From positions 26,733 to 90,732 of IMG/VR virus record IMGVR_UViG_3300021197_001902: a DNA stretch of 64,000 bases; one strand, 5' to 3'. Under the pieces are notes generated by a model. The model had not been told where the DNA came from, ran no database searches, and saw only the letters and a program-made list of their open reading frames with translations. Source of the stretch: a virus. This document shows, in pieces, positions 1 to 64,000 of this stretch (within the stretch, counting starts at the first letter, position 1; every line of letters begins with the position of its first letter). The position numbers and the translations under genes were made by a program.

Positions 1-3000
1 CGCATCCAATGGGAAAATCGATGCGCTAGCAACAAGTACATCCTGTGAATTGGTGCGGCCGCTGATGGTAACAGGACCATCGGGGTTGATACCTATCTCG
101 CGACTAAGTGTTCGACGTAGTGTGGCGTTGTCATTCCAAATATCATCAATGGTGAATGTGGTCCTTCTTCTTACTCGATCATCAAACATATTGATATTGG
201 ACGGATATAGACTTTCTGTATACGATATCACCACACTCAAACTACTGCTCAATGTAAAATCAAGAATTGTATTATATGAGTTTAGAATATTAGGGTCAGA
301 TTTCAAGTTATAGAAGTTGTTCAACTCATTGTGCGAGAAGTAATCAATCTGGTTTCTGAATGGAACGGTAGCGATCATATTGTTCGAAGGATCAGAGTTC
401 GCCGTGTTATCTTCCAGTGCGAAGATAATTGGTGAAGAATTGATTGAAATTGGTGACTCTGTAAGATCCACAAACGTGCTTGGTCGCAAACCCTGAACTG
501 GTTGTGTGCGTCTTGGACCAGATGGCAGCCTTTCTGGCATTGGCAGGTATCCAATTTGATTATTCTTTACCAGCGAGCGAGCGACTTTAGTCTCTCCAGC
601 ACGGATCTGCTTCCAAGTTGGGTAGCCGAAAGCTCCATTCCGCATAGTGGTTAACACATTAAGCAAATCAGCTTCATTGTCCAGCGGAGCGCCGGGGAAG
701 AAGTCAGCATTGATATAAGAGGAACTAGCGTTCGAACTTGATGGGAAACCAAGAATATGTGTAGTCGTAAATACTGGATCAATCAATCGCGTGTTCAGGC
801 CGATAAATGTTACGTTTGAATAAGACCCTGTCTGGATCAGCTCATCTAGTGAACTGGCACTGAAATATGTTGGCCTATTATTAGTGTAAATTATCTGATT
901 CTGCCCCAGAGAAGCTGTTACCCAAGTATACTGCTGGAGCGACTGAGGTATAGCATGTTGGACATACAAGTTATCGAAGTGCGAACCCGTGAAGAGCGTA
1001 TGTGTTCCTGACAACTCTGGACGGCGGCTTCTGTTTCGATTTGTTTTGTGCCATGATGGGACGGTTACATAACCTGCTGCTGGTACGGACCCGTACGCAG
1101 CATCGGAACCAAAGGGCCCACAGTGGAGGGTTGCCAGCTGGTTTAACCCACGATTCTTGCTGATTTGATCAACGACAGCGATGGTATTCACCTCGCTTAT
1201 GTCGAGAGATGCAGAACCCGACATACCGTGAGAAATAACGCCTCGATTGCGATATGGGCTTGCGTTGTATACCGACAGCTCCTCATGAGCAGGGTCGAGG
1301 TAGCCTCTTGATAATACCTTGTAAGAACCAGGGGAGGAGAACAAGTTGACAAATACTGTCTCGTTAGATCCTGTGACACCGGTTCTATCTGGAAGAGCGA
1401 AATCAATATCCCCTCCAGTATTTGCTGTTGAGGCTGTGGCCGTGCCCAGTGGGAAGCGCCCTCGTGTTGCAGTTGTCTCCGGGTTGGGTGCAAAAGTGAA
1501 TGACTGATCTTTAAAAAATAGATCGTTAATTGTACGGCCTGCGGTCTGGATCACTTGATAGTTCTTCTGATAGTTTCCGATTTGGTTGTGTGTCACAGTA
1601 CCGGAAAGCTTTGTGCCGACCGATGCAGTGGACATCAAAATGTTCTTGAGGTTAACCGGTCGCTTGGCAGTCTCATCGCGGAAGCGTTGGGCCGTTGGTG
1701 TCGCTGGTAAAAAGCCGTCAGGCGCGGAGTCGCTGGGTGAGTCGGCAAATGGATAGTTTGGTGCTACGATACCTAGCGCACCAGAAGCACCCACAGGTAC
1801 CTCAGCAGTCGGAGGATACCCAAGGCCCAGGAGAAGACGAAAACCTTCGGCCCTGTTTGTTCTGGTATCAGTGCCGGCGTTTAGTTCTGTATGCCGGTAG
1901 AAACGGCCACCAACAAACTTCTCTGTGAACGGGCCCTGGAGGCCCGTGTCTGTGTCATTAACGAAGTCGTTATGCAGGTTTGTGATTATGACGCCGGAGG
2001 TGTAACTTTCAACGACAGCCGCATTGTAGCCGGTTTGGACGGACGAGCTATACAAACTGAATGGCGCATACATGTTACCATCAAATTTCAGGTCCTCAGA
2101 ACCGCTCCGGTTTTGCGATGGGTTCAGACCAAATCCAAGGCGCTGCTTTTGGTTAGGAAAGAAGACATCTGGAGTATCAATAAGCTGTTCGACATCAGTG
2201 TCAAAGGATAGCATGATGTTAACTGGAATATTGGTAGTCGGCTGATCGACGTTCGGACCATATGGGGCAGCTGCAGCAAACGTGAAGTTTGGTTTATTGC
2301 TCGGGTGTCGCCCGGTACCAGCAACCGACGATGCGCCGTCGACGGTAATACTGACCGCATCCCCCATTATTCGTCTATAACCAGAATCAACGGCTGCTAG
2401 AATTCCTGCGCGGGCGTCTGAGACGCTCCCTGTGCCCTGTCTGTACCTCTGCCATGGCAGATGCTCATTGGCTCCCGAAAGTGGCGCGTGCAAGAATTCC
2501 CATTTTTTAGTTTGAGTATAGTTTGACGAACCAATTTGTCGTTTTGTTGATGTCCCGTTGAAGACATAATACATTGAAGCTGGTAGAGACGGTCCGCCCG
2601 GTCTTCCGTCCGCGTCTCCACTAGAAGCATATGAACATGAGGCAATTGCAAAAAGTGTATTGCCACCCTCTCTCTGGAAGAATGGGAACTTGCGCTGGTA
2701 CTTAGGTCTTTCCAACACATGGTTTTCAACCACCGTTCTAACCGTATCTGCAAAGTCTGCGGACGCAGGGACCAATTGGCCCAGCATTAAAGACAGAGAG
2801 GTGTCAAACCACTTATAGAATTCATAGAACTTGTCAAAGTCAAGTTCATCATTACCCACCTTCTCAAAGAACTTCCGGCGCATATATGCTAATTGCTTAT
2901 AGTCAGTTCTATATTTCTCGACGGGATCGCCGATCAGGTTGTGGAGATCTCTTAGGGTCGCAAAATAATTGATCATCTCTTCCGAGATGGACTGATACAT

Positions 3001-6000
3001 ACTCTTTTCGAAGGCGAAGAAGTAATTGATCGGCCTTGATTCGGTAGTGAAGACATCTTGCTCTTGAGCATTCAGCACTCTAACCATATCTTGCGACTGC
3101 ACATTCTCTGGCAGGTTTAACTTAGTGGAAACAACAAAGTCTTTATCAATGGCCTCTGTGGAGGATGCCTTGAAGAAGTCACCTCGTGCAGTATATTGCT
3201 TGTTTAGGATATTTCCTAGCTCTCCGAATCTAGTCAGTGAGGTAGAACCGGAGCTAAGATCGTCAACTATAAATTGCCCACTGGCATCCGAGCCAGTATT
3301 TGTCAGGAACTCCCAATTGAATGCAAGCGTATCAAACTTGGAGATATCCATGTTGGAGCCTGACATCTTAAATTCATACGCATACAAGTGTGGCTGCAGC
3401 GATCCGTAGTTCTCGGTGTCGAGCACATGGCCCTGAAGTGCTTCATCATTAATATAGTCGAGCCAATATCGGCAAGAGTTAACCTTAACATCAGATGATT
3501 GCAGCACAGTACCAGTGAAGTTTGTTCTATGTGCACCGACATAGACGCGCTTACTGCCAGTAACAAAGCCGGCTGGGGGTGATGTCACCGTTCCAGAGAC
3601 AGTAAATTCCTGTAGGATCTCGCCGGCTTCGGCCTGAACACCATGAAGCTCGACAACATAGTCAGAATCTGTCCCGTGTACAAGGTTTGTGAGCGGGTAT
3701 TGCTCTGGCCTGATACGTACGGAGAGGTTCCAGCGTGTATTATTATAGATGTCTTGGTATAAATCAGACTCCAGTGAGGGGACAAATCCGCCGGCGGTGC
3801 CAGTTAATACAAACTTAACATTTGTTGAGGATTCTTCATCGCGGACAGCGTATACTTGGAAGTTAACCCTGTCGAGTGGATCCCAAGTTGTCTCTGTTCC
3901 CGAATAGACTGTGCCGTGAGTACCGAAAAGTGATGCACTAATTGTGTTCGTGGCCACAAATGCCCGGGAATCCCGAGAAAGCTTGAGTGGAAACAGTACC
4001 TCGGTCTCCAGAGTAGATGCGTAACCATTCGTTAAGTCGGAACTAGCGGTTATAAATCCAACGGAGTTGGTGTTTGTAGTATCCTTATAATTGTAGATAA
4101 CGGCCGTTTGACCGTTAGATGTGTTAAAATTAGCAAATTTATCGGCAACAACGATGTTTCTTCTGTTGTTGTCCAGCTCGTACTTGATGTTATCGGCATA
4201 CATATTGAGCTTAACCAGCTCATCGTCAATACCAAAGCAGCGAATCAGGTTTCTAAATGCCTTTTCGGTGCCTTTTGACTTATAGATATAGCTTAAGTTG
4301 TTGTAAATATTCTGATAAATTGTATTCTTAATATCGTGAAGTGACTTCTCGTAGACTTTATCTTCACTTCTATCAGCGAGCTTTTCCAATACATCTGAAT
4401 CTAGGAAGATTTCTGGTGCAACAAAACCATACGAGTTCAAAAGTCTCTCGGCAAAAGGTAACGGCTTGTTACTACCACTAGGGTATTCTATATTCTTAAG
4501 ATTGTTTAAGCTGTCGATCTGTAAATGAAGAGTATCAAAGTAACTTGAGATAATCTGAGTAAGATACTTAACGTTTTTTGGACCTTCAGTATCCTCTTCG
4601 GTAATCCACGAAGGAATCGTATTGTAAATTGCAGCATTGTTCTCGTTATCGTGCGCCGAGCCAGATCTTTGAAGTCCAGTTGCCAAAAACTCAACATCCG
4701 GATGAAAAGCGTAAATAATCGGATCTTTGAACTCTTTGCTAGCAGCATTAGAGAGAACAATTGCTGATCCTGTCTGTCTATGACCTGCGGCATATCCGGT
4801 CCAAGAGCCATTTGAGAACCGGCCAGAGTAGTCCAGCACTGTGCTATCGGTTGAGCTAGTTCCCGTGATTCCCTCATTAAATTTGAAATATACGCCAAGA
4901 TCGATGTTGGCGGATTCTTCAGTTGTTGTAAAGGGAGTAGGGTCAGTGTTAACCCCACCGCCCACTTGTGTAAACCAAAAGCGGCCGATTTCTTCGGAGC
5001 TTCTCTGTGTCTTCCAATATCTTAATTCATCAAGAGATGCAGATAGTTTACCGGCGGATGCAACAGCGAGGGATGCTGAGGGAGGAGCAATCAAAGCACC
5101 AATATAGGCTTGATGTGAGGAACCATCAGTATCATTGATAGAGTCGGGGATTATTTGCTGCCTATTCAGGTTGCCGTCAACATAAAACCTTGTTTCAACG
5201 CCATCCGAGACGGACTTGAGAGTAACAGCGTAATGGTGCCAGTTGCTGTCTGCAACAGACGCAGTTGTAATATTAGACGCAGCAATCGAAACTGTCTGGA
5301 ATCCAAACGTTCCCGAAAGTATTGTGAGGAGCCATGGGTCTGCGCCGGAAGTTGCGCCTGACAGCTCTAGCCTAAATCGAAGATGATCCGCAGATGATGA
5401 CGGTTCACCGTTCCACAAATCGAAAACTACCTCTTTTTCCGTTGATCCAGTGATAAATTCTGTTTTATTCATCCAGAATTCTAATGATGCACCCTTGCTT
5501 AACAAATCAAATTCTAGGTTTGATGCCCTATTCTTTGATGGCTCATAGTAGTTTGAGCCCGTGAATTGGGTTGATTTGGGCGACATCCCATCTGGATTTG
5601 TATTTGGGCCGCCCTTTACGAAAATGTATTCGTCATCCTCTGGATCACCATAACCGTCTGTCATTGCGCTACGGGCGCCCCAGCCATTAGCTGAGATTTC
5701 TACATATCCATTTGTTCTTGGGTATAAATTATCAAATACATGCAGATCAATATAAGTTGACTGGTTTCTCCACTCTAGCTTTTCTCTCAGCGAACCATCA
5801 TAAGGATACTCGTTGTAAACTCTTTTTATTGATTGGTCATAGTATTCTTCAGCGGAGCCATAACGAGCAAAATTCTTCGGGTCGGAGAAGTCCACTCTTG
5901 GAATAAACCTTTCCTCTTCGATGATATCTTGTTCATGGTAAGCGGCGGACTCAACTTGTGAGCCAATTTCTTGCGCCGTTTTACCGGAAAGAGATTTGAT

Positions 6001-6036
6001 ATTCTCAGTGATCTCAAAATACTTTTTAAGGCTCAT
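1..6036 (-). CDS. Giant virion structural protein with LamG-like domain (partial, C-terminus off the window)
   Basis: The frame is open from an ATG at 6036 to base 1, so at least 2012 residues are seen and the C-terminus is missing. I spot-checked rows across the frame and found no stop. Residues about 160-330 form a LamG/concanavalin-like jelly roll, with NWHHYAVT (265-272) and FYVDG (284-288). The rest is Ser/Thr/Gly/Asn-rich and beta-like, typical of phage tail or baseplate adhesins. It starts 7 nt after the preceding structural gene and follows the gp25-gp6-like baseplate genes in the same direction. It is therefore probably a late virion protein at the baseplate or fibre, possibly binding surface glycans. 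The exact role is not recognised. Confidence 0.85.
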   Translation of the reverse strand, partial: MSLKKYFEITENIKSLSGKTAQEIGSQVESAAYHEQDIIEEERFIPRVDFSDPKNFARYGSAEEYYDQSIKRVYNEYPYDGSLREKLEWRNQSTYIDLHVFDNLYPRTNGYVEISANGWGARSAMTDGYGDPEDDEYIFVKGGPNTNPDGMSPKSTQFTGSNYYEPSKNRASNLEFDLLSKGASLEFWMNKTEFITGSTEKEVVFDLWNGEPSSSADHLRFRLELSGATSGADPWLLTILSGTFGFQTVSIAASNITTASVADSNWHHYAVTLKSVSDGVETRFYVDGNLNRQQIIPDSINDTDGSSHQAYIGALIAPPSASLAVASAGKLSASLDELRYWKTQRSSEEIGRFWFTQVGGGVNTDPTPFTTTEESANIDLGVYFKFNEGITGTSSTDSTVLDYSGRFSNGSWTGYAAGHRQTGSAIVLSNAASKEFKDPIIYAFHPDVEFLATGLQRSGSAHDNENNAAIYNTIPSWITEEDTEGPKNVKYLTQIISSYFDTLHLQIDSLNNLKNIEYPSGSNKPLPFAERLLNSYGFVAPEIFLDSDVLEKLADRSEDKVYEKSLHDIKNTIYQNIYNNLSYIYKSKGTEKAFRNLIRCFGIDDELVKLNMYADNIKYELDNNRRNIVVADKFANFNTSNGQTAVIYNYKDTTNTNSVGFITASSDLTNGYASTLETEVLFPLKLSRDSRAFVATNTISASLFGTHGTVYSGTETTWDPLDRVNFQVYAVRDEESSTNVKFVLTGTAGGFVPSLESDLYQDIYNNTRWNLSVRIRPEQYPLTNLVHGTDSDYVVELHGVQAEAGEILQEFTVSGTVTSPPAGFVTGSKRVYVGAHRTNFTGTVLQSSDVKVNSCRYWLDYINDEALQGHVLDTENYGSLQPHLYAYEFKMSGSNMDISKFDTLAFNWEFLTNTGSDASGQFIVDDLSSGSTSLTRFGELGNILNKQYTARGDFFKASSTEAIDKDFVVSTKLNLPENVQSQDMVRVLNAQEQDVFTTESRPINYFFAFEKSMYQSISEEMINYFATLRDLHNLIGDPVEKYRTDYKQLAYMRRKFFEKVGNDELDFDKFYEFYKWFDTSLSLMLGQLVPASADFADTVRTVVENHVLERPKYQRKFPFFQREGGNTLFAIASCSYASSGDADGRPGGPSLPASMYYVFNGTSTKRQIGSSNYTQTKKWEFLHAPLSGANEHLPWQRYRQGTGSVSDARAGILAAVDSGYRRIMGDAVSITVDGASSVAGTGRHPSNKPNFTFAAAAPYGPNVDQPTTNIPVNIMLSFDTDVEQLIDTPDVFFPNQKQRLGFGLNPSQNRSGSEDLKFDGNMYAPFSLYSSSVQTGYNAAVVESYTSGVIITNLHNDFVNDTDTGLQGPFTEKFVGGRFYRHTELNAGTDTRTNRAEGFRLLLGLGYPPTAEVPVGASGALGIVAPNYPFADSPSDSAPDGFLPATPTAQRFRDETAKRPVNLKNILMSTASVGTKLSGTVTHNQIGNYQKNYQVIQTAGRTINDLFFKDQSFTFAPNPETTATRGRFPLGTATASTANTGGDIDFALPDRTGVTGSNETVFVNLFSSPGSYKVLSRGYLDPAHEELSVYNASPYRNRGVISHGMSGSASLDISEVNTIAVVDQISKNRGLNQLATLHCGPFGSDAAYGSVPAAGYVTVPSWHKTNRNRSRRPELSGTHTLFTGSHFDNLYVQHAIPQSLQQYTWVTASLGQNQIIYTNNRPTYFSASSLDELIQTGSYSNVTFIGLNTRLIDPVFTTTHILGFPSSSNASSSYINADFFPGAPLDNEADLLNVLTTMRNGAFGYPTWKQIRAGETKVARSLVKNNQIGYLPMPERLPSGPRRTQPVQGLRPSTFVDLTESPISINSSPIIFALEDNTANSDPSNNMIATVPFRNQIDYFSHNELNNFYNLKSDPNILNSYNTILDFTLSSSLSVVISYTESLYPSNINMFDDRVRRRTTFTIDDIWNDNATLRRTLSREIGINPDGPVTISGRTNSQDVLVASASIFPLDA

Positions 6037-6043
6037 ACTTTAA

Positions 6044-7573
6044 TTATTCTTCAACTCTAAATTTGAACGTTTGTGATTGTTCCTGCCAGTCTCCTATACT
6101 GTCATTATAGTATGCAAGTCTTATTTCATACATGTAGTCAGTCTCTAGAAGGGACATATCTAAGTCCAAGTAGTTTCCTTCCTTATCGTAGGATAGATAA
6201 GTGCTAAAATCAGATCCTGTACCATATGACACAGCTGGGGTGTTATCAATCACTCTGTACACACTATATGATGCACTTTCAATAATCTCGGTTGGATTAT
6301 TGGCAGTTGCGACTGTGTAGAGAGTCGGGGACCAGTCTTTGTCGCGAATAAAAAATCTAAATCTTGCTGTGTCTTGCTTGGAATAAGATTTCTTGAGGTT
6401 TTTACAAGATGTAATTCTGTTAAACGTTGGGGCACTGTCATAACTTGGAAGAGTCTCGGGATAGAACGAACCAGTAAAGTATTCGACCCCTCCGGAATGC
6501 CAGACGTCATGAATCTCTTGGAGCGCCGTAGCGGCCGATGTAAGGGCCACAGAGCATGAATAGATACCAGTGCTCACAAAACTCGCCGTAGTGTTCAGAT
6601 CGGCAGCTGCGGCCGTTGTACCGCCAAGTGAGATTGCCAATTTAGAACCGGTTGGGGTTCCAAAAGAACTTGAATAGAAAGAAACCAACAGATCGCTTGT
6701 TCCAACATTTGGAAGATTTCGCAAGCCGCCTCGAACGTAGTTATAAATATAAAGATTGTTTATATTAAAGTCTGCCTCAGCGCGGGATGATGAGTAATAG
6801 AAATTTTCTCTGTCGTCTGTAACCCGGGAATCATGCCGGGCCTCAATGACCGGTCGCTTGAAAAAGAACTCTGTAGACCGAGCGAAGAACTTTTTGGTGT
6901 AGTAGGACTGTTTGGAACCATTAATGTTCTGCAACACAGATCCCGAAGTTATACCTAACGATGAAGAAAAGTAAGCTTCCTGAGAAGCAGTCAGGCGAAG
7001 GCCAAAACCATAATTCTCATATTTTCCGCCTACAGCGCCTAGGATCCAGTTTTCAACCACCGTTGTGACGTCAACTTCTAAGTCTTCATAACCTTGTTGA
7101 AATCTAATGTTGTAGTTATCAGATGATAGATAATCACCACCTATATTAGTCCAGCCGGTCGTTGAACTAGCAGAGCCCCAGTTTGAAAACCCAAGGTCCT
7201 GATAATTATCCATATCCAGGCCGGTGCCCTCATTCCAAGATTGTGAAATAGGAGCGACAACCAAATTAAAGTCTTGAGGCAGCGTAAACGGATGCTCGGC
7301 GTTGTACATCTTAAGATAGAATGAAACTGATCCAGACGCTGGGATTGTGCCGGCTGTCCTATCAGCCTTAATTGTTGCAACCGGGAACTCAATCAGAATT
7401 CTCGATAATTCAGACGATTGACCATTAGAGCCAGACTCTTGACCATAGATCGAGAAGACTTCCAGAGAATCAGCGAAGCCCATGTTTGAACCCGAACCTC
7501 TGTACACTAGGTTCGCTTCGAAGGCATTTGTGATAGTATTATCAGCGCTTGCTGTATATCTTGTGATTGCCAT
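6044..7573 (-). CDS. Baseplate/tail structural protein, DNRLRE-like N-terminal half
   Basis: 509 residues, with no Cys-rich or catalytic motif. The N-terminal half (about residues 1-190) has the look of a DNRLRE-type beta sandwich: a stretch ending in RILIEFPVATI, then FYLKMYNAEHPFTL, then SQSWNEGTG. Such domains occur in surface and fibre proteins. The remainder is Ser/Tyr-rich and beta-like. It directly follows the gp6-like gene (stop and start share base 7573) and precedes the giant LamG protein, a position where T4-like phages carry gp7/gp8 wedge proteins. A wedge or fibre-attachment role is inferred from position only. Confidence 0.75.
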   Translation of the reverse strand: MAITRYTASADNTITNAFEANLVYRGSGSNMGFADSLEVFSIYGQESGSNGQSSELSRILIEFPVATIKADRTAGTIPASGSVSFYLKMYNAEHPFTLPQDFNLVVAPISQSWNEGTGLDMDNYQDLGFSNWGSASSTTGWTNIGGDYLSSDNYNIRFQQGYEDLEVDVTTVVENWILGAVGGKYENYGFGLRLTASQEAYFSSSLGITSGSVLQNINGSKQSYYTKKFFARSTEFFFKRPVIEARHDSRVTDDRENFYYSSSRAEADFNINNLYIYNYVRGGLRNLPNVGTSDLLVSFYSSSFGTPTGSKLAISLGGTTAAAADLNTTASFVSTGIYSCSVALTSAATALQEIHDVWHSGGVEYFTGSFYPETLPSYDSAPTFNRITSCKNLKKSYSKQDTARFRFFIRDKDWSPTLYTVATANNPTEIIESASYSVYRVIDNTPAVSYGTGSDFSTYLSYDKEGNYLDLDMSLLETDYMYEIRLAYYNDSIGDWQEQSQTFKFRVEE

Positions 7574-9372
7574 TACTGAATTGCTCCCTTAATATCCACG
7601 TTAGGGAACTTAAGTTCGAAGATCGCGTTGTTTTGTGCTTGGATTCTTCGACCATCAGCTGACAGTGCACCTTCAAAACTAAAGGACGACTGGCTATACG
7701 ATGCGCCAGTACGTTCAACTATCTCTAAATCTACAACATCAATGATGCCCTCGACTTTTTGAAGAACCTTATAAAAATCAGTTATAAGGATAGACTCGCC
7801 AATTTCATATTGATTTTTCAACAAGTACTCTCTCAACGCAGCGGTCGCACGACTAATGACGGTAAAGCGATTAGCACTTAAATCAACAGCTGCGACATAA
7901 TTGATACCAAAATTAACAACCTCGGCGTCCAGAATATCAATTGTATCATTTACAACCTTATATTGTAAGAGCCAATTTCTTAAGTTATTTTTGAGACTTG
8001 TGTTCGCGGCAAGCAGTTTTCCGCTTGTATCCTGGGAAATAACATAAATATTTAAGTTTCTTCTGAACTCGTCAAAGTCTCTAACCACAGCAGCTCTTTT
8101 AACAGACCCAAACTTGGCTGGCATGCCATAGCAAATAGACTGATAATCTTGAATCGTAACAGCTCTGTTTTGCGTTGCATAAAAACCAAACACTCTTTGC
8201 TTGATTTCCTCAGACGATGGCAGTGAGACATCACCAACAAAAGGCTCCTCATTAAGAACCTCCAGCGAACTGACTACCCCGTTACGAAGCGTCTGCGACA
8301 GGGATCCCTGGGATGTAAAACGTATCAGTGGACGGTCCACACCTGTAATAGAGTTAACACCAGCGTTAACATCGTTTGTAAGATTAACCCTATATCCAAT
8401 TCTTAAAGTCGTGTTAGACGGAGCGATACCAAACTTGTCAGTGCTGATTAATTTTGTTGGATCAAAATCTATATCGGTGGTATAGTCGCGGCCGTTGAGA
8501 TCCAAAATAAGGTTAGTTGGATCTGTGATCGAATTAGACAGGAGTTCCGAGTCTGATCCGTATCCAAACTGTAGGAAGCACTTGTCACCCTCACGCTCAA
8601 CCGTAAAGCGTCGAGCGACCGGAACTGCCTTCAAGATATTCGTGACTGTCGAGTTAGTCGCTGTGTTGGTGTTTTGCACACCCTTATAAACAACGTTCTG
8701 AGACAGATGGTCGACCTCAATGTATTCATGACCTTCAGAATCTGTAACTGAAATAACCTCTGCAACTCTATTGTTCTGCAGCTCGACTCTAAGAAACCTC
8801 TGGAAGTTCCCCACTTCCGCTTCTTTAAACAGTGTTCTGCCGGAGACGGCGCGTCCTTGGGCTCTAATAACAAAGTTGGTAGGGTTACCTGTCGAGGTGT
8901 CAACTGTTCCCACCACAACTTGATTCGTGGAGGCTGCAAAGTCTACATCTTCAATGAGAGTATACAAACCGCCTCCGGTGGAGGAGAAGATTGAGCCAGC
9001 TCTAAGGACGGGCGCATAACTTAAGTTTGGGCCGGCCGTTGAACTGTCGCTTGGGACCTGAATATAAAATGTTAGTAAACCATATGAGGAAGGGCTTGTG
9101 TTTAGCTTAAAGCCCATCTGGCGTGCGAGGCGAACGACATTGTTGTACTCGATAGAAGTCTCTAGAAACGACTCATTTGTCTGATAATCTAAGTAAAACG
9201 ACAGGATGTCACCGATATAGGACACGGTGTCTAGCATCAAAGAACCAAACGATGCTTGATTAAAATCCTTGTATGTATCGGGGTAGTACCGCTTCGCGTA
9301 GTTTTCCAGATCCTTACGAATGGAATCAAAGTCGCGGCTTGTATAATCAATCGGTTGTAGTTTTTTGGCCAT
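7573..9372 (-). CDS. Baseplate wedge protein, T4 gp6-like (baseplate J family)
   Basis: 599 residues. The start (KKLQPIDYTSRDFDSIRKDL), followed by a SFGSLMLD...IGDILSFYLDYQTNESFLETS block, is the classic N-terminus of T4 gp6 and related baseplate-J proteins, and the length is typical of gp6 orthologues. In T4, gp6 dimers form the inner ring of the baseplate that joins the wedges. It lies 11 nt downstream of the gp25-like gene, an order common in T4-like phages. This is the best anchor for calling the window a contractile-tailed phage. Confidence 0.93.
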   Translation of the reverse strand: MAKKLQPIDYTSRDFDSIRKDLENYAKRYYPDTYKDFNQASFGSLMLDTVSYIGDILSFYLDYQTNESFLETSIEYNNVVRLARQMGFKLNTSPSSYGLLTFYIQVPSDSSTAGPNLSYAPVLRAGSIFSSTGGGLYTLIEDVDFAASTNQVVVGTVDTSTGNPTNFVIRAQGRAVSGRTLFKEAEVGNFQRFLRVELQNNRVAEVISVTDSEGHEYIEVDHLSQNVVYKGVQNTNTATNSTVTNILKAVPVARRFTVEREGDKCFLQFGYGSDSELLSNSITDPTNLILDLNGRDYTTDIDFDPTKLISTDKFGIAPSNTTLRIGYRVNLTNDVNAGVNSITGVDRPLIRFTSQGSLSQTLRNGVVSSLEVLNEEPFVGDVSLPSSEEIKQRVFGFYATQNRAVTIQDYQSICYGMPAKFGSVKRAAVVRDFDEFRRNLNIYVISQDTSGKLLAANTSLKNNLRNWLLQYKVVNDTIDILDAEVVNFGINYVAAVDLSANRFTVISRATAALREYLLKNQYEIGESILITDFYKVLQKVEGIIDVVDLEIVERTGASYSQSSFSFEGALSADGRRIQAQNNAIFELKFPNVDIKGAIQ

Positions 9373-9383
9373 AGTTTGTTTCT

Positions 9384-9782
9384 CTAAATAGGTTGATCGA
9401 CATCAATTTGCAGTAATGTTGATAGCTGAAGGGGCAATATAGTAAAAGATATAGAGACTGACAAGTTGTGAGGGTACAGGTCTGGATTTTGTTCTGGAAT
9501 TTGGAACCGAATATCGTCTATCTGAATATATTTTAAGTATCTTCTGACCTGTTCTCGGATTTTGCTCTCTATGGTGGTGTAAGTATTCGAGTTATTCTGC
9601 TCAAACAAATACGCTTTGAGGCCGACACCGAATCTTAGATCCATTATTCTCTCGCCAGGGATTGTCAGGATGAGCATTTTTAAATTTTGCTTGGCTAAAT
9701 CTTCAAAGTTGGTGTTTAGATCGTAGGGGCCAAACACCTCGCTAACCACAAGCGGTAGCTTTGGTGATAATCCTGATGCCAT
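9384..9782 (-). CDS. Baseplate wedge protein, T4 gp25-like
   Basis: 132 residues, the usual length for gp25/GPW-family proteins. The block NLKMLILTIPGERIMDLRFG (about residues 34-53) contains the conserved PGER-x-M...FG signature. Gp25 is a lysozyme-fold wedge protein that nucleates sheath assembly at the baseplate; it is not expected to have lytic activity. The gene lies 2 nt after the previous stop and immediately before the gp6-like gene. Confidence 0.92.
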   Translation of the reverse strand: MASGLSPKLPLVVSEVFGPYDLNTNFEDLAKQNLKMLILTIPGERIMDLRFGVGLKAYLFEQNNSNTYTTIESKIREQVRRYLKYIQIDDIRFQIPEQNPDLYPHNLSVSISFTILPLQLSTLLQIDVDQPI

Positions 9783-9784
9783 CT

Positions 9785-11287
9785 TTATTCCTCCTCCGTC
9801 TCAGCGTCGTCGCTACACTCGTTTGCTAGTGCGTTTTCAGCGCTAGCATTTGCAACATTTTCGTTTTGGTTGTCAATCTCACTCATAAGTAGTTCTAACA
9901 GCAGATAAATTATGCCTAGCGGGCTTGGCGGCATCATTAACATTCCAGAAATCGTTCCTGTGAAGTCAATACCGTCAATAGACACCCTAGGGAAGAAGTT
10001 CTCGGGTACACCAGGGTTCCCATCGCCAGGAGGAGGCTGAATAGCATCGAGGCCGGTTCGCATCCCCTCTTGCATAGCATAATCAATCAGACACAATAAC
10101 AGCTTCGCTAGATCTTCCCCATTGAGGGTTGGATTAAGGCCCAGACCAGTAAGAGTTTCGTTTACACCCTCTGCAATACCCTCCTCCTCCATTACCTCGG
10201 CTAGGGAGTTAAAAGCTTTACCAGTGCCAATCTTGATACCCTTAGTGATTGCAACGTGAGGATCTGCTAGTTCAACGATACCTTTAAGAATATCTATAGG
10301 TGTTTTGATTAGCATCTTGAGAATAAAGTCTCGGGCTGACGAATTAAATGCCGTTGTCTGGTCTTGTCCTGTTGAGCTCGCAATTGCCAAAGCACTTGCT
10401 GGACGGGTCATATTTGGGGACGAGTTAAAGTTATTGTCGTTTGCTATAGTGGACAGCAAAATATCTATTACCCTATCTTTGGGAGTTTGAAAGGCTCGGT
10501 TAAGGTCTGGGAAATATTGTGCTGTCAGGTAGAAGTTGTAAATTAATGGTATTAACGAAATTGAATTGGAATCGAACGTGGTTGAAAAGAACCTTGAGTA
10601 CTCTTCATTGCCAAGAATGAAACTAACATCGTTTGGTGTAAAATCAATTCCCGTGGTGTTGAGGATATATTCTTCGGCTGCCGCTGCAGCGTCTCGCGAG
10701 TCTTCTCTTAAGGTTAATTCTCGGTCAAGAACGAATATTAGATCTCGTACACGTGACAGGGACCATCGTCCCAAAACTCCATCTGTGGGGAAGGCACGTG
10801 GATCCAGATTTGGAAATGGATTATAGCCTGCGGCGCCGAAGAGGGCGTGATACAGCAAAATTGTGTTCTTTACTGTATAACTCTCGGGGCCAAGAAGCTC
10901 ATTCCAGAAAAACCGCTCTGCATTCGCGCGGGTATAACCCTCAAAAGCGCTGGTATCATTATATTGAAAAATACTGCTCAAGTCAACATACGGTGAGGAT
11001 AACACTGGGAAATATACGGATTTTAACTGACTGGAAGTGTTACCAAAAATGCCTGCTGCTCTTTGAATAAGTGTATTCATATTCGTGAGTTCATCTGCCC
11101 ACTCGGACCGGAGATTGCTATTTGTGTCACCCAGGTTGCCGTCAGCCAAAGGATTACTCAGGAGTCCATCTGGCTTGGGGCTCCATCCGGGCCCACCATT
11201 ACTGGTTGAGGACAATGGGAGGCCGGCGTCATCGAGTATATCATCGATAGCTTGATTGGCAATGGATCCTAGTGTATAAGTCGGCAT
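9785..11287 (-). CDS. Virion protein of unknown function (baseplate cluster)
   Basis: 500 residues, not recognised as a named family. Acidic overall, with a C-terminal tail ending in many Asp/Glu residues and a Pro/Gly-rich hydrophobic stretch (LMMPPSPLGIIYLLLELLM) about residues 453-471. It lies 12 nt downstream of the 1780-residue giant gene and 2 nt before gp25, inside a contiguous structural operon. A baseplate or tail role is therefore inferred from position. No signal peptide or catalytic motif is visible. Confidence 0.7.
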   Translation of the reverse strand: MPTYTLGSIANQAIDDILDDAGLPLSSTSNGGPGWSPKPDGLLSNPLADGNLGDTNSNLRSEWADELTNMNTLIQRAAGIFGNTSSQLKSVYFPVLSSPYVDLSSIFQYNDTSAFEGYTRANAERFFWNELLGPESYTVKNTILLYHALFGAAGYNPFPNLDPRAFPTDGVLGRWSLSRVRDLIFVLDRELTLREDSRDAAAAAEEYILNTTGIDFTPNDVSFILGNEEYSRFFSTTFDSNSISLIPLIYNFYLTAQYFPDLNRAFQTPKDRVIDILLSTIANDNNFNSSPNMTRPASALAIASSTGQDQTTAFNSSARDFILKMLIKTPIDILKGIVELADPHVAITKGIKIGTGKAFNSLAEVMEEEGIAEGVNETLTGLGLNPTLNGEDLAKLLLCLIDYAMQEGMRTGLDAIQPPPGDGNPGVPENFFPRVSIDGIDFTGTISGMLMMPPSPLGIIYLLLELLMSEIDNQNENVANASAENALANECSDDAETEEE

Positions 11288-11299
11288 ATTATTCTTTCT

Positions 11300-14200
11300 C
11301 TATGGTTCAAACGGGACCGGGTCTTCAGATGTTTCAGTTTCGCTGGTCGTGAACGAAGTGACTCCAATTGGTGGTGGTGTTGAAAAGGGATCCCCTGAAT
11401 ATTGTGTGTTCCCGGCAGCATCTTGGACGGGTGGCATCGGCTGTGGTGGGGATCCCGCGGGTGTATACCCCAGATCCAACAGCAAATAAACATCTGTTCC
11501 TTTCTTAAGCCAGACTTTGAAGTGCCTGTTTGAACCGATCGGGTCGCCAAGCGCTTCTTCCAGCGTCTCGCTAGTACTTGGTTGCTCCTGTGTTATGTCT
11601 AAGCGACCATTAATTTGGTACCCATAGAACTCAGGGCCCTCGGGGACGTTGAGCTGCACGTTGTAGTTTTGATATCTAACTTGGGGCACCACATTTCTCA
11701 GCTCTGCATTGGGATATTGGCTGGCGAGATTAATGGCGGCAAGGCTCATAACTGTGAACTCACTATCATCAATATCATTAACTCCCAGATAGACCGAAAT
11801 GGCATTTGTTGAAGCGTTGGTGGATACATGGCCATTGAGGTATCTCAATTGACTGTTGCTGTACGGTGGATCAATTCGTGTAAAATCACTCGTGTCGTAT
11901 TCTAGAGCATCAAGCCCTTGGTCGCTTCTCTGCAGAGTTGTTAGGTTTTCATAGGTCTCTTGAACCTCCTGTGAGGCTGTTTCTCCACCTTCATAAATGT
12001 TCTCAACCCTCAGTGTCATCATTAGTCCCACTTCCGGAATGCCTAGGACTTCTGCTGTTAGTGTACTCTGGTCGAGATTTTGCAGTATCTGACTAATAGC
12101 AGCAGCCGTATCTGTCTCGACTGTGAGTCCGGGGAGTGTTCGTAGCAGCGATTCATCAAAAGACAACTGATTGGTATCAGGGAGTGCTTTGCGAAGAGCA
12201 TTGTTGATTGTCTCACGACTACGTTCAATTCTGTCTGTGATAATAAAGTCCAGAATCTCATCGAAGCCAAAAAAGGTATCTTCGGTGGTAACCGAAAATT
12301 CCGTGCCGTCTGGTATTGCGACCGTACCATCCTGATAGAGAATGCCACCCTGTGAGATAACACTCGGTCTCTTGGTCTTTATGTTAAAGTATGAAACCAA
12401 GTCCATGCGCGTCATCATCCTGCCCGCGGGGCCGTTGACGTCGAAATAGACCAACAATGATTGTAATATTTGCCCTCTAATGAAAGCAAACACAAAGTTA
12501 TCTCGGTCTAAAAGGCTATCGATGTTGTAGGCCGACATAACAAAAATGTTTTTGATGATGACCTCAGCAATGTGGATCTGAACCAAAAGCTGGTACATAC
12601 CAAACTTAATCACATTCCTGATCTTTGAACTCAGCGGGATCTGATCAGCACAGCCTTCTTTATATTCGTCCAACATCTGTTCAATAATGCCATTTATGTC
12701 TAAGAAATCACCTAGTTCGCTAGGGGGACAATTCTCGGTAGGAGTGAAAAAGTTTAGTGACTGAAGAGTTGCTGCATCAAAAATACCATTGTTTAAGACA
12801 TATTCAAATGCATTATCAACTAACTGGCCGTACGCTCTAGGAAAATCGCTGTAATATACCTCCAACGCGTCTTCTGTCGCAGGAGACGATAGCTCACTGA
12901 TCACGGCCTCTGCAAACCTGTACACAAAAGCATTTGCGGTATTGCCTAGGCTATTGATCGAGGAGTCATTATATGAGATCTCAGAAGTGGTTGCGGTTTT
13001 TTCGCCGCCGATGACTTCGTCCTCTGCATTGTTACGAAAAAATCTCTGTAGATTAAAGTCAGCTAACAACTGGGGGTCATTGTAGGATTCTGGCTTGGCC
13101 GGATATGTCAGCAACAGCGAATTTGGCATGCCCAGCGTTTCAGAAGGTTCTATGCCGAAGGGTGAATCTTCTATCGTATTAGTAATGGGGTTAACCGACA
13201 ATGTGGAGAAGCCGACCTGTGTAGGGCTTTGTAGAGTCGATGGGCCGAGAGAAAGGTGTGCAGGGTGGATATGGCTTGGAGTGTAGAGTCCAGTAACCAA
13301 GTCGTGGACGCCGTCGCCTTCGGAGGGATCAGGGGGTGGAGGGTCCAGTGTTATATCTAGGCGACCATTAATCTGGTATCCATAGAACTCGGGGCCAGTA
13401 GGAACGTTATACTGCATATCATAGTTTTGGTACCTAACGCGTGGCACCACGTTTCTTAACTCAACGTTAGGATATTGGTTCATGACGAAGAGGTTGGCTT
13501 CTTCCAAGACATAATATTCATCTTTATCATCAAGATCATTAAACGATAGGTAGATCGATATGGCGTTTGTCGAAGTGTTGGTAGATACATGACTATTAAT
13601 ATATCTTAGTTGGCTATTGCTATATGGAGGGTCAATTCGTATAAAATCAGTTATGTCGTATTCAAAAGCGTCGATGCCTTGATCAAATCTCTGCAGGGTT
13701 GTAGATGCTATATTCAGCAGAGAAATTAATTCGTCATCCTGATGTATAACATAGGGCAGCGACTCTTCCGCGGAGACGGCAGGGTCGGTGTAATAGTGAT
13801 AGTGTTGTCCCGTTGAATTGAAAAAAGGTGCAAGTGGAAGATCCGGATCTTCTGCAAACTTAAACAGTAGCTGTAAATCCTTGTACTCATCTGCTTGGCC
13901 AGCTGAAACAAGGTACGAGCTGTAAAACCTTTGTGTGATTGTCTGGAGTGTTTGCGGGTCATATGTAAATTCCGGAGTTATGTAGTCTCTGAGCGCACTA
14001 ACGAAATTTTGGTTAAATACATACGAGGTAAAAACTGGGTTTCCGGTAGAGTCGGGATTACTTAAGCCTTGGATATTGTTTATAACATTCTGAATTGCGG
14101 CTTGAAAATTAGGATCTGCAGATGCAGTTGTAATTGCTCCTGCCATTGTGGAGACAGCGCCAACGGCCGCGGCCTGGTCCGTGCCCAGAACGCGGGCTAT

Positions 14201-16642
14201 ATCGACATCACACTCTTCCAGTCTAGTCTCCAGTCCATCAAAACCATCCTTAACTTCCTGCAAAACCTCTACAATTTTGTTTAAAAAGCCCGGAGCTACG
14301 ACAGAGCCACTTCCGCGGTCGATGTCCCTAAGTTCATCAGCGTACTGGATACCGTCGAGTAGTCCGGACTCGTTCCTCAGTACTGGCTGCAACATAATTT
14401 CTTTTACAGAATCGCCCGATGCGATGAACTGAAGCTGTACTGTTTCTGCCAGTGCATTAAACGTCTCTGGGACCGACTTGCCGATCGTTGGGTCCAGAAA
14501 CTCAGAATCCGGGCATTCATTATATAAGCGAGGAAGATCGACCACCAACCCATCTTCTATCAGCGCAAGAAGTTGGCTAATATTCTCATCATCAAAAAGG
14601 CCCGGATCCAAGCAAACATTGTCCTGATTTAGGGCGTAGAGATCATTGGCAATCTGATTACAGAGGTCTGTTACGTCAACGGTTGCGGACAAATCCTCAA
14701 AGAACCCCATAATATCCGTGACAGTATCTAGTCGGTCACCAACTGCCGTGTCTGAGTATTGCGCATTAAAATCCAGTATCTTATCCAGTAAGTCTGGGGA
14801 TATATCGTTTCTATTCATAAACAAGATGCAAATATCAATTGAACTCAGTATGGTTGAAAGTGCGCTCAAGTAGTCCAGTGTCTGTTGGGTTGAAAGGCCG
14901 TTCTTCGCTGACAACTGATCAAGCTGTGATATCGCTCCAACCTGTGGTAATCCATTCAGTTGCGGGTTGAGATTATCATTAATAAAACTTGTTATATCAT
15001 TCTGACCGTAGTCAGTAGATCGTGGTGATGTTGTCGGGCAGTTCTCCCTCAACAAGTCAGCCAACTGCTTAATAATTTCTAAAACAATCTGTTGAACTGT
15101 GTCAATCAGAGCTTTTTCGATCTGTTTCCACAAGTCTCCAGAGATTGTAAACGGCTTAAAGTTTTTAAAATCGATTGGCGGCAGACTAATAGGCGATCGC
15201 TTGGGTAAGTCAGGAGGAATATAAATTGAAGCTGCAGCATTGGTCAAAGCGTTTGTCGTAGCGCGGCCAACTCGCACGGCTGCAGCTGAGGCTCCAAAAG
15301 TTAAACACAAGAATGCTTCTTTTGCGATCTCATCAATCCCAAATTGCCGCATAATGTAAGCAACCTTTGGATTTTTTTTCTGAATTAGTCCCAATGGGCC
15401 AGCTTCAATAACGTTTGCAATGGTATTCGAGACATCTGCTGCAGTTGTCAATGCCTTGACGGCTTGTGCGGCGGCGACTTTTCGGAAAACCTCTGGATTA
15501 TCAGCGATCTCCTGTTTGAGCTTTCTGTACTCTTCGGACGTAAAGTAGTCTTTAAAGCCTTTTTCCAAGTCATCGACATTGTTAAAGTCTATAAGACCCT
15601 GGTCTGCGGCCACTCTCAACAACTCGTTGGTCATGTCCTTCTTGGGTTGGAGCTGGAAGTTCTCTATTAGGTCCCCTTCGAGCCCCAGTGAATCTCTAAC
15701 TGAGTCATCATTCAAAAAATCAAAGAAAGAATATGGATTTTGTGTATCAATATTGAGCTGAAATGACGTCAGTAGGTTTTGGTAGTTCCTTAAAATTGCT
15801 AGAGTTAGCGGGTCTTTTAGTAACCTGTTGTTCTTGATGATCGAGAAATAGCCCACACGCAGAGGTTGGCTTTCAATCTCGTCTTCAACCAGCAAGTAGT
15901 CTATTCTTGATACGGCTAGCTTTCCTCGCTTTTTACCAAACACTATTGTAATTGTATCAGCTTCAGAGAAATTATAGCTAGGGGACTGAATCTTTGTCTG
16001 CTCCGACAAAATAGCCACAAGTACATTGAGAATGGTAGTCGCCTGCACTTGCAGAGGTCCAAAAGCAACATTAATATTTATTTGTCCCTCAAATCCACCA
16101 TACTGCGTATCAAACATTTTAAGGCCATTATTCAACAGATTGTTCTGCTGGCCAAGTGTACCAACCACAAGAGTAGTTTCTGAAATTTCTCCTTCAATAC
16201 CTTGCTGTTCGTTGAAGAAGGCCAAGTTTGCGTCGAAGTCAGGCATCGTTTCGTCTGCCAGCAACTCTTCCCTCTTCGCATCAAAATCATAAAGAGACCT
16301 TAGTATAACGATTGTCCTATTGGAGGGAGGTGATGTTTGGTAGAACGTCTCAAGTGAAACCGAGCGCGCTATAGCCTCTTTTATCTCATTTGCCAGATCT
16401 AGGTCGCCACCCGCAGAGTCCTGAAAATATTCCTCATCATACAGGTAGGAATAAAACTCTGGTAGATATGACGTTATGAATTCAGCTGTGGCTATTCTTT
16501 TCGTGTCGGGGTTATCGAGGATTTCGCTAAAGTCGTTAGCTCTGTCGAGCTTTAATTTGATTTTGCTAGACTGACTAGAGCGTTCATAGAACGGAACATT
16601 GAAAGTCTTACTCAGATATTTTTTTGTTATGATGGCAGCCAT
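11300..16642 (-). CDS. Giant 1780-residue structural protein with internal domain duplication
   Basis: A single open frame of 1780 residues, not recognised as a named family. A segment of about 117 residues occurs twice (about residues 981-1098 and 1567-1684). Both copies contain IDPPYSNSQLRY, the PN-x-ELRNVVP block and a GPEFYGYQINGRLDIT block. The C-terminus is Pro/Thr-rich. The middle has helical segments and scattered Cys pairs. It sits between the beta-helix/OB baseplate genes and gp25. It may be a very large baseplate hub, wedge or tape-like component, but no tape-measure hydrophobic pattern is obvious. Function unknown. Confidence 0.8.
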   Translation of the reverse strand: MAAIITKKYLSKTFNVPFYERSSQSSKIKLKLDRANDFSEILDNPDTKRIATAEFITSYLPEFYSYLYDEEYFQDSAGGDLDLANEIKEAIARSVSLETFYQTSPPSNRTIVILRSLYDFDAKREELLADETMPDFDANLAFFNEQQGIEGEISETTLVVGTLGQQNNLLNNGLKMFDTQYGGFEGQININVAFGPLQVQATTILNVLVAILSEQTKIQSPSYNFSEADTITIVFGKKRGKLAVSRIDYLLVEDEIESQPLRVGYFSIIKNNRLLKDPLTLAILRNYQNLLTSFQLNIDTQNPYSFFDFLNDDSVRDSLGLEGDLIENFQLQPKKDMTNELLRVAADQGLIDFNNVDDLEKGFKDYFTSEEYRKLKQEIADNPEVFRKVAAAQAVKALTTAADVSNTIANVIEAGPLGLIQKKNPKVAYIMRQFGIDEIAKEAFLCLTFGASAAAVRVGRATTNALTNAAASIYIPPDLPKRSPISLPPIDFKNFKPFTISGDLWKQIEKALIDTVQQIVLEIIKQLADLLRENCPTTSPRSTDYGQNDITSFINDNLNPQLNGLPQVGAISQLDQLSAKNGLSTQQTLDYLSALSTILSSIDICILFMNRNDISPDLLDKILDFNAQYSDTAVGDRLDTVTDIMGFFEDLSATVDVTDLCNQIANDLYALNQDNVCLDPGLFDDENISQLLALIEDGLVVDLPRLYNECPDSEFLDPTIGKSVPETFNALAETVQLQFIASGDSVKEIMLQPVLRNESGLLDGIQYADELRDIDRGSGSVVAPGFLNKIVEVLQEVKDGFDGLETRLEECDVDIARVLGTDQAAAVGAVSTMAGAITTASADPNFQAAIQNVINNIQGLSNPDSTGNPVFTSYVFNQNFVSALRDYITPEFTYDPQTLQTITQRFYSSYLVSAGQADEYKDLQLLFKFAEDPDLPLAPFFNSTGQHYHYYTDPAVSAEESLPYVIHQDDELISLLNIASTTLQRFDQGIDAFEYDITDFIRIDPPYSNSQLRYINSHVSTNTSTNAISIYLSFNDLDDKDEYYVLEEANLFVMNQYPNVELRNVVPRVRYQNYDMQYNVPTGPEFYGYQINGRLDITLDPPPPDPSEGDGVHDLVTGLYTPSHIHPAHLSLGPSTLQSPTQVGFSTLSVNPITNTIEDSPFGIEPSETLGMPNSLLLTYPAKPESYNDPQLLADFNLQRFFRNNAEDEVIGGEKTATTSEISYNDSSINSLGNTANAFVYRFAEAVISELSSPATEDALEVYYSDFPRAYGQLVDNAFEYVLNNGIFDAATLQSLNFFTPTENCPPSELGDFLDINGIIEQMLDEYKEGCADQIPLSSKIRNVIKFGMYQLLVQIHIAEVIIKNIFVMSAYNIDSLLDRDNFVFAFIRGQILQSLLVYFDVNGPAGRMMTRMDLVSYFNIKTKRPSVISQGGILYQDGTVAIPDGTEFSVTTEDTFFGFDEILDFIITDRIERSRETINNALRKALPDTNQLSFDESLLRTLPGLTVETDTAAAISQILQNLDQSTLTAEVLGIPEVGLMMTLRVENIYEGGETASQEVQETYENLTTLQRSDQGLDALEYDTSDFTRIDPPYSNSQLRYLNGHVSTNASTNAISVYLGVNDIDDSEFTVMSLAAINLASQYPNAELRNVVPQVRYQNYNVQLNVPEGPEFYGYQINGRLDITQEQPSTSETLEEALGDPIGSNRHFKVWLKKGTDVYLLLDLGYTPAGSPPQPMPPVQDAAGNTQYSGDPFSTPPPIGVTSFTTSETETSEDPVPFEP
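11591..11940 (-). repeat. Copy 2 of a duplicated domain-coding segment
   Basis: About 350 bp inside the 1780-residue gene that reads as a diverged copy of 13349-13700. Both encode a block from TLQR...DQG through GRLDIT. Third-position differences and a few amino-acid changes show the duplication is not recent. Boundaries are approximate and set by eye. Confidence 0.85.
13349..13700 (-). repeat. Copy 1 of a duplicated domain-coding segment
   Basis: Partner of 11591-11940, about 1.75 kb away in the same gene and orientation. The encoded segments share long identical stretches such as IDPPYSNSQLRY and FYGYQINGRLDIT. The two copies differ by about one codon in length in the middle of the domain. 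Confidence 0.85.
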
Positions 16643-16649
16643 GTCTTAA

Positions 16650-17636
16650 TTAATTCGTATTGTTATATTTGCTTAATATAAATAAGCCTTTATCGTCTGT
16701 AGTTGTCTCCGCTCCACCGGGGACTTCGAGATATGTTCTCTTGATTCCACTAACTTTCTGCATGTGCAGCATCAATTGTGCCTCAACATTTGTGAGGTTA
16801 TTGACAATAGTCTCTACTCCCGCGGGGAGCAGAATTTCAAAGTCTGGTGCTGTGAGTTGCCCGTAGAACGGAGATCTGTGAGTGTGAGTCATTAATGCTC
16901 TTGTGAATTGTCGATTATACTCCAAAAAGTTCTTAAATAACTCTCTGAGGTCATGGACTGCATCACACGTTTCTATCAAGCACTGTTGTAGATTTGTTCC
17001 CTTTACCAATGGCTGCATATCACCATCATCATTCATGGCGATAAGATCAATACCGTAACCGATTGTTGTTGCGTTTGTGAGGTCGCCGCCTTGTGAGTTT
17101 TTCTTATCTGTTCGAGTCACAAGCTTAATATTCTCACGCGCGATGAGGCGAAGCGTGTCGGCCTTAAGAGCCACGGTACTACGGGGAGAATCAGGAGTGG
17201 TGTTCCCTACCGTCCCAGCAGACAACCCGAAGTATGAATCAGGATCTGACTTCTGCGACACATAGATCCGTGCTGCGTCCAGTTTAAAGTTAGGATCAAC
17301 ATTAAGGCGCTTGCCTCTCTTGTCGCGGCTTTTTGCTCTGTAACCTAGTCTACCTGCCACAATATCGATGGCAGCACAGTGAGTATCTTTTGAGCCTCCA
17401 AATCCGGACAAGATATTGTTCGGACGGTCTAGACCAAGAACAATTCCGGCATTGCCCTTTTGGATGGGATATTCCTCCTCTAACGCGATGTAACGAGGAG
17501 AATCGAAGTCATCCCTGGTGCCTTCGCCAAAGCCAAGGAATTCAGCCTTCTCCTGCTCTGACATGCCATCATAGGCTTGTCGGTCTGTAGGGGAAAGAAG
17601 ACTCAGATCAATTGCTAATTTTTTACGTGATGCCAT
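16650..17636 (-). CDS. Baseplate protein with gp5C/VgrG-like beta-helix segment
   Basis: 328 residues. The middle contains a repetitive stretch, VALKADTLRLIARENIKLVT, that resembles the beta-helical spike part of T4 gp5 or VgrG proteins (alternating hydrophobic residues with KA-D-xxRLIA). The C-terminal third is predicted helical (INCASTF-type antisense ORFs overlap it and were ignored). It is next to an OB-fold/peptidase gene, so a function in the central spike or hub is a reasonable inference. Its start overlaps the end of the peptidase gene by 14 nt, a sign of translational coupling. Confidence 0.7.
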   Translation of the reverse strand: MASRKKLAIDLSLLSPTDRQAYDGMSEQEKAEFLGFGEGTRDDFDSPRYIALEEEYPIQKGNAGIVLGLDRPNNILSGFGGSKDTHCAAIDIVAGRLGYRAKSRDKRGKRLNVDPNFKLDAARIYVSQKSDPDSYFGLSAGTVGNTTPDSPRSTVALKADTLRLIARENIKLVTRTDKKNSQGGDLTNATTIGYGIDLIAMNDDGDMQPLVKGTNLQQCLIETCDAVHDLRELFKNFLEYNRQFTRALMTHTHRSPFYGQLTAPDFEILLPAGVETIVNNLTNVEAQLMLHMQKVSGIKRTYLEVPGGAETTTDDKGLFILSKYNNTN

Positions 17637-18798
17637 CTAGTTGATATCCTTCAATTCTACCCTCTTTAAGTAGTTTTTTTGCTTCCTTCTGAGCTTCTTT
17701 ACCTTGCGTGCCTTCCTTATAGGAAAAATCAAAATGTGGACCATTTGCTGACGCGCTGAGGTTTGAGTACTCATCGACGAGGCGGAACGGCCCATTAGAG
17801 GCACTAAATCCCTGTAAGATCTTTAGTATGGCTGCTTTCGCCGCTTTGCGATCAACTACACCGCCAAAGACAAAATCTAGGGCTAGACCGAAAGTGTGTC
17901 GGCTGCTGTACATGCCCGCCGACTTAATGACTTGGTGGTATTTATCATTACCGCCGGTCACGACGATCTCAACATTTGGTACTAGTTCCTTAATCTTTTT
18001 AAACACTTGTATACCCACACTGGCCATTACTTCAGTGATATCACCACCATTCGACAACTCATTGCCCTTCTCTTTGTAACCCAAGCGTGTCAGCTCTGCA
18101 CGGAGTTTGTCGGCGTTAGGCGTATCTCCTGTAAAGTCGGCCCGGCGCGCCGAGTATAGTTCGATCTCTTTGGTGGAAAGCTTTCTCGACGGGATGGCGT
18201 CCCGAAGTGGGATCGCTTTTTTACTATTAAATCTTTTTCTTAAACCTTGCGATTTTTCGTATCCTGCCAATTGAACCGGTGGGCCCACTACCGCAGAGAT
18301 TCTCGGGCCATAAAGACTTCCCACATCCTCGTAAATCACTCTAACTAGAGTACCAATAGGAAGTCCATTCTCGACATTGTTAACGTCCGAATGAACATCG
18401 GCATACGTGGCTAATATTGGATCGTCAGTGCCTCTCGGAATTGGCCGCGGTTCAATTTCGGGGATGTATACCTTGTAAACAAATGTGGGATAATCATCAG
18501 TTTCATCTGGGTCGCCGACTGCGGCTTCTTCTTTATTTTGTGCTTCCTTGAGAACAAACTCTCGAAACAGTGCTGATTTGTTTCTTACACTTGGGTAAGT
18601 TATCAACTTTTTAGATACTATAATCCCTTCGAAGGAGTCTTTATTTCTTAGAGCGTTTCTGCTGTAGGCTTCCTCAGTGGATAGACGCAAGAACTCCAAC
18701 GGGTCAGTTCTCCTCCGGTCGGTGGAGGGTCCACCAGCATCAGATATATTATTTAATGTACCAAATGGTATCTGATCAAGCTTAAGTTTACCGGCCAT
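17623..18798 (-). CDS. Baseplate hub/puncturing protein: OB-fold plus peptidase M15
   Basis: 391 residues from the ATG at 18798 (MAGKLKLDQ); an in-frame ATG at 18813 is an alternative. About residues 140-170 (PIGTLVRVIYEDVGSLYGP) look like the gp5-type OB-fold. The C-terminal part is a peptidase M15/VanY-like domain with SSRHTFGLALD and, about 50 residues later, HFDF, giving the expected His-x6-Asp...His zinc set. M15 enzymes cut peptide crosslinks in peptidoglycan, so this is probably the virion enzyme that opens the wall during injection. In T4 gp5 the equivalent catalytic domain is a lysozyme. Confidence 0.82.
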   Translation of the reverse strand: MAGKLKLDQIPFGTLNNISDAGGPSTDRRRTDPLEFLRLSTEEAYSRNALRNKDSFEGIIVSKKLITYPSVRNKSALFREFVLKEAQNKEEAAVGDPDETDDYPTFVYKVYIPEIEPRPIPRGTDDPILATYADVHSDVNNVENGLPIGTLVRVIYEDVGSLYGPRISAVVGPPVQLAGYEKSQGLRKRFNSKKAIPLRDAIPSRKLSTKEIELYSARRADFTGDTPNADKLRAELTRLGYKEKGNELSNGGDITEVMASVGIQVFKKIKELVPNVEIVVTGGNDKYHQVIKSAGMYSSRHTFGLALDFVFGGVVDRKAAKAAILKILQGFSASNGPFRLVDEYSNLSASANGPHFDFSYKEGTQGKEAQKEAKKLLKEGRIEGYQLDGIT

Positions 18799-19099
18799 CT
18801 TCGTTGTTCTCATTCAAAAGATCAAACAGCTGCTCTTTATCATCCGCTGATAGGCCGGTGTTTCCAGTTTTTTGCCTCTGAAGGATGGCCGCGAGCTTTA
18901 CCATCTGTTCGTTTGAACGCTGAAGGTTTTCCACAAATTTTGCTGCTAGAGGGCCCATCTCTCGACGGTCCGTTGTGGACTGGGCCATGTCTGCCATCAC
19001 ATCCATTAAGAGGGTTTTGGCCATGGCCCGATCTTCTTTAATGTTTTGCGTGGTTTCTTCGATGTAGGTTTCTAAACTTAGATCTCGCTGTTTTCCCAT
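18788..19099 (-). CDS. Small helical phage protein, unknown
   Basis: 103 residues, strongly helical and rich in Glu, Met and Gln, with no recognised motif. The 3' end overlaps the OB/M15 gene and the 5' end overlaps the gp55-like gene (19078-19099), so all three are probably co-translated. Could be a chaperone or assembly factor for the hub, but nothing in the sequence shows that. Confidence 0.65.
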   Translation of the reverse strand: MGKQRDLSLETYIEETTQNIKEDRAMAKTLLMDVMADMAQSTTDRREMGPLAAKFVENLQRSNEQMVKLAAILQRQKTGNTGLSADDKEQLFDLLNENNEDGR

Positions 19100-19764
19100 T
19101 TTACTTTAAACGTCCTGTATCTCTTTCGGAGTTTATTCAAGTTGTTAACCACTTGCTTGGTGTTTAACCCCGTGATCTCCCGAAGGTATAAGTAAATAGC
19201 TTTTTTATTGAAAATTTCTATTTGATCAGCGGAGTCCAATAGGATACGAACTGCCATCAATACTTTTTTCTCGTTTTCTTTAATCATAAAAGAGTCCCAA
19301 GTCTTGATCTCGGTATTAAGAGAAGTCCAAAATTCTATCTCTGCTCTTTTATCAAAGTAGGTTGGCTCATGTGATATAAGATCCTCGTCTAATTCATTCA
19401 GAACGTCCTCCATAAAAACTTCTGTCTGAAGACGCTTTTTGGTTCTCTTAACCTTATGAATAAACCAGTTCTTAGTCACCACCGAGAAGTACGAGAATGC
19501 TTTAGATCCCTTGTTAGGGTCGTACTTATTTAAAATCGTTGTGAGCCACACCTTACAGTCGGCCCTCAAATAATCTATATTGGGTAGCGTCGTAAAACGA
19601 TAGGTGTAGATAATCTTATCTACCATGTGATCAAATGCAGGTTGAATGTACTCTTCGTACAGCTTAGATCGCAACTCCCTGTCAGTTGACAGGGCATACT
19701 TAACTATTGCGTCCTCATGGACCTGCGTAAAATAATGATTTTTCTTACTCTTCTTCCTCGGCAT
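19078..19764 (-). CDS. Late-transcription sigma factor, T4 gp55-like
   Basis: 228 residues. A sigma-70 region-2-like helix is visible at about residues 65-110: DYLRADCKVWLTTILNKYD, then KGSKAFSYFSVVTKNWFIHK and a basic KRTKKR tail. The aromatic run FSYFSVVTKNW matches the -10-recognition helix seen in gp55 proteins. Gp55 binds host RNA polymerase core and directs it to late promoters of the TATAAATA type. It sits directly upstream of the structural block that such a factor would control. The C-terminal part is helical and less recognisable. Confidence 0.78.
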   Translation of the reverse strand: MPRKKSKKNHYFTQVHEDAIVKYALSTDRELRSKLYEEYIQPAFDHMVDKIIYTYRFTTLPNIDYLRADCKVWLTTILNKYDPNKGSKAFSYFSVVTKNWFIHKVKRTKKRLQTEVFMEDVLNELDEDLISHEPTYFDKRAEIEFWTSLNTEIKTWDSFMIKENEKKVLMAVRILLDSADQIEIFNKKAIYLYLREITGLNTKQVVNNLNKLRKRYRTFKVKWENSEI

Positions 19765-20071
19765 TTAAAGCTTCCTCTAATTCTTCCTCTAGCTCTTCGT
19801 CTATTGTGTACTCGAATACATCCCTAAAGTTCTGCATCTCATCATTGACCTGCCTAATACGGCTAAGGAGTTCCTGTATTATAGGCTCTCCATGGTATGA
19901 GTCCATGCCATACATGTCTTTAACAAACACCTGAAATGCTTTTGTCATCAAATACAAATCAGATATAGTGTTTGACAGGTATAGAAACTTTTGCAGTAAC
20001 CGAGTAACATACCAAGCTAGCAGTATATTCACTACGATTGAAATAGCAATAAAACTATAAATTGTCAACAT
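19745..20071 (-). CDS. Small membrane-anchored protein, unknown
   Basis: 108 residues. One N-terminal hydrophobic helix (about 3-25, SFIAISIVVNILLAW) is followed by an amphipathic helical body and a very acidic tail (EELEEELEEALNAEEEE). Probably a single-pass inner-membrane protein with a cytoplasmic or periplasmic coiled-coil domain. It overlaps the sigma-factor gene by 20 nt. No family recognised. Confidence 0.65.
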   Translation of the reverse strand: MLTIYSFIAISIVVNILLAWYVTRLLQKFLYLSNTISDLYLMTKAFQVFVKDMYGMDSYHGEPIIQELLSRIRQVNDEMQNFRDVFEYTIDEELEEELEEALNAEEEE

Positions 20072-20320
20072 TTATCTATCTTTATCCAGTTTTTTTCTTT
20101 GCTGTTGAAGTTCTTGTCTTGAATCTTCTATAAATCGCTCGGTTATGTGACCAACTTTTTTCTTTTGTGTTCCCGATTTGTTGGTTCTAAATTGCGTTAG
20201 CATTTTTACTAACGTGTTCTTTTTATCACACTCAGAGCAATCTGTTTCAACTTCGTTAGAAGCGTGACTTATAACGGAAACCTTATCACAGATTGTGCAA
20301 CGATATGGGTATCGTGGCAT
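20072..20320 (-). CDS. FmdB-type zinc-ribbon protein
   Basis: 82 residues. The N-terminus PRYPYRCTICD...CSECDKK has two CxxC knuckles 20 residues apart, in the arrangement of the FmdB/CxxC putative regulatory family. The C-terminus is basic and helical. Likely a small nucleic-acid or protein-binding zinc ribbon; role unknown. The start ATG overlaps the stop of the 52-residue gene just upstream. Confidence 0.75.
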   Translation of the reverse strand: MPRYPYRCTICDKVSVISHASNEVETDCSECDKKNTLVKMLTQFRTNKSGTQKKKVGHITERFIEDSRQELQQQRKKLDKDR

Positions 20321-20478
20321 TACTTCCTGTTTTTTTCGAGCTGCCTTAAGCGCTTGTCGATGTCAAGAAGGTGTTTCTCAAGGTCTCTAGCTTGCTGTCC
20401 TACTGCTTCACGGATCTGTGAGTCAATAAGTTCTGTTGTTTCAAGTTTGGTAATAAAATCTGATTTTTTCTTTAGCAT
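20320..20478 (-). CDS. 52-residue coiled-coil protein
   Basis: A short frame from the ATG at 20478 to the TAA at 20320-20322, which overlaps the ATG of the zinc-ribbon gene by one base (TAATG). The product starts MLKKKSDFITKLE and ends RLRQLEKNRK, with a heptad-like pattern (IREAVGQQARDLEKHLLDID). It fills an otherwise empty 160-nt gap in a tightly packed operon, which supports it being real. Function unknown. Confidence 0.7.
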   Translation of the reverse strand: MLKKKSDFITKLETTELIDSQIREAVGQQARDLEKHLLDIDKRLRQLEKNRK

Positions 20479-20479
20479 G

Positions 20480-20698
20480 TTATTCGTCTCCTTCTAAAGG
20501 TAGTGTTGCTTCTTCAACGGCGATGTCGTCCAAATTAATCGAGGGGGGATTGGTTACCACCAACTCGGAATGCGAGTTATCGTCTGGATTAACTTGAAAA
20601 TCCATCTGCTGAAGGGTTGGAACAATGTCACTCTGTTCCATGAGGGATCGCTGGAGGGCCATCATCAATGCGCCCACTGCTTGGTTTGATAGTTTCAT
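20480..20698 (-). CDS. Small hypothetical phage protein
   Basis: 72 residues. The N-terminal 40 residues are helical (SNQAVGALMMALQRSLMEQS) and the rest is acidic and probably disordered. Similar short proteins sit near head or tail genes in T4-like marine phages, but no specific function is known to me. It begins 1 nt after the epimerase stop and ends 1 nt before the 52-residue gene. Confidence 0.65.
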   Translation of the reverse strand: MKLSNQAVGALMMALQRSLMEQSDIVPTLQQMDFQVNPDDNSHSELVVTNPPSINLDDIAVEEATLPLEGDE

Positions 20699-20699
20699 C

Positions 20700-21536
20700 T
20701 TATGTCTCCTTATTAATAAAGCAATCTTTAATCGCTTCTCTTGAATCTATTGTAGCAGACCAACCGATATTTTTTAATTTGGTCGTATCTGCTTTTGTTG
20801 TTTTTACGTCACCCATACGCTCAGGTACGTAAGAGAACTTAACCTGATTGTTCTCTTCTACAATTTGTTTTATATCATTCAAAGAAATAACGTCGCCCGA
20901 ACCAACGTCGAACCACTCACCGTTAAAATCTTCATCATAGTTCATACAAAAGACGTTGGCCCTAACAATGTCGTCTACATGGACAAAGTCTCTACTCTGT
21001 GTTCCGTCTCCGTCTAGTCGTAGCGGCAGACTTTTGTCAATCATCTCCATCCATGCACACACAACTGTCGAGTAGGACCCACCATATTCTTGGTCTTCGG
21101 AGAAAACGTTAAAGTAACGTAAGCAAACTGTGTCCAGTCCATATAATTGTGAATAAAGCTTGCACTCTTGCTCAGAGATTAGCTTGTGAAGGCCATATGG
21201 AGAGTTTGGACCCTCTCCGTCGCCAAGAACCGCGGAAGATGAGCTGAAGATTACTCTTCTTACTCCATGGTTTTTGGCCCACTCTAGTAGGACCGATGTA
21301 ACATAAGCATTATGCCTGAATGTATAACTTGGCTTCTCCACTGAGTAATTCACTCTTGGCAGCGCAGCCATGTGAAAAACATAATCATAATCGTCATCAG
21401 GCAGACAACTAACTATGTCTTCTCCTTCTTTAAGATCAATCCCTCGGATATATGTTTCCGACGAGCAGTTTTCCTTAAGGCTAGAAAACAGGTGTGAACC
21501 AATGTATCCTTTATGGCCCGTGATTAAGATCTTCAT
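20700..21536 (-). CDS. NAD-dependent sugar epimerase/dehydratase (extended SDR)
   Basis: 278 residues from the ATG at 21536, chosen because it puts the Rossmann motif MKILITGHKGYIGSHL at the N-terminus; a longer start at 21563 overlaps the upstream gene. The catalytic Tyr-x3-Lys is visible as YGLHK (about residues 128-132) after SSSSAVLG. The order of motifs resembles UDP-hexose 4-epimerases more than GDP-fucose synthases. It follows a GDP-mannose 4,6-dehydratase, so it could also act on the 4-keto-6-deoxy product. Substrate not determined. Confidence 0.85.
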   Translation of the reverse strand: MKILITGHKGYIGSHLFSSLKENCSSETYIRGIDLKEGEDIVSCLPDDDYDYVFHMAALPRVNYSVEKPSYTFRHNAYVTSVLLEWAKNHGVRRVIFSSSSAVLGDGEGPNSPYGLHKLISEQECKLYSQLYGLDTVCLRYFNVFSEDQEYGGSYSTVVCAWMEMIDKSLPLRLDGDGTQSRDFVHVDDIVRANVFCMNYDEDFNGEWFDVGSGDVISLNDIKQIVEENNQVKFSYVPERMGDVKTTKADTTKLKNIGWSATIDSREAIKDCFINKET

Positions 21537-21537
21537 T

Positions 21538-22512
21538 TTAGAGTTCGTTTTGCCATCTATCAATCATGTCGTCCAGCAGTGTCGAAAAAGTAAACTCTGG
21601 TTTCCACCCTAGGACCTCTCTGGACTTGGTGGAGTCACCCTTGAGGTATTTGAGTTCCTCCGGTCGCATATATTTGGGGTTCTGCTCGACATAATCACGA
21701 TAGTCCATTCCCAACTTAGTGAAAACTGTTTCACACAAGTCTCTAACGGAGTGGGCCTCGCCGGTGGCAACAATAAATTCATCAGCTACATTGTGATTCG
21801 TAATCAAGTGCATAGCTCGAACATAATCTTGGGAGTGTCCCCAGTCACGGTAGGAATCCATATTACCAAGCTCTAACTTGTCTTGCAGCCCCTTTTTGAT
21901 AGCTACAGCTCCCTTGACAACCTTGTTGGTGACGAAGTTCGAACCTCTACGCGGTGACTCGTGATTAAAAAGAATACCGTTGCATGCATGAAGGCCGTAG
22001 GCGTGCCTGTAGTGTCTTACAAGATTGTATCCCATAACTTTAGCACAGCCATAGGGACTGACGGGATTCATGGGCGTTGTGAGCCTCTGGAAGCCATCGT
22101 CATCGACGGAGTTGCCAAACATCTCAGAGGAACTAGCCTGATAGAATTTGGCATTCGGACAGATGGTTCGGTAGACCTCTAGGAGATGCAGCACGCCAAG
22201 AGCGTTTGTCTGAATGGTAAAGGAAGGCATATCGAAACTGACACGAACATGACTCATGGCACCAAGGTTATAAATCTCATCTGGCATTACCTGCGACACG
22301 ATTCTAACGAGTGAAGGATAGTCCAGAAGGTCTCCATAATAAGCATGAACGTTTTCCCCCAGTCCATATTTGTGGAGTCTGTGGTTCTGGTTTTCCGCGA
22401 CCGAGTGGCGGCGGACAATGCCATGGACTTCATATCCCAACGACAGCAGGTGCTCCGTCAAATAGCTGCCGTCTTGGCCAGCGATTCCTGTAATCAGTGC
22501 TTTCTTCTTCAT
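21538..22512 (-). CDS. gmd: GDP-mannose 4,6-dehydratase
   Basis: 324 residues, close to the usual length for GMD. It shows KALITGIAGQDGSYLTEHLL (NADP-binding Gly motif and GQDGSYL), VHGIVRRHS, SSSEMFG (about 124), Tyr-x3-Lys as YGCAK (about 149), and the GMD hallmark NGILFNHESPRRG. The enzyme makes GDP-4-keto-6-deoxymannose, precursor of GDP-fucose, GDP-rhamnose and GDP-perosamine. With GT10 and GT11 fucosyltransferases encoded downstream, a supply of a GDP-6-deoxyhexose is the likely purpose. It overlaps the DegT-like gene by 4 nt. Confidence 0.95.
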   Translation of the reverse strand: MKKKALITGIAGQDGSYLTEHLLSLGYEVHGIVRRHSVAENQNHRLHKYGLGENVHAYYGDLLDYPSLVRIVSQVMPDEIYNLGAMSHVRVSFDMPSFTIQTNALGVLHLLEVYRTICPNAKFYQASSSEMFGNSVDDDGFQRLTTPMNPVSPYGCAKVMGYNLVRHYRHAYGLHACNGILFNHESPRRGSNFVTNKVVKGAVAIKKGLQDKLELGNMDSYRDWGHSQDYVRAMHLITNHNVADEFIVATGEAHSVRDLCETVFTKLGMDYRDYVEQNPKYMRPEELKYLKGDSTKSREVLGWKPEFTFSTLLDDMIDRWQNEL

Positions 22513-23108
22513 TTCTTAAAAATCTCCAATTTTGTAAGGTCAGGCCAATCTGTAACGACCCATTTGTGCGGCTTTGTCGCGATGGCTTCTGGAAGCTTCT
22601 CTAAACCAGTTGTAGCTACTTCTGGTGTCATATAGTAGTGAAGCCCAAAGGTATCAATGTTTTGCTCTCTCCACGGCACATCTGGTATTCTACCATCGTA
22701 TGACATCTTTTTTAATTGTATCGCATCGTTTTCGTCATCTAAAAGAATGACTCCTCCCCGGCCTAGGCTCAAATGCTTTGCAAACTGAAAACTCACGCAC
22801 ATGAATGTCCCAGGAATATAACTATTCTCTGTCCAGAGCACAGCTGCATCATAGATTGGCTTTGGTTCATCGTTTATCTTATAACAGTCTTGCCATGCTT
22901 CGTCTCTCCATTCGAGACCTATGTTTAATTTGTTAGCCAAGAACGGAACGGACAGGTATGTTCTTTTTGGAACATTTATTTTGTCGAGCTTCTGATATCG
23001 TATGCAAAGCTCTATGCCGTGTGTGCAGCTGTCCACCGCAACAGCGTATGGACAGCCAAAGAACTCGGCCAACTGATTTTCAAACTTTCTTACGGGCTCA
23101 AAACTCAT
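22509..23108 (-). CDS. Short DegT/DnrJ/EryC1-family aminotransferase-like protein
   Basis: 199 residues, about half the usual length. The visible signatures are those of PLP-dependent sugar aminotransferases: FFGCPYAVAVDSCTHGIEL (phosphate-binding region), IYDAAV (Asp that contacts the PLP ring), and SFQFAKHLSLGRGG, which carries the candidate Schiff-base Lys (FAK-H-LSLGRGG). The large C-terminal domain is missing. Next to GMD it suggests a GDP-perosamine-type step, but whether the short form is active is uncertain. It overlaps both neighbours by 4 nt. Confidence 0.75.
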   Translation of the reverse strand: MSFEPVRKFENQLAEFFGCPYAVAVDSCTHGIELCIRYQKLDKINVPKRTYLSVPFLANKLNIGLEWRDEAWQDCYKINDEPKPIYDAAVLWTENSYIPGTFMCVSFQFAKHLSLGRGGVILLDDENDAIQLKKMSYDGRIPDVPWREQNIDTFGLHYYMTPEVATTGLEKLPEAIATKPHKWVVTDWPDLTKLEIFKK

Positions 23109-23938
23109 TTATTTATCAATCCTTTTTCTTCAGCAAATTGCTTAATACCATAATCCCAGTATATCTGATCTAGGGTCAGGTCTTTAGCTAAGTTGTAATT
23201 CTCTTCCACCACATCCAGCTTGCTATTGTAGTGCTCCTCAGAGACAACGTTATTCAGAATATCTTTCAGCTCGTCTATTGTCTGAAAGAACAAGGCACCT
23301 TCCGTGTTGTAAAAATCGTGGATGTTCGAATCTTCATTGCCCCAGTATATGGGGATGGACCCACAACAGAATGCATCATTGACCTTTTCACTAGCATAAC
23401 CACCTTCTTCATTTTCAACCACGATATGGTATCGATAATCTGCTAGGCCTTCTGTTTTTGTTTCAATGGGATTATACGCTCTGCCATACAAATCCATCAG
23501 CTCCGAGCCCTGGAGGGCATTGACAATTTCATGTCGAAGTCGGTGACCTTGAGTATTGTTCTGCGCAGAAAAGATGGCGGATGTCATCTTAGACTTATCG
23601 TATATTTTTCTATCTTCCTTGGGGATCCAAATCTTTGGCCATATTGGATAGTATACAAACTTATCGGATGGAGTGGATGCTAGTTGTTTGTTGTGGGTCA
23701 TGATCAAATCGAAATATGAGTGATTCTGATATACCCACTCGTATACGGGCGCCATAACTGGGTGTGGCTCAATCAATAGCGCAATCTTATACTTACTATT
23801 GTGGCCCGGAGCATGTCCCGTGACCGTATCAACATACACTGCGATGTCTGTCTCACCTTGATCCTTTGTAAAAAGATCACCATAAACACTCGGGCCCAGT
23901 GAGGTTTGGGCCATAAAAACTTTTATATCATACATCAA
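23105..23938 (-). CDS. Family GT10 glycosyltransferase (alpha-1,3-fucosyltransferase type)
   Basis: 277 residues. The C-terminal half carries the GT10 donor-binding block: YHIVVENEEGGYASEKVNDA followed by SIPIYWGNEDSN. This matches the GDP-fucose site of alpha-1,3/1,4-fucosyltransferases (FENS...YVTEK...PVYWG). Known family members add fucose to GlcNAc or Glc to make Lewis-type glycans. No membrane anchor is visible, so it is cytosolic. It is coupled by a 4-nt overlap to the DegT-like gene and follows a cupin gene. Confidence 0.88.
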   Translation of the reverse strand: MMYDIKVFMAQTSLGPSVYGDLFTKDQGETDIAVYVDTVTGHAPGHNSKYKIALLIEPHPVMAPVYEWVYQNHSYFDLIMTHNKQLASTPSDKFVYYPIWPKIWIPKEDRKIYDKSKMTSAIFSAQNNTQGHRLRHEIVNALQGSELMDLYGRAYNPIETKTEGLADYRYHIVVENEEGGYASEKVNDAFCCGSIPIYWGNEDSNIHDFYNTEGALFFQTIDELKDILNNVVSEEHYNSKLDVVEENYNLAKDLTLDQIYWDYGIKQFAEEKGLINK

Positions 23939-24341
23939 TAAACTCCTTGTCTAGCTCCTGGCCATAATATGGACCGGTCTTATACTCATACACCACTGTA
24001 TCGTCTTCGAGACAAAGATAGTTGTGGCCACCCCTAAATGAGATGGTGCAATCACCCTGGTTTAGTACCTCTTCAGTCAACAACGTCTGGTCAACGTCAT
24101 ACAGGAACACTTTTACAGAACCCTTGACGACAACCCAAGATTCTTGGGTTATGTTAGCAAGCTTCCGACATTCAATGTGCTGGTGCGCTTTAAATGTTTT
24201 GCCCTCGTTTAAACGAAAGACTGACACTTGTAGAAATTCCTCTTCGGGGCTTAGGTCTGTTCTTTTTTCCGTAATCTCACCATAGCGGTTGATGGTGTGC
24301 ATCAGGAGGCCTTCTTCTACTTTTGAAAAGATCTTTTTCAC
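23928..24341 (-). CDS. Cupin-fold protein
   Basis: 137 residues with a single cupin barrel: a His pair in AHQHIEC (about 57-63), the turn WVVVKGSVKVFLYD and a Gly-rich QGDCTISFRGGHNYL close. Similar proteins sit in O-antigen and capsule clusters (WbuC-like), sometimes as sugar isomerases or epimerases. The exact reaction cannot be read from the sequence. It overlaps the GT10 gene by 11 nt. Confidence 0.78.
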   Translation of the reverse strand: MKKIFSKVEEGLLMHTINRYGEITEKRTDLSPEEEFLQVSVFRLNEGKTFKAHQHIECRKLANITQESWVVVKGSVKVFLYDVDQTLLTEEVLNQGDCTISFRGGHNYLCLEDDTVVYEYKTGPYYGQELDKEFIDV

Positions 24342-24343
24342 TT

Positions 24344-25036
24344 TTAATCCTCAAATTTGTAACTAAAGTATTCTACATCATTTTTGAACTTTTGTCCAAC
24401 CATGTTTCTAAGTTCATCGTCATAAAAGCACTCATATGATGGCATGTTGTCGACATTAAACTCTTTCGGCGGCAAATCACTGACGTTTATCTTGTTTACT
24501 GTCTCAAGTGTCTTATTGGGATTGCGGAAATCTCTTGTCTGAATGCCAAGATGGTCACATACTAGATTCATTCCGGTAGCATAGTCCTCTAGTTTCACAA
24601 TCTGATCAAACTTTATGGCACCCAGTTCACTGGTTTGGCTTTGCAGATGTTGTTCCAAGTACTGGTCAGGTGTGTCGCACACAAAGGTTACCAAATCCCT
24701 GAATGTAAAGTCTTCACTATTCATATCCTGGCGTCGGGTGTCTATTGGCCAGGTGGAGTTTTTCCACCAGACAGCAACTTTCTTGTTTTTGTAATAACTA
24801 ACAATCCTCTTCCATGGATTTCTACAAACTATGAACTTATAGTAGTCTCTCCAGAATTCTTCCATTTGATCGGGGGTAGGCTTCAGTTGTCTCTGCCCCA
24901 GAAAAACATGTGGATTTACGGTGGTTGGATCTATCCCTATTGTCTCTAGATACCACCTTTTTACTGCGGTGCATCCAGCCTTGGCGTTCCAACATACTAT
25001 GAACTTTTGTTCGTGATTAATTAAAGGAAAAAGCAT
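24344..25036 (-). CDS. Carbohydrate sulfotransferase-like protein (Sulfotransfer_2 type)
   Basis: 230 residues. The N-terminal CWNAKAGCTAVKRWY is the 5'-phosphosulfate-binding loop of PAPS-dependent sulfotransferases, and FIVCRNPWKRIVSYYKNK is the 3'-phosphate-binding motif (R-N-P-x-x-R-x-x-S). This is the pattern of the family that sulfates glycans. In this cluster it most likely decorates the same glycan that the neighbouring glycosyltransferases build. Donor PAPS would have to come from the host. Confidence 0.85.
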   Translation of the reverse strand: MLFPLINHEQKFIVCWNAKAGCTAVKRWYLETIGIDPTTVNPHVFLGQRQLKPTPDQMEEFWRDYYKFIVCRNPWKRIVSYYKNKKVAVWWKNSTWPIDTRRQDMNSEDFTFRDLVTFVCDTPDQYLEQHLQSQTSELGAIKFDQIVKLEDYATGMNLVCDHLGIQTRDFRNPNKTLETVNKINVSDLPPKEFNVDNMPSYECFYDDELRNMVGQKFKNDVEYFSYKFED

Positions 25037-25052
25037 CTTGTCTATCTTCTCT

Positions 25053-25523
25053 CTATGCTGTTAGGGCTGCTGGCACTATGTTGATTCCTGATCTTAAGAG
25101 TGCAACCGAGCGATGTAGACCGTCGATTAGCTGACCTTGTTGGTTTATGATAATGTATTTATCTTGGTGCGGGGAATCTAGATAAGCAGCTGTAGTGTTT
25201 AGGATTTTATCGAACTTGTCGAACATGTATTGCATGTCCAAGTGTTCTTCGTTTATCGCTGCTCGGGCCCAAGTGATATGCTTACACTTTTCTAGATACT
25301 CCTCATATGGCTTTATATTTCCCATCGCGTACTGAAAGTGAGGAGTGTCTTTTATTAGGGTTGGCTTCAAAGAAAGAATTTTCAAATTCTGGCGATCAAC
25401 TCGATCAACAATCCCATCGCGAATGTGGTTCAAATCAACTTTGACAATTCGATGCGCAACAGAATGGTAGCCTGGGGGCCACCAGCACTCACCACTCAAA
25501 GGATTGGTGGTAATACTTTTCAT
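25053..25523 (-). CDS. ParB/sulfiredoxin-like domain protein in glycan cluster
   Basis: 156 residues. Near the C-terminus KYIIINQQGQLIDGLHRSVA resembles the D-G-x-H-R core of ParB N-terminal-like (sulfiredoxin-fold) domains, which bind phosphate or nucleotides. The N-terminal half contains a Trp/Pro-rich region. Proteins with this DGLHR motif are known in some polysaccharide clusters, but no reaction is assigned to them that I can name. It overlaps the methyltransferase gene upstream by 4 nt. Confidence 0.6.
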   Translation of the reverse strand: MKSITTNPLSGECWWPPGYHSVAHRIVKVDLNHIRDGIVDRVDRQNLKILSLKPTLIKDTPHFQYAMGNIKPYEEYLEKCKHITWARAAINEEHLDMQYMFDKFDKILNTTAAYLDSPHQDKYIIINQQGQLIDGLHRSVALLRSGINIVPAALTA

Positions 25524-26092
25524 TTTTTCTCACAGACCACATTCAGTGCTAAATGCAGCCCTGACTCATCCATGTGTGGAATATAAGCTCTGGAGTAATC
25601 ATCATAACCTTCTGGTAAGAACTCTCGCCAATCATATCTTTCAACATTTTCGAACCCATTGTCCACAAGTATTTTTTGGAGGGACGAAAAGTCATAGGCT
25701 GTTCTCTGGTAGATCACCTCGTTGAGGCCAACTTCATTGACAATCTCCCAGCGGCCGAACAATGGCCCTAGAAGGCCCTGAGCGTCGAGATCCTTACCGT
25801 TGGTTAAATAGTTCTCTACCATCATCTCAAAGTCCGCCAGAGACGTTCTCAGCAGCCCACCAGGCTTGAGAACTCGTCGCCATTCGGCCAGAACATCGAC
25901 AACCTCATATCTATCAAAATAGATAATGACGCCACAGGAGTAGATCTCATCCACACTTTCATCTTCAAAGGCTGACAGATCCTTGATGTCCATCACCTGA
26001 TCTACATGATCTAAGTGGTCTTGGTCAATATTAATAAACCCTGGGAGATATCTGTGACCACTTCCTAAATGTAATCGGACTTTATCACTCAC
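25520..26092 (-). CDS. Class I SAM-dependent methyltransferase
   Basis: 190 residues. Motif I is VRLHLGSGHRYLPGFINID (about 5-23), followed by an Asp-rich strand and the post-motif LAEWRRVLKPGGLLRTSL typical of small-molecule methyltransferases (Methyltransf_11 type). Probably O-methylates a sugar or its nucleotide derivative, given the surrounding genes. Overlaps both neighbours. Confidence 0.85.
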   Translation of the reverse strand: MSDKVRLHLGSGHRYLPGFINIDQDHLDHVDQVMDIKDLSAFEDESVDEIYSCGVIIYFDRYEVVDVLAEWRRVLKPGGLLRTSLADFEMMVENYLTNGKDLDAQGLLGPLFGRWEIVNEVGLNEVIYQRTAYDFSSLQKILVDNGFENVERYDWREFLPEGYDDYSRAYIPHMDESGLHLALNVVCEKK

Positions 26093-26504
26093 CTTTTACA
26101 GCTCCAATAATGTTTCCGACAATTCTGATCGTATCACTCTCATAATCTGCGCCTCCTCGAAGGCCCTCGCTGAATACAATAAATTCGTTATCAACGGTGA
26201 TGTTCAGTGCATGCACCTCGTACGGAGGCGTTGAAAGAATATCACCCTCATTCAGTACTATGCAGGTTGCATCATCAAGAGAGTCTAGATTGGCGTACCA
26301 ATACTCCAGAGATCCCTTTGTAATCAACATGTGTTGAGTTGAAACCTCATGGTAGTGGTTTCCTCTAACTGCACCAGCGTTAGACCTGATGATGGCAACG
26401 TGATCAATGCCACTTTTATAAAAGATGTCGGCAATAATTCCTCGATCATCTTCGTGTCTCTCCAGAGGAGCTTCGACATCTTCGTAAACGTTTTTCTTTT
26501 GCAT
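26085..26504 (-). CDS. RmlC-like cupin, possible sugar epimerase
   Basis: 139 residues. The barrel motif GAVRGNHYHEVSTQHMLITK (about 64-83) with a His-x-His pair and the second half GDILSTPPYEVHALNIT resemble dTDP-4-keto-sugar epimerase and FdtA/WxcM-like cupins. Likely acts on a nucleotide-linked keto sugar, perhaps the product of the GMD step or of the C-methyltransferase next to it. Which one is not visible. Confidence 0.78.
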   Translation of the reverse strand: MQKKNVYEDVEAPLERHEDDRGIIADIFYKSGIDHVAIIRSNAGAVRGNHYHEVSTQHMLITKGSLEYWYANLDSLDDATCIVLNEGDILSTPPYEVHALNITVDNEFIVFSEGLRGGADYESDTIRIVGNIIGAVKGE

Positions 26505-26517
26505 TTATAAATTCTCC

Positions 26518-27741
26518 CTAAAAATCACTAAAAACTAAAAACTTAATCTTAGGATTTATTTCATTCAATTTCTGTTTAATTTTGTCAGAGATATTCCATG
26601 ACAAGATTATTGCATACACCTCATCGTATTCAGAAAATACCTCGTCTCCGCGGATAGGAATACTTGTTAACGGAGTGAGTTTGCCCTGCTTGTACTCTGA
26701 CGCGTCAGTTACATAATCAATTATCGAATTGTCTAAGTTCAGTAAGGTCAAGAAGGTATTCCCCTTCGCTGCGGCTCCAACAGCGACCAAGGAGCCGCCT
26801 TCGGCCTTAATTTCATAAATCCTCTTCAAGAAATTAAACTTTGACTCTTGCAGTCGATTTGTTAAGTTCTCGTATGTGCTTAGATTATAGAGGCCAATGC
26901 GGTCCTCTTCTTCAATCATGGTATTCACAAGCTCTGATTCTGCGGCGCCGGTCTTCTGAGCGTATACTCGCAGGGAACCTCCATGATAATCAACCACCTG
27001 AACATCTACTATAACCATGCCTGCACGGCGGAGCATCTCTCGGGCGGCCTTAACAGTTAGGTATGTAACGTGTTCGTGGTAGACCTGATCGATCTTCTCA
27101 GATTCAATGGAACATTTCCAGTAGGGAGCTTCAAATACGAAGGTACCGTCATCAGTCAATAAGGTAGAGGCTGCTTTGGCAAAGTCAACAGGATCCTCTG
27201 AGTGATTAAAAACATTGTTCGCCACTACTAAGTCAGCACTACCATAATCTGTTAAAACAAGCTCGGCAATTTGACTATCAAAAACTGCAACCTTAGTTTC
27301 TACACCATTTACAGTCTGTGCAATCTGAGAAACATGAGGTGAGGCGTCAACGCCAAGAGTCCTAGCGGAACGGTCGTCCTTAAACTGTTTGAGAAGGAAC
27401 CCATCATTAGAACCAACCTCAACCACGAAAGCGTCTTCTGATAAGGATACATTGTCAGACACCTCTAAACAAAAGTTGATCCAATGTCTTTTAGAGGTAT
27501 TGGAGTTAGAAGATGTGTAAGAATATTCGTACAGAGACGCATAACGATCATGAGGCTCCGTTTTAGATAATGTCTGTACATTTCCACATGACTCGCAAAG
27601 TACGCATGAAAGGTTGTACGTCACCAGCGGGTCGTACTTTTTGTCCATAGGGACAAATGTGTCAGCATATGCGTGGGCCCCTAAATCTAGGATACACTCC
27701 ATTTTAGTAGATTGGCATACAAGGCAGTGATTTCTTCTCAA
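26518..27741 (-). CDS. Sugar C-methyltransferase (TylC3/EvaC-like)
   Basis: 407 residues in the three-part layout of nucleotide-sugar C-methyltransferases: an N-terminal zinc-binding region (HCLVCQS and CVLCESCG), a central SAM domain with VEVGSNDGFLLKQFK (about residues 108-122) and HSEDPVDFAKAA, and a C-terminal Rossmann-like domain with VAVGAAAKGNTFL and ILSWN. Family members methylate C-3 of 4-keto deoxysugars to give branched sugars. It overlaps the CMP-sugar synthetase gene by 4 nt. Confidence 0.88.
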   Translation of the reverse strand: MRRNHCLVCQSTKMECILDLGAHAYADTFVPMDKKYDPLVTYNLSCVLCESCGNVQTLSKTEPHDRYASLYEYSYTSSNSNTSKRHWINFCLEVSDNVSLSEDAFVVEVGSNDGFLLKQFKDDRSARTLGVDASPHVSQIAQTVNGVETKVAVFDSQIAELVLTDYGSADLVVANNVFNHSEDPVDFAKAASTLLTDDGTFVFEAPYWKCSIESEKIDQVYHEHVTYLTVKAAREMLRRAGMVIVDVQVVDYHGGSLRVYAQKTGAAESELVNTMIEEEDRIGLYNLSTYENLTNRLQESKFNFLKRIYEIKAEGGSLVAVGAAAKGNTFLTLLNLDNSIIDYVTDASEYKQGKLTPLTSIPIRGDEVFSEYDEVYAIILSWNISDKIKQKLNEINPKIKFLVFSDF

Positions 27742-28403
27742 TTTAGATCTCCATAAATCTTGTTGTATATGACCTCAGCAATCATAAAATCAAATTCAGT
27801 ATCGATATCAACTGATTCTATTTCATCTAGGATTTTGAAGGTAGGGTTTGAAGTAACAACATTGCGGCACCCGATCATGTCCTCTTTTGATACAATACAG
27901 ACTCCGTAAGTTACGGCATAGATATCAGGAAGGTCTTGGCTATTTGGTGAGTTTTCCAGATCGTAGTTGAGTGGTTCTCCATCATGCCACAAATGATGTT
28001 TGACAGGTGACACTGTCACCAAGTTAGTGACCTCTGGATTTTCTTTAAACGTTTTAATACAATCGTGATAAGTCTCAAGTGAAATCAGTGGGCAAGTCAC
28101 TGGACTATACATAAGATATTCACCGTCGATGGCTTGTCCCAGGTTTTCAAAAAACTCCGAATTTGTTGCCGCAGATGAAGCAAAGTATTCGTCGCGGAGA
28201 TGCGTCTCCACTCCTAACTCTGCTGCTAGGGCCAGCATGTCATCGCAGTCGGAACTTACGACAATGTTATCAACAAGGCTTACTTGCTTCAACTGCTCAA
28301 TCTTAATCTGCAGAAGTGTTTTGTCAGCAAAAGGCTTAAGGTTCTTGTTCTTTACTCTTACGGATCCCTTGCGTACAGGGACAACAGCTGTGATACTTCT
28401 CAT
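27738..28403 (-). CDS. CMP-sugar synthetase (NeuA/acylneuraminate cytidylyltransferase family)
   Basis: 221 residues. The N-terminus AVVPVRKGSVRVKNKNLKPF is the CTP-binding signature (PxRxGSxRxxxKN) of CMP-sialic acid and CMP-Kdo synthetases; VVSSDCDDM and YLMYSPVTCPLI are the following motifs. In the same cluster lies a GT29 sialyltransferase-type enzyme, which uses CMP-sialic acid, so a nonulosonate is a plausible substrate. No NeuB-like synthase is in the window, so the acid would have to come from the host or from genes elsewhere. Confidence 0.87.
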   Translation of the reverse strand: MRSITAVVPVRKGSVRVKNKNLKPFADKTLLQIKIEQLKQVSLVDNIVVSSDCDDMLALAAELGVETHLRDEYFASSAATNSEFFENLGQAIDGEYLMYSPVTCPLISLETYHDCIKTFKENPEVTNLVTVSPVKHHLWHDGEPLNYDLENSPNSQDLPDIYAVTYGVCIVSKEDMIGCRNVVTSNPTFKILDEIESVDIDTEFDFMIAEVIYNKIYGDLN

Positions 28404-29380
28404 TTCAGGCGCTCCAGAATTTCTGGCCAGTTGTTGGTGAACTCAATAGCCTTATCATCAATATAGTGCTGAGCACGAGGCTTTTCATGGGTAATTTCAG
28501 CTACTAGGTCCCGGACGCCATGGTCCTGTAGCCATTCGTCCACAAGCTCGTAGCCTGTTTTGCCGGCAACTAATGGACGGTCAGGACGAACCTTTGCAGA
28601 GAAAACGATAATGTTCCAGTCCTCAGCCAATGTGCGGATGGCATCCAATGCGTTCGGGAGGGGGTCACCATAACAGGTGCCATCGTGCCAACCCTTATCA
28701 AAATTATGAATAACTCCATCGAAGTCAATGGCCAGGTTGTTGAGCTGGGTTTCCATTCCTGGCGGCACGTGCTGATCATGGGTCTCAACCTCTGATTCAA
28801 TTCCAAGCTTCTCGAAGCGGCGTTGTTGAGCTTTGGTAGAGATTGCAGGGCACATAAAGCCGGCACCATGAATCAACTCATAGGTCATTGTTAGAGAGAT
28901 GATTTCCGAAGTGTGGTAGTATTTGGTGTGCTGAATAATCTGGTTGACTTGAGGATGGATACCCTTCTCTTTTGGTTGTGCGGCCCAGAGGCACGCCGGC
29001 ATGCCATTCTCAGCAGCCCAATTGAGAGCAGTGGAAAGACAATCGGAGGAGATGCCGTTGGTGGAGCAAGAAATCCCAATAGCCAAGCACTCACTCTTAT
29101 CTAAACCGCGTGTACGAATGTCCAGCCAGTTCATAATCCAATCATTAAAACTGGTATCTCCCTGGATTGATGTGACAATGACTCCCCCTCCTGGGGCGAA
29201 CACGTTCTTGTCTGTGAGGCGTGAGTGATCAATGGCTGCGTGTTCTGCCACGCCCATGTTGCCACCATGGCCAAAGAAGAATACATACTTTGCCTTGTTA
29301 TACACCTCCTGCAGTTGGGTGTATTGTTCGCTATTAACGATAGCTCGGTACTTTCTTTCAAAATCTTCAATATCTAACAT
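28400..29380 (-). CDS. Fusion: GmhA-like SIS sugar-phosphate isomerase + HAD phosphatase
   Basis: 326 residues. Residues 1-200 form a SIS domain: FFFGHGGNMGVAEHAAIDHS, then CLAIGISCSTNGISSD, as in sedoheptulose-7-phosphate isomerase GmhA. Residues about 210-326 are a HAD domain beginning LAIDFDGVIHNF (the DxD nucleophile site) with VFSAK and YIDDKAIEF as later motifs. Together these mimic two consecutive steps of nucleotide-heptose synthesis (GmhA, GmhB), but the HAD part could act on another sugar phosphate. It overlaps the CMP-sugar synthetase by 4 nt. Confidence 0.85.
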   Translation of the reverse strand: MLDIEDFERKYRAIVNSEQYTQLQEVYNKAKYVFFFGHGGNMGVAEHAAIDHSRLTDKNVFAPGGGVIVTSIQGDTSFNDWIMNWLDIRTRGLDKSECLAIGISCSTNGISSDCLSTALNWAAENGMPACLWAAQPKEKGIHPQVNQIIQHTKYYHTSEIISLTMTYELIHGAGFMCPAISTKAQQRRFEKLGIESEVETHDQHVPPGMETQLNNLAIDFDGVIHNFDKGWHDGTCYGDPLPNALDAIRTLAEDWNIIVFSAKVRPDRPLVAGKTGYELVDEWLQDHGVRDLVAEITHEKPRAQHYIDDKAIEFTNNWPEILERLK

Positions 29381-29430
29381 ATTCCTAAACCTTTGTATTC
29401 ATTTTACAGCATGAACAAATATTTTACAGA

Positions 29431-30165
29431 CTAATCAACAAATAAGTTTGCCAAATCTTCATACTTTTCGTCCTGCAGGAAGGTCTCGAAGATAGGATCA
29501 ACAACTATTCTATCGTCCTTGAGATACATATTGTGTTTAAAGTATTTAAAGGCGCTGTCTGGATCGTGTCTATCGGGGCCGTCATATTCAAGATTGATAA
29601 AATCTTGTTTTCTCTTCTCAGTCCATTGGCAATTATAACCATCATAATACCCTTGCCCACCCTCCAAGCCTGCACTACGGTAAAAATCAATGCCAACTAT
29701 ATAAAGTTCCTTCAAATCTGACGATAATAAGTCGATTATGGCAGAGAATCCCGTGTTGGGTCTGGAATTGGTTGACGTCTTAATCTGCCAGTAGGGATCC
29801 TCTGGGAGTGTAACTGTAGTGAAATAGGGCACTGTTCTTAGTGCGTCGACATTGCGTGCCATACGTTCTTCAAAGAACCACTCATTTTTTGGATAAGATG
29901 AGGACAAGTATTTGACTCTGTTCCTAACACATGTTTGTGCCATTATGTGAGGAGGGTCATCGAGAGTGGCATATACCACATCGGTCCTGCTACCCAGATA
30001 TTTCTGGTATTCCTTTTCGACTTCTAGCATGTTGTTAAGTCGCACCACGACATCGCATGCCTCTATTTTTGCACCGTTCTCTTGCATAGTTGCTGTCTTT
30101 GATGGACCAACAACTGCAACAGTCTTATTCTCTAGAAATTTCTTATACTGCATTTCTCTAGACAT
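29431..30165 (-). CDS. Family GT29-like sialyltransferase
   Basis: 244 residues. The N-terminal KTVAVVGPSKTATMQENG followed by CDVVVRLNN matches the GT29 sialylmotif L (VVGNxx...G..ID..D.V.R.N). RPNTGFSAIIDLL plus ELYIVGIDF matches sialylmotif S. GT29 enzymes transfer sialic acid from CMP-sialic acid and are best known from animals and plants; bacterial and viral relatives exist but are rare. No membrane anchor is present, unlike the Golgi enzymes. It is separated by about 50 nt from the SIS-HAD gene and overlaps GT6 by 8 nt. Confidence 0.82.
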   Translation of the reverse strand: MSREMQYKKFLENKTVAVVGPSKTATMQENGAKIEACDVVVRLNNMLEVEKEYQKYLGSRTDVVYATLDDPPHIMAQTCVRNRVKYLSSSYPKNEWFFEERMARNVDALRTVPYFTTVTLPEDPYWQIKTSTNSRPNTGFSAIIDLLSSDLKELYIVGIDFYRSAGLEGGQGYYDGYNCQWTEKRKQDFINLEYDGPDRHDPDSAFKYFKHNMYLKDDRIVVDPIFETFLQDEKYEDLANLFVD

Positions 30166-30859
30166 CGACTTTTCTTATCTCCTCTTCGTCTTTAGCCACA
30201 GTAGTAATAATTCTATCATCACTAAATTGATCAATCCACGGGAAGTGCGCATCTGTTGGGTAACAATATCTGGGATCTAGGACGAGTGTTGGTGGAAACT
30301 GTTTTAGCTGGCGATTCCAGTGGGACTCGTCGTGCCACACCGCCATAACGCTGTTTTTATCATCAGTATCTATTCTTTCCTTCATTAGACGGGCCGCTTC
30401 CAAGTAAAACTCTGTGCGGCCTCCTTGAACTCCTCCACAGTAATACGGATGATACATCTGTGGCGGGACATAAGCAGTCGAGGTTCCGCGGCGTTCAAAG
30501 GTACCATCACTTCTTCTGTAGAAGCCAGGGTGTTCGCAGGCCACAATATCAGACACTATCTCTTCGCCTATAGGTTTTTCTATGTTTAGGTCGACATCTA
30601 AGTAAAATAAGAAATCATAATCTTTCAAGACTTCTTCGGCCAACAGAAAATAGTGATATCTATACAAGGTGTCTCCGGGGAAGCCCTTTCTTTCTATTTG
30701 ATATTTCTTGACGTTTTCGCCGAACTCCTTATCGCTGTCGGTAAAAAGAAAAATATCTACATCATGGTCTATCATGAAGTTCTTGTTTAGACTCTTGTGG
30801 AGGTTTTCTGCTAGCTCAACGTAGCCCCCGGTCGCGACGTTTAAAACTGCTACTTTCAT
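30158..30859 (-). CDS. Family GT6 glycosyltransferase (ABO blood-group transferase type)
   Basis: 233 residues from the ATG at 30859, which overlaps the upstream stop as ATGA. Signatures of GT6 are clear: FPGDTLYRYHYFLLAEEVL, a FYLDVDL site (in the DxD position), HPGFYRR, YYCGGVQGGRTEFYLEAARL and AVWHDESHWNRQL. Mammalian GT6 enzymes are the ABO galactosyl/GalNAc transferases; short soluble bacterial forms exist and a cyanophage (P-SSM2) member is described. The DxD Asp pair is kept here as DVD, whereas many bacterial GT6 enzymes have NxN. It probably adds alpha-1,3 Gal or GalNAc. Confidence 0.9.
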   Translation of the reverse strand: MKVAVLNVATGGYVELAENLHKSLNKNFMIDHDVDIFLFTDSDKEFGENVKKYQIERKGFPGDTLYRYHYFLLAEEVLKDYDFLFYLDVDLNIEKPIGEEIVSDIVACEHPGFYRRSDGTFERRGTSTAYVPPQMYHPYYCGGVQGGRTEFYLEAARLMKERIDTDDKNSVMAVWHDESHWNRQLKQFPPTLVLDPRYCYPTDAHFPWIDQFSDDRIITTVAKDEEEIRKVDV

Positions 30860-31668
30860 CCCATTATCTCCCAAGTTGGTGGAATTATCTCGTGATCCTC
30901 AAGGTGAGCGTTCTTTTCGCCGTACCACCTTCTCGGAGCGACTACTCTCTTGTTTTCATTCTGATTCAACCAGGCGCCCCAAAATGAAAATGTGGAGTTG
31001 CCAATAATATTATCATTAAGCAATGACATAAAGTACAAGTCTATGACGTCTGTCTCGCCCTCAATAAATTTAACATTCTCAGCTTTGTCACTGAAATTAA
31101 GCTTACACCATTCAATATCATCGCTGAAGAATACAAAGGTGGAGGTTGTGTCGAAGGTGGCCATTGCATTGATATAGTACTCTGGCTTCTGTGAATAGTG
31201 ATACTGGCTAAGTCTAGGCGTCAGGAAGTCTCCTCGCCTAACGTGGACAGCCACTGTGTTGTTGAGCGCTAGAATGTCAGAATACTTAGATTCGATGTGT
31301 TCTTTAATCTCCACCGGGATCGAGAAGGTCTCTAGAATCAAGTCTCTCCGGTGTTCAAAGTACGCGTATGATTGAAAATATCCATCCAGGCATAAATTGG
31401 GCGCATATGGGAGTTTTTGGTGTTTCCAGCTGCGTTCTGAGTACAGATGCTTGGAAAACGATTTATCACCTTCAATATTCAAATTTCTAAATATTGTATC
31501 CACGTATGGGCCAAACCACTCTCTGTTTTGTAGATCGGGGAAGACGGCCTCGTCGTTATTATCCGCTGCATGCGCAAGGGTAGCCGCAATTGTAAATATC
31601 TGATTACCTAAACCAGCAAGATAATGTCCGTCAATCTTGCTAGGACCTTTAACGTGACATGTTATCAT
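30856..31668 (-). CDS. Family GT11 alpha-1,2-fucosyltransferase type
   Basis: 270 residues. Motif GLGNQIFTIAATLAHA near the N-terminus and VAVHVRRGDFLTPR (about 132-145) are the conserved GDP-fucose-binding elements of GT11, and FFSDDIEWCK and STFSFWGAWL are the later family motifs. Members make H-antigen-type Fuc-alpha-1,2-Gal, the acceptor of ABO-type GT6 enzymes, whose gene directly follows. Overlaps both neighbours by 4 nt. Confidence 0.92.
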   Translation of the reverse strand: MITCHVKGPSKIDGHYLAGLGNQIFTIAATLAHAADNNDEAVFPDLQNREWFGPYVDTIFRNLNIEGDKSFSKHLYSERSWKHQKLPYAPNLCLDGYFQSYAYFEHRRDLILETFSIPVEIKEHIESKYSDILALNNTVAVHVRRGDFLTPRLSQYHYSQKPEYYINAMATFDTTSTFVFFSDDIEWCKLNFSDKAENVKFIEGETDVIDLYFMSLLNDNIIGNSTFSFWGAWLNQNENKRVVAPRRWYGEKNAHLEDHEIIPPTWEIMG

Positions 31669-32423
31669 TTGTTCTCCAGTTTATTATATTTGGCTTTAGA
31701 TCTTATCTCAGCCTCCAGCCTCAATTGAAGCTGATGGTTTGTTTTGTGATCGTTTAGTGGATTGGATAAGTTATAGACATACAACATTTTCTCTATATAA
31801 CGACTCTTTTCGGCGGCGCACATTTCAAGCATTGGGAACATAAAGGATAAATCCCAGGCCATTCTATAAAAGTTACCCTCAGTATCTTTCAGGTCTGAAG
31901 TTTCTATCTTTGCCCACAAGTGGTATTTAAAGGTTCTGAGGTGTGACGAGTACCATTCACTAACCCTGTAAGCATTATTCTGCATTACAGATGCTGGAAT
32001 TTGTCGAGCAAACTTTCCTCTAGTTCCTGCTGGATATTCAATATAGCTACCATACGTTAGCCAACAATCTTCGCGATTGTAAAAATCATTCAAATAAGAT
32101 AGGACTCCAGCCGACGAGAGCCAATCATCGCCGTCAAGAGTAACGATAATATCCTCTGGTTGGGGGTCTGCTTCAAGAATACCTTCATAGATATTTCTAA
32201 GGGCAAACTTCTTTTCTTGGTTTCTAACAAGAATAAACCGGTCATCGCCGGCTATTTCTTTCTCGATGATTTGCGCTGTCTGGTCCGTTGAAATATCATC
32301 TACCAATACGCATGTAAAGTTACTATAATCCTGTTTTTTTACAGATCTTAAATTAAACTTAATCCAATCTTGCACATTATAGAATGGAACAACAACAATA
32401 AATCGATTTTGCTCAGAGTTCAC
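31665..32423 (-). CDS. Family GT2 glycosyltransferase (GT-A fold)
   Basis: 252 residues. FIVVVPFYNVQDWIKFNLRS followed by CVLVDDISTDQTAQII is the standard GT2 nucleotide-binding start, and VTLDGDDWL (about 92-100) supplies the DxD motif. No transmembrane segment. Donor and acceptor unknown. It overlaps GT11 by 4 nt and the GT4-like gene upstream by 11 nt. Confidence 0.9.
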   Translation of the reverse strand: MNSEQNRFIVVVPFYNVQDWIKFNLRSVKKQDYSNFTCVLVDDISTDQTAQIIEKEIAGDDRFILVRNQEKKFALRNIYEGILEADPQPEDIIVTLDGDDWLSSAGVLSYLNDFYNREDCWLTYGSYIEYPAGTRGKFARQIPASVMQNNAYRVSEWYSSHLRTFKYHLWAKIETSDLKDTEGNFYRMAWDLSFMFPMLEMCAAEKSRYIEKMLYVYNLSNPLNDHKTNHQLQLRLEAEIRSKAKYNKLENK

Positions 32424-33252
32424 CGGTCACCTCCAATATAGTGTCTACTATCTCGTCTCTTTTGTTAGTCATGTGATCAATTAATTCTTCACCCTTAAGC
32501 GAAAACCATGGCTCACTACGGGCCCCAACTAGTTTGTTTAGTACAACACTCATATTCATCATGCGCGCTTCAACACAAACTCTGGAAAGTGTCTCCGGTG
32601 TTTGTGGGAAGAAAACAAATTTCTTGTTCTTACCAAGTTTGTTAAGGAAAGTCAGATACTCCCTATCAGACACCAACTGATACTTCTCGTTCTTAGCCAC
32701 ACAATAGCGAATTGCGTCTTTAGTGTTTTTATGTGGGATATTAGAGGCCATAACGGCCACGAAATCATTTTTTTCTTGGCCGGCAATCGTTCGCATGTGT
32801 TCTAGGGACTTCAAGTCCCACATGTTGCCACCTAGGTTTATTAGGTTGTCGAGGCGAGTATTCTTCTGGACTATGTCAAAATGAAACTTGGACTGACATA
32901 GCACTCCTAGGGCGTTCTGGTATAGCTCTAAATTGACAACGTCATCTTCCGGGGCAAGAAAGTCTGCATACAGTGCCGGATTTCTTCTTCTCAAATATTT
33001 GTGGTCATGCTCGTAGATCACATATTTATGATCTTTCATGCTTTTCAAAGTTTTTGGAGGTAGATTTAAAAAATTAGACACCACATAACACGTGTCTTGT
33101 GTAAGATTAGCCGTGCTAAGTAGATGGCTATGAATCCTCGATGTGGAGTAACCTCTGTTCTCAAGCTGATTTTTTACCTCGTAATCGTTAAGCTCGCCGC
33201 CTCCGACCAGCTGATCCACGAAAACATCAGCCACAAACGTGTAGTCACTCAT
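32413..33252 (-). CDS. GT4-like glycosyltransferase (GT-B fold)
   Basis: 279 residues from the ATG at 33252, whose ATGAGTGA overlap with the upstream stop makes it more likely than the farther start at 33282. It is short for GT-B: the first domain is reduced, while the C-terminal domain shows VAVMASNIPHKNTKDAIRYC and TPETLSRVCVEARMMN, resembling the E-x7-E donor site. Donor unknown. Probably a divergent relative of the two GT4 genes next to it. Confidence 0.75.
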   Translation of the reverse strand: MSDYTFVADVFVDQLVGGGELNDYEVKNQLENRGYSTSRIHSHLLSTANLTQDTCYVVSNFLNLPPKTLKSMKDHKYVIYEHDHKYLRRRNPALYADFLAPEDDVVNLELYQNALGVLCQSKFHFDIVQKNTRLDNLINLGGNMWDLKSLEHMRTIAGQEKNDFVAVMASNIPHKNTKDAIRYCVAKNEKYQLVSDREYLTFLNKLGKNKKFVFFPQTPETLSRVCVEARMMNMSVVLNKLVGARSEPWFSLKGEELIDHMTNKRDEIVDTILEVTGEL

Positions 33253-34513
33253 ATTCCTCAATGCCGTCTTGCAAATCAACAAGCCAGTTATTCATCTCTT
33301 CTGCATCGGCATTTGTAAACTCGACAGCTTCGATAAAATCGTTATAGATCTTTTCATCTGTAAAGTTTGCCAAAACATGATTCATAAGAGTTGTTGCTTC
33401 TTTCTTCCAGTGCGTCTCTTTTTCCAGGCACTCATCTAGAGCCCTCTTGAAAGAAGCCTCCTTTGCAAAGGCCCAACTTGAATCTTTCTGAATGATGCCG
33501 TCCCAGACAGCTTCTTGCTGCACTGGCAGTACATCGTAGTCAACCTTCAGAACGCGCGGGACTTGCTTGCCCTTTTTGTTTGGCTTTGTAATAAAGTCCA
33601 TTTGGCCAGACCAAGTTGTTGTGATGAGAGGAAGCCCATTATAAACAGCCTCAAACATAGGAAGACCATAGCCTTCGCCATGGCCAATGTTAATCAACGC
33701 CTTCATTGTGGGATGTTGGTAGAGCCACGTAAGTGCTCCAGGCTCCATCTCACCGTGAATTAGGTATATGGAGCACTTCTTGTCCCCAAGCGTGTTTAGA
33801 ATGGCTTCCATGCGCTTCTGAGTGTATATTCTATCCATAACAGAATCCGAGGCCATGTTGGTCTTGATAACGAGCCCGACATCTTCACGATCTCTAAAGT
33901 TATCAACGAACCACCTGATTGTATTGTCTAAATTCTTTCGGGGGCCCCACTGGGACACAGCCAGGAAGTTTTCAGTTGTCTTGAAGTTAATGTCAACTTC
34001 AACGGGTTCGGAGGTGCGCACTGGGTAATTGACAGCATCAATCGGGACGGTCACGCCCCAGTTATCTATCTTATTGCCGTTACCATCTTGAATGTTGTAA
34101 GTTGTCTGTTCAAATACTCGCTTAGAATGATTTGATACAACAACAACTTTATCAACACAGGTATTCGTCTTTTCAATCCATTGGGGTGATACTTTGGTAG
34201 TCTCGATGCCCGCAGTATAACCGATGTTAATTGGACATAACTTCTCAAACTCGTTTGGAACTGTGACTTGTAGAGATACCTCAAAGGTGCCTCCACTTTG
34301 AGTGTGGACGGACGTTTTAAGGAGTGTTTGCTGGATCCATTGCGTTTCTTCAGAAGTATCTGAAATCTGGCCCGTCCTCCCCCAGGCCGTATTGATCATA
34401 TAAATATCATACAAATCTGGTCGTGATCGAAGCGCTCTAAGAGCAAATCTAGACTGTTCTCCGTATCCGGATCGTGATAGGAGAGGCCCTTTAACTAAAA
34501 TTCTTTTCAACAT
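33245..34513 (-). CDS. Family GT4 glycosyltransferase
   Basis: 422 residues, full-length GT-B. The N-terminal ILVKGPLLSRSGYGEQSR is a GT4-type Gly-rich loop, and the C-terminal GHGEGYGLPMFEAVYNGLPL is the E-x7-E nucleotide-sugar site. Soluble. It overlaps the next GT4 gene by 1 nt (stop/start), consistent with duplication of a GT4 ancestor within the cluster. Confidence 0.9.
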   Translation of the reverse strand: MLKRILVKGPLLSRSGYGEQSRFALRALRSRPDLYDIYMINTAWGRTGQISDTSEETQWIQQTLLKTSVHTQSGGTFEVSLQVTVPNEFEKLCPINIGYTAGIETTKVSPQWIEKTNTCVDKVVVVSNHSKRVFEQTTYNIQDGNGNKIDNWGVTVPIDAVNYPVRTSEPVEVDINFKTTENFLAVSQWGPRKNLDNTIRWFVDNFRDREDVGLVIKTNMASDSVMDRIYTQKRMEAILNTLGDKKCSIYLIHGEMEPGALTWLYQHPTMKALINIGHGEGYGLPMFEAVYNGLPLITTTWSGQMDFITKPNKKGKQVPRVLKVDYDVLPVQQEAVWDGIIQKDSSWAFAKEASFKRALDECLEKETHWKKEATTLMNHVLANFTDEKIYNDFIEAVEFTNADAEEMNNWLVDLQDGIEEYE

Positions 34514-35763
34514 TAAAATACCTTTACTTCATAAGAACTATAATTTTTACGATCGTCCCAGGAACCCTTCTCATCACAAATCGAAGTGAAAAGATCATCC
34601 CATCTTTGAACGTAATCATCAAAATTAAACTGCTTCTGGGTCCAGGCTCGGCCCTTAGCTCCCAGCTCAATGCGTTGATCGCGGGTCATCTCATACATTT
34701 TAACCAAAGCGTCAACAAATACTTCCTCACTAAGCCGGTCCTCATAAATAAAGGGAACCTGCTGAGATCCAATAACAGCCTTTGAGACTGGCTGGAGACC
34801 TAGGCCAAAGAATTCTTCACCGTCCGTCACTTGGTCTTGAAGGCCACCTGTCATATTAACAATGATCGGTGTACCGCAAGAAAGAGATTCTAAAGTTGAC
34901 AGACCAAAACCCTCTGCATCTGAGATACAGCAGGTTACGTCAGACATATTGTACATAATGGCTAGATCTTTTGAATCCACCTTCTGACGAGAGAACATTA
35001 CTTCCCCGTTGGTTAGCCCAAGCTCGTTAATAATCGCCTCTAGATCTTGGCCGTGCACATCTTTAGTGTCTGTATGCATGATCAGAGTGGCGTTTTCGGG
35101 CCCGACTTTGTCAAGGAAGCCTTTGAACCACCAAATCAAACTACCGGAAAGCTTACGGCGGGCATTACGGCTATTCCAGAAAATAACAAATTTGTCATTA
35201 AGACCTTTTTCTTTTCTCCATTGAATGATTTGCTCGTCATCGTATGGAGTGAAAACATCAGCATCAACTGCGTGTGGGATATATGATGAATCCGTGTTTG
35301 GTGCTACTGTCTGGACAATGTCATGAGTAAGTTTTGAGATGCATGCAACGTGATCATTTGATTGATAAAAAGGGCTGTTGAAACTTGGGTAGGGATAGTT
35401 ATCCCACACATGATAATAGACCATAGGGACATGAGGTCGAATTTCGTTCTCGATGGCCCAGAGCCAGTCATAAAAACGGGGGTCTGTCATAAACCATAAG
35501 ATATCAGGCTTCTGCTGCTGAATCATGGCTCTAACCATGTCTTGATTTCCATAACCGTCAACAGGCCAAATAACCCAGTCTTCCCCCCACTGCTCGGTTC
35601 TCTGAGGCTCATGTTTGGGGTGTTTAATAGCACCTCCAAAGGAAACAAACTGGTATTTACCCGTCTTTAGCATTCCTTCGATCATATATTTTGTTTGTGT
35701 TCCGACACCACTCGGAGATAGCGGATGGTCGCTAATGGTAAAGATCTTAATCTTATCTGACAT
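34513..35763 (-). CDS. Family GT4 glycosyltransferase
   Basis: 416 residues. The N-terminal ISDHPLSPSGVGTQTKYMIE and C-terminal ISDAEGFGLSTLESLSCGTP are the conserved GT4 elements. It is the first gene of the glycan cluster in transcription order. Donor and acceptor unknown. Confidence 0.92.
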   Translation of the reverse strand: MSDKIKIFTISDHPLSPSGVGTQTKYMIEGMLKTGKYQFVSFGGAIKHPKHEPQRTEQWGEDWVIWPVDGYGNQDMVRAMIQQQKPDILWFMTDPRFYDWLWAIENEIRPHVPMVYYHVWDNYPYPSFNSPFYQSNDHVACISKLTHDIVQTVAPNTDSSYIPHAVDADVFTPYDDEQIIQWRKEKGLNDKFVIFWNSRNARRKLSGSLIWWFKGFLDKVGPENATLIMHTDTKDVHGQDLEAIINELGLTNGEVMFSRQKVDSKDLAIMYNMSDVTCCISDAEGFGLSTLESLSCGTPIIVNMTGGLQDQVTDGEEFFGLGLQPVSKAVIGSQQVPFIYEDRLSEEVFVDALVKMYEMTRDQRIELGAKGRAWTQKQFNFDDYVQRWDDLFTSICDEKGSWDDRKNYSSYEVKVF

Positions 35764-35771
35764 TTAAATTC

Positions 35772-36554
35772 CTAACTGCAGTGTTCCGTTTTATACAGTG
35801 AACAGGGATAGGGCTTTCGACAATTCAATTTATTCTTGATTGTAAAGCCTTTTTTAATATTATAAATTGCTTGGTATAAAACTTTAAGCGCGTTTTCCGT
35901 TTTCTTTGGGCCGCTCGTCACTCTAAATATTTCCACACGGTCTTTTTTGGCCGTTCTTTTTAAGAGAGCAAAGTGTGTTTCTACGTTTTTGGGATCAAGA
36001 TTGTGCTTCTGACAGAAGAAATGTTTGTATAATGTAAGCTGGTACGTCACCATTTTCTCTGCTTTTTTGCGTGAGTCCCACCCCCATGAGCACGTTTTCC
36101 AGTCAAAAAGATGATAGGTATTACCCACTTTGACTACAGCATCAACAAATCCCTTAAAGTTGTGCCCAAAGTTTTCGATCTCCTCATATAAAAGTTCCTC
36201 AGAGGAGTAAACTTCATAATCTCCAAAATAATCATCCAAAGCATTTTCTACTTCAGCAAGAATTTCAGGACCTGCTGTTCGCATTTGCTCGACATTTTTA
36301 TCATTTACTTCAACATTTTTTTCGGCAAGTTTTTGCAACTCTTTATCGAAGCCAATTTGAAACACCTTTTTTTGGTCTATGTTTTCTCTGAGTAATTTCT
36401 TTTCACAGACATCGTGAATGGCTGTGCCAAAAGCAGTATACTCGTTGCCATCAAATGAAGCGACTTTTTCAACCCAGCTCTTTTTGTGATAGTGAGGACA
36501 ATGTACCCAGTCTTTAAGTTCGGAGTAAGATATGTGTGTTTTTTTATTGGTCAT
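35772..36554 (-). CDS. PD-(D/E)XK nuclease, RecB/Cas4-like
   Basis: 260 residues. The N-terminal HISYSELKDWVHCPHYHKK and the GTAIHDVCEKKL helix are typical of RecB-family nucleases. The catalytic core is visible as FVDAVVKVG...HLFDWKTCSWG, giving Asp...Asp-x-Lys. A Cys near each end (CPH and CSLYKTEHC) may bind an iron-sulfur cluster or zinc, as in Cas4/AddB. Likely processes DNA ends in recombination or packaging. Confidence 0.83.
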   Translation of the reverse strand: MTNKKTHISYSELKDWVHCPHYHKKSWVEKVASFDGNEYTAFGTAIHDVCEKKLLRENIDQKKVFQIGFDKELQKLAEKNVEVNDKNVEQMRTAGPEILAEVENALDDYFGDYEVYSSEELLYEEIENFGHNFKGFVDAVVKVGNTYHLFDWKTCSWGWDSRKKAEKMVTYQLTLYKHFFCQKHNLDPKNVETHFALLKRTAKKDRVEIFRVTSGPKKTENALKVLYQAIYNIKKGFTIKNKLNCRKPYPCSLYKTEHCS

Positions 36555-37170
36555 TGAGGGTTGCTACAACTTTCTGATAGAGTATCGGACTTATACTTTT
36601 AACATATTCTGGGTTCTCTGTAAAGTATTTTTCGAATCCATTAGCAAAATACTCTTGGATTGATGTTGCTCCGTAGGGAGAACAAAACAACCCCATCGTA
36701 AGACTTAGAAGAGTTGGGTAGCCAACTACATTTGCTAGAAAATCATCAAAGGGTTTATTGTACTCTGCGTTTGCATACATTCTTTCTGGTATCTGTTCGT
36801 ACCCCTCAGCCTGAAGCAGGTGATACAACTTTCTCCTCTTGCCCAGAAACTCCATCTGCATTCTTTCGTCGTATATAAAATATGGACGATCAGTCTCGGC
36901 AGCATGTGCGACTTCGTGAATAAAGTTCTCAACCATATCGTCGTTAGTCGGCTCGGAGAGCTTCATATAGATAGCACCCTCAGCGTATGCTGCATTACGA
37001 CCATCTAAAATGGGATTGTCAGCAATATAACAGACCTCCACATTGCGTAGGACCGATAGAGGAAGCGTGTTTTCAATTTCAGTGCAGAAGCCGGGGATGT
37101 TTACACTTGGTTCGGCTTCTCCAAATACAAATACAGGAATGTGATAGATATAATATTCACGGCTGTACAT
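36544..37170 (-). CDS. Putative zinc metallopeptidase (HEVAH)
   Basis: 208 residues. VENFIHEVAHAAETDR (about 80-95) is a HExxH zinc site, and about 85 residues later TSIQEYFANGFEKYFTEN supplies a possible third ligand Glu (E-x-x-A/N), as in the anthrax-lethal-factor-like families. No signal peptide. Target unknown. It overlaps the nuclease gene by 11 nt and the small gene upstream by 14 nt. Confidence 0.72.
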   Translation of the reverse strand: MYSREYYIYHIPVFVFGEAEPSVNIPGFCTEIENTLPLSVLRNVEVCYIADNPILDGRNAAYAEGAIYMKLSEPTNDDMVENFIHEVAHAAETDRPYFIYDERMQMEFLGKRRKLYHLLQAEGYEQIPERMYANAEYNKPFDDFLANVVGYPTLLSLTMGLFCSPYGATSIQEYFANGFEKYFTENPEYVKSISPILYQKVVATLNDQ

Positions 37171-37408
37171 TGTTTTTGTTTTCTACGGTTTCAACATCCG
37201 TAAGGGCCTGCTCATATCCTCGAAGAAAGTTTTCCTCCGCAACCGCAAGCAAGAAATCGGGGAATTCTGCTGCGAAAACCTGTACTGCCATGTCAACAGT
37301 AATATCTTCTTCAGCTAGTAATCTTTCTCCGATATAATTAACTACCAGCTCCTTAAGGCCAGTATCCGAAGTCACCACTCCGGTCTTTATAGTGTCTTTA
37401 TATTCCAT
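37157..37408 (-). CDS. Small acidic hypothetical protein
   Basis: 83 residues, mainly helical and acidic, with no recognised motif. It lies in a run of overlapping genes between PhoH and the HEVAH protein; the start is 7 nt after the PhoH stop. Function unknown. Confidence 0.65.
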   Translation of the reverse strand: MEYKDTIKTGVVTSDTGLKELVVNYIGERLLAEEDITVDMAVQVFAAEFPDFLLAVAEENFLRGYEQALTDVETVENKNNVQP

Positions 37409-37415
37409 TTTATCC

Positions 37416-38735
37416 TCACAAATTTTCTGCAGCGAAGGATGCGACCCTAGACCTTTCTCCCTTGAGGAGTGTTACGTGAGCAGCTAGTTCAAAATCCTTA
37501 AACTTTTCAACCGCATGGGTTAGTCCGTTTGTCGTTGCATCAATGTAAACATTGTCGATCTGCTCTACGTCACCAGTCAAAATAATCTTTGTACCTTCAC
37601 CAACTCTTGTTATTATAGTCTTTAATTCGTGAGTTGTCAAGTTTTGTGCTTCATCAATTATAATAAAAGCCTGGCCAATTGAGCGCCCACGAATATAAGT
37701 GATAGCTTCAATCTCTATTATACCCTTTTCCATGTAAATGTCAAGGGTCATTTTGTCGTTGCCCATAAGAGTCTGTAGATTATCTTGAATTGGCATGAGC
37801 CATGGCGACATTTTCTCTTCCATAGTTCCGGGTAGGAACCCAATGTCCTTTCCAAGCGGCTGTACGGGCCTAGAAACGATTATACGGTTGTATAAGGATG
37901 TGGAGTCATCTAGAGTCTGTGCAAGCCCTGCAGCGATGGCACAGAGCGTCTTACCGCTACCTGCCTTGCCGATCACGGTGAGAACCTCAATGTCGGGGTC
38001 CATCAGTGCATCTAGTAAGAAAGACTGTTCCTTGTTACGGGCACGAATACCCCAAACGCCGCGGCGGTCTTTATGGAGTTGCCTAAGAGGTGTATTTTCG
38101 TTAATAAATCTTCCAAGCGCTGTCTTTTTCTCGTTTGCGTTAGAAATCAACATCACATACTCGTTGGTTCTGAGTTTTCGGTTTATAAGATAAACTTCTT
38201 TTTTCTCGTAGAATTGATCCACGATCTCATCGTCAACTAGAACTTCGGAGTATCCTTTAAAGATCTCCTCGCTACTATCAACAATTTGCTGATTTTGAAA
38301 ATCTTCACAAGGTAGACCAATCGCATCCGAGATAACACGCATGTTAATATCACGCGAAACAAGTATGACTTGGCGCTCTGACTCTCTTGCAACAGCTCTG
38401 GCCGTCGCAATAATTAAATGGTCTGGGATCTTAATATCTAAATCGGTTGGAAGATCATCAGGATCAATGTCTGCCGCCGAAACAGATTGAAGGATACCCA
38501 GACCCTTTCGGATCCGGACGCCTTTTTTAAGACACCCTCTGGTACGGAGTTCGTCCCAGATGCGGATAATCTTTCTCGCTTGGGCACCAACTAAGTCTTG
38601 GCGCTTTTTGTGCTTATCAATCTCCTCGAATACCTTCAAAGGAACGTAAACGTCGTGATTTTTAAAAGCGTATACTGCGTCTGCATTTGTTAGATAAACG
38701 CTAGTATCTAATACATATATTTTTTTACGGCTCAT
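37416..38735 (-). CDS. phoH: PIN-PhoH-type ATPase
   Basis: 439 residues. The N-terminal PIN domain starts KKIYVLDTSVYL and continues VYVPLKVFEEIDKHKK, with conserved acidic residues. The C-terminal PhoH ATPase has Walker A GKAGSGKT (about residue 258), Walker B FIIIDEAQNLT, and LTGDVEQID. This two-domain form (as in YlaK and mycobacterial PhoH2) is a ribonuclease-helicase type protein. PhoH is a very common gene in marine phages, although its role there is unclear. Confidence 0.93.
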   Translation of the reverse strand: MSRKKIYVLDTSVYLTNADAVYAFKNHDVYVPLKVFEEIDKHKKRQDLVGAQARKIIRIWDELRTRGCLKKGVRIRKGLGILQSVSAADIDPDDLPTDLDIKIPDHLIIATARAVARESERQVILVSRDINMRVISDAIGLPCEDFQNQQIVDSSEEIFKGYSEVLVDDEIVDQFYEKKEVYLINRKLRTNEYVMLISNANEKKTALGRFINENTPLRQLHKDRRGVWGIRARNKEQSFLLDALMDPDIEVLTVIGKAGSGKTLCAIAAGLAQTLDDSTSLYNRIIVSRPVQPLGKDIGFLPGTMEEKMSPWLMPIQDNLQTLMGNDKMTLDIYMEKGIIEIEAITYIRGRSIGQAFIIIDEAQNLTTHELKTIITRVGEGTKIILTGDVEQIDNVYIDATTNGLTHAVEKFKDFELAAHVTLLKGERSRVASFAAENL

Positions 38736-38771
38736 GGAAACCCTATCTGTAAGGTAAATAGATGGTCGGTG

Positions 38772-39290
38772 TTAATTGTCTCCCGGCTTTTTGGTATGAC
38801 CACATTGAACAATCTCAACCCGGTCGGGCCGAATGATGTCTGCAGAGTCATTATCAACCATGCCGGCGTCTTCAACGAGAGTAGAAGAACTCTGGATTTT
38901 TCCCCCACCGACTGACCAGAGCATTCCAATGCCTAATTCGTCGCATACATCCATTTCTGGGGTGTTGTCAGTCTTTCTGTCGCCCCCATTAGCGAAGTAG
39001 TTGGGCTTAATTCGCCGGAGAGCTTCGCAAACTGTATTGTCTGAGTCATCTACAAACGTGGTCTCTCCAGTAGCTGCGAATCCTTCCAAGATCTCGCAGC
39101 GCTCTTTGAATGGCATGAAAATATAACCCTTCTTTCGCATTAGCCATTCATCCGAATTGACAACAACGATAACATGTCCATGTTGTGATGCATCCTGAAT
39201 CATACGAAGGTGTCCAATATGCACAGGATCGAAGCCTCCCGATACACAAACAGTCGTGTATGGCGTTGGCCTAGGAGTTTTATTACTCAT
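38772..39290 (-). CDS. Cytidylyltransferase-like enzyme (HldE C-terminal/RfaE type)
   Basis: 172 residues. VCVSGGFDPVHIGHLRMIQD holds the HxGH nucleotide-binding site, followed by VVVNSDEWLMRKKG and the R-rich MPFKERCEIL. This is the pattern of heptose-1-phosphate adenylyltransferase (HldE C-domain) and glycerol-3-phosphate cytidylyltransferase. With the SIS-HAD fusion at 28400 it could make a nucleotide-heptose, although the two genes are 9 kb apart. Overlaps the next gene by 8 nt. Confidence 0.85.
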   Translation of the reverse strand: MSNKTPRPTPYTTVCVSGGFDPVHIGHLRMIQDASQHGHVIVVVNSDEWLMRKKGYIFMPFKERCEILEGFAATGETTFVDDSDNTVCEALRRIKPNYFANGGDRKTDNTPEMDVCDELGIGMLWSVGGGKIQSSSTLVEDAGMVDNDSADIIRPDRVEIVQCGHTKKPGDN

Positions 39291-39525
39291 TTTCGACTCC
39301 CGTGTCCCTAGCTAAGGTAAAGTTTCTCTCTACTGCTCCGATGGCTTCTTCGGCCTCTGCCAATCTTACGAACGCAGTTGTTAACTCTGTAACAACATTT
39401 GGATGTTCAGCTACCCCCATGGGGTGGTTTAAGTATAACTCAATAATTGCGATTGCCTCTTGCCTGTCAGCTTCAAATTTTGCAAGGCTTGCTCGCACTA
39501 ATCGTTCTGCCATTTGATTACTCAT
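39283..39525 (-). CDS. Small helical hypothetical protein
   Basis: 80 residues, two helical segments rich in Ala and Glu, no motif recognised. The start is supported by an AAAGGAG ribosome-binding site about 8 nt upstream. A TATACT-like -10 lies about 28 nt upstream of the start, but no good -35 is seen, so a local promoter here is uncertain. Confidence 0.62.
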   Translation of the reverse strand: MSNQMAERLVRASLAKFEADRQEAIAIIELYLNHPMGVAEHPNVVTELTTAFVRLAEAEEAIGAVERNFTLARDTGVENE

Positions 39526-39590
39526 TTAGTACTCCTTTGTTGAGTATAGTTTGATTCTACTAGAAGTTGATTAATATTTTCACAGTTATT

Positions 39591-39665
39591 TGGAGCGGGT
39601 GATGAGATTCGAACTCACGACGTTCGCCTTGGCAAGGCGATGCTCTACCACTGAGCTACACCCGC
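39591..39665 (-). tRNA. tRNA-Gly (GCC)
   Basis: Full cloverleaf on the minus strand: acceptor GCGGGUG/CACCCGC, D arm GCUC...GAGC, anticodon loop with GCC, T arm closing on UUCGAAU, discriminator U and an encoded CCA (CCA at 39591-39593). Placed 2 nt from the amidinotransferase gene end. Confidence 0.95.
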
Positions 39666-39666
39666 A

Positions 39667-40455
39667 CTAAATCCACAAAGTCATGCACTGCAGCGAACCA
39701 CCAGATTTTAAAAATTCACTAGTGTTTATTAGTTTTACCTCATATCCTCTAACATCCAATTCTTCAAGAATTTTTTGTGGGCCTGCAGGCATTAAGATCC
39801 GACTATCATACACCACCGAATTGCATGCGAACATAGTTGCATCGTGAACATCCAATGGTATCAGTTCCGGGACATGTTTTTTCAATTTCTTAATAGCTGA
39901 TGGAGCAAAAGCGCCGGGGTAGTATAGAGCGCTCTGAGCCCCTAATAAGCAAAAACAAGTGTCCAAGTGATAGAAATTAGGATGACTTAATTTAAGGGGA
40001 ATCAACTCTAGGTCCAGAATCTTGGCTGCTCTTCTAATGCCGCCCAAGTCGGAGCGCCAACCATAGCCAGCAAACATCTTATCGCCCAAGATAACAGTGT
40101 CTCCGCAACCTTCAAAGTTAATCTGGCGCGGGAGGCGATGGGTTTCATAACCAGCTTCTTTAAACCACTTTTCATATACGTCAGTTTCAGGTTGTCGTTC
40201 TAGATGTCTGAAGTTACTTAAGACTACTTTGTTGTTACGAACTGTCCCGGCATTCGCTGTAAATACCATATCTGGAAGAGAGCGCTCTTGGTCGATCAGT
40301 TTTACCTCGACACCCCATTCTTGTATTCCATTTTTTAGTTTAAACCATTGGTCCATGGCCGCGGCCCTATTAACTTGGGCGCCCTGCATCCATGGGTTAA
40401 TAGAATATACTACATCAAAAAAAGTCGGAGGACATAATAAAACTTTATTGGACAT
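39667..40455 (-). CDS. Amidinotransferase-superfamily enzyme (dimethylarginase/arginine deiminase-like)
   Basis: 262 residues, close to the length of DDAH-type enzymes. Catalytic residues of the guanidino-modifying (pentein) fold are in place: MVFTANAG (substrate-binding Asp region), FEGCGD (about 115), HLDTCFCLL (catalytic His, about residue 168) and GGSLQCMTL with the nucleophilic Cys at the C-terminus. The reaction is hydrolysis or amidino transfer on arginine-like compounds. In a phage this is unusual: it may alter host arginine/ornithine metabolism. It lies between tRNA genes and may have moved with them. Confidence 0.85.
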   Translation of the reverse strand: MSNKVLLCPPTFFDVVYSINPWMQGAQVNRAAAMDQWFKLKNGIQEWGVEVKLIDQERSLPDMVFTANAGTVRNNKVVLSNFRHLERQPETDVYEKWFKEAGYETHRLPRQINFEGCGDTVILGDKMFAGYGWRSDLGGIRRAAKILDLELIPLKLSHPNFYHLDTCFCLLGAQSALYYPGAFAPSAIKKLKKHVPELIPLDVHDATMFACNSVVYDSRILMPAGPQKILEELDVRGYEVKLINTSEFLKSGGSLQCMTLWI

Positions 40456-40503
40456 ATTATAAATAGCGTTGACTTAAGGTAATTTACAGGTTGCTTGCTT
40501 AAA

Positions 40504-40580
<77 letters not shown>

Positions 40581-40585
40581 TCATA

Positions 40586-40662
40586 TGGTGGGCGGTGAGG
40601 GACTCGAACCCCCGGCCCTCTCGGTGTAAACGAGACGCTCTAGCCAACTGAGCTAACCGCCC
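40586..40662 (-). tRNA. tRNA-Val (TAC)
   Basis: Minus-strand cloverleaf with acceptor GGGCGGU/ACCGCCC, anticodon loop with UAC, T loop UUCGAGU, discriminator A and encoded CCA at 40586-40588. It is in tandem with tRNA-Pro and tRNA-Ala. Confidence 0.95.
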
Positions 40663-40667
40663 GAAAA

Positions 40668-40743
40668 TGGTGGAGATGACAGGAGTCGAACCTGCGGCCT
40701 GATGCGTGCAAGGCAACTGCTCTCCCAACTGAGCTACATCCCC
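40668..40743 (-). tRNA. tRNA-Ala (TGC)
   Basis: Minus-strand cloverleaf with acceptor GGGGAUG/CAUCUCC, containing the G3-U70 alanine identity pair, anticodon UGC, T loop UUCGACU, and encoded CCA at 40668-40670. First tRNA of the tandem cluster in transcription order. Confidence 0.95.
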
Positions 40744-40744
40744 A

Positions 40745-40990
40745 TTATTCCGCGGGTAGTTCACGCCACCCACTTTCATTATAAATAGCTTTGCAAATGA
40801 ACTTAAGCTTGAATCTTTCGGCATTCCAATACTGCGGTTCTACCATGGAGATAAAAGACGTTTTGTCTTCTCTCATATAAACATAATATGGCCGGCCCGG
40901 GACTGGCTGAACTCTGCATTCAGCCGAGCGCAAATAAATTCCTGCTACCGCTTCTTCTAGAACATCCAAGTCTTGTGTTTTGTTTACCAT
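40745..40990 (-). CDS. Small hypothetical protein
   Basis: 81 residues from the ATG at 40990, which overlaps the upstream stop as ATGGTAA. A farther start at 41011 would extend it into the neighbouring gene. Mixed alpha/beta composition with an aromatic YYVYMREDKTSFISM strand; no family recognised. It ends 1 nt before the tRNA-Ala gene, so both may be processed from one transcript. Confidence 0.65.
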   Translation of the reverse strand: MVNKTQDLDVLEEAVAGIYLRSAECRVQPVPGRPYYVYMREDKTSFISMVEPQYWNAERFKLKFICKAIYNESGWRELPAE

Positions 40991-41391
40991 CTGTGATCCT
41001 TGCCTGCCCAATCTTTAAATTTCTCTTCGCCGCCGCGTATCGTCCAATCAGAATCAATTGCAATTTTAGAAGATATTCCACCACGAGGATTAAAGTCCAT
41101 CTCTAAACGTAACCTGTGCGGCGTATAAACGCTCATCAAATCATCATATACAACATTGATCAATCTCTCGTAAGACAAAAGTCGATTACGAAAATCTTGA
41201 AAGTATTTCTTCAAAGATTTCAATTCGATAATACTATCTTTTGGGTAAAATACAATCCACACTGTGGCAAAATCTGGCTGGTCTTTGACACCAATAAAGG
41301 TTACTTCGGGATTTTTAATATTGATCTCGTACCCGTCCCCACTAGGATTAGGCAGTGTCTTTAGTAATGATTTATCGCTCCACTCTTTCAT
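40984..41391 (-). CDS. QueF-family tunnelling-fold protein lacking the catalytic Cys
   Basis: 135 residues from the ATG at 41391, backed by an AAGGA ribosome-binding site; the longer start would lie inside tRNA-Thr. QueF signatures are obvious: PEVTFIG-VKDQPDFATVWI, ELKSLKKYFQDFRN, YERLINVVYDDL and FNPRGGI. In QueF (NADPH-dependent preQ0 reductase) the first block reads TSLCP with the Cys that attacks the nitrile. Here that position is Gly or missing, and the His before the catalytic Glu is Tyr. The nitrile reductase reaction is therefore unlikely; a related binding or amidation role is possible. Confidence 0.8.
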   Translation of the reverse strand: MKEWSDKSLLKTLPNPSGDGYEINIKNPEVTFIGVKDQPDFATVWIVFYPKDSIIELKSLKKYFQDFRNRLLSYERLINVVYDDLMSVYTPHRLRLEMDFNPRGGISSKIAIDSDWTIRGGEEKFKDWAGKDHRW

Positions 41392-41401
41392 ATAACATCC
41401 T

Positions 41402-41467
<66 letters not shown>

Positions 41468-41477
<10 letters not shown>

Positions 41478-42082
41478 ATTCTTGTTATTATACTAGGTCT
41501 GACGCCAGAATTCAAGACTATTTGACAAATATGTTCTAATCTCTCAATATGTTCGAATGCTTCCCAAGGATTCTGTCCAACAGAACATACTCCATGATTA
41601 CCTTGGCCAACTACATCGTACTGTAAGATTCCATCCTTTAGCCCAAATGCCCTAGAGGTTTCATCAGCAAGTGCTTGAGAAATAGCGGGAAGCACTGGGA
41701 CATTGGGGCCTACCTTGGTATATCTATAGATCTCTGGGAATTGTAGCGCCATACTCTTGAGGTCCCAACCCGCGTACATTGCTGCTACGATATTCGTCGA
41801 GTGTACGTGTAAGACACACCTAGTGCTCTTAGCGTTTTGGAGAATTTGCCAGTGCATTTCTAACTCTCCTGAAGGACATTCGCCATCATTTACTACCACT
41901 TCGCCATCATGTATCCGAAGAGATTCAACAAACTCTGGATGTATAAGGGTTTTTCTCACGCCTGAAGGAGTGATATAGATCTTGCTCTCTCCGGTTCTTC
42001 GGAGCGAACAGTTGCCATCGCGAGTGGTAATCCATCCGCGTTTATAACACTCTCTCATTACGTCGCCGATTGCGGTTATCAT
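41468..42082 (-). CDS. Class II aldolase/adducin-family protein
   Basis: 204 residues. RDGNCSLR, YITPSGVRKTLIHPE, GELEMHWQI and LHVHSTNIVAAM carry the zinc-binding Glu and His residues of L-fuculose-1-phosphate aldolases and related sugar epimerases/dehydratases (MtnB, AraD). A late GNHGVCSVG supplies another His. The substrate cannot be assigned; fuculose phosphate would fit the fucose-related cluster, but this is speculation. The stop codon lies inside tRNA-Thr (TAG at 41468-41470). Confidence 0.88.
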
Positions 42083-42085
42083 ATC

Positions 42086-42376
42086 TTACTCTTTTGGGGA
42101 ATATAGTGCGGGATCCATCCACTCAAATTCTTCTTCTTCCTCTGGATCCGGGTCACTGTCATAGATTACTATACAGTGCAAATTGTTCCATCTTAATGGC
42201 ATCAGGAGTCTTATCTTGTGAGCGTCTTCTTTAGTATCTGCGTAGGCGTAAAGGGTTTTTCCAATTGTACCATTCTTAATTGCGTACAGTGCTCTGTCAC
42301 CGAACTCTGCTATAGCTTTAACAATCAGGGCCTCGACCTCTTGCCTGGACATTTTGCCCTTTTTATATTTGGCCAC
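42086..42376 (-). CDS. Small acidic hypothetical protein
   Basis: 96 residues, with a basic start (AKYKKGKMSRQEVEALIVKA) and an acidic C-terminal tail (DPDPEEEEEFEW). No recognised motif. It ends 3 nt before the aldolase start and shares its first base with the stop of the next gene. Confidence 0.62.
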   Translation of the reverse strand: MAKYKKGKMSRQEVEALIVKAIAEFGDRALYAIKNGTIGKTLYAYADTKEDAHKIRLLMPLRWNNLHCIVIYDSDPDPEEEEEFEWMDPALYSPKE

Positions 42377-42564
42377 TAGCTCTTCTTTCTTCTTGTTTTT
42401 TTGTGTAACTTTTCAAATAAAAGCTTTTTCCACAATGTACCTTCGACTTCCTCTTTAGGCATTTCTAAGGAGTAAAGACCAGCAAGAATGAGTCGGATCT
42501 CTCTGTTGGAGAGGTATACAGTTTTTAAAAATGCTGGTACCTTCTTTTCATTCTCGTCTGACAT
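42376..42564 (-). CDS. Small basic hypothetical protein
   Basis: 62 residues, helical, with a Lys/Arg-rich end (KLHKKTRRKKS). Starts after an AAGG ribosome-binding site and abuts the next gene. Function unknown. Confidence 0.62.
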   Translation of the reverse strand: MSDENEKKVPAFLKTVYLSNREIRLILAGLYSLEMPKEEVEGTLWKKLLFEKLHKKTRRKKS

Positions 42565-42617
42565 ACCTTGGATTCTCCAGTGTTTAATATAAATAGTAAC
42601 TTTTTAAGCTAACGGGG

Positions 42618-43202
42618 CTAACGGGGTTGACTTTCAAGACCTTCTTTGTCCCAGCCGCCTTGGGCCCACTTTTCATTCATAATATGGTTAATTTTATTAT
42701 AATGTAAGAATCCTAACGCATGCCCTAGTTCATGTTCCAAAACTGTCTCTCTCACATCTTTACGCATATAGATTTTAGCATATTGAATCTTATTTGTTAG
42801 GTTATCAACGTAAAAACGTGTCTGGGCGAGGGCGACTTCTTCCAGTCGAATGCCTGCCGTCACCATGTGTACCACGATATAACCAGTAGGCGCATCCATC
42901 AAGCATTTATTCATTGGATCGTGTTTATATTGGGTCGAGTAGAATCTATGTCCTAACTTTTTCCAAAAATTCACAGCACTTAGAATTTGCTTTTGAGTGA
43001 TAGGAGCATGCTCGCAAATTATAACGGTTGGTGTTCGGGCCCAGGTTGCAACCTGGGATGGTCTGTTCTCAACTAGCGAGACTCTTTGAAAGTTAGCTTG
43101 GTAATTGCTGGCTAGCGCTGATGAACACAGAGAATGTATCATCATTATTGCCATCAATACATACAAAGCACACCAAAGTGCTATCTTAGTGGTATCATTC
43201 AC
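42618..43202 (-). CDS. Exported matrixin-like zinc protease
   Basis: 194 residues. The N-terminus (about 8-32) is a hydrophobic signal peptide or anchor ending in a likely AxA site (SSALAS). Near the C-terminus EHELGHALGFLHYNKINHIM is a full metzincin signature, HExxHxxGxxH, with IM as a candidate Met-turn. Matrixins degrade extracellular or envelope proteins. A phage version may act on host surface or lysis targets. It is separated by about 50 nt from the previous gene. Confidence 0.87.
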   Translation of the reverse strand: MNDTTKIALWCALYVLMAIMMIHSLCSSALASNYQANFQRVSLVENRPSQVATWARTPTVIICEHAPITQKQILSAVNFWKKLGHRFYSTQYKHDPMNKCLMDAPTGYIVVHMVTAGIRLEEVALAQTRFYVDNLTNKIQYAKIYMRKDVRETVLEHELGHALGFLHYNKINHIMNEKWAQGGWDKEGLESQPR

Positions 43203-43209
43203 ATTATAT

Positions 43210-43728
43210 TTAGTTAAAGAAACCAGTTTTGTGATAAACAGTGCCGGAAACCCTTGCAGAATTGCCTTCAGGATCTGGTATATAGAGAGTTAGGACCTGA
43301 TGATCACTGTCTGGTGGGCGCCAGATTATCTGTAATATATTGATCTCAGGATCCCATATAGAATCAAACTCGTTACCTATCTTATTCTCATAATGATTAT
43401 AACAATTATAACTATTATTAGTAAGACTAGCAATTAAAGCATCATGTAAGTCATAACCTGAATTAAGGATGATGTCTCTGCCACAGATTGAGAAAAACTC
43501 ATCTTTTTGTGGTCCTTTTTCAATAGCTAGGCTGACAAATCCAGAGATAAGCTGAGTCTCCATCTGTTTGTCGCACCAAAAAACCGGAGTGTTGGGTCCT
43601 TCGTTCTTACTCCACCAGCAGTCCATAACAGCATATTCTTCACCATATTCTTCTATTCTAATATCTTCTTCACCTATATTAGAGCAGGAACAAAGTAACA
43701 GAAATAAACAAATTACAATCTTATTCAC
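43210..43728 (-). CDS. Predicted lipoprotein of unknown function
   Basis: 172 residues. The N-terminus KIVICLFLLLCSCSNIG is a type II signal peptide with Cys at about 13-15 as lipidation site. The rest is mixed and has paired Cys residues (CDKQ and CWWS). The start codon is GTG at 43728; no strong Shine-Dalgarno is seen and a good promoter lies only about 20 nt upstream, so the leader would be very short. The adjacent metzincin may form an exported pair with it. Confidence 0.75.
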   Translation of the reverse strand: MNKIVICLFLLLCSCSNIGEEDIRIEEYGEEYAVMDCWWSKNEGPNTPVFWCDKQMETQLISGFVSLAIEKGPQKDEFFSICGRDIILNSGYDLHDALIASLTNNSYNCYNHYENKIGNEFDSIWDPEINILQIIWRPPDSDHQVLTLYIPDPEGNSARVSGTVYHKTGFFN

Positions 43729-43742
43729 CTTATATTAATTAT

Positions 43743-43771
43743 ATAATAACAAGATTAATTGTAGTGTGCAA
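43743..43771 (-). promoter_or_regulatory. Candidate sigma-70 promoter for the lipoprotein and protease genes
   Basis: On the minus strand TTGCAC (43766-43771) is followed after 17 nt by TATTAT (43743-43748). Transcription would start near 43736, a few bases before the GTG start at 43728. The 58-nt gap is otherwise AT-rich and empty. Confidence 0.45.
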
Positions 43772-43786
43772 GCAAAAAGTATATTT

Positions 43787-44098
43787 TTAGTCGCAACAGT
43801 CGTGTTTATCGTAATTATCTTCTCTGTTGGTCAACTTTACCCACAGTCCCCAAAGTACTGGAATGGCTAGCCAGTGAAAGCACAGTATGAGAGATGCAGG
43901 AATTCCAGCATAGAAGGCCGGGTGTACATGGTTGCCAAGAGCGGCAAATATAATCGGGAAAACTACATCTTCTATGATTTCCCATCCAACGAAGATAATA
44001 ACAAATGCTAGTCCGTTCTTCTTAAGGAAAGCCTTTAACTTTTCAGCGGAAAAGTTGTTTAACTTGTTAGATATTCTAGTTTTTAGCCAATTGATCAT
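43787..44098 (-). CDS. Small two-helix membrane protein
   Basis: 103 residues from the ATG at 44098. A longer frame starting at 44185 runs through the tmRNA-like RNA and is not used. Two hydrophobic segments are present (GLAFVIIFVGWEII and ILCFHWLAIPVLWGLWV), with a His/Asp-rich C-terminus (DKHDCCD). Function unknown. Confidence 0.7.
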   Translation of the reverse strand: MINWLKTRISNKLNNFSAEKLKAFLKKNGLAFVIIFVGWEIIEDVVFPIIFAALGNHVHPAFYAGIPASLILCFHWLAIPVLWGLWVKLTNREDNYDKHDCCD

Positions 44099-44107
44099 AA
44101 GTTTTTT

Positions 44108-44189
44108 TGGTGGAGGTGCACGGAGTCGAACCGTGGTCCTGAGAATACCATTGCAGGCCTTAATCTCAGTCGAAACCCAAACCACCCCC
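44108..44189 (-). ncRNA. tmRNA-like RNA with no room for a tag frame
   Basis: 82 nt on the minus strand, 5' to 3'. The acceptor GGGGGUG pairs with CACCUCC and includes a G3-U70 pair and discriminator A, then an encoded CCA (44108-44110). The T arm is CACGG/CCGUG with loop UUCGACU. The 5' part GGGGGUG...GGUUUCGAC closely resembles bacterial tmRNA 5' ends and has no D stem. Instead of an mRNA domain there is a 6-bp helix CUGAGA/UCUCAG (nt 21-26 and 46-51) with a 19-nt loop. Could be a reduced tmRNA or an odd tRNA-Ala-like molecule. A canonical anticodon arm is not seen. Confidence 0.65.
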
Positions 44190-44228
44190 TTTTTTAAAAA
44201 TAGTTGTTGACAAGAAAAGACAAATAGT

Positions 44229-44567
44229 TTATTCTCTATTTATGTCATATCTCTTCTTCATCTCAACAAGTGATCTTTGGTTAATCCCAAGTATCCTTCT
44301 TATTTCAATGTTAGTTTCAGCTACACTGATAGTGGCATTATACAATGCTTCTTTAGTAATATTAACCATTTTTGACCAGAGATTAAATCCATACAACTTA
44401 CCATTTGTAAGCCGCATAGAGCATTCTAACTTAAGTCCTATAACTTCTTCAAGGGTTAGAGAAGATAACATTATCTCAAATGCTTCAGATGATTTGCCTT
44501 CTTTACGAAGTTTCTTAGATAATGACTTGTTTCTACTAAAACCCTTTTCTATATTAGGGTTTGACAT
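44229..44567 (-). CDS. Fis/HTH-type DNA-binding protein
   Basis: 112 residues. The C-terminus ISVAETNIEIRRILGINQRS (about 80-99) looks like a Fis-type helix-turn-helix. The N-terminus is helical and basic. A transcription regulator is likely, acting perhaps on the adjacent head-cargo cluster. The plus-strand frame over the same bases is a shadow. Confidence 0.68.
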   Translation of the reverse strand: MSNPNIEKGFSRNKSLSKKLRKEGKSSEAFEIMLSSLTLEEVIGLKLECSMRLTNGKLYGFNLWSKMVNITKEALYNATISVAETNIEIRRILGINQRSLVEMKKRYDINRE

Positions 44568-44573
44568 GTATTA

Positions 44574-45398
44574 TTATTGTAAAAGACTATCGACTAAGCT
44601 TTCTAAGTTAATCTCACTTCCTTCTTCCAGTTCAAATTCAGGAAGCTCGGAGCTAGGCTCTCCTTCGTCAGGTTCTACCGGTGTATCTGGTGTTACATTG
44701 GCTGCAGCTGCCGGCGGGCCGGGGTCTTCGACCAATTCGCTTTCATATTTTTCGAAATATAAAACTAGATTCTTAATCAGGTATTCCTCGAACATGCTGG
44801 TATCTTTTGGATTATCAAGATTATCAAAAGCAGTTAAGATGTTCTTCTCTATATCATGGAAATCATCATACGCTCTGTTTCGCCCAGTTTTGTCTTCACC
44901 TTCGAGGCCGAACTCAGCTCGCTCGTCTGGCTCGGCGACAGGTACCTCAGGTTCAACATCAATAAAGGCAGGATCATCTTCAGGCTTGTCGGAAAGCGAG
45001 ACATTAATCTCTTCTTCTACGGGATCAAGTTCACCATCGGCGCCGGCTTCTTTGCGCTCTTCTTCAGGTGCAAGAGATTTTTCAACAGCATTTAAGATAT
45101 GGTTTTTGTACGAATCTCTCTGTTGCGCATCCGTAGTAAGAGACTTATACCCAGTCTCAATAACAGACAAGACATTGGAATTCTTAAGTAAATCTTCCAA
45201 AGTATTGATCCCAGTACTAGGGTGTTTTGCCACAGAAGCAACTGCAGACTGGCTCTCTATCAGGCCTCTGATAATGGTACGTAGTTGGTTCTCTTCTTCC
45301 AGACTCTTGGCACCTCTTTTGTCCAAAACGTGCCGAATGGCCTTGCGCACATTCTCGCGGAGCATTATCTCTTGTGTAAATTCCTTGCGTTCTATCAT
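44574..45398 (-). CDS. Acidic helical protein of the head-cargo-like block
   Basis: 274 residues from the ATG at 45398; an upstream TTG at 45404 is less likely. The N-terminal helix contains MLRENVRKAIRH, an L-x-E site near the start. The middle is Glu/Asp-rich, with a low-complexity Pro/Glu region and an ESLVDSLLQ end. No enzyme motif. The amino-acid bias and position resemble scaffold or internal head proteins of T4-like phages. It overlaps no neighbour and follows the 756-residue gene. Confidence 0.68.
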   Translation of the reverse strand: MIERKEFTQEIMLRENVRKAIRHVLDKRGAKSLEEENQLRTIIRGLIESQSAVASVAKHPSTGINTLEDLLKNSNVLSVIETGYKSLTTDAQQRDSYKNHILNAVEKSLAPEEERKEAGADGELDPVEEEINVSLSDKPEDDPAFIDVEPEVPVAEPDERAEFGLEGEDKTGRNRAYDDFHDIEKNILTAFDNLDNPKDTSMFEEYLIKNLVLYFEKYESELVEDPGPPAAAANVTPDTPVEPDEGEPSSELPEFELEEGSEINLESLVDSLLQ

Positions 45399-45400
45399 TA

Positions 45401-47671
45401 TCAACCCACCGTTATACCTAATAAATAGTCCATTACTTCATTAACTATCTCTTGTTCTTCTTTAATGAAGTTCTTGGGATGTCTCTTCTCTTTCTGTTCG
45501 GAGCCTACAATCTTAGGGGTCCGCATTCCAAAGGGACCTGCATAGCCCCCGCCGGCCCCGACGCCAGATAACTCTTCAAGTTTCCCTTGAAGTATATCAT
45601 ATATTTCTTGATTATAAAATCCCATGATCTTTTCGAAGTCTTCACGAGAGGCCCCCTTCAGGGCTTTTCTTAAAGTTGTACCAGACATTTCGCCAAAGCC
45701 AGGGATCTCAATCTCAACATGTGGAGCGACTGCAATATATCCGTGCTTGTCAAGCCCTACAAGCTCTTCTGTTGGCTTATAAGTTTTGTAGTAAGCAGGA
45801 GTCCCCTTTTTGGTTAAACCGTCTAGATTTGCGAATCTGGGGCTCTCACGCATATCCTTGCCACCAACAGCGAACACGACCGCGGTGTTCCCCGGATCGA
45901 AACCATCGGTAATCTCATCTGCCTGATATGGATTACGAGTCAGGATAATCTTATCCCCAGGGACACCATGCTCCACCGCGATACGTCTTTTCTCGTTAAA
46001 GCTTAAGGGAGATCCTTTTGTCGGATCCATAACATTTGATGTAGCAATAAAGGTATTCTCTACGCCAAACTTGTCGGCCAGAGCTTTATATGTTTGATAG
46101 TGATGTTGTCCCATTGGTTGGAACCTGCCGGGATAAATGGCGATCACTCTCTTTTGATCTTGTTCCATCGTTAATGTGTTTTTCAAAGCAGGCATTGTCT
46201 TCGAGATATACTTTTTAAGAGTACCAACGGCAGTATCAACCACCCTATCTCCAAGACTCTCATTCAAAGCCCAATTAACAGCCTCAGCCAAGGCAACCTT
46301 TACGTACCGCGCATCACGAACCAAAGAGGTAATTGGAACACCACCAAGAAGGTTTTCATAAAGTTCTTGATTCTTCTTTTCAACAGGAGGAAGGTTCTGG
46401 GACCACTCCAAGAGATTCTTAGTAACTGAGAACCCATCAGATCCCCAATATACTGTAAGACTTTCGGTTTGCTGGAACTTTGCACCCTTGTCGACTGCAA
46501 AGTTCGCTTTGCTAAATTCCAAACGATCAACAAATTTAACACCGTTTCCGTCGTTGTCAACGGCTACATAGCCTTCTGGGTTGCTTGCGACCAAATCGCC
46601 CGAACCATCATCAATAAAGTGTTTTGTGTTGTATACAGCGTTGTTGTATTTGTTGACAAAGATGTTCTTTGCTTCAAAGAGAAGTCGGGAAACTCTGAAA
46701 AGATTGAGAATATCTTCTTGTTTGCTATCAAAGGCTGCGAGCATCTCTTGACCTTTTTGGGTTGCTCGCATCTTTCCTTTTTCAGACTTAAGTTTATCAA
46801 TTCTTTTTTCTAGGCGACCTGAATACCAACGTTTGAAGCCTAGAAAAGATTTAGCTGGATCCTCAAGAAATTGACCGCCTCTGATTTCAGAGTTGATATA
46901 GATGTTAAGAAGGTCCATCGGCAGACCTTCATAATCAATCTTTTCATTGACCTGATCCGCAGCTGAAACTAATTCCTTAACCTTCGTCTCTTCATCTTCA
47001 GTTAACGTAACGGTTCCGGTATCATCGGTAAACCGAGCATCATCGAACCAAATTCCGGGCACTCGGTTCAGTCCACTGACATCAGCACCAAGTTTAACAC
47101 CGGTTGGACGCCCCTTCTCGTCTGCGCCGTTATATGTTGTATGAAACACAATTCCAAACTTAGATTGGCCTATTTCTTGACCAAGTTTCGAATCAACCGG
47201 AACAGTATAAATAAGTGTGTTTGGCTTAAATCGATAATGAGGCTCCCCATCAATATTGACTTTTGAGAGCATTTCATCATCAAACATGAAATCGCCTTGG
47301 AGAATGTTCTTAATTCCAAGCTTGGGTAACTCAATCAGCGCCCTGTTTAATTTATCAACAAGCCCTGGAGCACGGCCATGATTCTTCTGAATGTCCTGGG
47401 GTGTGTAGTTAATCTTCGGGGTTTCGTTAAAGACAGACTTGGTGCCAACAAAAAACTTGCCATTATTGGGATTGGTACCAGCAAAAATAGCAGGAGCCCC
47501 GTCCCATTTGACGGTGGTCTGAACACTGGAGTTGGTATTTCCCTTTAACTCTTCCAACAACTCAAGCAAAAATGCCCGAGCCATATCATAGCCTTTTGGA
47601 CCCTGTGTTAAAACAAGCTCTTCAAGGTGAGTTAAGTGAGTGTTTGCTTTGCCTTCATCCAGAAGGGACAT
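45401..47671 (-). CDS. Ligase-like (KxDG) and NMN-adenylyltransferase-like two-domain enzyme
   Basis: 756 residues. The N-terminus MSLLDE-GKANTHLTHLEEL has a possible [L/I]xE cleavage site. Residues about 55-215 carry TTVKWDGAPAIFAGTNP (KxDG motif I of covalent nucleotidyltransferases/ligases), FFVGTKSVFNETPK, LQGDFMFDDEML and FGIVFHTTYNG, similar to a cyanophage protein family (DUF6267) as I recall it. Residues about 510-700 form a cytidylyltransferase-like fold: VIAIYPGRFQPMGQHHYQTY (HxxH site) and GSPLSFNEKRR, as in NadM/NadR NMN adenylyltransferases. Overall a two-domain nucleotide-handling enzyme; substrates unproven. Confidence 0.75.
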   Translation of the reverse strand: MSLLDEGKANTHLTHLEELVLTQGPKGYDMARAFLLELLEELKGNTNSSVQTTVKWDGAPAIFAGTNPNNGKFFVGTKSVFNETPKINYTPQDIQKNHGRAPGLVDKLNRALIELPKLGIKNILQGDFMFDDEMLSKVNIDGEPHYRFKPNTLIYTVPVDSKLGQEIGQSKFGIVFHTTYNGADEKGRPTGVKLGADVSGLNRVPGIWFDDARFTDDTGTVTLTEDEETKVKELVSAADQVNEKIDYEGLPMDLLNIYINSEIRGGQFLEDPAKSFLGFKRWYSGRLEKRIDKLKSEKGKMRATQKGQEMLAAFDSKQEDILNLFRVSRLLFEAKNIFVNKYNNAVYNTKHFIDDGSGDLVASNPEGYVAVDNDGNGVKFVDRLEFSKANFAVDKGAKFQQTESLTVYWGSDGFSVTKNLLEWSQNLPPVEKKNQELYENLLGGVPITSLVRDARYVKVALAEAVNWALNESLGDRVVDTAVGTLKKYISKTMPALKNTLTMEQDQKRVIAIYPGRFQPMGQHHYQTYKALADKFGVENTFIATSNVMDPTKGSPLSFNEKRRIAVEHGVPGDKIILTRNPYQADEITDGFDPGNTAVVFAVGGKDMRESPRFANLDGLTKKGTPAYYKTYKPTEELVGLDKHGYIAVAPHVEIEIPGFGEMSGTTLRKALKGASREDFEKIMGFYNQEIYDILQGKLEELSGVGAGGGYAGPFGMRTPKIVGSEQKEKRHPKNFIKEEQEIVNEVMDYLLGITVG

Positions 47672-47675
47672 AATC

Positions 47676-47921
47676 CTACTCCTTGTTTTCTTCTAAGATA
47701 GAAACCTGCTCTTCTAATACCCCAACACGCTCTTGAAGCCGGCGCATTTGGCGCCGTACTTCTTTCAGGCTTTGTCGAGCCATTTCAATCCGGCGCTCGT
47801 CAGTGCGAGTGCTCGGACGGATGTTGGTGAGAACTTCAGAGATTGACTGAAGATAACTCGACACGCTAGGGGCTTGGCCTTCATTAAGAATGAACTGGCG
47901 TGTTAAACGACGAAAGTCCAT
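47676..47921 (-). CDS. Small coiled-coil protein with capsid-targeting-like start
   Basis: 81 residues. The start DFRRLTRQFILNE-G ends in an L-x-E site typical of T4 gp21 cleavage. The C-terminal half is a heptad-rich coiled coil (RRQMRRLQERVGVLEEQV). Probably a structural or packaged head protein; not recognised otherwise. Confidence 0.65.
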   Translation of the reverse strand: MDFRRLTRQFILNEGQAPSVSSYLQSISEVLTNIRPSTRTDERRIEMARQSLKEVRRQMRRLQERVGVLEEQVSILEENKE

Positions 47922-47927
47922 ATCTTA

Positions 47928-48194
47928 TTACTTTGCAGTAGTCTTTTTAGTAACAGTCTTAGCAACTGCTGGCTTAGCAACAGGATCCTTGGCCAGGGTC
48001 TTTTCAACCTTGTCCCAATCCTTCTGTGTTACCTTCGGTGCTACCGGTGCTGCCTTTGGAGCAGCTGGAGCAGGTGTAGGCTTTACGTCCGCCGCAGGCT
48101 TCACTGCCACGGCCTCTTCAGCCTTCTTTGCTGCCTCTGCGGCTTTTTTCGCTGCTTCAGCTTTTCTTCTTCTTTTAACGTGTGGTGCAACCAT
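47928..48194 (-). CDS. Histone-H1-like basic Ala/Lys/Pro-rich protein
   Basis: 88 residues from the ATG at 48194. Mostly Ala, Lys and Pro in a low-complexity run (KAEAAKKAAEAAKKAEEAVA), then a Pro/Ala-rich linker and a Lys-rich end. Such tails bind and condense DNA and are seen in histone H1-like and phage internal proteins. Probably packaged with the genome or involved in DNA organisation. Composition alone supports this. Confidence 0.7.
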   Translation of the reverse strand: MVAPHVKRRRKAEAAKKAAEAAKKAEEAVAVKPAADVKPTPAPAAPKAAPVAPKVTQKDWDKVEKTLAKDPVAKPAVAKTVTKKTTAK

Positions 48195-48195
48195 T

Positions 48196-48942
48196 TTACT
48201 TGGCCTCCTCTTTGATTTTCGCAAGAATTCTGCGAGTGATGTCTTTGGCTTCCTTGAGGGAAATCATTCTTGGAGCTGTTGTTTCCTCAACAGCCTCCTC
48301 GATCTCGTCTTCTTCAACAGCTTTCACGAGTTTACCATCCTTTACGGACATATCTCCTGGGCCATCAAGCACATCGTCAGAATCTAATTTATTTTTAGAA
48401 ACCTCTGGCACGCCTTCTTTAAGAAGTCCCCATTTTTTCATCAACTTAGTGTTGATTTCGTTGTTTTTCCACTCTTTAAGTGACATTTTTGGTTCTCCTG
48501 TTTTTAAAAAATCAATCTCTATGTCAATTTTTCCTGTCTTAATTAGGTCTTCAAAATCCCTAAATATTAAATTTCCTTTGGTATATGCCTCTTTCTCCAT
48601 GTTACGAAGATGAGGGTTACTCTGGGCATACCCTTCATGTGTTTCATTGTCGCTTGTAAAATCGCCACGACAATTTTGTGCATGGTGAACAAGTTCATGG
48701 GACAAAGATCTCATAATGTCCTTGGGATGCCGACCATCAACGTATAAAACAATATTCATATGCTCAGGGTCGTAGTAGGCTGTTTTTCCAAGCATTTTAT
48801 TGGAATTTTCCGAATCGCTCTGAAAATAGACAGTCACTGGTTTATCAAAGCCAAGTCTTTCTTGAGAGTATGGAAAGAAATTGTCGACCATCTGTTCAAG
48901 ATGATACACGTTTCCTACTGTATTGTTTACGCATTTGTGCAT
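48196..48942 (-). CDS. HExxH zinc metalloprotease-like protein
   Basis: 248 residues. ILYVDGRHP-type context followed by MRSLSHELVHHAQNCRGD (HELVH, about residues 82-86) with a downstream Glu in NMEKEAYTKG (about 114-123) gives a gluzincin-like zinc set. The C-terminal part is acidic and helical, ending in EAKDITRRILAKIKEE. A maturation protease for head or cargo proteins is one idea; the target is unknown. Confidence 0.78.
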   Translation of the reverse strand: MHKCVNNTVGNVYHLEQMVDNFFPYSQERLGFDKPVTVYFQSDSENSNKMLGKTAYYDPEHMNIVLYVDGRHPKDIMRSLSHELVHHAQNCRGDFTSDNETHEGYAQSNPHLRNMEKEAYTKGNLIFRDFEDLIKTGKIDIEIDFLKTGEPKMSLKEWKNNEINTKLMKKWGLLKEGVPEVSKNKLDSDDVLDGPGDMSVKDGKLVKAVEEDEIEEAVEETTAPRMISLKEAKDITRRILAKIKEEAK

Positions 48943-48948
48943 TGTTTA

Positions 48949-49269
48949 TTAATTAGTTGAAAATAACAGAAAGAGAACCGCCCATAAATGATAAACAAAA
49001 ACAGCGATGTAAACTAGATTAAGTCCCAAAAGAGCTGCGAAGACTTTTTTCTTAAATCTTTTTCTAAAATAGTAGAGAATCCAAATCCCAGCGCCACTAA
49101 GGCCCAGTTTCGCAACAACAAATAAAAGCGGTGAAGCTTGATAAAAGAAATCCATGATCGGATTTGCTTCTGTTGCGAGCCCTTGCTCTACCCAGAATAG
49201 TGTTGCTGTTAAATCTATAAGAATGAGAACAGACAAGAAATATACTAGCTTGACAATTCTCCGGAGCAT
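48949..49269 (-). CDS. Three-helix membrane protein, DUF5658-like
   Basis: 106 residues with three hydrophobic helices (about 8-28, 45-66, 78-102). The region LIDLTATLFWVEQGLATEAN matches the D-x-x-x-T...G...E-x-N pattern that I associate with DUF5658 membrane proteins. Function unknown. It abuts the next gene without a gap. Confidence 0.7.
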   Translation of the reverse strand: MLRRIVKLVYFLSVLILIDLTATLFWVEQGLATEANPIMDFFYQASPLLFVVAKLGLSGAGIWILYYFRKRFKKKVFAALLGLNLVYIAVFVYHLWAVLFLLFSTN

Positions 49270-49491
49270 CTAGTCCAACCCTGCTTGTTTCCTAGCCACT
49301 TCTTTGAGTTCGACGTCCAGTGTGTCCCGGAGCCCATATCCCGATAACCATTTAGGTTGCTGCCAAAATGGAACGAGCATATGAAGAACCATTGCCAACC
49401 CACCAAGGATAAGAAGCCCTGAAAGTTTCCCAGAGCGTTTAAGATGTGAGATATATCCCTCGGCTTTAAAATGGGCCCAATCCCAGCTCAT
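49270..49491 (-). CDS. Small single-helix membrane protein, DUF6356-like
   Basis: 73 residues. An amphipathic start (HFKAEGYISHLKRSGKLSG) is followed by one hydrophobic helix (LLILGGLAMVLHMLVPF) and a polar tail. The arrangement recalls DUF6356, but this is from memory. Overlaps the following gene by 4 nt. Confidence 0.62.
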   Translation of the reverse strand: MSWDWAHFKAEGYISHLKRSGKLSGLLILGGLAMVLHMLVPFWQQPKWLSGYGLRDTLDVELKEVARKQAGLD

Positions 49492-49817
49492 CCTAGATCA
49501 CCCTTGCCCGGGCCCTTTTCATAGGTAATAGATTTAAAGGCGGCCTCAAGATAATCAGCTGCCTTGACAATTTTTGCCTGGACCCATGGCTCTAGGTTTT
49601 CATCATCCTGTAGCATATCATGAAGCTGTTGTGACTGTGCGGCCATATGATAGAGCGATTTTTTCGCCATGTGACCTTCGTAGCCGTCAGGATCTTTATC
49701 ATCTTGTGGCGCCGAGTGCAGGTTTTCGTCCAGCTCCGGAGTCTCAAATAAGACAGAGGAAGACTGTTGCAGTTCTTTTTTAATCAGCTGCCTAAGAGCG
49801 TTTTTTGAAATTTTCAT
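49488..49817 (-). CDS. Hypothetical phage protein with helical leader
   Basis: 109 residues. It starts with a basic amphipathic helix MKISKNALRQLIKKELQQ, then DPDGYEGHMAKKSLYHMAAQ and LEPWVQAKIVKAADYLEAA. Very similar proteins are common in marine T4-like phages, where the later part is conserved; function not known. The leader could be a capsid-targeting peptide (IKKE as cleavage site). Confidence 0.7.
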   Translation of the reverse strand: MKISKNALRQLIKKELQQSSSVLFETPELDENLHSAPQDDKDPDGYEGHMAKKSLYHMAAQSQQLHDMLQDDENLEPWVQAKIVKAADYLEAAFKSITYEKGPGKGDLG

Positions 49818-49829
49818 TATTCGTTTTCC

Positions 49830-50561
49830 TTATTGTTTAACTTTGCTTGCATCCGCGGCTGCTCGCTTCGACGACGACGCAATCAGTCTCTTCAACATCT
49901 GCTGTATAACAGGTCTATACTTAGAAAGATCGTCTTTTTCAGCGACATCAGTTAATATTTTTTCAATTTGCAACAGCATTGCTCTTTCTCTGGTGTCGAC
50001 ATCTTCTAGAGCGTCCCCGCTCGCAATTTGTTTAGATTTTTCTAATTCTGCTTTTGCCTGAGCCGACTTGCTGACTACCGATGTTCCAAAGCCCTTAAGG
50101 GTATCATCTTGTTCCTCAAGCCCAACACCGCCACCAAAATCAGCATAACCCATGCTGTATGCATTCATGGCGTTAGAACCGCCTGTTCCATATGGCTGTT
50201 GGCTCTTAGATGGAGCAACAACACGCTGGTCTGGCATCGGGTGTGCGCCAGCAGCCTCAAGATCATTGAGTGCCTTTCTAAGGCATGCGGACGCTTTAAA
50301 AGCATGCTCATAAGCGCCGTCATAGATGGGCTCATCCAAAGCTTCTACGAGCTTCTCTGTGGCTTCCCTGGCAACTAGCGCAATCTCATACATCTTGTTG
50401 GCATCTTCATCACCGCGGTCTTGCTCTGGTGTATCGACATCTGCGGCCGGCATTCGGTGCGGTACACCTTCGGGCGCTGATGGGCCCATAACTCCGCCGC
50501 CGACATCACCGCCGAGCGCTTCCCTAACCATGGATTCAAGTTGTTTATAGTCTATACTCAT
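49830..50561 (-). CDS. Hypothetical head-cluster protein
   Basis: 243 residues. The N-terminal helix YKQLESMVREALGGD is of the same style as its neighbours; the centre is Gly/Ala-rich with a disordered patch, and the C-terminal half is helical (AMLLQIEKILTDVAEKDDLS). No catalytic motif. Likely a virion or packaged protein. Confidence 0.66.
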   Translation of the reverse strand: MSIDYKQLESMVREALGGDVGGGVMGPSAPEGVPHRMPAADVDTPEQDRGDEDANKMYEIALVAREATEKLVEALDEPIYDGAYEHAFKASACLRKALNDLEAAGAHPMPDQRVVAPSKSQQPYGTGGSNAMNAYSMGYADFGGGVGLEEQDDTLKGFGTSVVSKSAQAKAELEKSKQIASGDALEDVDTRERAMLLQIEKILTDVAEKDDLSKYRPVIQQMLKRLIASSSKRAAADASKVKQ

Positions 50562-50564
50562 TTT

Positions 50565-50807
50565 TTAACCCTTTGATGCGTGAAAGGCATCAAGAATCTC
50601 TTCGCAATGTGCTTTTGAGTCGCATTTACGCCAGATTCCGCCCTTTTTGTTGTTCATAATCACCCACTGGTCATTTTTTTTCTTGATACATCCCGGGCCG
50701 CCTTCGCTTTCAGCACAACCTTTGCCCTCGGCTTCATTTAGAGCTTCTAGTTCTTCTAAAACAAGTTCTCTAATTCTATCAACTAATGTTACAGTGAGTT
50801 CTCTCAT
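50565..50807 (-). CDS. Small Cys-containing hypothetical protein
   Basis: 80 residues. A helical N-terminus LVDRIRELVLEELEALNEAE with several L-x-E steps is followed by four Cys (GCAESEGGPGC, KCDSKAHC). Possibly a small metal-binding or disulfide protein released after N-terminal cleavage. Function unknown. Confidence 0.65.
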   Translation of the reverse strand: MRELTVTLVDRIRELVLEELEALNEAEGKGCAESEGGPGCIKKKNDQWVIMNNKKGGIWRKCDSKAHCEEILDAFHASKG

Positions 50808-50814
50808 ATGCTAA

Positions 50815-51933
50815 TTAGTCTTTTTTCTTCTGTAAACGTTTTGTTTTTTCTTTTGAAGTGGCTTTTCTCTTTTCCGCATAATCTAAAACTTTCTTCAACC
50901 TAGCTTTAGTTTTTGGATCTTTGGCATTCTGATAAGCCGATCGCACTCTTTGATGAACCAGATTTATAATTTGAGACTGCCGCTTGTGAGATTTTGATTT
51001 AAATGATGTTTTTGAGAAAGTATCTTTTACATCTTGGATGGTGCGAAATTTTACAGAGACTGTATCACTTGGATCCTCATCAGTATACAGACGCCGCCCG
51101 GAGCCTTTAGGTTTCTTACCGGTACCTTTTTTCGGCTCCGCGGCCTCTTGTAAACCATCAGGCTCCATATAAGGGTGATTCTTAAGATATATTCTCATTC
51201 CCTCGGGAATCTCCATGCCACCCTCTTGCAGTTCTTGAGATAAGTTATGGACCCACTTTGCTCGCAGCCTCTCTGTCTCTTCTCCGGGAACCTCTACTTT
51301 GACCCCCTGGATACCAGTATCGGCGAGAGCGTTAATTTCGTCTTGATCGTCATCCCAGTGTTTTATTATATTATAAGGCAGTCCCAGAAGCTTTGAAGTC
51401 TTAAGTTCGCCATCAGTATATTCAATAACCTCAACTGGGAGGTTTAGATCAGCTACCAACTCCTCCGGAGTCGGGGCATCATCCCAAGGTTTCTTCGGGC
51501 CCTTAAGCTTAAATCGCGATGTTACAATAATAACTTTATTGCCCTCTGCAGCAAGATCTTTGAGGATCTGGAGGTTTTCTTCGTGTGGGCCTAAATATAC
51601 AACATCGCCATCCTCTAAAGTCTGGTATCGAATAAGTGTGTTATCGAAATCAAAAGAATAGGCATTCTGGTTTTTTTCGCTCATATCAATCGCGTCGGAC
51701 TCAATCCAACCTTCTATGCCATCCACATTTATTAGTTTCCACTCAACTCCTTGGTCTTGCCAGCCACTAATTATTTCAACCTCTTGTCCTTCAACACCGG
51801 CCGTCGCAGTTTCCATATTTGAACTGTACAGTCCGTGTGTATACACTTCGCCGCTATGGTTCGAGTTTAGGACACCAATTCTCTTGTTGCTCTCAACGAT
51901 AAACTTCCGCCAGTTTTCAAGTAGGAGTTTCAT
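50815..51933 (-). CDS. SH3-like plus HAD-like protein with capsid-targeting-like N-terminus
   Basis: 372 residues. The first 15 residues MKLLLENWRKFIVES form an amphipathic peptide ending in I-V-E, like T4 capsid-targeting sequences. Residues about 18-80 resemble a bacterial SH3 domain (VEWKLINVDGIEGWIESDAI). Residues about 90-230 are HAD-like, beginning YSFDFDNTLIRY and with IIVTSRFK and KHWDDDQDE. The C-terminus is very basic (RLKKVLDYAEKRKATSKEK). A DNA-associated packaged phosphatase/nucleotidase is a plausible guess. It overlaps the next gene by 4 nt. Confidence 0.78.
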   Translation of the reverse strand: MKLLLENWRKFIVESNKRIGVLNSNHSGEVYTHGLYSSNMETATAGVEGQEVEIISGWQDQGVEWKLINVDGIEGWIESDAIDMSEKNQNAYSFDFDNTLIRYQTLEDGDVVYLGPHEENLQILKDLAAEGNKVIIVTSRFKLKGPKKPWDDAPTPEELVADLNLPVEVIEYTDGELKTSKLLGLPYNIIKHWDDDQDEINALADTGIQGVKVEVPGEETERLRAKWVHNLSQELQEGGMEIPEGMRIYLKNHPYMEPDGLQEAAEPKKGTGKKPKGSGRRLYTDEDPSDTVSVKFRTIQDVKDTFSKTSFKSKSHKRQSQIINLVHQRVRSAYQNAKDPKTKARLKKVLDYAEKRKATSKEKTKRLQKKKD

Positions 51934-52385
51934 TCAAAACCCTTCCCGACAACCATAAACTCAGAAGACTTAAGAAAGGAAGGGTCAATCCCAGAATTAG
52001 AAAGTACATTGAAGACAAAGCTCCCACAATTTTCTGATTTTTTGTTTGGGTCATCGGTACGACAGATAATACCGTCTGGCACCTGTACACCTTTATCCAG
52101 CGATATCGTCTTAAAAAGCCCTGCTTCCTTGGCTTCCTGCGGGTCCTCCGGCAGGTGCTCAAATCCATCTTTGCGCATCTCTTCCCAAGTACTAATAACC
52201 GGTTCTACCATTTCACCGCGATGACCGGACATATCTTTCATTTTACCATTGGGAAGTAGAAAGCCTACGTGGTCCCATTTGTTATTTTTTACACCCCAAG
52301 GAGACTTAACAAAAAAGAGAGTGTCAGAAACATCAACTGCTTCTTCATTCAAATACTGTCGCCAGGTTTCAAGTAGGAGCTTCAT
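51930..52385 (-). CDS. Possible permuted NlpC/P60-like Cys hydrolase with targeting peptide
   Basis: 151 residues. N-terminus MKLLLETWRQYLNEE is nearly the same as that of its neighbour and ends in an L-N-E site. Later, WDHVGFLLPNG supplies a candidate His and SENCGSFVFNVLSNSGI a candidate Cys, in the order His then Cys found in permuted papain-like (YiiX/LRAT-type) hydrolases. Catalysis is unproven. Confidence 0.68.
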   Translation of the reverse strand: MKLLLETWRQYLNEEAVDVSDTLFFVKSPWGVKNNKWDHVGFLLPNGKMKDMSGHRGEMVEPVISTWEEMRKDGFEHLPEDPQEAKEAGLFKTISLDKGVQVPDGIICRTDDPNKKSENCGSFVFNVLSNSGIDPSFLKSSEFMVVGKGFE

Positions 52386-52387
52386 TG

Positions 52388-52819
52388 CTACTCCTCATCA
52401 AATGAATTCTTATCTTGCCATTCGTGCGAAGTTTCGTCTGTCTCGATTGGTCCACCAGCTGCCCACGTATAGCATGTGCGAGCGCTGTGGCACTTAAAGT
52501 GATGCATCCAGCAATATCCAAGCCGGCCATCTTCATCTTCAGCCGGCCCGGGCATGCATTCCTCCATCCGCGGAGATATGTCAAATGCCACACAATTGCC
52601 ACAGTTGGACGCCTTTGCAACGTCGATGGTTGTATTCCAGTGATCTGCAGCTCTATCCCAGTAACTCTCATCCTCTAAGTTTAGCGGACCGTACTGAATA
52701 TGTTCAGCTTCAATTGCAGCGTTACGATTTTTAGTGTTAAGTTCAAGATCCTGTGTTGCAGGAGGGCAGATATACTTTTTAATCTTTTTTATAGCCTTGC
52801 CAATTCTTATTCTGATCAT
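52388..52819 (-). CDS. Cys-rich, probably metal-binding protein
   Basis: 143 residues from the ATG at 52819, which has a GGGGGAAG ribosome-binding site and overlaps the upstream 32-residue gene as ATGA. A basic leader (MIRIRIGKAIKKIKKYICPP) precedes a Cys cluster: SNCGNCVAF, EECMPG, GYCWMHHFKCHSARTCYTW. The spacing suggests an iron-sulfur (HiPIP-like) or zinc site, and similar proteins occur in marine phages. Role unknown. Confidence 0.75.
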   Translation of the reverse strand: MIRIRIGKAIKKIKKYICPPATQDLELNTKNRNAAIEAEHIQYGPLNLEDESYWDRAADHWNTTIDVAKASNCGNCVAFDISPRMEECMPGPAEDEDGRLGYCWMHHFKCHSARTCYTWAAGGPIETDETSHEWQDKNSFDEE

Positions 52820-52914
52820 TTTTCTTCCCCCGCGTTCCAACAGCCACAGTTAGAACAGCACCGACCGATTGTAAGGTCTGCGAGCTTTCTAAGATATTTG
52901 ATTATAAAATTCAT
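52816..52914 (-). CDS. 32-residue Cys-rich microprotein
   Basis: A short frame between two genes, ATG at 52914 and TGA at 52816-52818 overlapping the next ATG (ATGA). The product starts MNFIIKYLRKLADLTIGRC, with the second half holding four Cys (CCSNCGC). The basic leader resembles the N-terminus of the following protein, so it may be a truncated paralogue or a leader peptide. It fills a gap between coupled genes. Confidence 0.6.
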   Translation of the reverse strand: MNFIIKYLRKLADLTIGRCCSNCGCWNAGEEK

Positions 52915-52917
52915 AGT

Positions 52918-53952
52918 TTACCACTTCTTGCAAGACCAGTACCTGGCCTTCGTCTTGGGTCCTGGGTTGTCGCAGTTATGGCGGGCCCGGAAGTTCTTCC
53001 TGGCCTTGGGGTTGCTCTTGCGGATCTTCATTGTCTTTTCGCCCTTAGCCTTGGCACTTGATCCGCCATGGCCAAAGTTAACCTTTTTTATATTTCCAGT
53101 TGACGGATCCTTGACATAAACTTTGAATTTCTTGACATCTCCACGTGTGGGCTTGTTAAGTGTTACCTTACGCCCCTGGTACTCTGCCTCGTAGACAAGA
53201 TCTGGGCACCCGCAGGTCGCGGTATCAAGCTGTTCCATTAGACACGCCACGCAGACAGCAGTGCCATCGTCTAAGTGAGCCTCAGTCAGGTGTGGGAAAA
53301 TATCTCTTTCAAGAAGATAACGCTCCGTTTCCTCTGTGATCAGAGCACCAACATCAAGAACCTGAACTGTCTTCATCTCATTCTTCTTGGCTTTCTTGCC
53401 CCAAGACTTGCCTTTGCCACGCTCTTTACAAGCGCCCGGAGTTGGTCGACAGGCAGGATATTTGCCTCGCTTTTCGCCCTTTTCGCGACCACAAGATTTA
53501 TAACCACCGTCACCGTCTGGTGCATTGCAATCAACCCAACCGCTCTTAGAGCCCTTGGCGCCTTTGCGGCCGAACCAGTCTCGTAGGCTACTTTCTTTGC
53601 TGGACTCTGTACCAGCCTTCTTCTTTTTAGCTTCTTCAAGAAGATCTTCATACTCTGTGTTTTCTGCTAGGGCAACGTCTTCAATCTCTTCTTTGACACC
53701 CTTCCAGATCTTCCCTGCTCGACAGCGCACTACAGCGCCGGATGCATATGCAGACGGCCAAACATCATATTTACGTTTAGCGATTCTTGTACAACGATCA
53801 TCTTTTTCTTCGATGACCTCTTCTTCAAGGGGTACACAGTTAGGGACCATTTTGTCGCCCTTCTTTTTCATTCCCACCTTTTTGTAGCCATCCCAACACG
53901 GATCCGCTGCCTCTTCGAGGTAAGTCTTCCAGTCTTCAAATAAGTGTTCCAT
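52918..53952 (-). CDS. Multi-domain basic head-cargo-like protein
   Basis: 344 residues. The N-terminus MEHLFEDWKTYLEEAA ends in an L-E-E site like the capsid-targeting leaders nearby. Then come a CWDGYKKVGMKKKGDKMVPN block with several Cys, a central Gly/Lys-rich SLRDWFGRKGAKGSKSGW and GYKSCGREKGEKRGKYPACR domain, and a C-terminal Cys/Lys region (NCDNPGPKTKARYWSCKKW). Related modules occur in marine phage proteins. The charge suggests binding of DNA, possibly packaged with it. Confidence 0.75.
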   Translation of the reverse strand: MEHLFEDWKTYLEEAADPCWDGYKKVGMKKKGDKMVPNCVPLEEEVIEEKDDRCTRIAKRKYDVWPSAYASGAVVRCRAGKIWKGVKEEIEDVALAENTEYEDLLEEAKKKKAGTESSKESSLRDWFGRKGAKGSKSGWVDCNAPDGDGGYKSCGREKGEKRGKYPACRPTPGACKERGKGKSWGKKAKKNEMKTVQVLDVGALITEETERYLLERDIFPHLTEAHLDDGTAVCVACLMEQLDTATCGCPDLVYEAEYQGRKVTLNKPTRGDVKKFKVYVKDPSTGNIKKVNFGHGGSSAKAKGEKTMKIRKSNPKARKNFRARHNCDNPGPKTKARYWSCKKW

Positions 53953-53969
53953 ACTATAAATAGTATATA

Positions 53970-54371
53970 TTAAGTGAAATCTTTCGGGTCTCTATATCTC
54001 AGACGCACTTTCTCAGAAATTGGGATAGCTTCTCCATCACCATCGATTCGAACGAAGGTCATCTCAGTACACACCACCGCCCGTTGAGTGCCATTGTACA
54101 CAGAGTGTCTTCTGGCCTCCATAGCCAGCGTTAGAGACGTTTTACCGACCTTAGCCACCTCTCCATATATCTTGATGATTTGACCGGGCCTAGCGGGCCT
54201 CTCAAAGGTCATACTAGCGATATGTTTGGTAACCATTCGTGGTGTGTCAGCAACTTGAGCAGCAAAGGCCGCCGCAGCCTCATCCAGCCATGCCATCATA
54301 ATACCTCCGAAGAGATTACCATGATATCCTACATCATTCTTCTTTACGAAGTGTGTTGATATCAATTCCAT
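53970..54371 (-). CDS. Hotdog-fold acyl-CoA thioesterase-like protein
   Basis: 133 residues. NLFGGIMMAWLDEAAAAFA carries the conserved Asp in the hotdog helix, and KHIASMTFERPARPGQIIKI and MEARRHSV follow in the order of YciA/acyl-CoA thioesterases. Likely hydrolyses an acyl-CoA, with an effect on host lipid metabolism or membrane. It overlaps the coiled-coil gene upstream by 38 nt. Confidence 0.87.
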   Translation of the reverse strand: MELISTHFVKKNDVGYHGNLFGGIMMAWLDEAAAAFAAQVADTPRMVTKHIASMTFERPARPGQIIKIYGEVAKVGKTSLTLAMEARRHSVYNGTQRAVVCTEMTFVRIDGDGEAIPISEKVRLRYRDPKDFT

Positions 54372-54540
54372 TATTCTTTTCTTTCTTGTTCAACAATTCT
54401 TTATTAATCTTTTTAATTTGTTTGCAAGCGCCGGTCTCTTTGCAAAGCACATCAAGTCGCAACTGAAGCTGTTCCACCTTTAAAACTAGTTCTGAAAGAG
54501 CGTTATTAAGTACTTCAATGGTGCTTTTCTTAGAGTCCAT
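54334..54540 (-). CDS. Small coiled-coil protein
   Basis: 68 residues with a heptad helix (LNNALSELVLKVEQLQLRLD) and two Cys, ending in a Lys/Asn-rich tail. It overlaps both neighbours, which makes it likely to be translated, though its function is unknown. Confidence 0.62.
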   Translation of the reverse strand: MDSKKSTIEVLNNALSELVLKVEQLQLRLDVLCKETGACKQIKKINKELLNKKEKNNGIDINTLRKEE

Positions 54541-55207
54541 TTTCTTCTATCTCCAGAATCATATTATAGTGCGCGTTAGCAACTGCTTGTCTAACATTTG
54601 GGTCCAAAAGAAGTGTGGCATCGTCAAAGTTCGTCATGAACCCGTTCTCAGACAGAACCGCGGGCATACGAGTCTTTCTTAAAACGTAGAAGTTTGCCCA
54701 TGTTTCATTTGCTCTGATTCCCCTATCTCTAAACGGTGTCAAATCTGATAGCCACTTTTGCAAACTTGTCGCTAGAACCTTACCGGTTTTGCTTTTGTGG
54801 TAATAGAAAGTGCAGGTACCCTTAGCTTTGTTAAAGTCTCTACCGTTACCAAATGCATTGGCGTGGACAGAAACATAGATACAGTTTTTCTTTTCAGCGT
54901 GTATCTGATTTGCTGAGTTAACACGAACCCTAAGAGGGGTGTCTTCTTCTGTGTTGACTAGATTGACGGCATCGACCGCATGAAAGGCCCAACTCTTCTT
55001 CCTTTTAAGCGCAACTTCAAGCTTGCCGCCTTCTCCCCATCTGCCAGAGCACAAATCCATTATTCGTGCGACAACATCTCTATTAAATTCGCCCTCGTAC
55101 AAGCGCGAGCCATCTGGAAACTCTGGAGATCTCTTTCCGGCTGTTTGATAAACACCATCAATAAAACCACCATGCCCAGGGTCTAATAACCAAGTATAAC
55201 GTGACAT
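54530..55207 (-). CDS. N-acetylmuramoyl-L-alanine amidase (Amidase_3), probable endolysin
   Basis: 225 residues. WLLDPGHGGFIDGVYQ gives the first zinc His, YEGEFNRDVVARIM the Glu ligand, and IYVSVHANAFGNG the second His; LSENGFMTNFDDA carries the catalytic Glu near the C-terminus. This is the complete Amidase_3 set. It has no signal peptide, so a holin is expected elsewhere. It cleaves the amide bond between MurNAc and L-Ala, releasing progeny at lysis. Confidence 0.92.
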   Translation of the reverse strand: MSRYTWLLDPGHGGFIDGVYQTAGKRSPEFPDGSRLYEGEFNRDVVARIMDLCSGRWGEGGKLEVALKRKKSWAFHAVDAVNLVNTEEDTPLRVRVNSANQIHAEKKNCIYVSVHANAFGNGRDFNKAKGTCTFYYHKSKTGKVLATSLQKWLSDLTPFRDRGIRANETWANFYVLRKTRMPAVLSENGFMTNFDDATLLLDPNVRQAVANAHYNMILEIEENGL

Positions 55208-55224
55208 TCTTCAACCACTCCCAG

Positions 55225-55725
55225 TTATAAATACTCTTCCCAGAGCAAATTCGCACCAGCAATACGTTTTTTCATCATCAGTCGATAAGCTGGCTTTTTT
55301 GGTAGAGTCTCCAAAATAACTGGTGAATCCTGAAGGAGATGGCTAGCTTTTTTCTGATTACATGGCTTGCACGCGGCTACAACATTATCCCACTGATGCT
55401 TTCCACCTTTTGATCGTGGTATAACATGATCAATTGTTAAATCTTCTTGTGGAAACCGATTTTTGCAATATTGGCATATGTTGTTGTCTCTTAAGGCAAT
55501 ATTTTTGCGATTGCAGTTGATTGTAAAGAATTTTTCGTCAATAAACTTCTTTAATGCGATAATAGCCGGGATCTGAAAACTCTCTCTCGCAGAACTAACC
55601 CACATATCGGTATATTCCACTGCCCAAGCCTTTCCAACATAGGTTAAAAGAAAAGCTTCTTGCCAAGAGATGACCTCAATTGGCTTGAAAGAAGAATCAA
55701 GTTTTAAAACGTTTATACTGTCCAT
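55225..55725 (-). CDS. HNH endonuclease
   Basis: 166 residues from the ATG at 55725. An upstream TTG at 55752 is probably not used because it overlaps the previous gene. The HNH core is visible: ICQYCKNRF, TIDHVIPRSKGG, DNVVAACKPCNQKKA, with two CxxC zinc knuckles and the catalytic DH pair. Likely a mobile or packaging-associated nuclease. Confidence 0.9.
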   Translation of the reverse strand: MDSINVLKLDSSFKPIEVISWQEAFLLTYVGKAWAVEYTDMWVSSARESFQIPAIIALKKFIDEKFFTINCNRKNIALRDNNICQYCKNRFPQEDLTIDHVIPRSKGGKHQWDNVVAACKPCNQKKASHLLQDSPVILETLPKKPAYRLMMKKRIAGANLLWEEYL

Positions 55726-55729
55726 TGAA

Positions 55730-56179
55730 TCATAGTTTCGGTCTGCTCTCAATGTAACTAGAGAAGATTTTGTCTATGAAGGGGTACATTCCCGAAAAAT
55801 TCCATTTTGGCTTCAGGTGATGCATGGTGTGATGGTAGTAAGAGTGCCGATAGTGCTTTCCACGATGGATAGCGAGGTGGTTATACGCATAGTAAAGAGA
55901 AAAGCTCAGTAACCCCACAGCAAATGAAAAAGAAATCCAGGCTACTCCAATATAAACCAATGTAAAAAAGAATCTTGCCCACTTAGGCATCACTATATAA
56001 GTTGGCAGCCGCGCCCCCCATGCATGCTTGTGATGCATCGCGTGATAGTGTACTAGAGGCCTCAAAACCTTAGTTTTACCCAACCGGCCATGAAAAACAA
56101 ACCGATGATTAAGGTAAACGAGCAGTGCTGCTGCAAAGTGTCCGACAAAAATCAAAGATAGTACTTGAAGTATTAGCAT
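55730..56179 (-). CDS. Fatty-acid-hydroxylase-like integral membrane protein
   Basis: 149 residues with hydrophobic segments (about 2-22, 60-100) and several His clusters: NHRFVFHGR, HYHAMHHKHAW, HLAIHRGKHYRHSYYHHTMH. The H-x3-H, HxxHH and H-x2-HH pattern binds a di-iron centre in the fatty acid hydroxylase/sterol desaturase superfamily. Probably modifies host lipid acyl chains. A TATAAT-like -10 (56186-56191 on the minus strand) lies very close to the start. Confidence 0.83.
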   Translation of the reverse strand: MLILQVLSLIFVGHFAAALLVYLNHRFVFHGRLGKTKVLRPLVHYHAMHHKHAWGARLPTYIVMPKWARFFFTLVYIGVAWISFSFAVGLLSFSLYYAYNHLAIHRGKHYRHSYYHHTMHHLKPKWNFSGMYPFIDKIFSSYIESRPKL

Positions 56180-56193
56180 ATTTGTATTATACT
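56165..56193 (+). promoter_or_regulatory. Candidate promoter of the YeaH-SpoVR-PrkA operon
   Basis: On the plus strand TTGAAG (56165-56170) is followed after 17 nt by TATACT (56188-56193), which differs from TATAAT at one base. Transcription would begin near 56200, giving a leader of about 57 nt with an AGGAAAG ribosome-binding site about 9 nt upstream of the ATG at 56257. The -35 match is partial. Confidence 0.5.
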
Positions 56194-56256
56194 GTTAGAA
56201 ACAGAAAAACTAAAATGTTTTTAGGCTTTTGTGCCCATTAGGAAAGTATTTAGTGC

Positions 56257-57504
56257 ATGAGCGTATTCCGCAAACACAAATCCATTGTCGACCGAGCCGC
56301 GAGTGATCGCGATCGCCACAAAAAGAAGATTGATAAGGCGATTAAAGAGTCTATCAAGGATGTAATAGCTGAAGAGTCAATTATTGGACAAAATGGCAAA
56401 AAAAAGATCCGAATTCCCGTACGCGGCCTTAAAGAATATCGATTTGTCTATGGATCGGGCGAAAAAAACCAAACGGTGGGTTCAGCCGGCGATCATTCCG
56501 TAAAAAGAGGCCAAAAAATAGGCAAAAAAAGAGCCCAGAAAGGTCAGGGCCAGGGTGGTGGCAAGGCCAGCGATAAAAAAGGTGATGAATATTATGATGT
56601 AGAAGTTTCTCTCGAAGAACTGGCTGAATATCTCTTTGCTGATCTAGAATTGCCCGATTTGGAGAAAAAACAGTTCCGTTTTGTTACCCAAGAAACAATA
56701 AAACGTAAAGGGTACCGCTTTCAGGGCATCAGACCTCGACTTTCTAAGAAAGAAACACTAAAAAGAAAGATTCGCCGCCAAAAAATGGCTGAAAAATTGG
56801 GAACGTACGACCCGGAAGGTGAAGAACGGTTCCCATTCCACAATTCTGATCTAAAATACCACCACATTAAGCCAAAAGACAAGGAAAACAGCGCCGCCGT
56901 CATCTTTTTCCTGATGGATGTATCCGGGTCGATGTCTCAAGCAAGAAAATATCTTGCAAGAAGCTTCTTTTTCCTTCTATATCAGTTTCTTAACCATCGA
57001 TATGAGCGAGTTGAAGTAGTTTTCATCTCTCATTCGACAATCGCAGAACGTGTCAATGAAGATGATTTTTTTAAAGTCGGAACTTTTGGTGGTACCATTG
57101 TTTCGAGTGCTTTGGAGAGAGAGCTTGACATAATTGACAAGGAGTATCACCCAAATACTTGGAATATTTATACTTTTTACTGTGGTGATGGCGAAAATTG
57201 GGCCTCGGACAACGAAAAATGTGTTGATATGTTCAAAAAAGTTAAGGAAGTGAGTCAACTGACAGCTTATTGTGAGATTAATGAGAACTATGAGGGACTT
57301 GACGACGATGCATTACACGACGACAGTAAGTTTAAGACAAGTCCATGGGCTAATTTTTCTGCTTGGAAGAACGAAAACTTGGAAAATCTATGGACGCGCA
57401 TGCGACCTATATGTGACAACACCTTCAAAAGAGTCATGATAGGTGAACCTGATCATATATGGAAAGCGTTTACTACGCTTTTCGGGGGAGGTAAACAAAA
57501 ATGA
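56257..57504 (+). CDS. yeaH: YeaH/YhbH-family protein (DUF444, UPF0229), vWA-like
   Basis: 415 residues, close to the usual 420-430. The N-terminus VFRKHKSIVDRAASDRDRHK and a basic Gly/Lys-rich linker are typical, and the C-terminal half is vWA-like with FFLMDVSGSMSQARK (MIDAS D-x-S-x-S) and the Thr-containing GTFGGTIVSSALE. In bacteria YeaH is co-expressed with the kinase PrkA (YeaG) and SpoVR (YcgB) during nutrient stress. First gene of a three-gene plus-strand operon; ATGA overlap with the next gene. Confidence 0.93.
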   Translation: MSVFRKHKSIVDRAASDRDRHKKKIDKAIKESIKDVIAEESIIGQNGKKKIRIPVRGLKEYRFVYGSGEKNQTVGSAGDHSVKRGQKIGKKRAQKGQGQGGGKASDKKGDEYYDVEVSLEELAEYLFADLELPDLEKKQFRFVTQETIKRKGYRFQGIRPRLSKKETLKRKIRRQKMAEKLGTYDPEGEERFPFHNSDLKYHHIKPKDKENSAAVIFFLMDVSGSMSQARKYLARSFFFLLYQFLNHRYERVEVVFISHSTIAERVNEDDFFKVGTFGGTIVSSALERELDIIDKEYHPNTWNIYTFYCGDGENWASDNEKCVDMFKKVKEVSQLTAYCEINENYEGLDDDALHDDSKFKTSPWANFSAWKNENLENLWTRMRPICDNTFKRVMIGEPDHIWKAFTTLFGGGKQK

Positions 57505-58808
57505 GTAATTGGACAGTTTCAGACTTAGAAAAATGGGACGAAAAGATATGTCAGGTAGGTAAAGATTTTGGATTGGATTGGTTTCCAATCGATTATGAGA
57601 TCATTGACTATGCCGAGATGCTTGGAGCCATGGCCTATACTGGTCTCCCAACTCATTATCGCCACTGGTCGTTCGGAAAAGAGTACGAAAGAACTCACAC
57701 ACTATACAACATGGGGCAAACGGGCCTTCCGTATGAGATGATTATCAACTCAAACCCTAGTATCGCATATCTAATGAGGGAAAACGCTCTTTACATTCAC
57801 ATTTTAACTATGTCGCACTGTGTAGGTCACAGCGATTTCTTCAAAATGAATAGAATGTTTGAGCACACAGACCCTGATAACATTATTACCAGCTTTAAAT
57901 CAGCCGGTAAGTACGTTCGACAGCTAATTGAAGACCCTTCAATCGGTATTGACAAGGTAGAAAGAATCTTGGATGCAGCGCATTCGATCAAATATCAGGT
58001 ACCACGTTTTCCCGGCATTAAATATAAAACAAGAGATCGCATAATTGAGATCGAAAAAGACAAGATGGCTGACAACCCAGGCTACAAACCAGATCTGGCC
58101 AAGAATCCATTACGTCCTGAATACAATTTAATTCGATTCATTGCGGAACATAGCAAGCACCTACAAGAGTGGGAGAGAAACCTAATTCTTATTGTGGAAG
58201 AGTCCTCAAAGTATTTTATCCCTCAAGCCCTTACAAAAGTGATGAACGAAGGTTGGGCATGCACCATTCATCAAAAGATTATTAATGAACTGAATCTGCC
58301 TGATAGCCTTTATCTTCCTTTTGTCAAGCTTCACAACCAAGTGATTCGCCCCCATCTTGGGCAACTTAATCCTTATCACTTGGGATATACTCTCTTTCAA
58401 AAGATTATTGAAGAAAAAGGTTTCGAGGAGGCCATGACAATTCGTGAGGTTCACAATGATATAACGTTTCTTCGCTTTTATACTGATGAAGAATTCATGC
58501 GGGAGCATAATTATTTTAGTTACTCTTTTGATAAGAAACAGCAAAGCAGCACAGTCGATGATATATCTGACGAAGGCGGCTGGGAAAGTGTACGAGATGC
58601 CATGATTACCAACGTGGGTCTTAATAGAGTACCAGTGGTATTTGTGGACGAAATTGAAAAAGACAATACTTTAGCAATTGTTCATGAACACGACGGTCGA
58701 GATTTAGAAATGAATTACGCTCGAAAGGTATTTGAAAATATCAAAGTACTTTGGGGCGATGAGGTGAAATTAATCACCATAGTGGAAGACGAAATATGGG
58801 AGTTTTAG
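57501..58808 (+). CDS. spoVR: SpoVR-family protein
   Basis: 435 residues, a little shorter than the usual 470-510. The conserved start WTVSDLEKWDEKICQVGKDF, EMLGAMAYTGLPTHYRHWSF, YLMRENALYIHIL with SHCVGHSDFFKMN, and the NEGWACTIHQKIINE block identify the family. SpoVR acts with PrkA in sporulation and stress contexts; its biochemistry is unknown. It overlaps yeaH by 4 nt and is 1 nt from prkA. Confidence 0.94.
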   Translation: MSNWTVSDLEKWDEKICQVGKDFGLDWFPIDYEIIDYAEMLGAMAYTGLPTHYRHWSFGKEYERTHTLYNMGQTGLPYEMIINSNPSIAYLMRENALYIHILTMSHCVGHSDFFKMNRMFEHTDPDNIITSFKSAGKYVRQLIEDPSIGIDKVERILDAAHSIKYQVPRFPGIKYKTRDRIIEIEKDKMADNPGYKPDLAKNPLRPEYNLIRFIAEHSKHLQEWERNLILIVEESSKYFIPQALTKVMNEGWACTIHQKIINELNLPDSLYLPFVKLHNQVIRPHLGQLNPYHLGYTLFQKIIEEKGFEEAMTIREVHNDITFLRFYTDEEFMREHNYFSYSFDKKQQSSTVDDISDEGGWESVRDAMITNVGLNRVPVVFVDEIEKDNTLAIVHEHDGRDLEMNYARKVFENIKVLWGDEVKLITIVEDEIWEF

Positions 58809-58809
58809 C

Positions 58810-60744
58810 ATGACCACAACAAACAAATTTCTTGAATCGGTTAGAGAACACCGTGAGAGTAAGAAAACAGAAAAGTTCTCTGGGGTACTGGAAGACTACC
58901 TGCGTTTAATTGAGAAAGACAAGGGTATTCCCGCTCTCGCTCATAAAAGACTTTATGAGAAGATTTTATCAGAGGGCTTAACCATCTTGGACGAGACTGA
59001 TGGTCGTTGTAACAAATTGTTCAACGGCGAGAGGGTAAAGACATATGATTACTTCTCAGACCAGTTCTTTGGAATGGAACGGCCACTAGAAAAAGTTGTC
59101 CGCTTTCTGCATTCGGCTGCAATGAAGGGTGAAGAGAGTCGACAAGTTCTTTTGCTCCTTGGTCCAGTAGGCGCAGGTAAATCTGCTCTCGTAGAACACA
59201 TTAAGGGCGCCCTCGAAGAGTGTGATCCGATTTATGTGTTGGATGGTTGTCCAATTAGAGAAGAACCACTTCACTTAGTTCCGCGCTCTTTACGTGAGGA
59301 GTTTGCTGAGTCATACGGTGTCAAGATTGAAGGTGACCTTTGTCCCGTTTGTCGTCATCGTCTTATCAACGAGTTTGGTGGCGACTATACTAAATTCCCA
59401 ATCACTCAGAAGGCGTTTTCTGTACGAGGTCGAAAAGGTGTTGGTGTTGTCCCTCCCATGGATCCCAATACACAGGATACAAGTCTTCTTATTGGTTCCG
59501 AAGATATTTCGAAGCTTGATCTCTATCCCGAAGATGATCCGCGAGTACTCTCACTTAACGGAGCTTTCAACGTCGGCAACCGTGGCATCGTAGAATTTGT
59601 TGAGGTCTTTAAGAACGAGATCGAATTCCTTCATACAATGATCACAGCAACCCAGGAGAAGAATGTTCCTTCCCCAGGTAAGCAGGCAATGATCTACTTT
59701 GATGGTGTCATCCTTGCGCACTGTAATGAAGCAGAGTGGAACAAATTTAAGGCTGAGCATACTAATGAAGCTATTCTTGATCGTATCGTTCGTGTTAACG
59801 TCCCGTACTGTCTTGAGGTTGATCAGGAAGTTAAAATCTACAAGAAGCTTATCGGCCGTTCTGACTTTGACTGTCACATTGCTCCACATACACTTCAGGT
59901 GGCCGCAATGTTTTCGGTTCTTTCTCGACTCAAGTCATCCAATAAGGTTGATGCCCTTACCAAGATGAAAATCTATAACGGTGAGGAAATCGTTGAGAAG
60001 GGTCTTATCAAGAAGGTTGACATCAAGGATCTCCGCGAGGAAGTAGAAGAGGAAGGTATGACCGGTATCTCTACTAGGTTTGTTATGAAAGCGATTGATG
60101 CTGCTCTGGCCGATTCAACCAAGAATATGATCACACCAATTTCTATTCGTGAATCACTTATTAAGCAGGTTAAGGAGCAAATCGTTAGTCCAGATGAAAG
60201 AAAGCGATGTCTGCACTTCCTACAGAAGGTTCTTCATGAAGAGTACCTCTCTATACTTGAGAAGGAAATTACAAAGGCTTTTGTAACAGCGTATGAGGAA
60301 CAGGCGGAGTCTCTCTTTAATAACTATCTTGACCATGCTGAGGCTTATGTCAACGCAACCAAGGTTAAAGATCAGGTGACCAACGAAGAGATGGAAGCAG
60401 ACGAAAGGTTCTTGGCTTCGATTGAAGAGCAAATTGGAATTAAGGGATCGGCAAAGAATAACTTCCGTGCTGATATCACTTCTTACATGTTTGCGAAGTT
60501 ACGTCGTAATGAGACTATTGATTGGCGTTCTTACGGCCCACTCCGCGAAGCAATTGAAAGCAAGCTTGTTGCTTCGGTTAGGGATATATCTCGCATTGTA
60601 ACCAAGTCGAAAAGCCGCGATACCAAGCAACAGAAGAAGTTTAATGCAATGGTGCTGACCCTTATTGATAACTACGGTTACAATGAGGACTCTGCAGAAG
60701 AGGTAATTAAGTTTGCTTCGAATAACCTATGGCGCGACTCATAA
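58810..60744 (+). CDS. prkA: PrkA-family serine protein kinase/AAA+ ATPase
   Basis: 644 residues, the length of E. coli YeaG. FFGMERPLEKVVRFLHSAAM precedes Walker A GPVGAGKS (118-125), a Cys pair CPVCRHRL, and a C-terminal region matching the PrkA domain. PrkA autophosphorylates and phosphorylates host proteins; recent work also reports AAA+ protease-like activity in Bacillus. It is separated from SpoVR by 1 nt and followed by a terminator. Its codon choice (more GGT, CGT, GTC) looks somewhat different from the AT-rich yeaH gene. Confidence 0.94.
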   Translation: MTTTNKFLESVREHRESKKTEKFSGVLEDYLRLIEKDKGIPALAHKRLYEKILSEGLTILDETDGRCNKLFNGERVKTYDYFSDQFFGMERPLEKVVRFLHSAAMKGEESRQVLLLLGPVGAGKSALVEHIKGALEECDPIYVLDGCPIREEPLHLVPRSLREEFAESYGVKIEGDLCPVCRHRLINEFGGDYTKFPITQKAFSVRGRKGVGVVPPMDPNTQDTSLLIGSEDISKLDLYPEDDPRVLSLNGAFNVGNRGIVEFVEVFKNEIEFLHTMITATQEKNVPSPGKQAMIYFDGVILAHCNEAEWNKFKAEHTNEAILDRIVRVNVPYCLEVDQEVKIYKKLIGRSDFDCHIAPHTLQVAAMFSVLSRLKSSNKVDALTKMKIYNGEEIVEKGLIKKVDIKDLREEVEEEGMTGISTRFVMKAIDAALADSTKNMITPISIRESLIKQVKEQIVSPDERKRCLHFLQKVLHEEYLSILEKEITKAFVTAYEEQAESLFNNYLDHAEAYVNATKVKDQVTNEEMEADERFLASIEEQIGIKGSAKNNFRADITSYMFAKLRRNETIDWRSYGPLREAIESKLVASVRDISRIVTKSKSRDTKQQKKFNAMVLTLIDNYGYNEDSAEEVIKFASNNLWRDS

Positions 60745-60751
60745 GCTCCCA

Positions 60752-60964
60752 CTAAGTATCAGCGTCAACAACGGAGGGGTCGGAAACGGCCCCTCCTGCT
60801 TTAATTACAACCAATGCATCTTTCTTGCACCATTGAGTGTGTTGTGGCGATCCTTGGAATACAACTTGAACCCAGGGGTTCTCGGGATCTAAGTCTCCGA
60901 ACATATCGATAACAACGCCGATTTGCCTTGTTTTTGCCCAACGGACTAAATCACCTTTTTTCAT
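60752..60964 (-). CDS. Small SH3/KOW-like hypothetical protein
   Basis: 70 residues. MKKGDLVRWAKTRQIGVVID starts a compact beta fold with VQVVFQG and WCKKDALVVI, common among small marine-phage proteins. Function unknown. Its 3' end lies over the terminator of the opposite operon and 8 nt from the prkA stop. Confidence 0.7.
   Translation of the reverse strand: MKKGDLVRWAKTRQIGVVIDMFGDLDPENPWVQVVFQGSPQHTQWCKKDALVVIKAGGAVSDPSVVDADT
60773..60806 (+). terminator. Intrinsic terminator of the YeaH-SpoVR-PrkA operon
   Basis: On the plus strand GGAGGGG (60773-60779) pairs with CCCCTCC (60790-60796) and the helix continues inward through a G-U and CG/CG pairs to a GAAA tetraloop, followed by TGCTTTAATT. 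It lies 29 nt after the prkA stop and inside the coding region of the opposite-strand gene. Confidence 0.8.
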
Positions 60965-60980
60965 ATATTAACAAGAGAGA

Positions 60981-61505
60981 CTAATGATAGGTCTCGTCAT
61001 CACTCCCGGCAAAATTGAAAAACTTAGCCTCCGTGGCCTTTTCGGGATCGGATGATAAAACCAGCTCTTGTTTCTTGGTATCAACATACACCGAAACGTA
61101 ATCATCATCGGTTACATTCTTCATATCATCCATAGTAAGTTGAAAGTCTCCGTACTTAACAACCAGCGCAGTCAGGACCGAAGCCATCAGCGGCGCATCC
61201 TCATTGAAAGGGAGCATACCATCAACTAGTCCCACAGCATCGGGGTCAGCATCCGGAAGTCGATGAACTGCCGCCGAAGCTGCCGCAATTTTTTTCTTTG
61301 TTTCCGCGACTAATTTTTCATTTCTCAGTAGCTGGTCTTGTATGCTTTGATTAAACTCTCGTAATCCTTCACGGATAAGAGCATTCTCTCGCATCTTATC
61401 AAGGTTGTGTCGGGAAAGTTTATCATTGTTTTTAAAGCCCTTCCACAGTACAAAGGACAGACACCCATAAAATGCAAGAATAATCAGATGAACATACAGC
61501 AGCAC
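60981..61505 (-). CDS. Membrane-anchored hypothetical phage protein
   Basis: 174 residues with a GTG start at 61505 preceded by GGTGGAG. One N-terminal hydrophobic helix (LLYVHLIILAFYGCLSFVLW), then a coiled-coil region (SIQDQLLRNEKLVAETKKKI) and a soluble tail with LVVKYGDFQLTMDDMKNVTD. The tail recalls a conserved marine phage protein family. Function unknown. Confidence 0.68.
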   Translation of the reverse strand: MLLYVHLIILAFYGCLSFVLWKGFKNNDKLSRHNLDKMRENALIREGLREFNQSIQDQLLRNEKLVAETKKKIAAASAAVHRLPDADPDAVGLVDGMLPFNEDAPLMASVLTALVVKYGDFQLTMDDMKNVTDDDYVSVYVDTKKQELVLSSDPEKATEAKFFNFAGSDDETYH

Positions 61506-61541
61506 GATAAGATCTCCACCTATAACTAGTTGGTCAGAAAC

Positions 61542-61661
61542 TTAAGAGCTTGGGCTCTTGAACGTAGCGTACCGGCCTACAGTAGGTCCCGAAAGCGAAG
61601 GCCGAGGCATAACTCCCATGTTAACGCACACAGGCATAAACGAACGCTCCAGCTCTTGCAG
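61542..61661 (-). CDS. Candidate 39-residue protein with CTG start
   Basis: A frame on the minus strand from CTG at 61661, 5 nt after a perfect GGAGGT, to TAA at 61542-61544. The product reads (M)QELERSFMPVCVNMGVM, then PRPSLSGPTVGRYATFKSPS and a last Ser. An internal ATG at 61637 is an alternative start. The AACTCC/GGAGTT inverted repeat around the ribosome-binding site could hide it. The DNA also contains several hairpins, so it could instead be noncoding. Confidence 0.4.
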   Translation of the reverse strand: MQELERSFMPVCVNMGVMPRPSLSGPTVGRYATFKSPSS

Positions 61662-61710
61662 GAGTTACCTCCGTATTGGAGAGATGCACCTAGCAGCCAT
61701 CCGTAGGTGC
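61545..61710. other. Hairpin-rich noncoding or regulatory stretch
   Basis: The stretch between the 174-residue gene and the 95-residue membrane protein gene has several short inverted repeats: AAGAGC-TTGG-GCTCTT, CGGCCT...AGGCCG, AACTCC...GGAGTT, CTCC-GTATT-GGAG, and GCACCTA...TAGGTGC. Together with the hairpin at 61747-61847 this suggests structured RNA. Overlaps the candidate CTG-start gene, which may be the alternative reading. Confidence 0.45.
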
Positions 61711-61746
61711 GATTGATGCAAATATAAGGGATAGGGAGCATTTAGG

Positions 61747-61847
61747 TATGCGCCAAGATCCATATCATCGATCCGAGGATCGTAGCACAACACACATAGA
61801 ATACAGCTTCTGTCAATTCAGCATTTGATGATAGGATCTTGCGCATA
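61747..61847. ncRNA. Long bulged hairpin, possible structured RNA
   Basis: The left arm TATGCGC-C-AAGATCC-A-TATCATC (61747-61769) pairs with GATGATA-GGATCTT-GCGCATA (61827-61847), giving 21 base pairs with two single-base bulges (61754 and 61762) and a 57-nt loop that itself holds GATC/GATC and ACAG/CTGT mini-hairpins. A 34-residue frame lies across it but has no ribosome-binding site. Strand is uncertain because the helix is symmetric. Confidence 0.6.
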
Positions 61848-61942
61848 ACTCAATAAGTAGAGGGCAGTATACCAGAAAGCCCCAAAATGTTGTTATGGAG
61901 TTATGCACATATTGTGCCAATACATAAAAATCTGGAAAATTT

Positions 61943-62230
61943 CTACTGGAGTTTTTTCTTGGGTCTTGTTTTATAGTTTTGCAAACGCCCTGCACGACTC
62001 CGCGCGCGAAGGGATTCTTTCGAGTACCTGGGAAATGCTTCGAGATATGCCTCTAGAGCTTCCTCAGGTGTCGGACTATTGACGTCGAATCCTTGATTCT
62101 GAGCTGTGTGATTAGGTTCTCCCTTAAAGGAGATAGAGCGTGTAGCCCTCCAAGCGAAGTAGACCAACAGTCCACCCGGAATCAACACTGCTGCAATGAA
62201 TGCTATAGCATGTACTACCGGATTTGCCAT
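61943..62230 (-). CDS. Small membrane protein with basic tail
   Basis: 95 residues. An N-terminal hydrophobic helix (VVHAIAFIAAVLIPGGLLVY) is followed by an acidic helical part (TPEEALEAYLEAFPRYSKES) and a basic end (RAGRLQNYKTRPKKK). The start is supported by AAGGAGAG about 8 nt upstream. Function unknown. Confidence 0.72.
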   Translation of the reverse strand: MANPVVHAIAFIAAVLIPGGLLVYFAWRATRSISFKGEPNHTAQNQGFDVNSPTPEEALEAYLEAFPRYSKESLRARSRAGRLQNYKTRPKKKLQ

Positions 62231-62241
62231 TGTCTCTCTCC

Positions 62242-62394
62242 TTATCTCCGGCCTTGGCCTCTGTACTTCTTCTTATATCGCTTACTCTGCCCCTGCGGGC
62301 CCGGCATACCTGTCTTAGTATACGGACTTGCCCCAATTGACGTCTTCTTTTTCTTCTTATCAAGCTTTGTTGTACTTAAATTCTTGCGTGCCAC
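62242..62394 (-). CDS. 50-residue basic protein ending in a YRGQGRR motif, GTG start
   Basis: GTG at 62394 with GGGAGGT 8 nt upstream, TAA at 62242-62244. The product begins with (M)ARKNLSTTKLDKKKKKTSIG and ends SKRYKKKYRGQGRR. The KKTSIG and Y-R-GQGR elements are, as I recall, a widespread signature of short T4-like marine phage proteins with unknown role. Very basic, so it may bind nucleic acid. It is 11 nt from the next gene. Confidence 0.8.
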   Translation of the reverse strand: MARKNLSTTKLDKKKKKTSIGASPYTKTGMPGPQGQSKRYKKKYRGQGRR

Positions 62395-62398
62395 TGTT

Positions 62399-62464
62399 CT
62401 ACCTCCCGGAAAGGCGCTTTGTACTGCCTATTACTCTCATGATAGGATCCTCGTATGTCTCCAT
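62399..62464 (-). CDS. 21-residue candidate microprotein upstream of the GQGR protein
   Basis: ATG at 62464, 4 nt after AAGGTAG, stop TAG at 62399-62401. The product starts METYEDPIMRVIG and ends KRLSGR. The stop codon lies within the ribosome-binding region of the next gene (GGGAGGTAG), so the two may be translationally coupled, or this may be a leader peptide. Confidence 0.4.
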   Translation of the reverse strand: METYEDPIMRVIGSTKRLSGR

Positions 62465-62593
62465 TCTACCTTAATTATGCTTGGAAGTATATTGTTTATC
62501 CTGTAATATCGAAAAGTCCCAAAAAATTGCCTGCGCATTGAAAACGTACTTAGGGCACTCTCCGGAGCCGGCTAGTTGCATAGCACATATATC

Positions 62594-62623
62594 GGGCGCC
62601 GGGGGCGGGGGGCCCCGGGGGGC
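62594..62623 (+). other. 30-nt pure G/C tract with G-quadruplex potential
   Basis: Thirty consecutive G/C bases in otherwise AT-rich noncoding DNA. On the plus strand there are four runs of three or more G, separated by CGCC, C and CCCC, which meets the canonical G3+N1-7 quadruplex pattern. It also contains GGGGCCCC palindromes. Confidence 0.7.
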
Positions 62624-62662
62624 TGTCAACACTATGTCAAGTGAGTTTTTATATTGTGTCAA
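62624..62662 (-). promoter_or_regulatory. Three TTGACA hexamers phased at 11 and 22 bp
   Basis: The hexamer TGTCAA (TTGACA on the minus strand) occurs at 62624-62629, 62635-62640 and 62657-62662, so the starts are 11 and 22 bp apart, on the same face of the helix. They could be -35 elements or operator half-sites for the small minus-strand genes. A good matching -10 is not seen. Confidence 0.4.
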
Positions 62663-62707
62663 ACAATATATCTGTGAGTTATATGTAACCCGCAACCACT
62701 CACACTA

Positions 62708-62735
62708 GATAAAAGAAAGCCCGCACGAGGCGGGC
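62708..62735 (-). terminator. Intrinsic terminator after the GC-rich 148-residue gene
   Basis: On the minus strand GCCCGC (62730-62735) pairs with GCGGGC (62719-62724) around a CTCGT loop, followed by TTTCTTTTATC. It lies about 23 nt downstream of the stop at 62758. Confidence 0.8.
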
Positions 62736-62757
62736 AATCTCACAGACTCACGCGCTG

Positions 62758-63204
62758 TTAGCTACGGCGCGCGCCCTTCCGCTTCTGAAGAGTCATCGGC
62801 GTGATAGTGTAGCTCACAGAATCATCCGCCTGTGATACATCAGCTTGCGCCGCTTCGACTTGCTCACGAAGCTCGGTGACCTTCGCGACGCTATCCGGCT
62901 CGACACCGATGAGAGCGCATGCCTTGATAGCACCGTCCAGCTTAGAGCGGAGCGCCTTCGATGCTCCGGCATCAGCGGCCGCAACGAAGCGACAAGGAAG
63001 ATTGAACTGTGTACGGTCGCGGACTGCGCTCGTGGACTCCTCGACAAGACCGCGCGGAGTCTGAAGCATCAGCGCGAGGCCCTCAGCATTTTCGTCCTCG
63101 TGCGAGTCGCGGACGTACTGGAGAGCGGTACCCAACGAAGCGAAAGCGAGGTCGGAGGTGGAGAGGTCGGAAGAAGAGACGATGAAGATGTTAGAGTTAG
63201 CCAT
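62758..63204 (-). CDS. GC-rich gene for an unknown 148-residue protein
   Basis: From the ATG at 63204 with AAAGGAC about 10 nt upstream; a longer frame that starts at 63522 runs through repeats and is rejected. The product has an N-terminal IFIVSSSDLSTSDLAFASLG, a middle LPCRFVAAADAGASKALRSK and a helical AKVTELREQVEAAQADVSQ. The gene is clearly richer in G+C than its surroundings, suggesting a different origin. No family recognised. Followed by a terminator. Confidence 0.72.
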   Translation of the reverse strand: MANSNIFIVSSSDLSTSDLAFASLGTALQYVRDSHEDENAEGLALMLQTPRGLVEESTSAVRDRTQFNLPCRFVAAADAGASKALRSKLDGAIKACALIGVEPDSVAKVTELREQVEAAQADVSQADDSVSYTITPMTLQKRKGARRS

Positions 63205-63278
63205 TTTTAGAGTGTCCTTTCGAGACGGTCGGGGCGTTGTTGCCCCTTCATTGTTTATATAATACCAAATATTCTGGT

Positions 63279-63304
63279 TTTTGTATCGGGCATTATCGTG
63301 CCCG
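63279..63304. repeat. 26-nt repeat R1, copy A, with internal palindrome
   Basis: TTTTGTATCGGGCATTATCG followed by TGCCCG. The core CGGGCA...TGCCCG is an inverted repeat with a 6-nt spacer. Copy B at 63402-63427 differs at one base. Confidence 0.85.
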
Positions 63305-63401
63305 ATTGACTTTGTGGGAGCGCACAGAGCCGCGCGGGTTGCGTCGGCGTTGCTTTGTCGTTCCCTCATCGTCATACAAGTATTGTACCCGAAAAATCCC
63401 C

Positions 63402-63427
63402 TTTTGTATCGGGCATTATTGTGCCCG
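63402..63427. repeat. 26-nt repeat R1, copy B
   Basis: Second copy, 123 bp after copy A, with TTATT in place of TTATC in the spacer. The single change lies in the loop and leaves the CGGGCA/TGCCCG stem intact, which suggests selection for the hairpin. Confidence 0.85.
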
Positions 63428-63501
63428 GTCGAAAGCACTCGGTTTAGTTGTATGGTACAAGGGGAATGCTTGCGGCCCGCAAGGGTATGTTGGTGAGTTG
63501 C

Positions 63502-63523
63502 TTGCATGCTGCATGGACTCACG
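63502..63523. repeat. 22-nt direct repeat R2, copy A
   Basis: TTGCATGCTGCATGGACTCA followed by CG. Copy B begins exactly 40 bp later; 19 of 22 positions match. Contains GCATGC palindromes. Confidence 0.75.
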
Positions 63524-63541
63524 GCATGCTTTGTGATATGT

Positions 63542-63563
63542 TTGCATGCCGCATATACTCACG
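63542..63563. repeat. 22-nt direct repeat R2, copy B
   Basis: TTGCATGCCGCATATACTCA followed by CG, the partner of 63502-63523. Both copies share TTGCATGC, GCAT and ACTCACG. Confidence 0.75.
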
Positions 63564-63583
63564 TTTTGCCCGTGCCCTAAGTT

Positions 63584-63633
63584 GATAGCATACCAGATAG
63601 CAGCTTTGAAACAATGATAGCAAGGTAGCTATC
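63584..63633. promoter_or_regulatory. GATAGC iterons
   Basis: GATAGC occurs at 63584, 63596 and 63616, and its inverse GCTATC at 63628. Spacings of 12, 20 and 12 bp give a symmetrical block such as a regulator or replication initiator might bind. Confidence 0.5.
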
Positions 63634-63670
63634 ACCTAAAAGCACTATATACAGATTCACCCTAAACCAC

Positions 63671-64000
63671 CTAAGTCACAATTACATACTCTTCCTTCCT
63701 AGACAATACCTTAAACCTATAGTCCAATACAGTACCAGAAAGATAATACGAGTTCCACCTGGGAAGCATGTATTGTTCTACATGACTATTATTAGCAGTC
63801 CAGTCTACGTCTACTGTATCGTCCATTACTTTGGTTACAATACCAAGGATTTTTCCTGTGAAGTTTTCTGTGACTTTTTCTCCTCGGATTTCTTCTACTG
63901 TCACAAGATCTCCTGGCAAGATATTAGCTGCAAACTTTTTCTGTGACTTTTTCTCTACGCTTTTATTGAGCGGATATGTTCTCTGCCTTTTTGCCGCTCC
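63671..64000 (-). CDS. KOW/SH3-like protein (partial, N-terminus off the window)
   Basis: The frame is open from 64000 down to the TAA at 63671 region, so at least 109 residues are seen and the start is outside. A Lys-rich stretch (NKSVEKKSQKKFAANI) leads to ILPGDLVTVEEIRGEK and later VDVDWTANNSHVEQYMLPRW, a small beta-barrel-like pattern (GDLV... DV-WT). The TTG at 63919 is not needed as a start because the frame continues. Function unknown. Confidence 0.65.
   Translation of the reverse strand, partial: GAAKRQRTYPLNKSVEKKSQKKFAANILPGDLVTVEEIRGEKVTENFTGKILGIVTKVMDDTVDVDWTANNSHVEQYMLPRWNSYYLSGTVLDYRFKVLSRKEEYVIVT

Follow-up and report, generated by a model that had tools for sequence, protein, structure and literature searches.

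Genes for PrkA, YeaH and SpoVR are widespread in bacteria, where the biochemical role of their products (kinase, protease or AAA+ remodeller) is unsettled. The locus described here raises the question of why a phage should carry all three side by side, where it obtained them, and what they would do during infection. It lies in a 64 kb stretch (the window) of the 90,732-base IMG/VR record IMGVR_UViG_3300021197_001902 (positions 26,733 to 90,732), and a first-pass annotation had described it as a complete stress-kinase operon that looked like a moron acquired from a host. The annotated trio of intact, full-length and tightly coupled genes (56257-60744) was confirmed by open reading frame and Pfam analysis, with every Pfam match above its gathering cut-off. 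The genes and their candidate signals are as follows.

56257-57504, plus strand: yeaH/yhbH-type gene (DUF444), 415 aa; Pfam DUF444, E=9.5e-106
57501-58808, plus strand: spoVR gene, 435 aa; Pfam SpoVR, E=3.9e-111, plus SpoVR_C
58810-60744, plus strand: prkA gene, 644 aa; Pfam AAA_PrkA, E=8.6e-146, and PrkA C-terminal domain, E=3.8e-80
56165-56193, plus strand: candidate sigma70-like promoter upstream of yeaH, TTGAAG-N17-TATACT, 9 of 12 consensus matches
60773-60806, plus strand: predicted intrinsic terminator, 10-bp GC-rich stem (60773-60796), then a T-rich tail

The yeaH and spoVR genes share 4 bases, and a single base separates spoVR from prkA. Adjacent and co-directional, they encode the components by which the PrkA-YeaH-SpoVR stress module is recognized, namely the AAA_PrkA and C-terminal PrkA domains, a DUF444/von Willebrand A (vWA) protein with a MIDAS, and a SpoVR family protein. 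The YeaH score (384.8 bits) falls below the NCBIfam spore_yhbH equivalog cut-off (467.95 bits), thus the window protein is not a strict YhbH equivalog. The proposed terminator is borne out by a stem-loop that folds and by a hairpin with a T-run that recurs, with changed sequence, in loci L010, L011, L058, and L012. The proposed promoter scores at chance level when taken alone (13 promoter-like sites in the scanned region, 11.9 expected); however, a similar site occupies nearly the same position in L010, L011, L058, L012, and L014. Between this site and yeaH, a small palindrome CTAAAATGTTTTTAG (about 56210-56226), which is possibly an operator or an RNA hairpin, is conserved in the leaders of L010, L011, and L058.

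The trio was also said to run opposite to all other genes. Nearly all convincing genes of the window indeed lie on the minus strand, but a 400-aa plus-strand ORF at 44242-45444 may be an exception; neither this ORF nor the 276-aa minus-strand ORF that overlaps it has a Pfam or PHROGs match. Several other features of the window were recorded on the way. The motif TATAAATA, which reads TATTTATA on the gene-rich minus strand, occurs 10 times against 2.7 expected, nine of them on the plus strand, and several sites are located immediately upstream of minus-strand gene starts; it may serve as a promoter or leader element of the phage. Near the trio, there is a hot-dog thioesterase-like gene that is kept in near relatives with a dN/dS of about 0.03, and farther away a gene whose product seems unusual for a phage.

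6742, 16677, 34399, 40458, 40780, 42588, 47206, 53955, 55226, plus strand: TATAAATA sites
57165, minus strand: TATAAATA site
53970-54371, minus strand: hot-dog (4HBT) thioesterase-like gene
39667-40455, minus strand: protein matching the dimethylarginine dimethylaminohydrolase / arginine deiminase families

An assembly chimera or mis-binned bacterial DNA at the trio, which the first-pass annotation had named as one way in which its reading could fail, has nothing in its favour except the bacterial nature of the genes, and its probability is negligible. The window encodes baseplate wedge and PhoH genes, and its record carries a T4-type portal about 80 kb away from the trio. The same arrangement of an HNH gene, the trio on the other strand, and then the family encoded at 60981-61505 was found in six other contigs. 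Among the tested records with close PrkA relatives, 18 of 27 have a portal and 18 of 27 a terminase; contigs that carry both genes beside the trio, the portal being of the T4 type, reach 306 kb, and the clade and gene order of the trio are phage-specific. Conserved flanks, together with the presence of portal and terminase genes alongside the trio, thus rule out a chimera or contamination. The nearest isolates by portal, Microcystis phage Mel-JY01 and the Flavobacterium phages immuto, are only about 37-38% identical, which indicates that the phage group is uncultivated.

The search of other phage genomes that had been suggested found the trio in further IMG/VR loci, in Thermus phages, and in huge phages. 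At least 209 IMG/VR loci have PrkA relatives by one set of patterns, and 550 by a broader alignment. We retrieved 80 loci from the first scan (209 relatives), keeping those most similar to the window, and 79 of them contain yeaH-spoVR-prkA whole and in the same order; the 80th begins just before spoVR, so that yeaH is cut off. In the marine loci, the trio is intact amid several unrelated sets of flanking genes. In the 77 loci with enough neighbours, it is co-directional with them in 59, mixed in 10, and opposite in eight, which are mostly the window and its near kin; the opposite-strand layout is therefore local. Thus, the view of the trio as a self-contained opposite-strand unit, with a promoter and terminator of its own, holds for the window's near kin and is not a general layout. 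In another sub-clade, a family of about 440 aa without a Pfam match is encoded directly after prkA in 27 marine loci, and it is possibly a functional partner of the trio.

L057, 9889-11211, and 38 other loci: the family of about 440 aa

The origin of the trio was addressed by phylogenetic analysis. In the PrkA, SpoVR, and YeaH trees alike, the marine phage copies form one clade (support 99-100) that adjoins a Clostridia/Flammeovirga/Myxococcota branch of the Clostridia type, associated with sporulation; in the tree of PrkA, every marine phage row falls in a single clade (support 100) within this branch, although the viral sampling favoured loci most similar to the window and viral PrkA of another type would therefore not show among them. 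A bacterial origin of the complete trio, as first proposed, is thereby upheld; the phylogeny meant to identify the donor points to the Clostridia-type branch as a whole rather than to one sister cellular group. The nearest true cellular PrkA proteins are 56-61% identical and belong to Clostridia, with some Deltaproteobacteria/Myxococcota and Flammeovirga also close; the closest is about 61% identical over its full length, and PrkA of the E. coli type only about 33-36%. An apparent closer donor, the Methylococcaceae MAG TMED69 (64%), was rejected, as its 305,838-base contig (L090) has a T4-type portal, a terminase, and a phage gene order and is a T4-like phage binned in the MAG. The bacterial prkA-yhbH(yeaH)-spoVR operon of the Clostridia/Bacillota type has the same three full-length genes, domains, and invariant motifs as the window; however, it is cellular rather than borne by a T4-like phage, the window-type copies form their own clade, and the order is permuted, with yeaH-spoVR-prkA in the retrieved marine loci and prkA-yeaH-spoVR in the nearest cells.

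These data contradict the notion of a recent moron. The phage copies constitute one clade, their gene order is absent from the nearest cells, and their GC3 (0.39-0.43 versus a mean of 0.435) is genome-like rather than foreign. Furthermore, in 19 phages the portal distances correlate with those of PrkA, SpoVR, and YeaH (Mantel r of 0.85, 0.86, and 0.75, respectively; p = 3e-4). Phylogeny, composition, and co-diversification with the portal thus rule out recent acquisition: the marine T4-like phage lineage took the trio from bacteria long ago and kept it intact. The three genes are among the most conserved locally and are under strong purifying selection, with a dN/dS of about 0.03; where dS was measurable against close relatives, many values being saturated, it is 0.025-0.032 for PrkA, 0.031 for SpoVR, and 0.050 for YeaH.

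Carriage is nevertheless patchy. PrkA is present in three of 11 contigs of at least 150 kb for which portal or terminase, and not PrkA, served as the recruiting marker, a count that leaves out the query's own contig and includes contigs that may be incomplete. The trio as a universal core gene of the clade is excluded by this count, which also argues that the lineage can do without it, though incomplete contigs may contribute. YeaH was detected in exactly the three PrkA-positive contigs among ten tested, and wherever both proteins were looked for they are present or absent together. On the portal tree, the presence of the trio requires five changes versus 9.2 in shuffles; because this set mixes PrkA-recruited with marker-recruited and possibly incomplete contigs, our conclusion is limited to an old and clustered trio that is lost or absent in some cases.

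Other phages carry the trio outside the marine clade. In the PrkA tree these are the Thermus phages, two huge phages of proteobacterial type, and one huge phage of Myxococcota/Planctomycetota type, and the SpoVR and YeaH trees give the same phage groups. The trees thus give at least four captures of the trio by phages as a whole unit (marine, Thermus, and two huge-phage types). The Thermus phages (phiYS40, TMA, phiLo, Lalka, and MN1) share the order yeaH-spoVR-prkA with the window in the three examined, with an extra gene between spoVR and prkA in phiYS40; however, their PrkA is about 33% identical to that of the window, and they represent a separate acquisition in all three trees, on long branches whose exact placement is unsure. 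The huge metagenomic phages LR745206, LR756502, LR756504, and LR756511 (595-642 kb) likewise encode all three proteins; they differ in having prkA first in the three examined and reflect two separate cellular sources, one proteobacterial and the other of the Myxococcota/Planctomycetota/Chloroflexota type. For the Ralstonia jumbo phage RsoM2USA, no record of which turned up in the collection we searched, SpoVR (ORF28) and PrkA (ORF30) have been reported (PMC8504454); its best matches are proteobacterial and its vWA ORF19 lies apart from these two. Enterobacter phage LAU1 was discounted as a carrier: its yeaG/yeaH genes are located at the record end, its PrkA groups with proteobacterial cells, and no spoVR match was found, hence these genes look like a chromosomal flank.

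As to what the encoded proteins do, their key residues are retained. The vWA domain of YeaH has an intact MIDAS (D221-x-S223-G-S225, T280, and D311), SpoVR has H106-x3-H110, E79, E250, H257, and H278, and PrkA has the Walker A motif GPVGAGKS (K124) and other AAA+ residues, all invariant across phages and cells. An active-site mutation in prkA, against which the first-pass annotation had cautioned, is thus absent as far as the ATPase is concerned. Window PrkA matches a solved relative, PDB 9xip, annotated as 'Serine protein kinase' (4.5e-97). The AlphaFold2 model of YeaH is moderate overall (pLDDT 73.9) and good in the vWA part, which matches vWA/MIDAS domains including the Rea1/MDN1-MIDAS, with the NorQD complex at rank 50. 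The SpoVR model is confident (pLDDT 91.6); its predicted fold has no PDB match and one match to a viral predicted structure. The pairing of an AAA+ ATPase with a MIDAS protein is predicted to resemble NorQ/NorD, a MoxR-type AAA+ with a vWA partner, and the Rea1 MIDAS, and in the window a MIDAS-bearing vWA partner is indeed encoded beside the ATPase, a likeness of working mode only. PrkA differs from NorQ in matching its own family, AAA_PrkA, with AAA_16 and AAA_22 as the only weak extra matches; nothing points to MoxR membership.

By combining the model matches with the literature, we infer that the most likely activity is that of an AAA+/MIDAS machine acting on SpoVR or on targets bound by it, and the most likely role the rewiring of host stress physiology. 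In the reading we prefer (probability about 0.5), uncultivated marine T4-like phages would have acquired the whole module once, from a bacterium whose version was of the Clostridia (sporulation) type; after a change in gene order, the module would have been passed down in the lineage with some losses. PrkA would form an AAA+ ATPase ring, YeaH would serve as its MIDAS-type adaptor, as NorD does for NorQ and the MIDAS domain for the Rea1 ring, and SpoVR would be a client or effector of the resulting complex. ATP-driven remodelling of SpoVR-bound targets would hold host metabolism or translation at a low, sustained level, so that the phage could complete a slow infection in starved cells. Consistent with this scheme, YeaG and YeaH together act as a metabolic brake in nitrogen-starved E. 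coli (PMC10954441, PMC4664914), and for B. anthracis PrkA a clade III AAA+ hexamer was modelled, while neither kinase activity nor clear protease activity was detected (PMC13001217). Against it, NorQD is one of many vWA matches and vWA folds are widespread, and the brake is known from E. coli, whose PrkA type is the distant one noted above. A broader variant, for which we would claim only tentative standing, has a portable ATP-driven machine acting on SpoVR-bound RNA or translation complexes and captured whole, repeatedly, by unrelated large phages to bring about or maintain a starvation-like quiescence that prolongs productive infection. SpoVR crosslinks to and binds RNA in B. subtilis (PMC12456014); the phage protein is acidic overall (48 K+R versus 70 D+E), therefore generic RNA binding is not favoured.

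The stress-kinase function originally assigned to PrkA has become doubtful. It is unlikely that PrkA acts as a serine kinase which rewires stress signalling by phosphorylating host proteins, YeaH and SpoVR being accessories: the C-terminal kinase-like domain is present, and K426 of E. coli YeaG, reported as essential (PMC4664914), aligns with K427 in the window, but D occupies this position in PrkA of the Thermus phages and of one huge phage, and all aligned marine phages have S in place of R232, a second residue for which an essential role in E. coli has been reported. Moreover, the study that detected no kinase activity in B. anthracis PrkA explained this by a kinase domain that lacks a P-loop (PMC13001217), so that the literature on phosphotransfer conflicts with PMC4664914, in which YeaG needs residues of both the AAA+ and the C-terminal domains. 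A role in countering host defence, or in supplying a stress function missing from the host rather than slowing it, would suit a conditional benefit as suggested by patchy carriage and repeated independent capture. A MAG with one such phage contig has no over-threshold PrkA outside that contig, but the pairing reflects co-binning only and the MAG may be incomplete. The trio has no match in the PADLOC defence library, and a defence system was rejected on this ground; this library does not list counter-defence, and we regard the role as quite improbable. The last alternative, an AAA+/MIDAS chaperone that assists in assembling heads or tails, draws on the loci L018, L042, and L045, where the trio lies directly after apparent capsid/neck genes, and on Thermus phage Lalka8, where it is located between a minor head gene and TerL. 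In most marine loci, the window with its distant portal included, the trio is outside the head module; related T4-like phages without it evidently exist, and the homologues of all three genes are cellular stress genes. Such a virion function is accordingly very improbable.

Hundreds of marine viral contigs keep the trio as an inseparable unit under strong selection, and different large phages have captured it on at least four occasions; this points to joint action of the three proteins and to a function that benefits the virus during infection. Given that one lineage kept the trio intact and that unrelated large phages acquired it on three or more further occasions, its probable use by phages is to control a starving infected cell or to keep it going. 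Phage-borne copies in Thermus and huge phages were already public, as was the finding that spoVR is the most abundant sporulation-type gene in viruses of marine oxygen-minimum zones, read there as inducing sporulation in a paper that does not mention prkA or yeaH (PMC8940887). A partial literature search found no paper that treats the three genes as a single phage-borne unit. New here are the breadth of the trio, the finding that its copies in marine T4-like phages share one origin and a permuted gene order, its joint inheritance, and its repeated capture as a whole. These results call into question whether viral spoVR should be read as a sporulation gene, and the phage copies offer an independent handle on what a widespread bacterial module does. 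The results also suggest that phages in the ocean commonly control the starvation physiology of their hosts.
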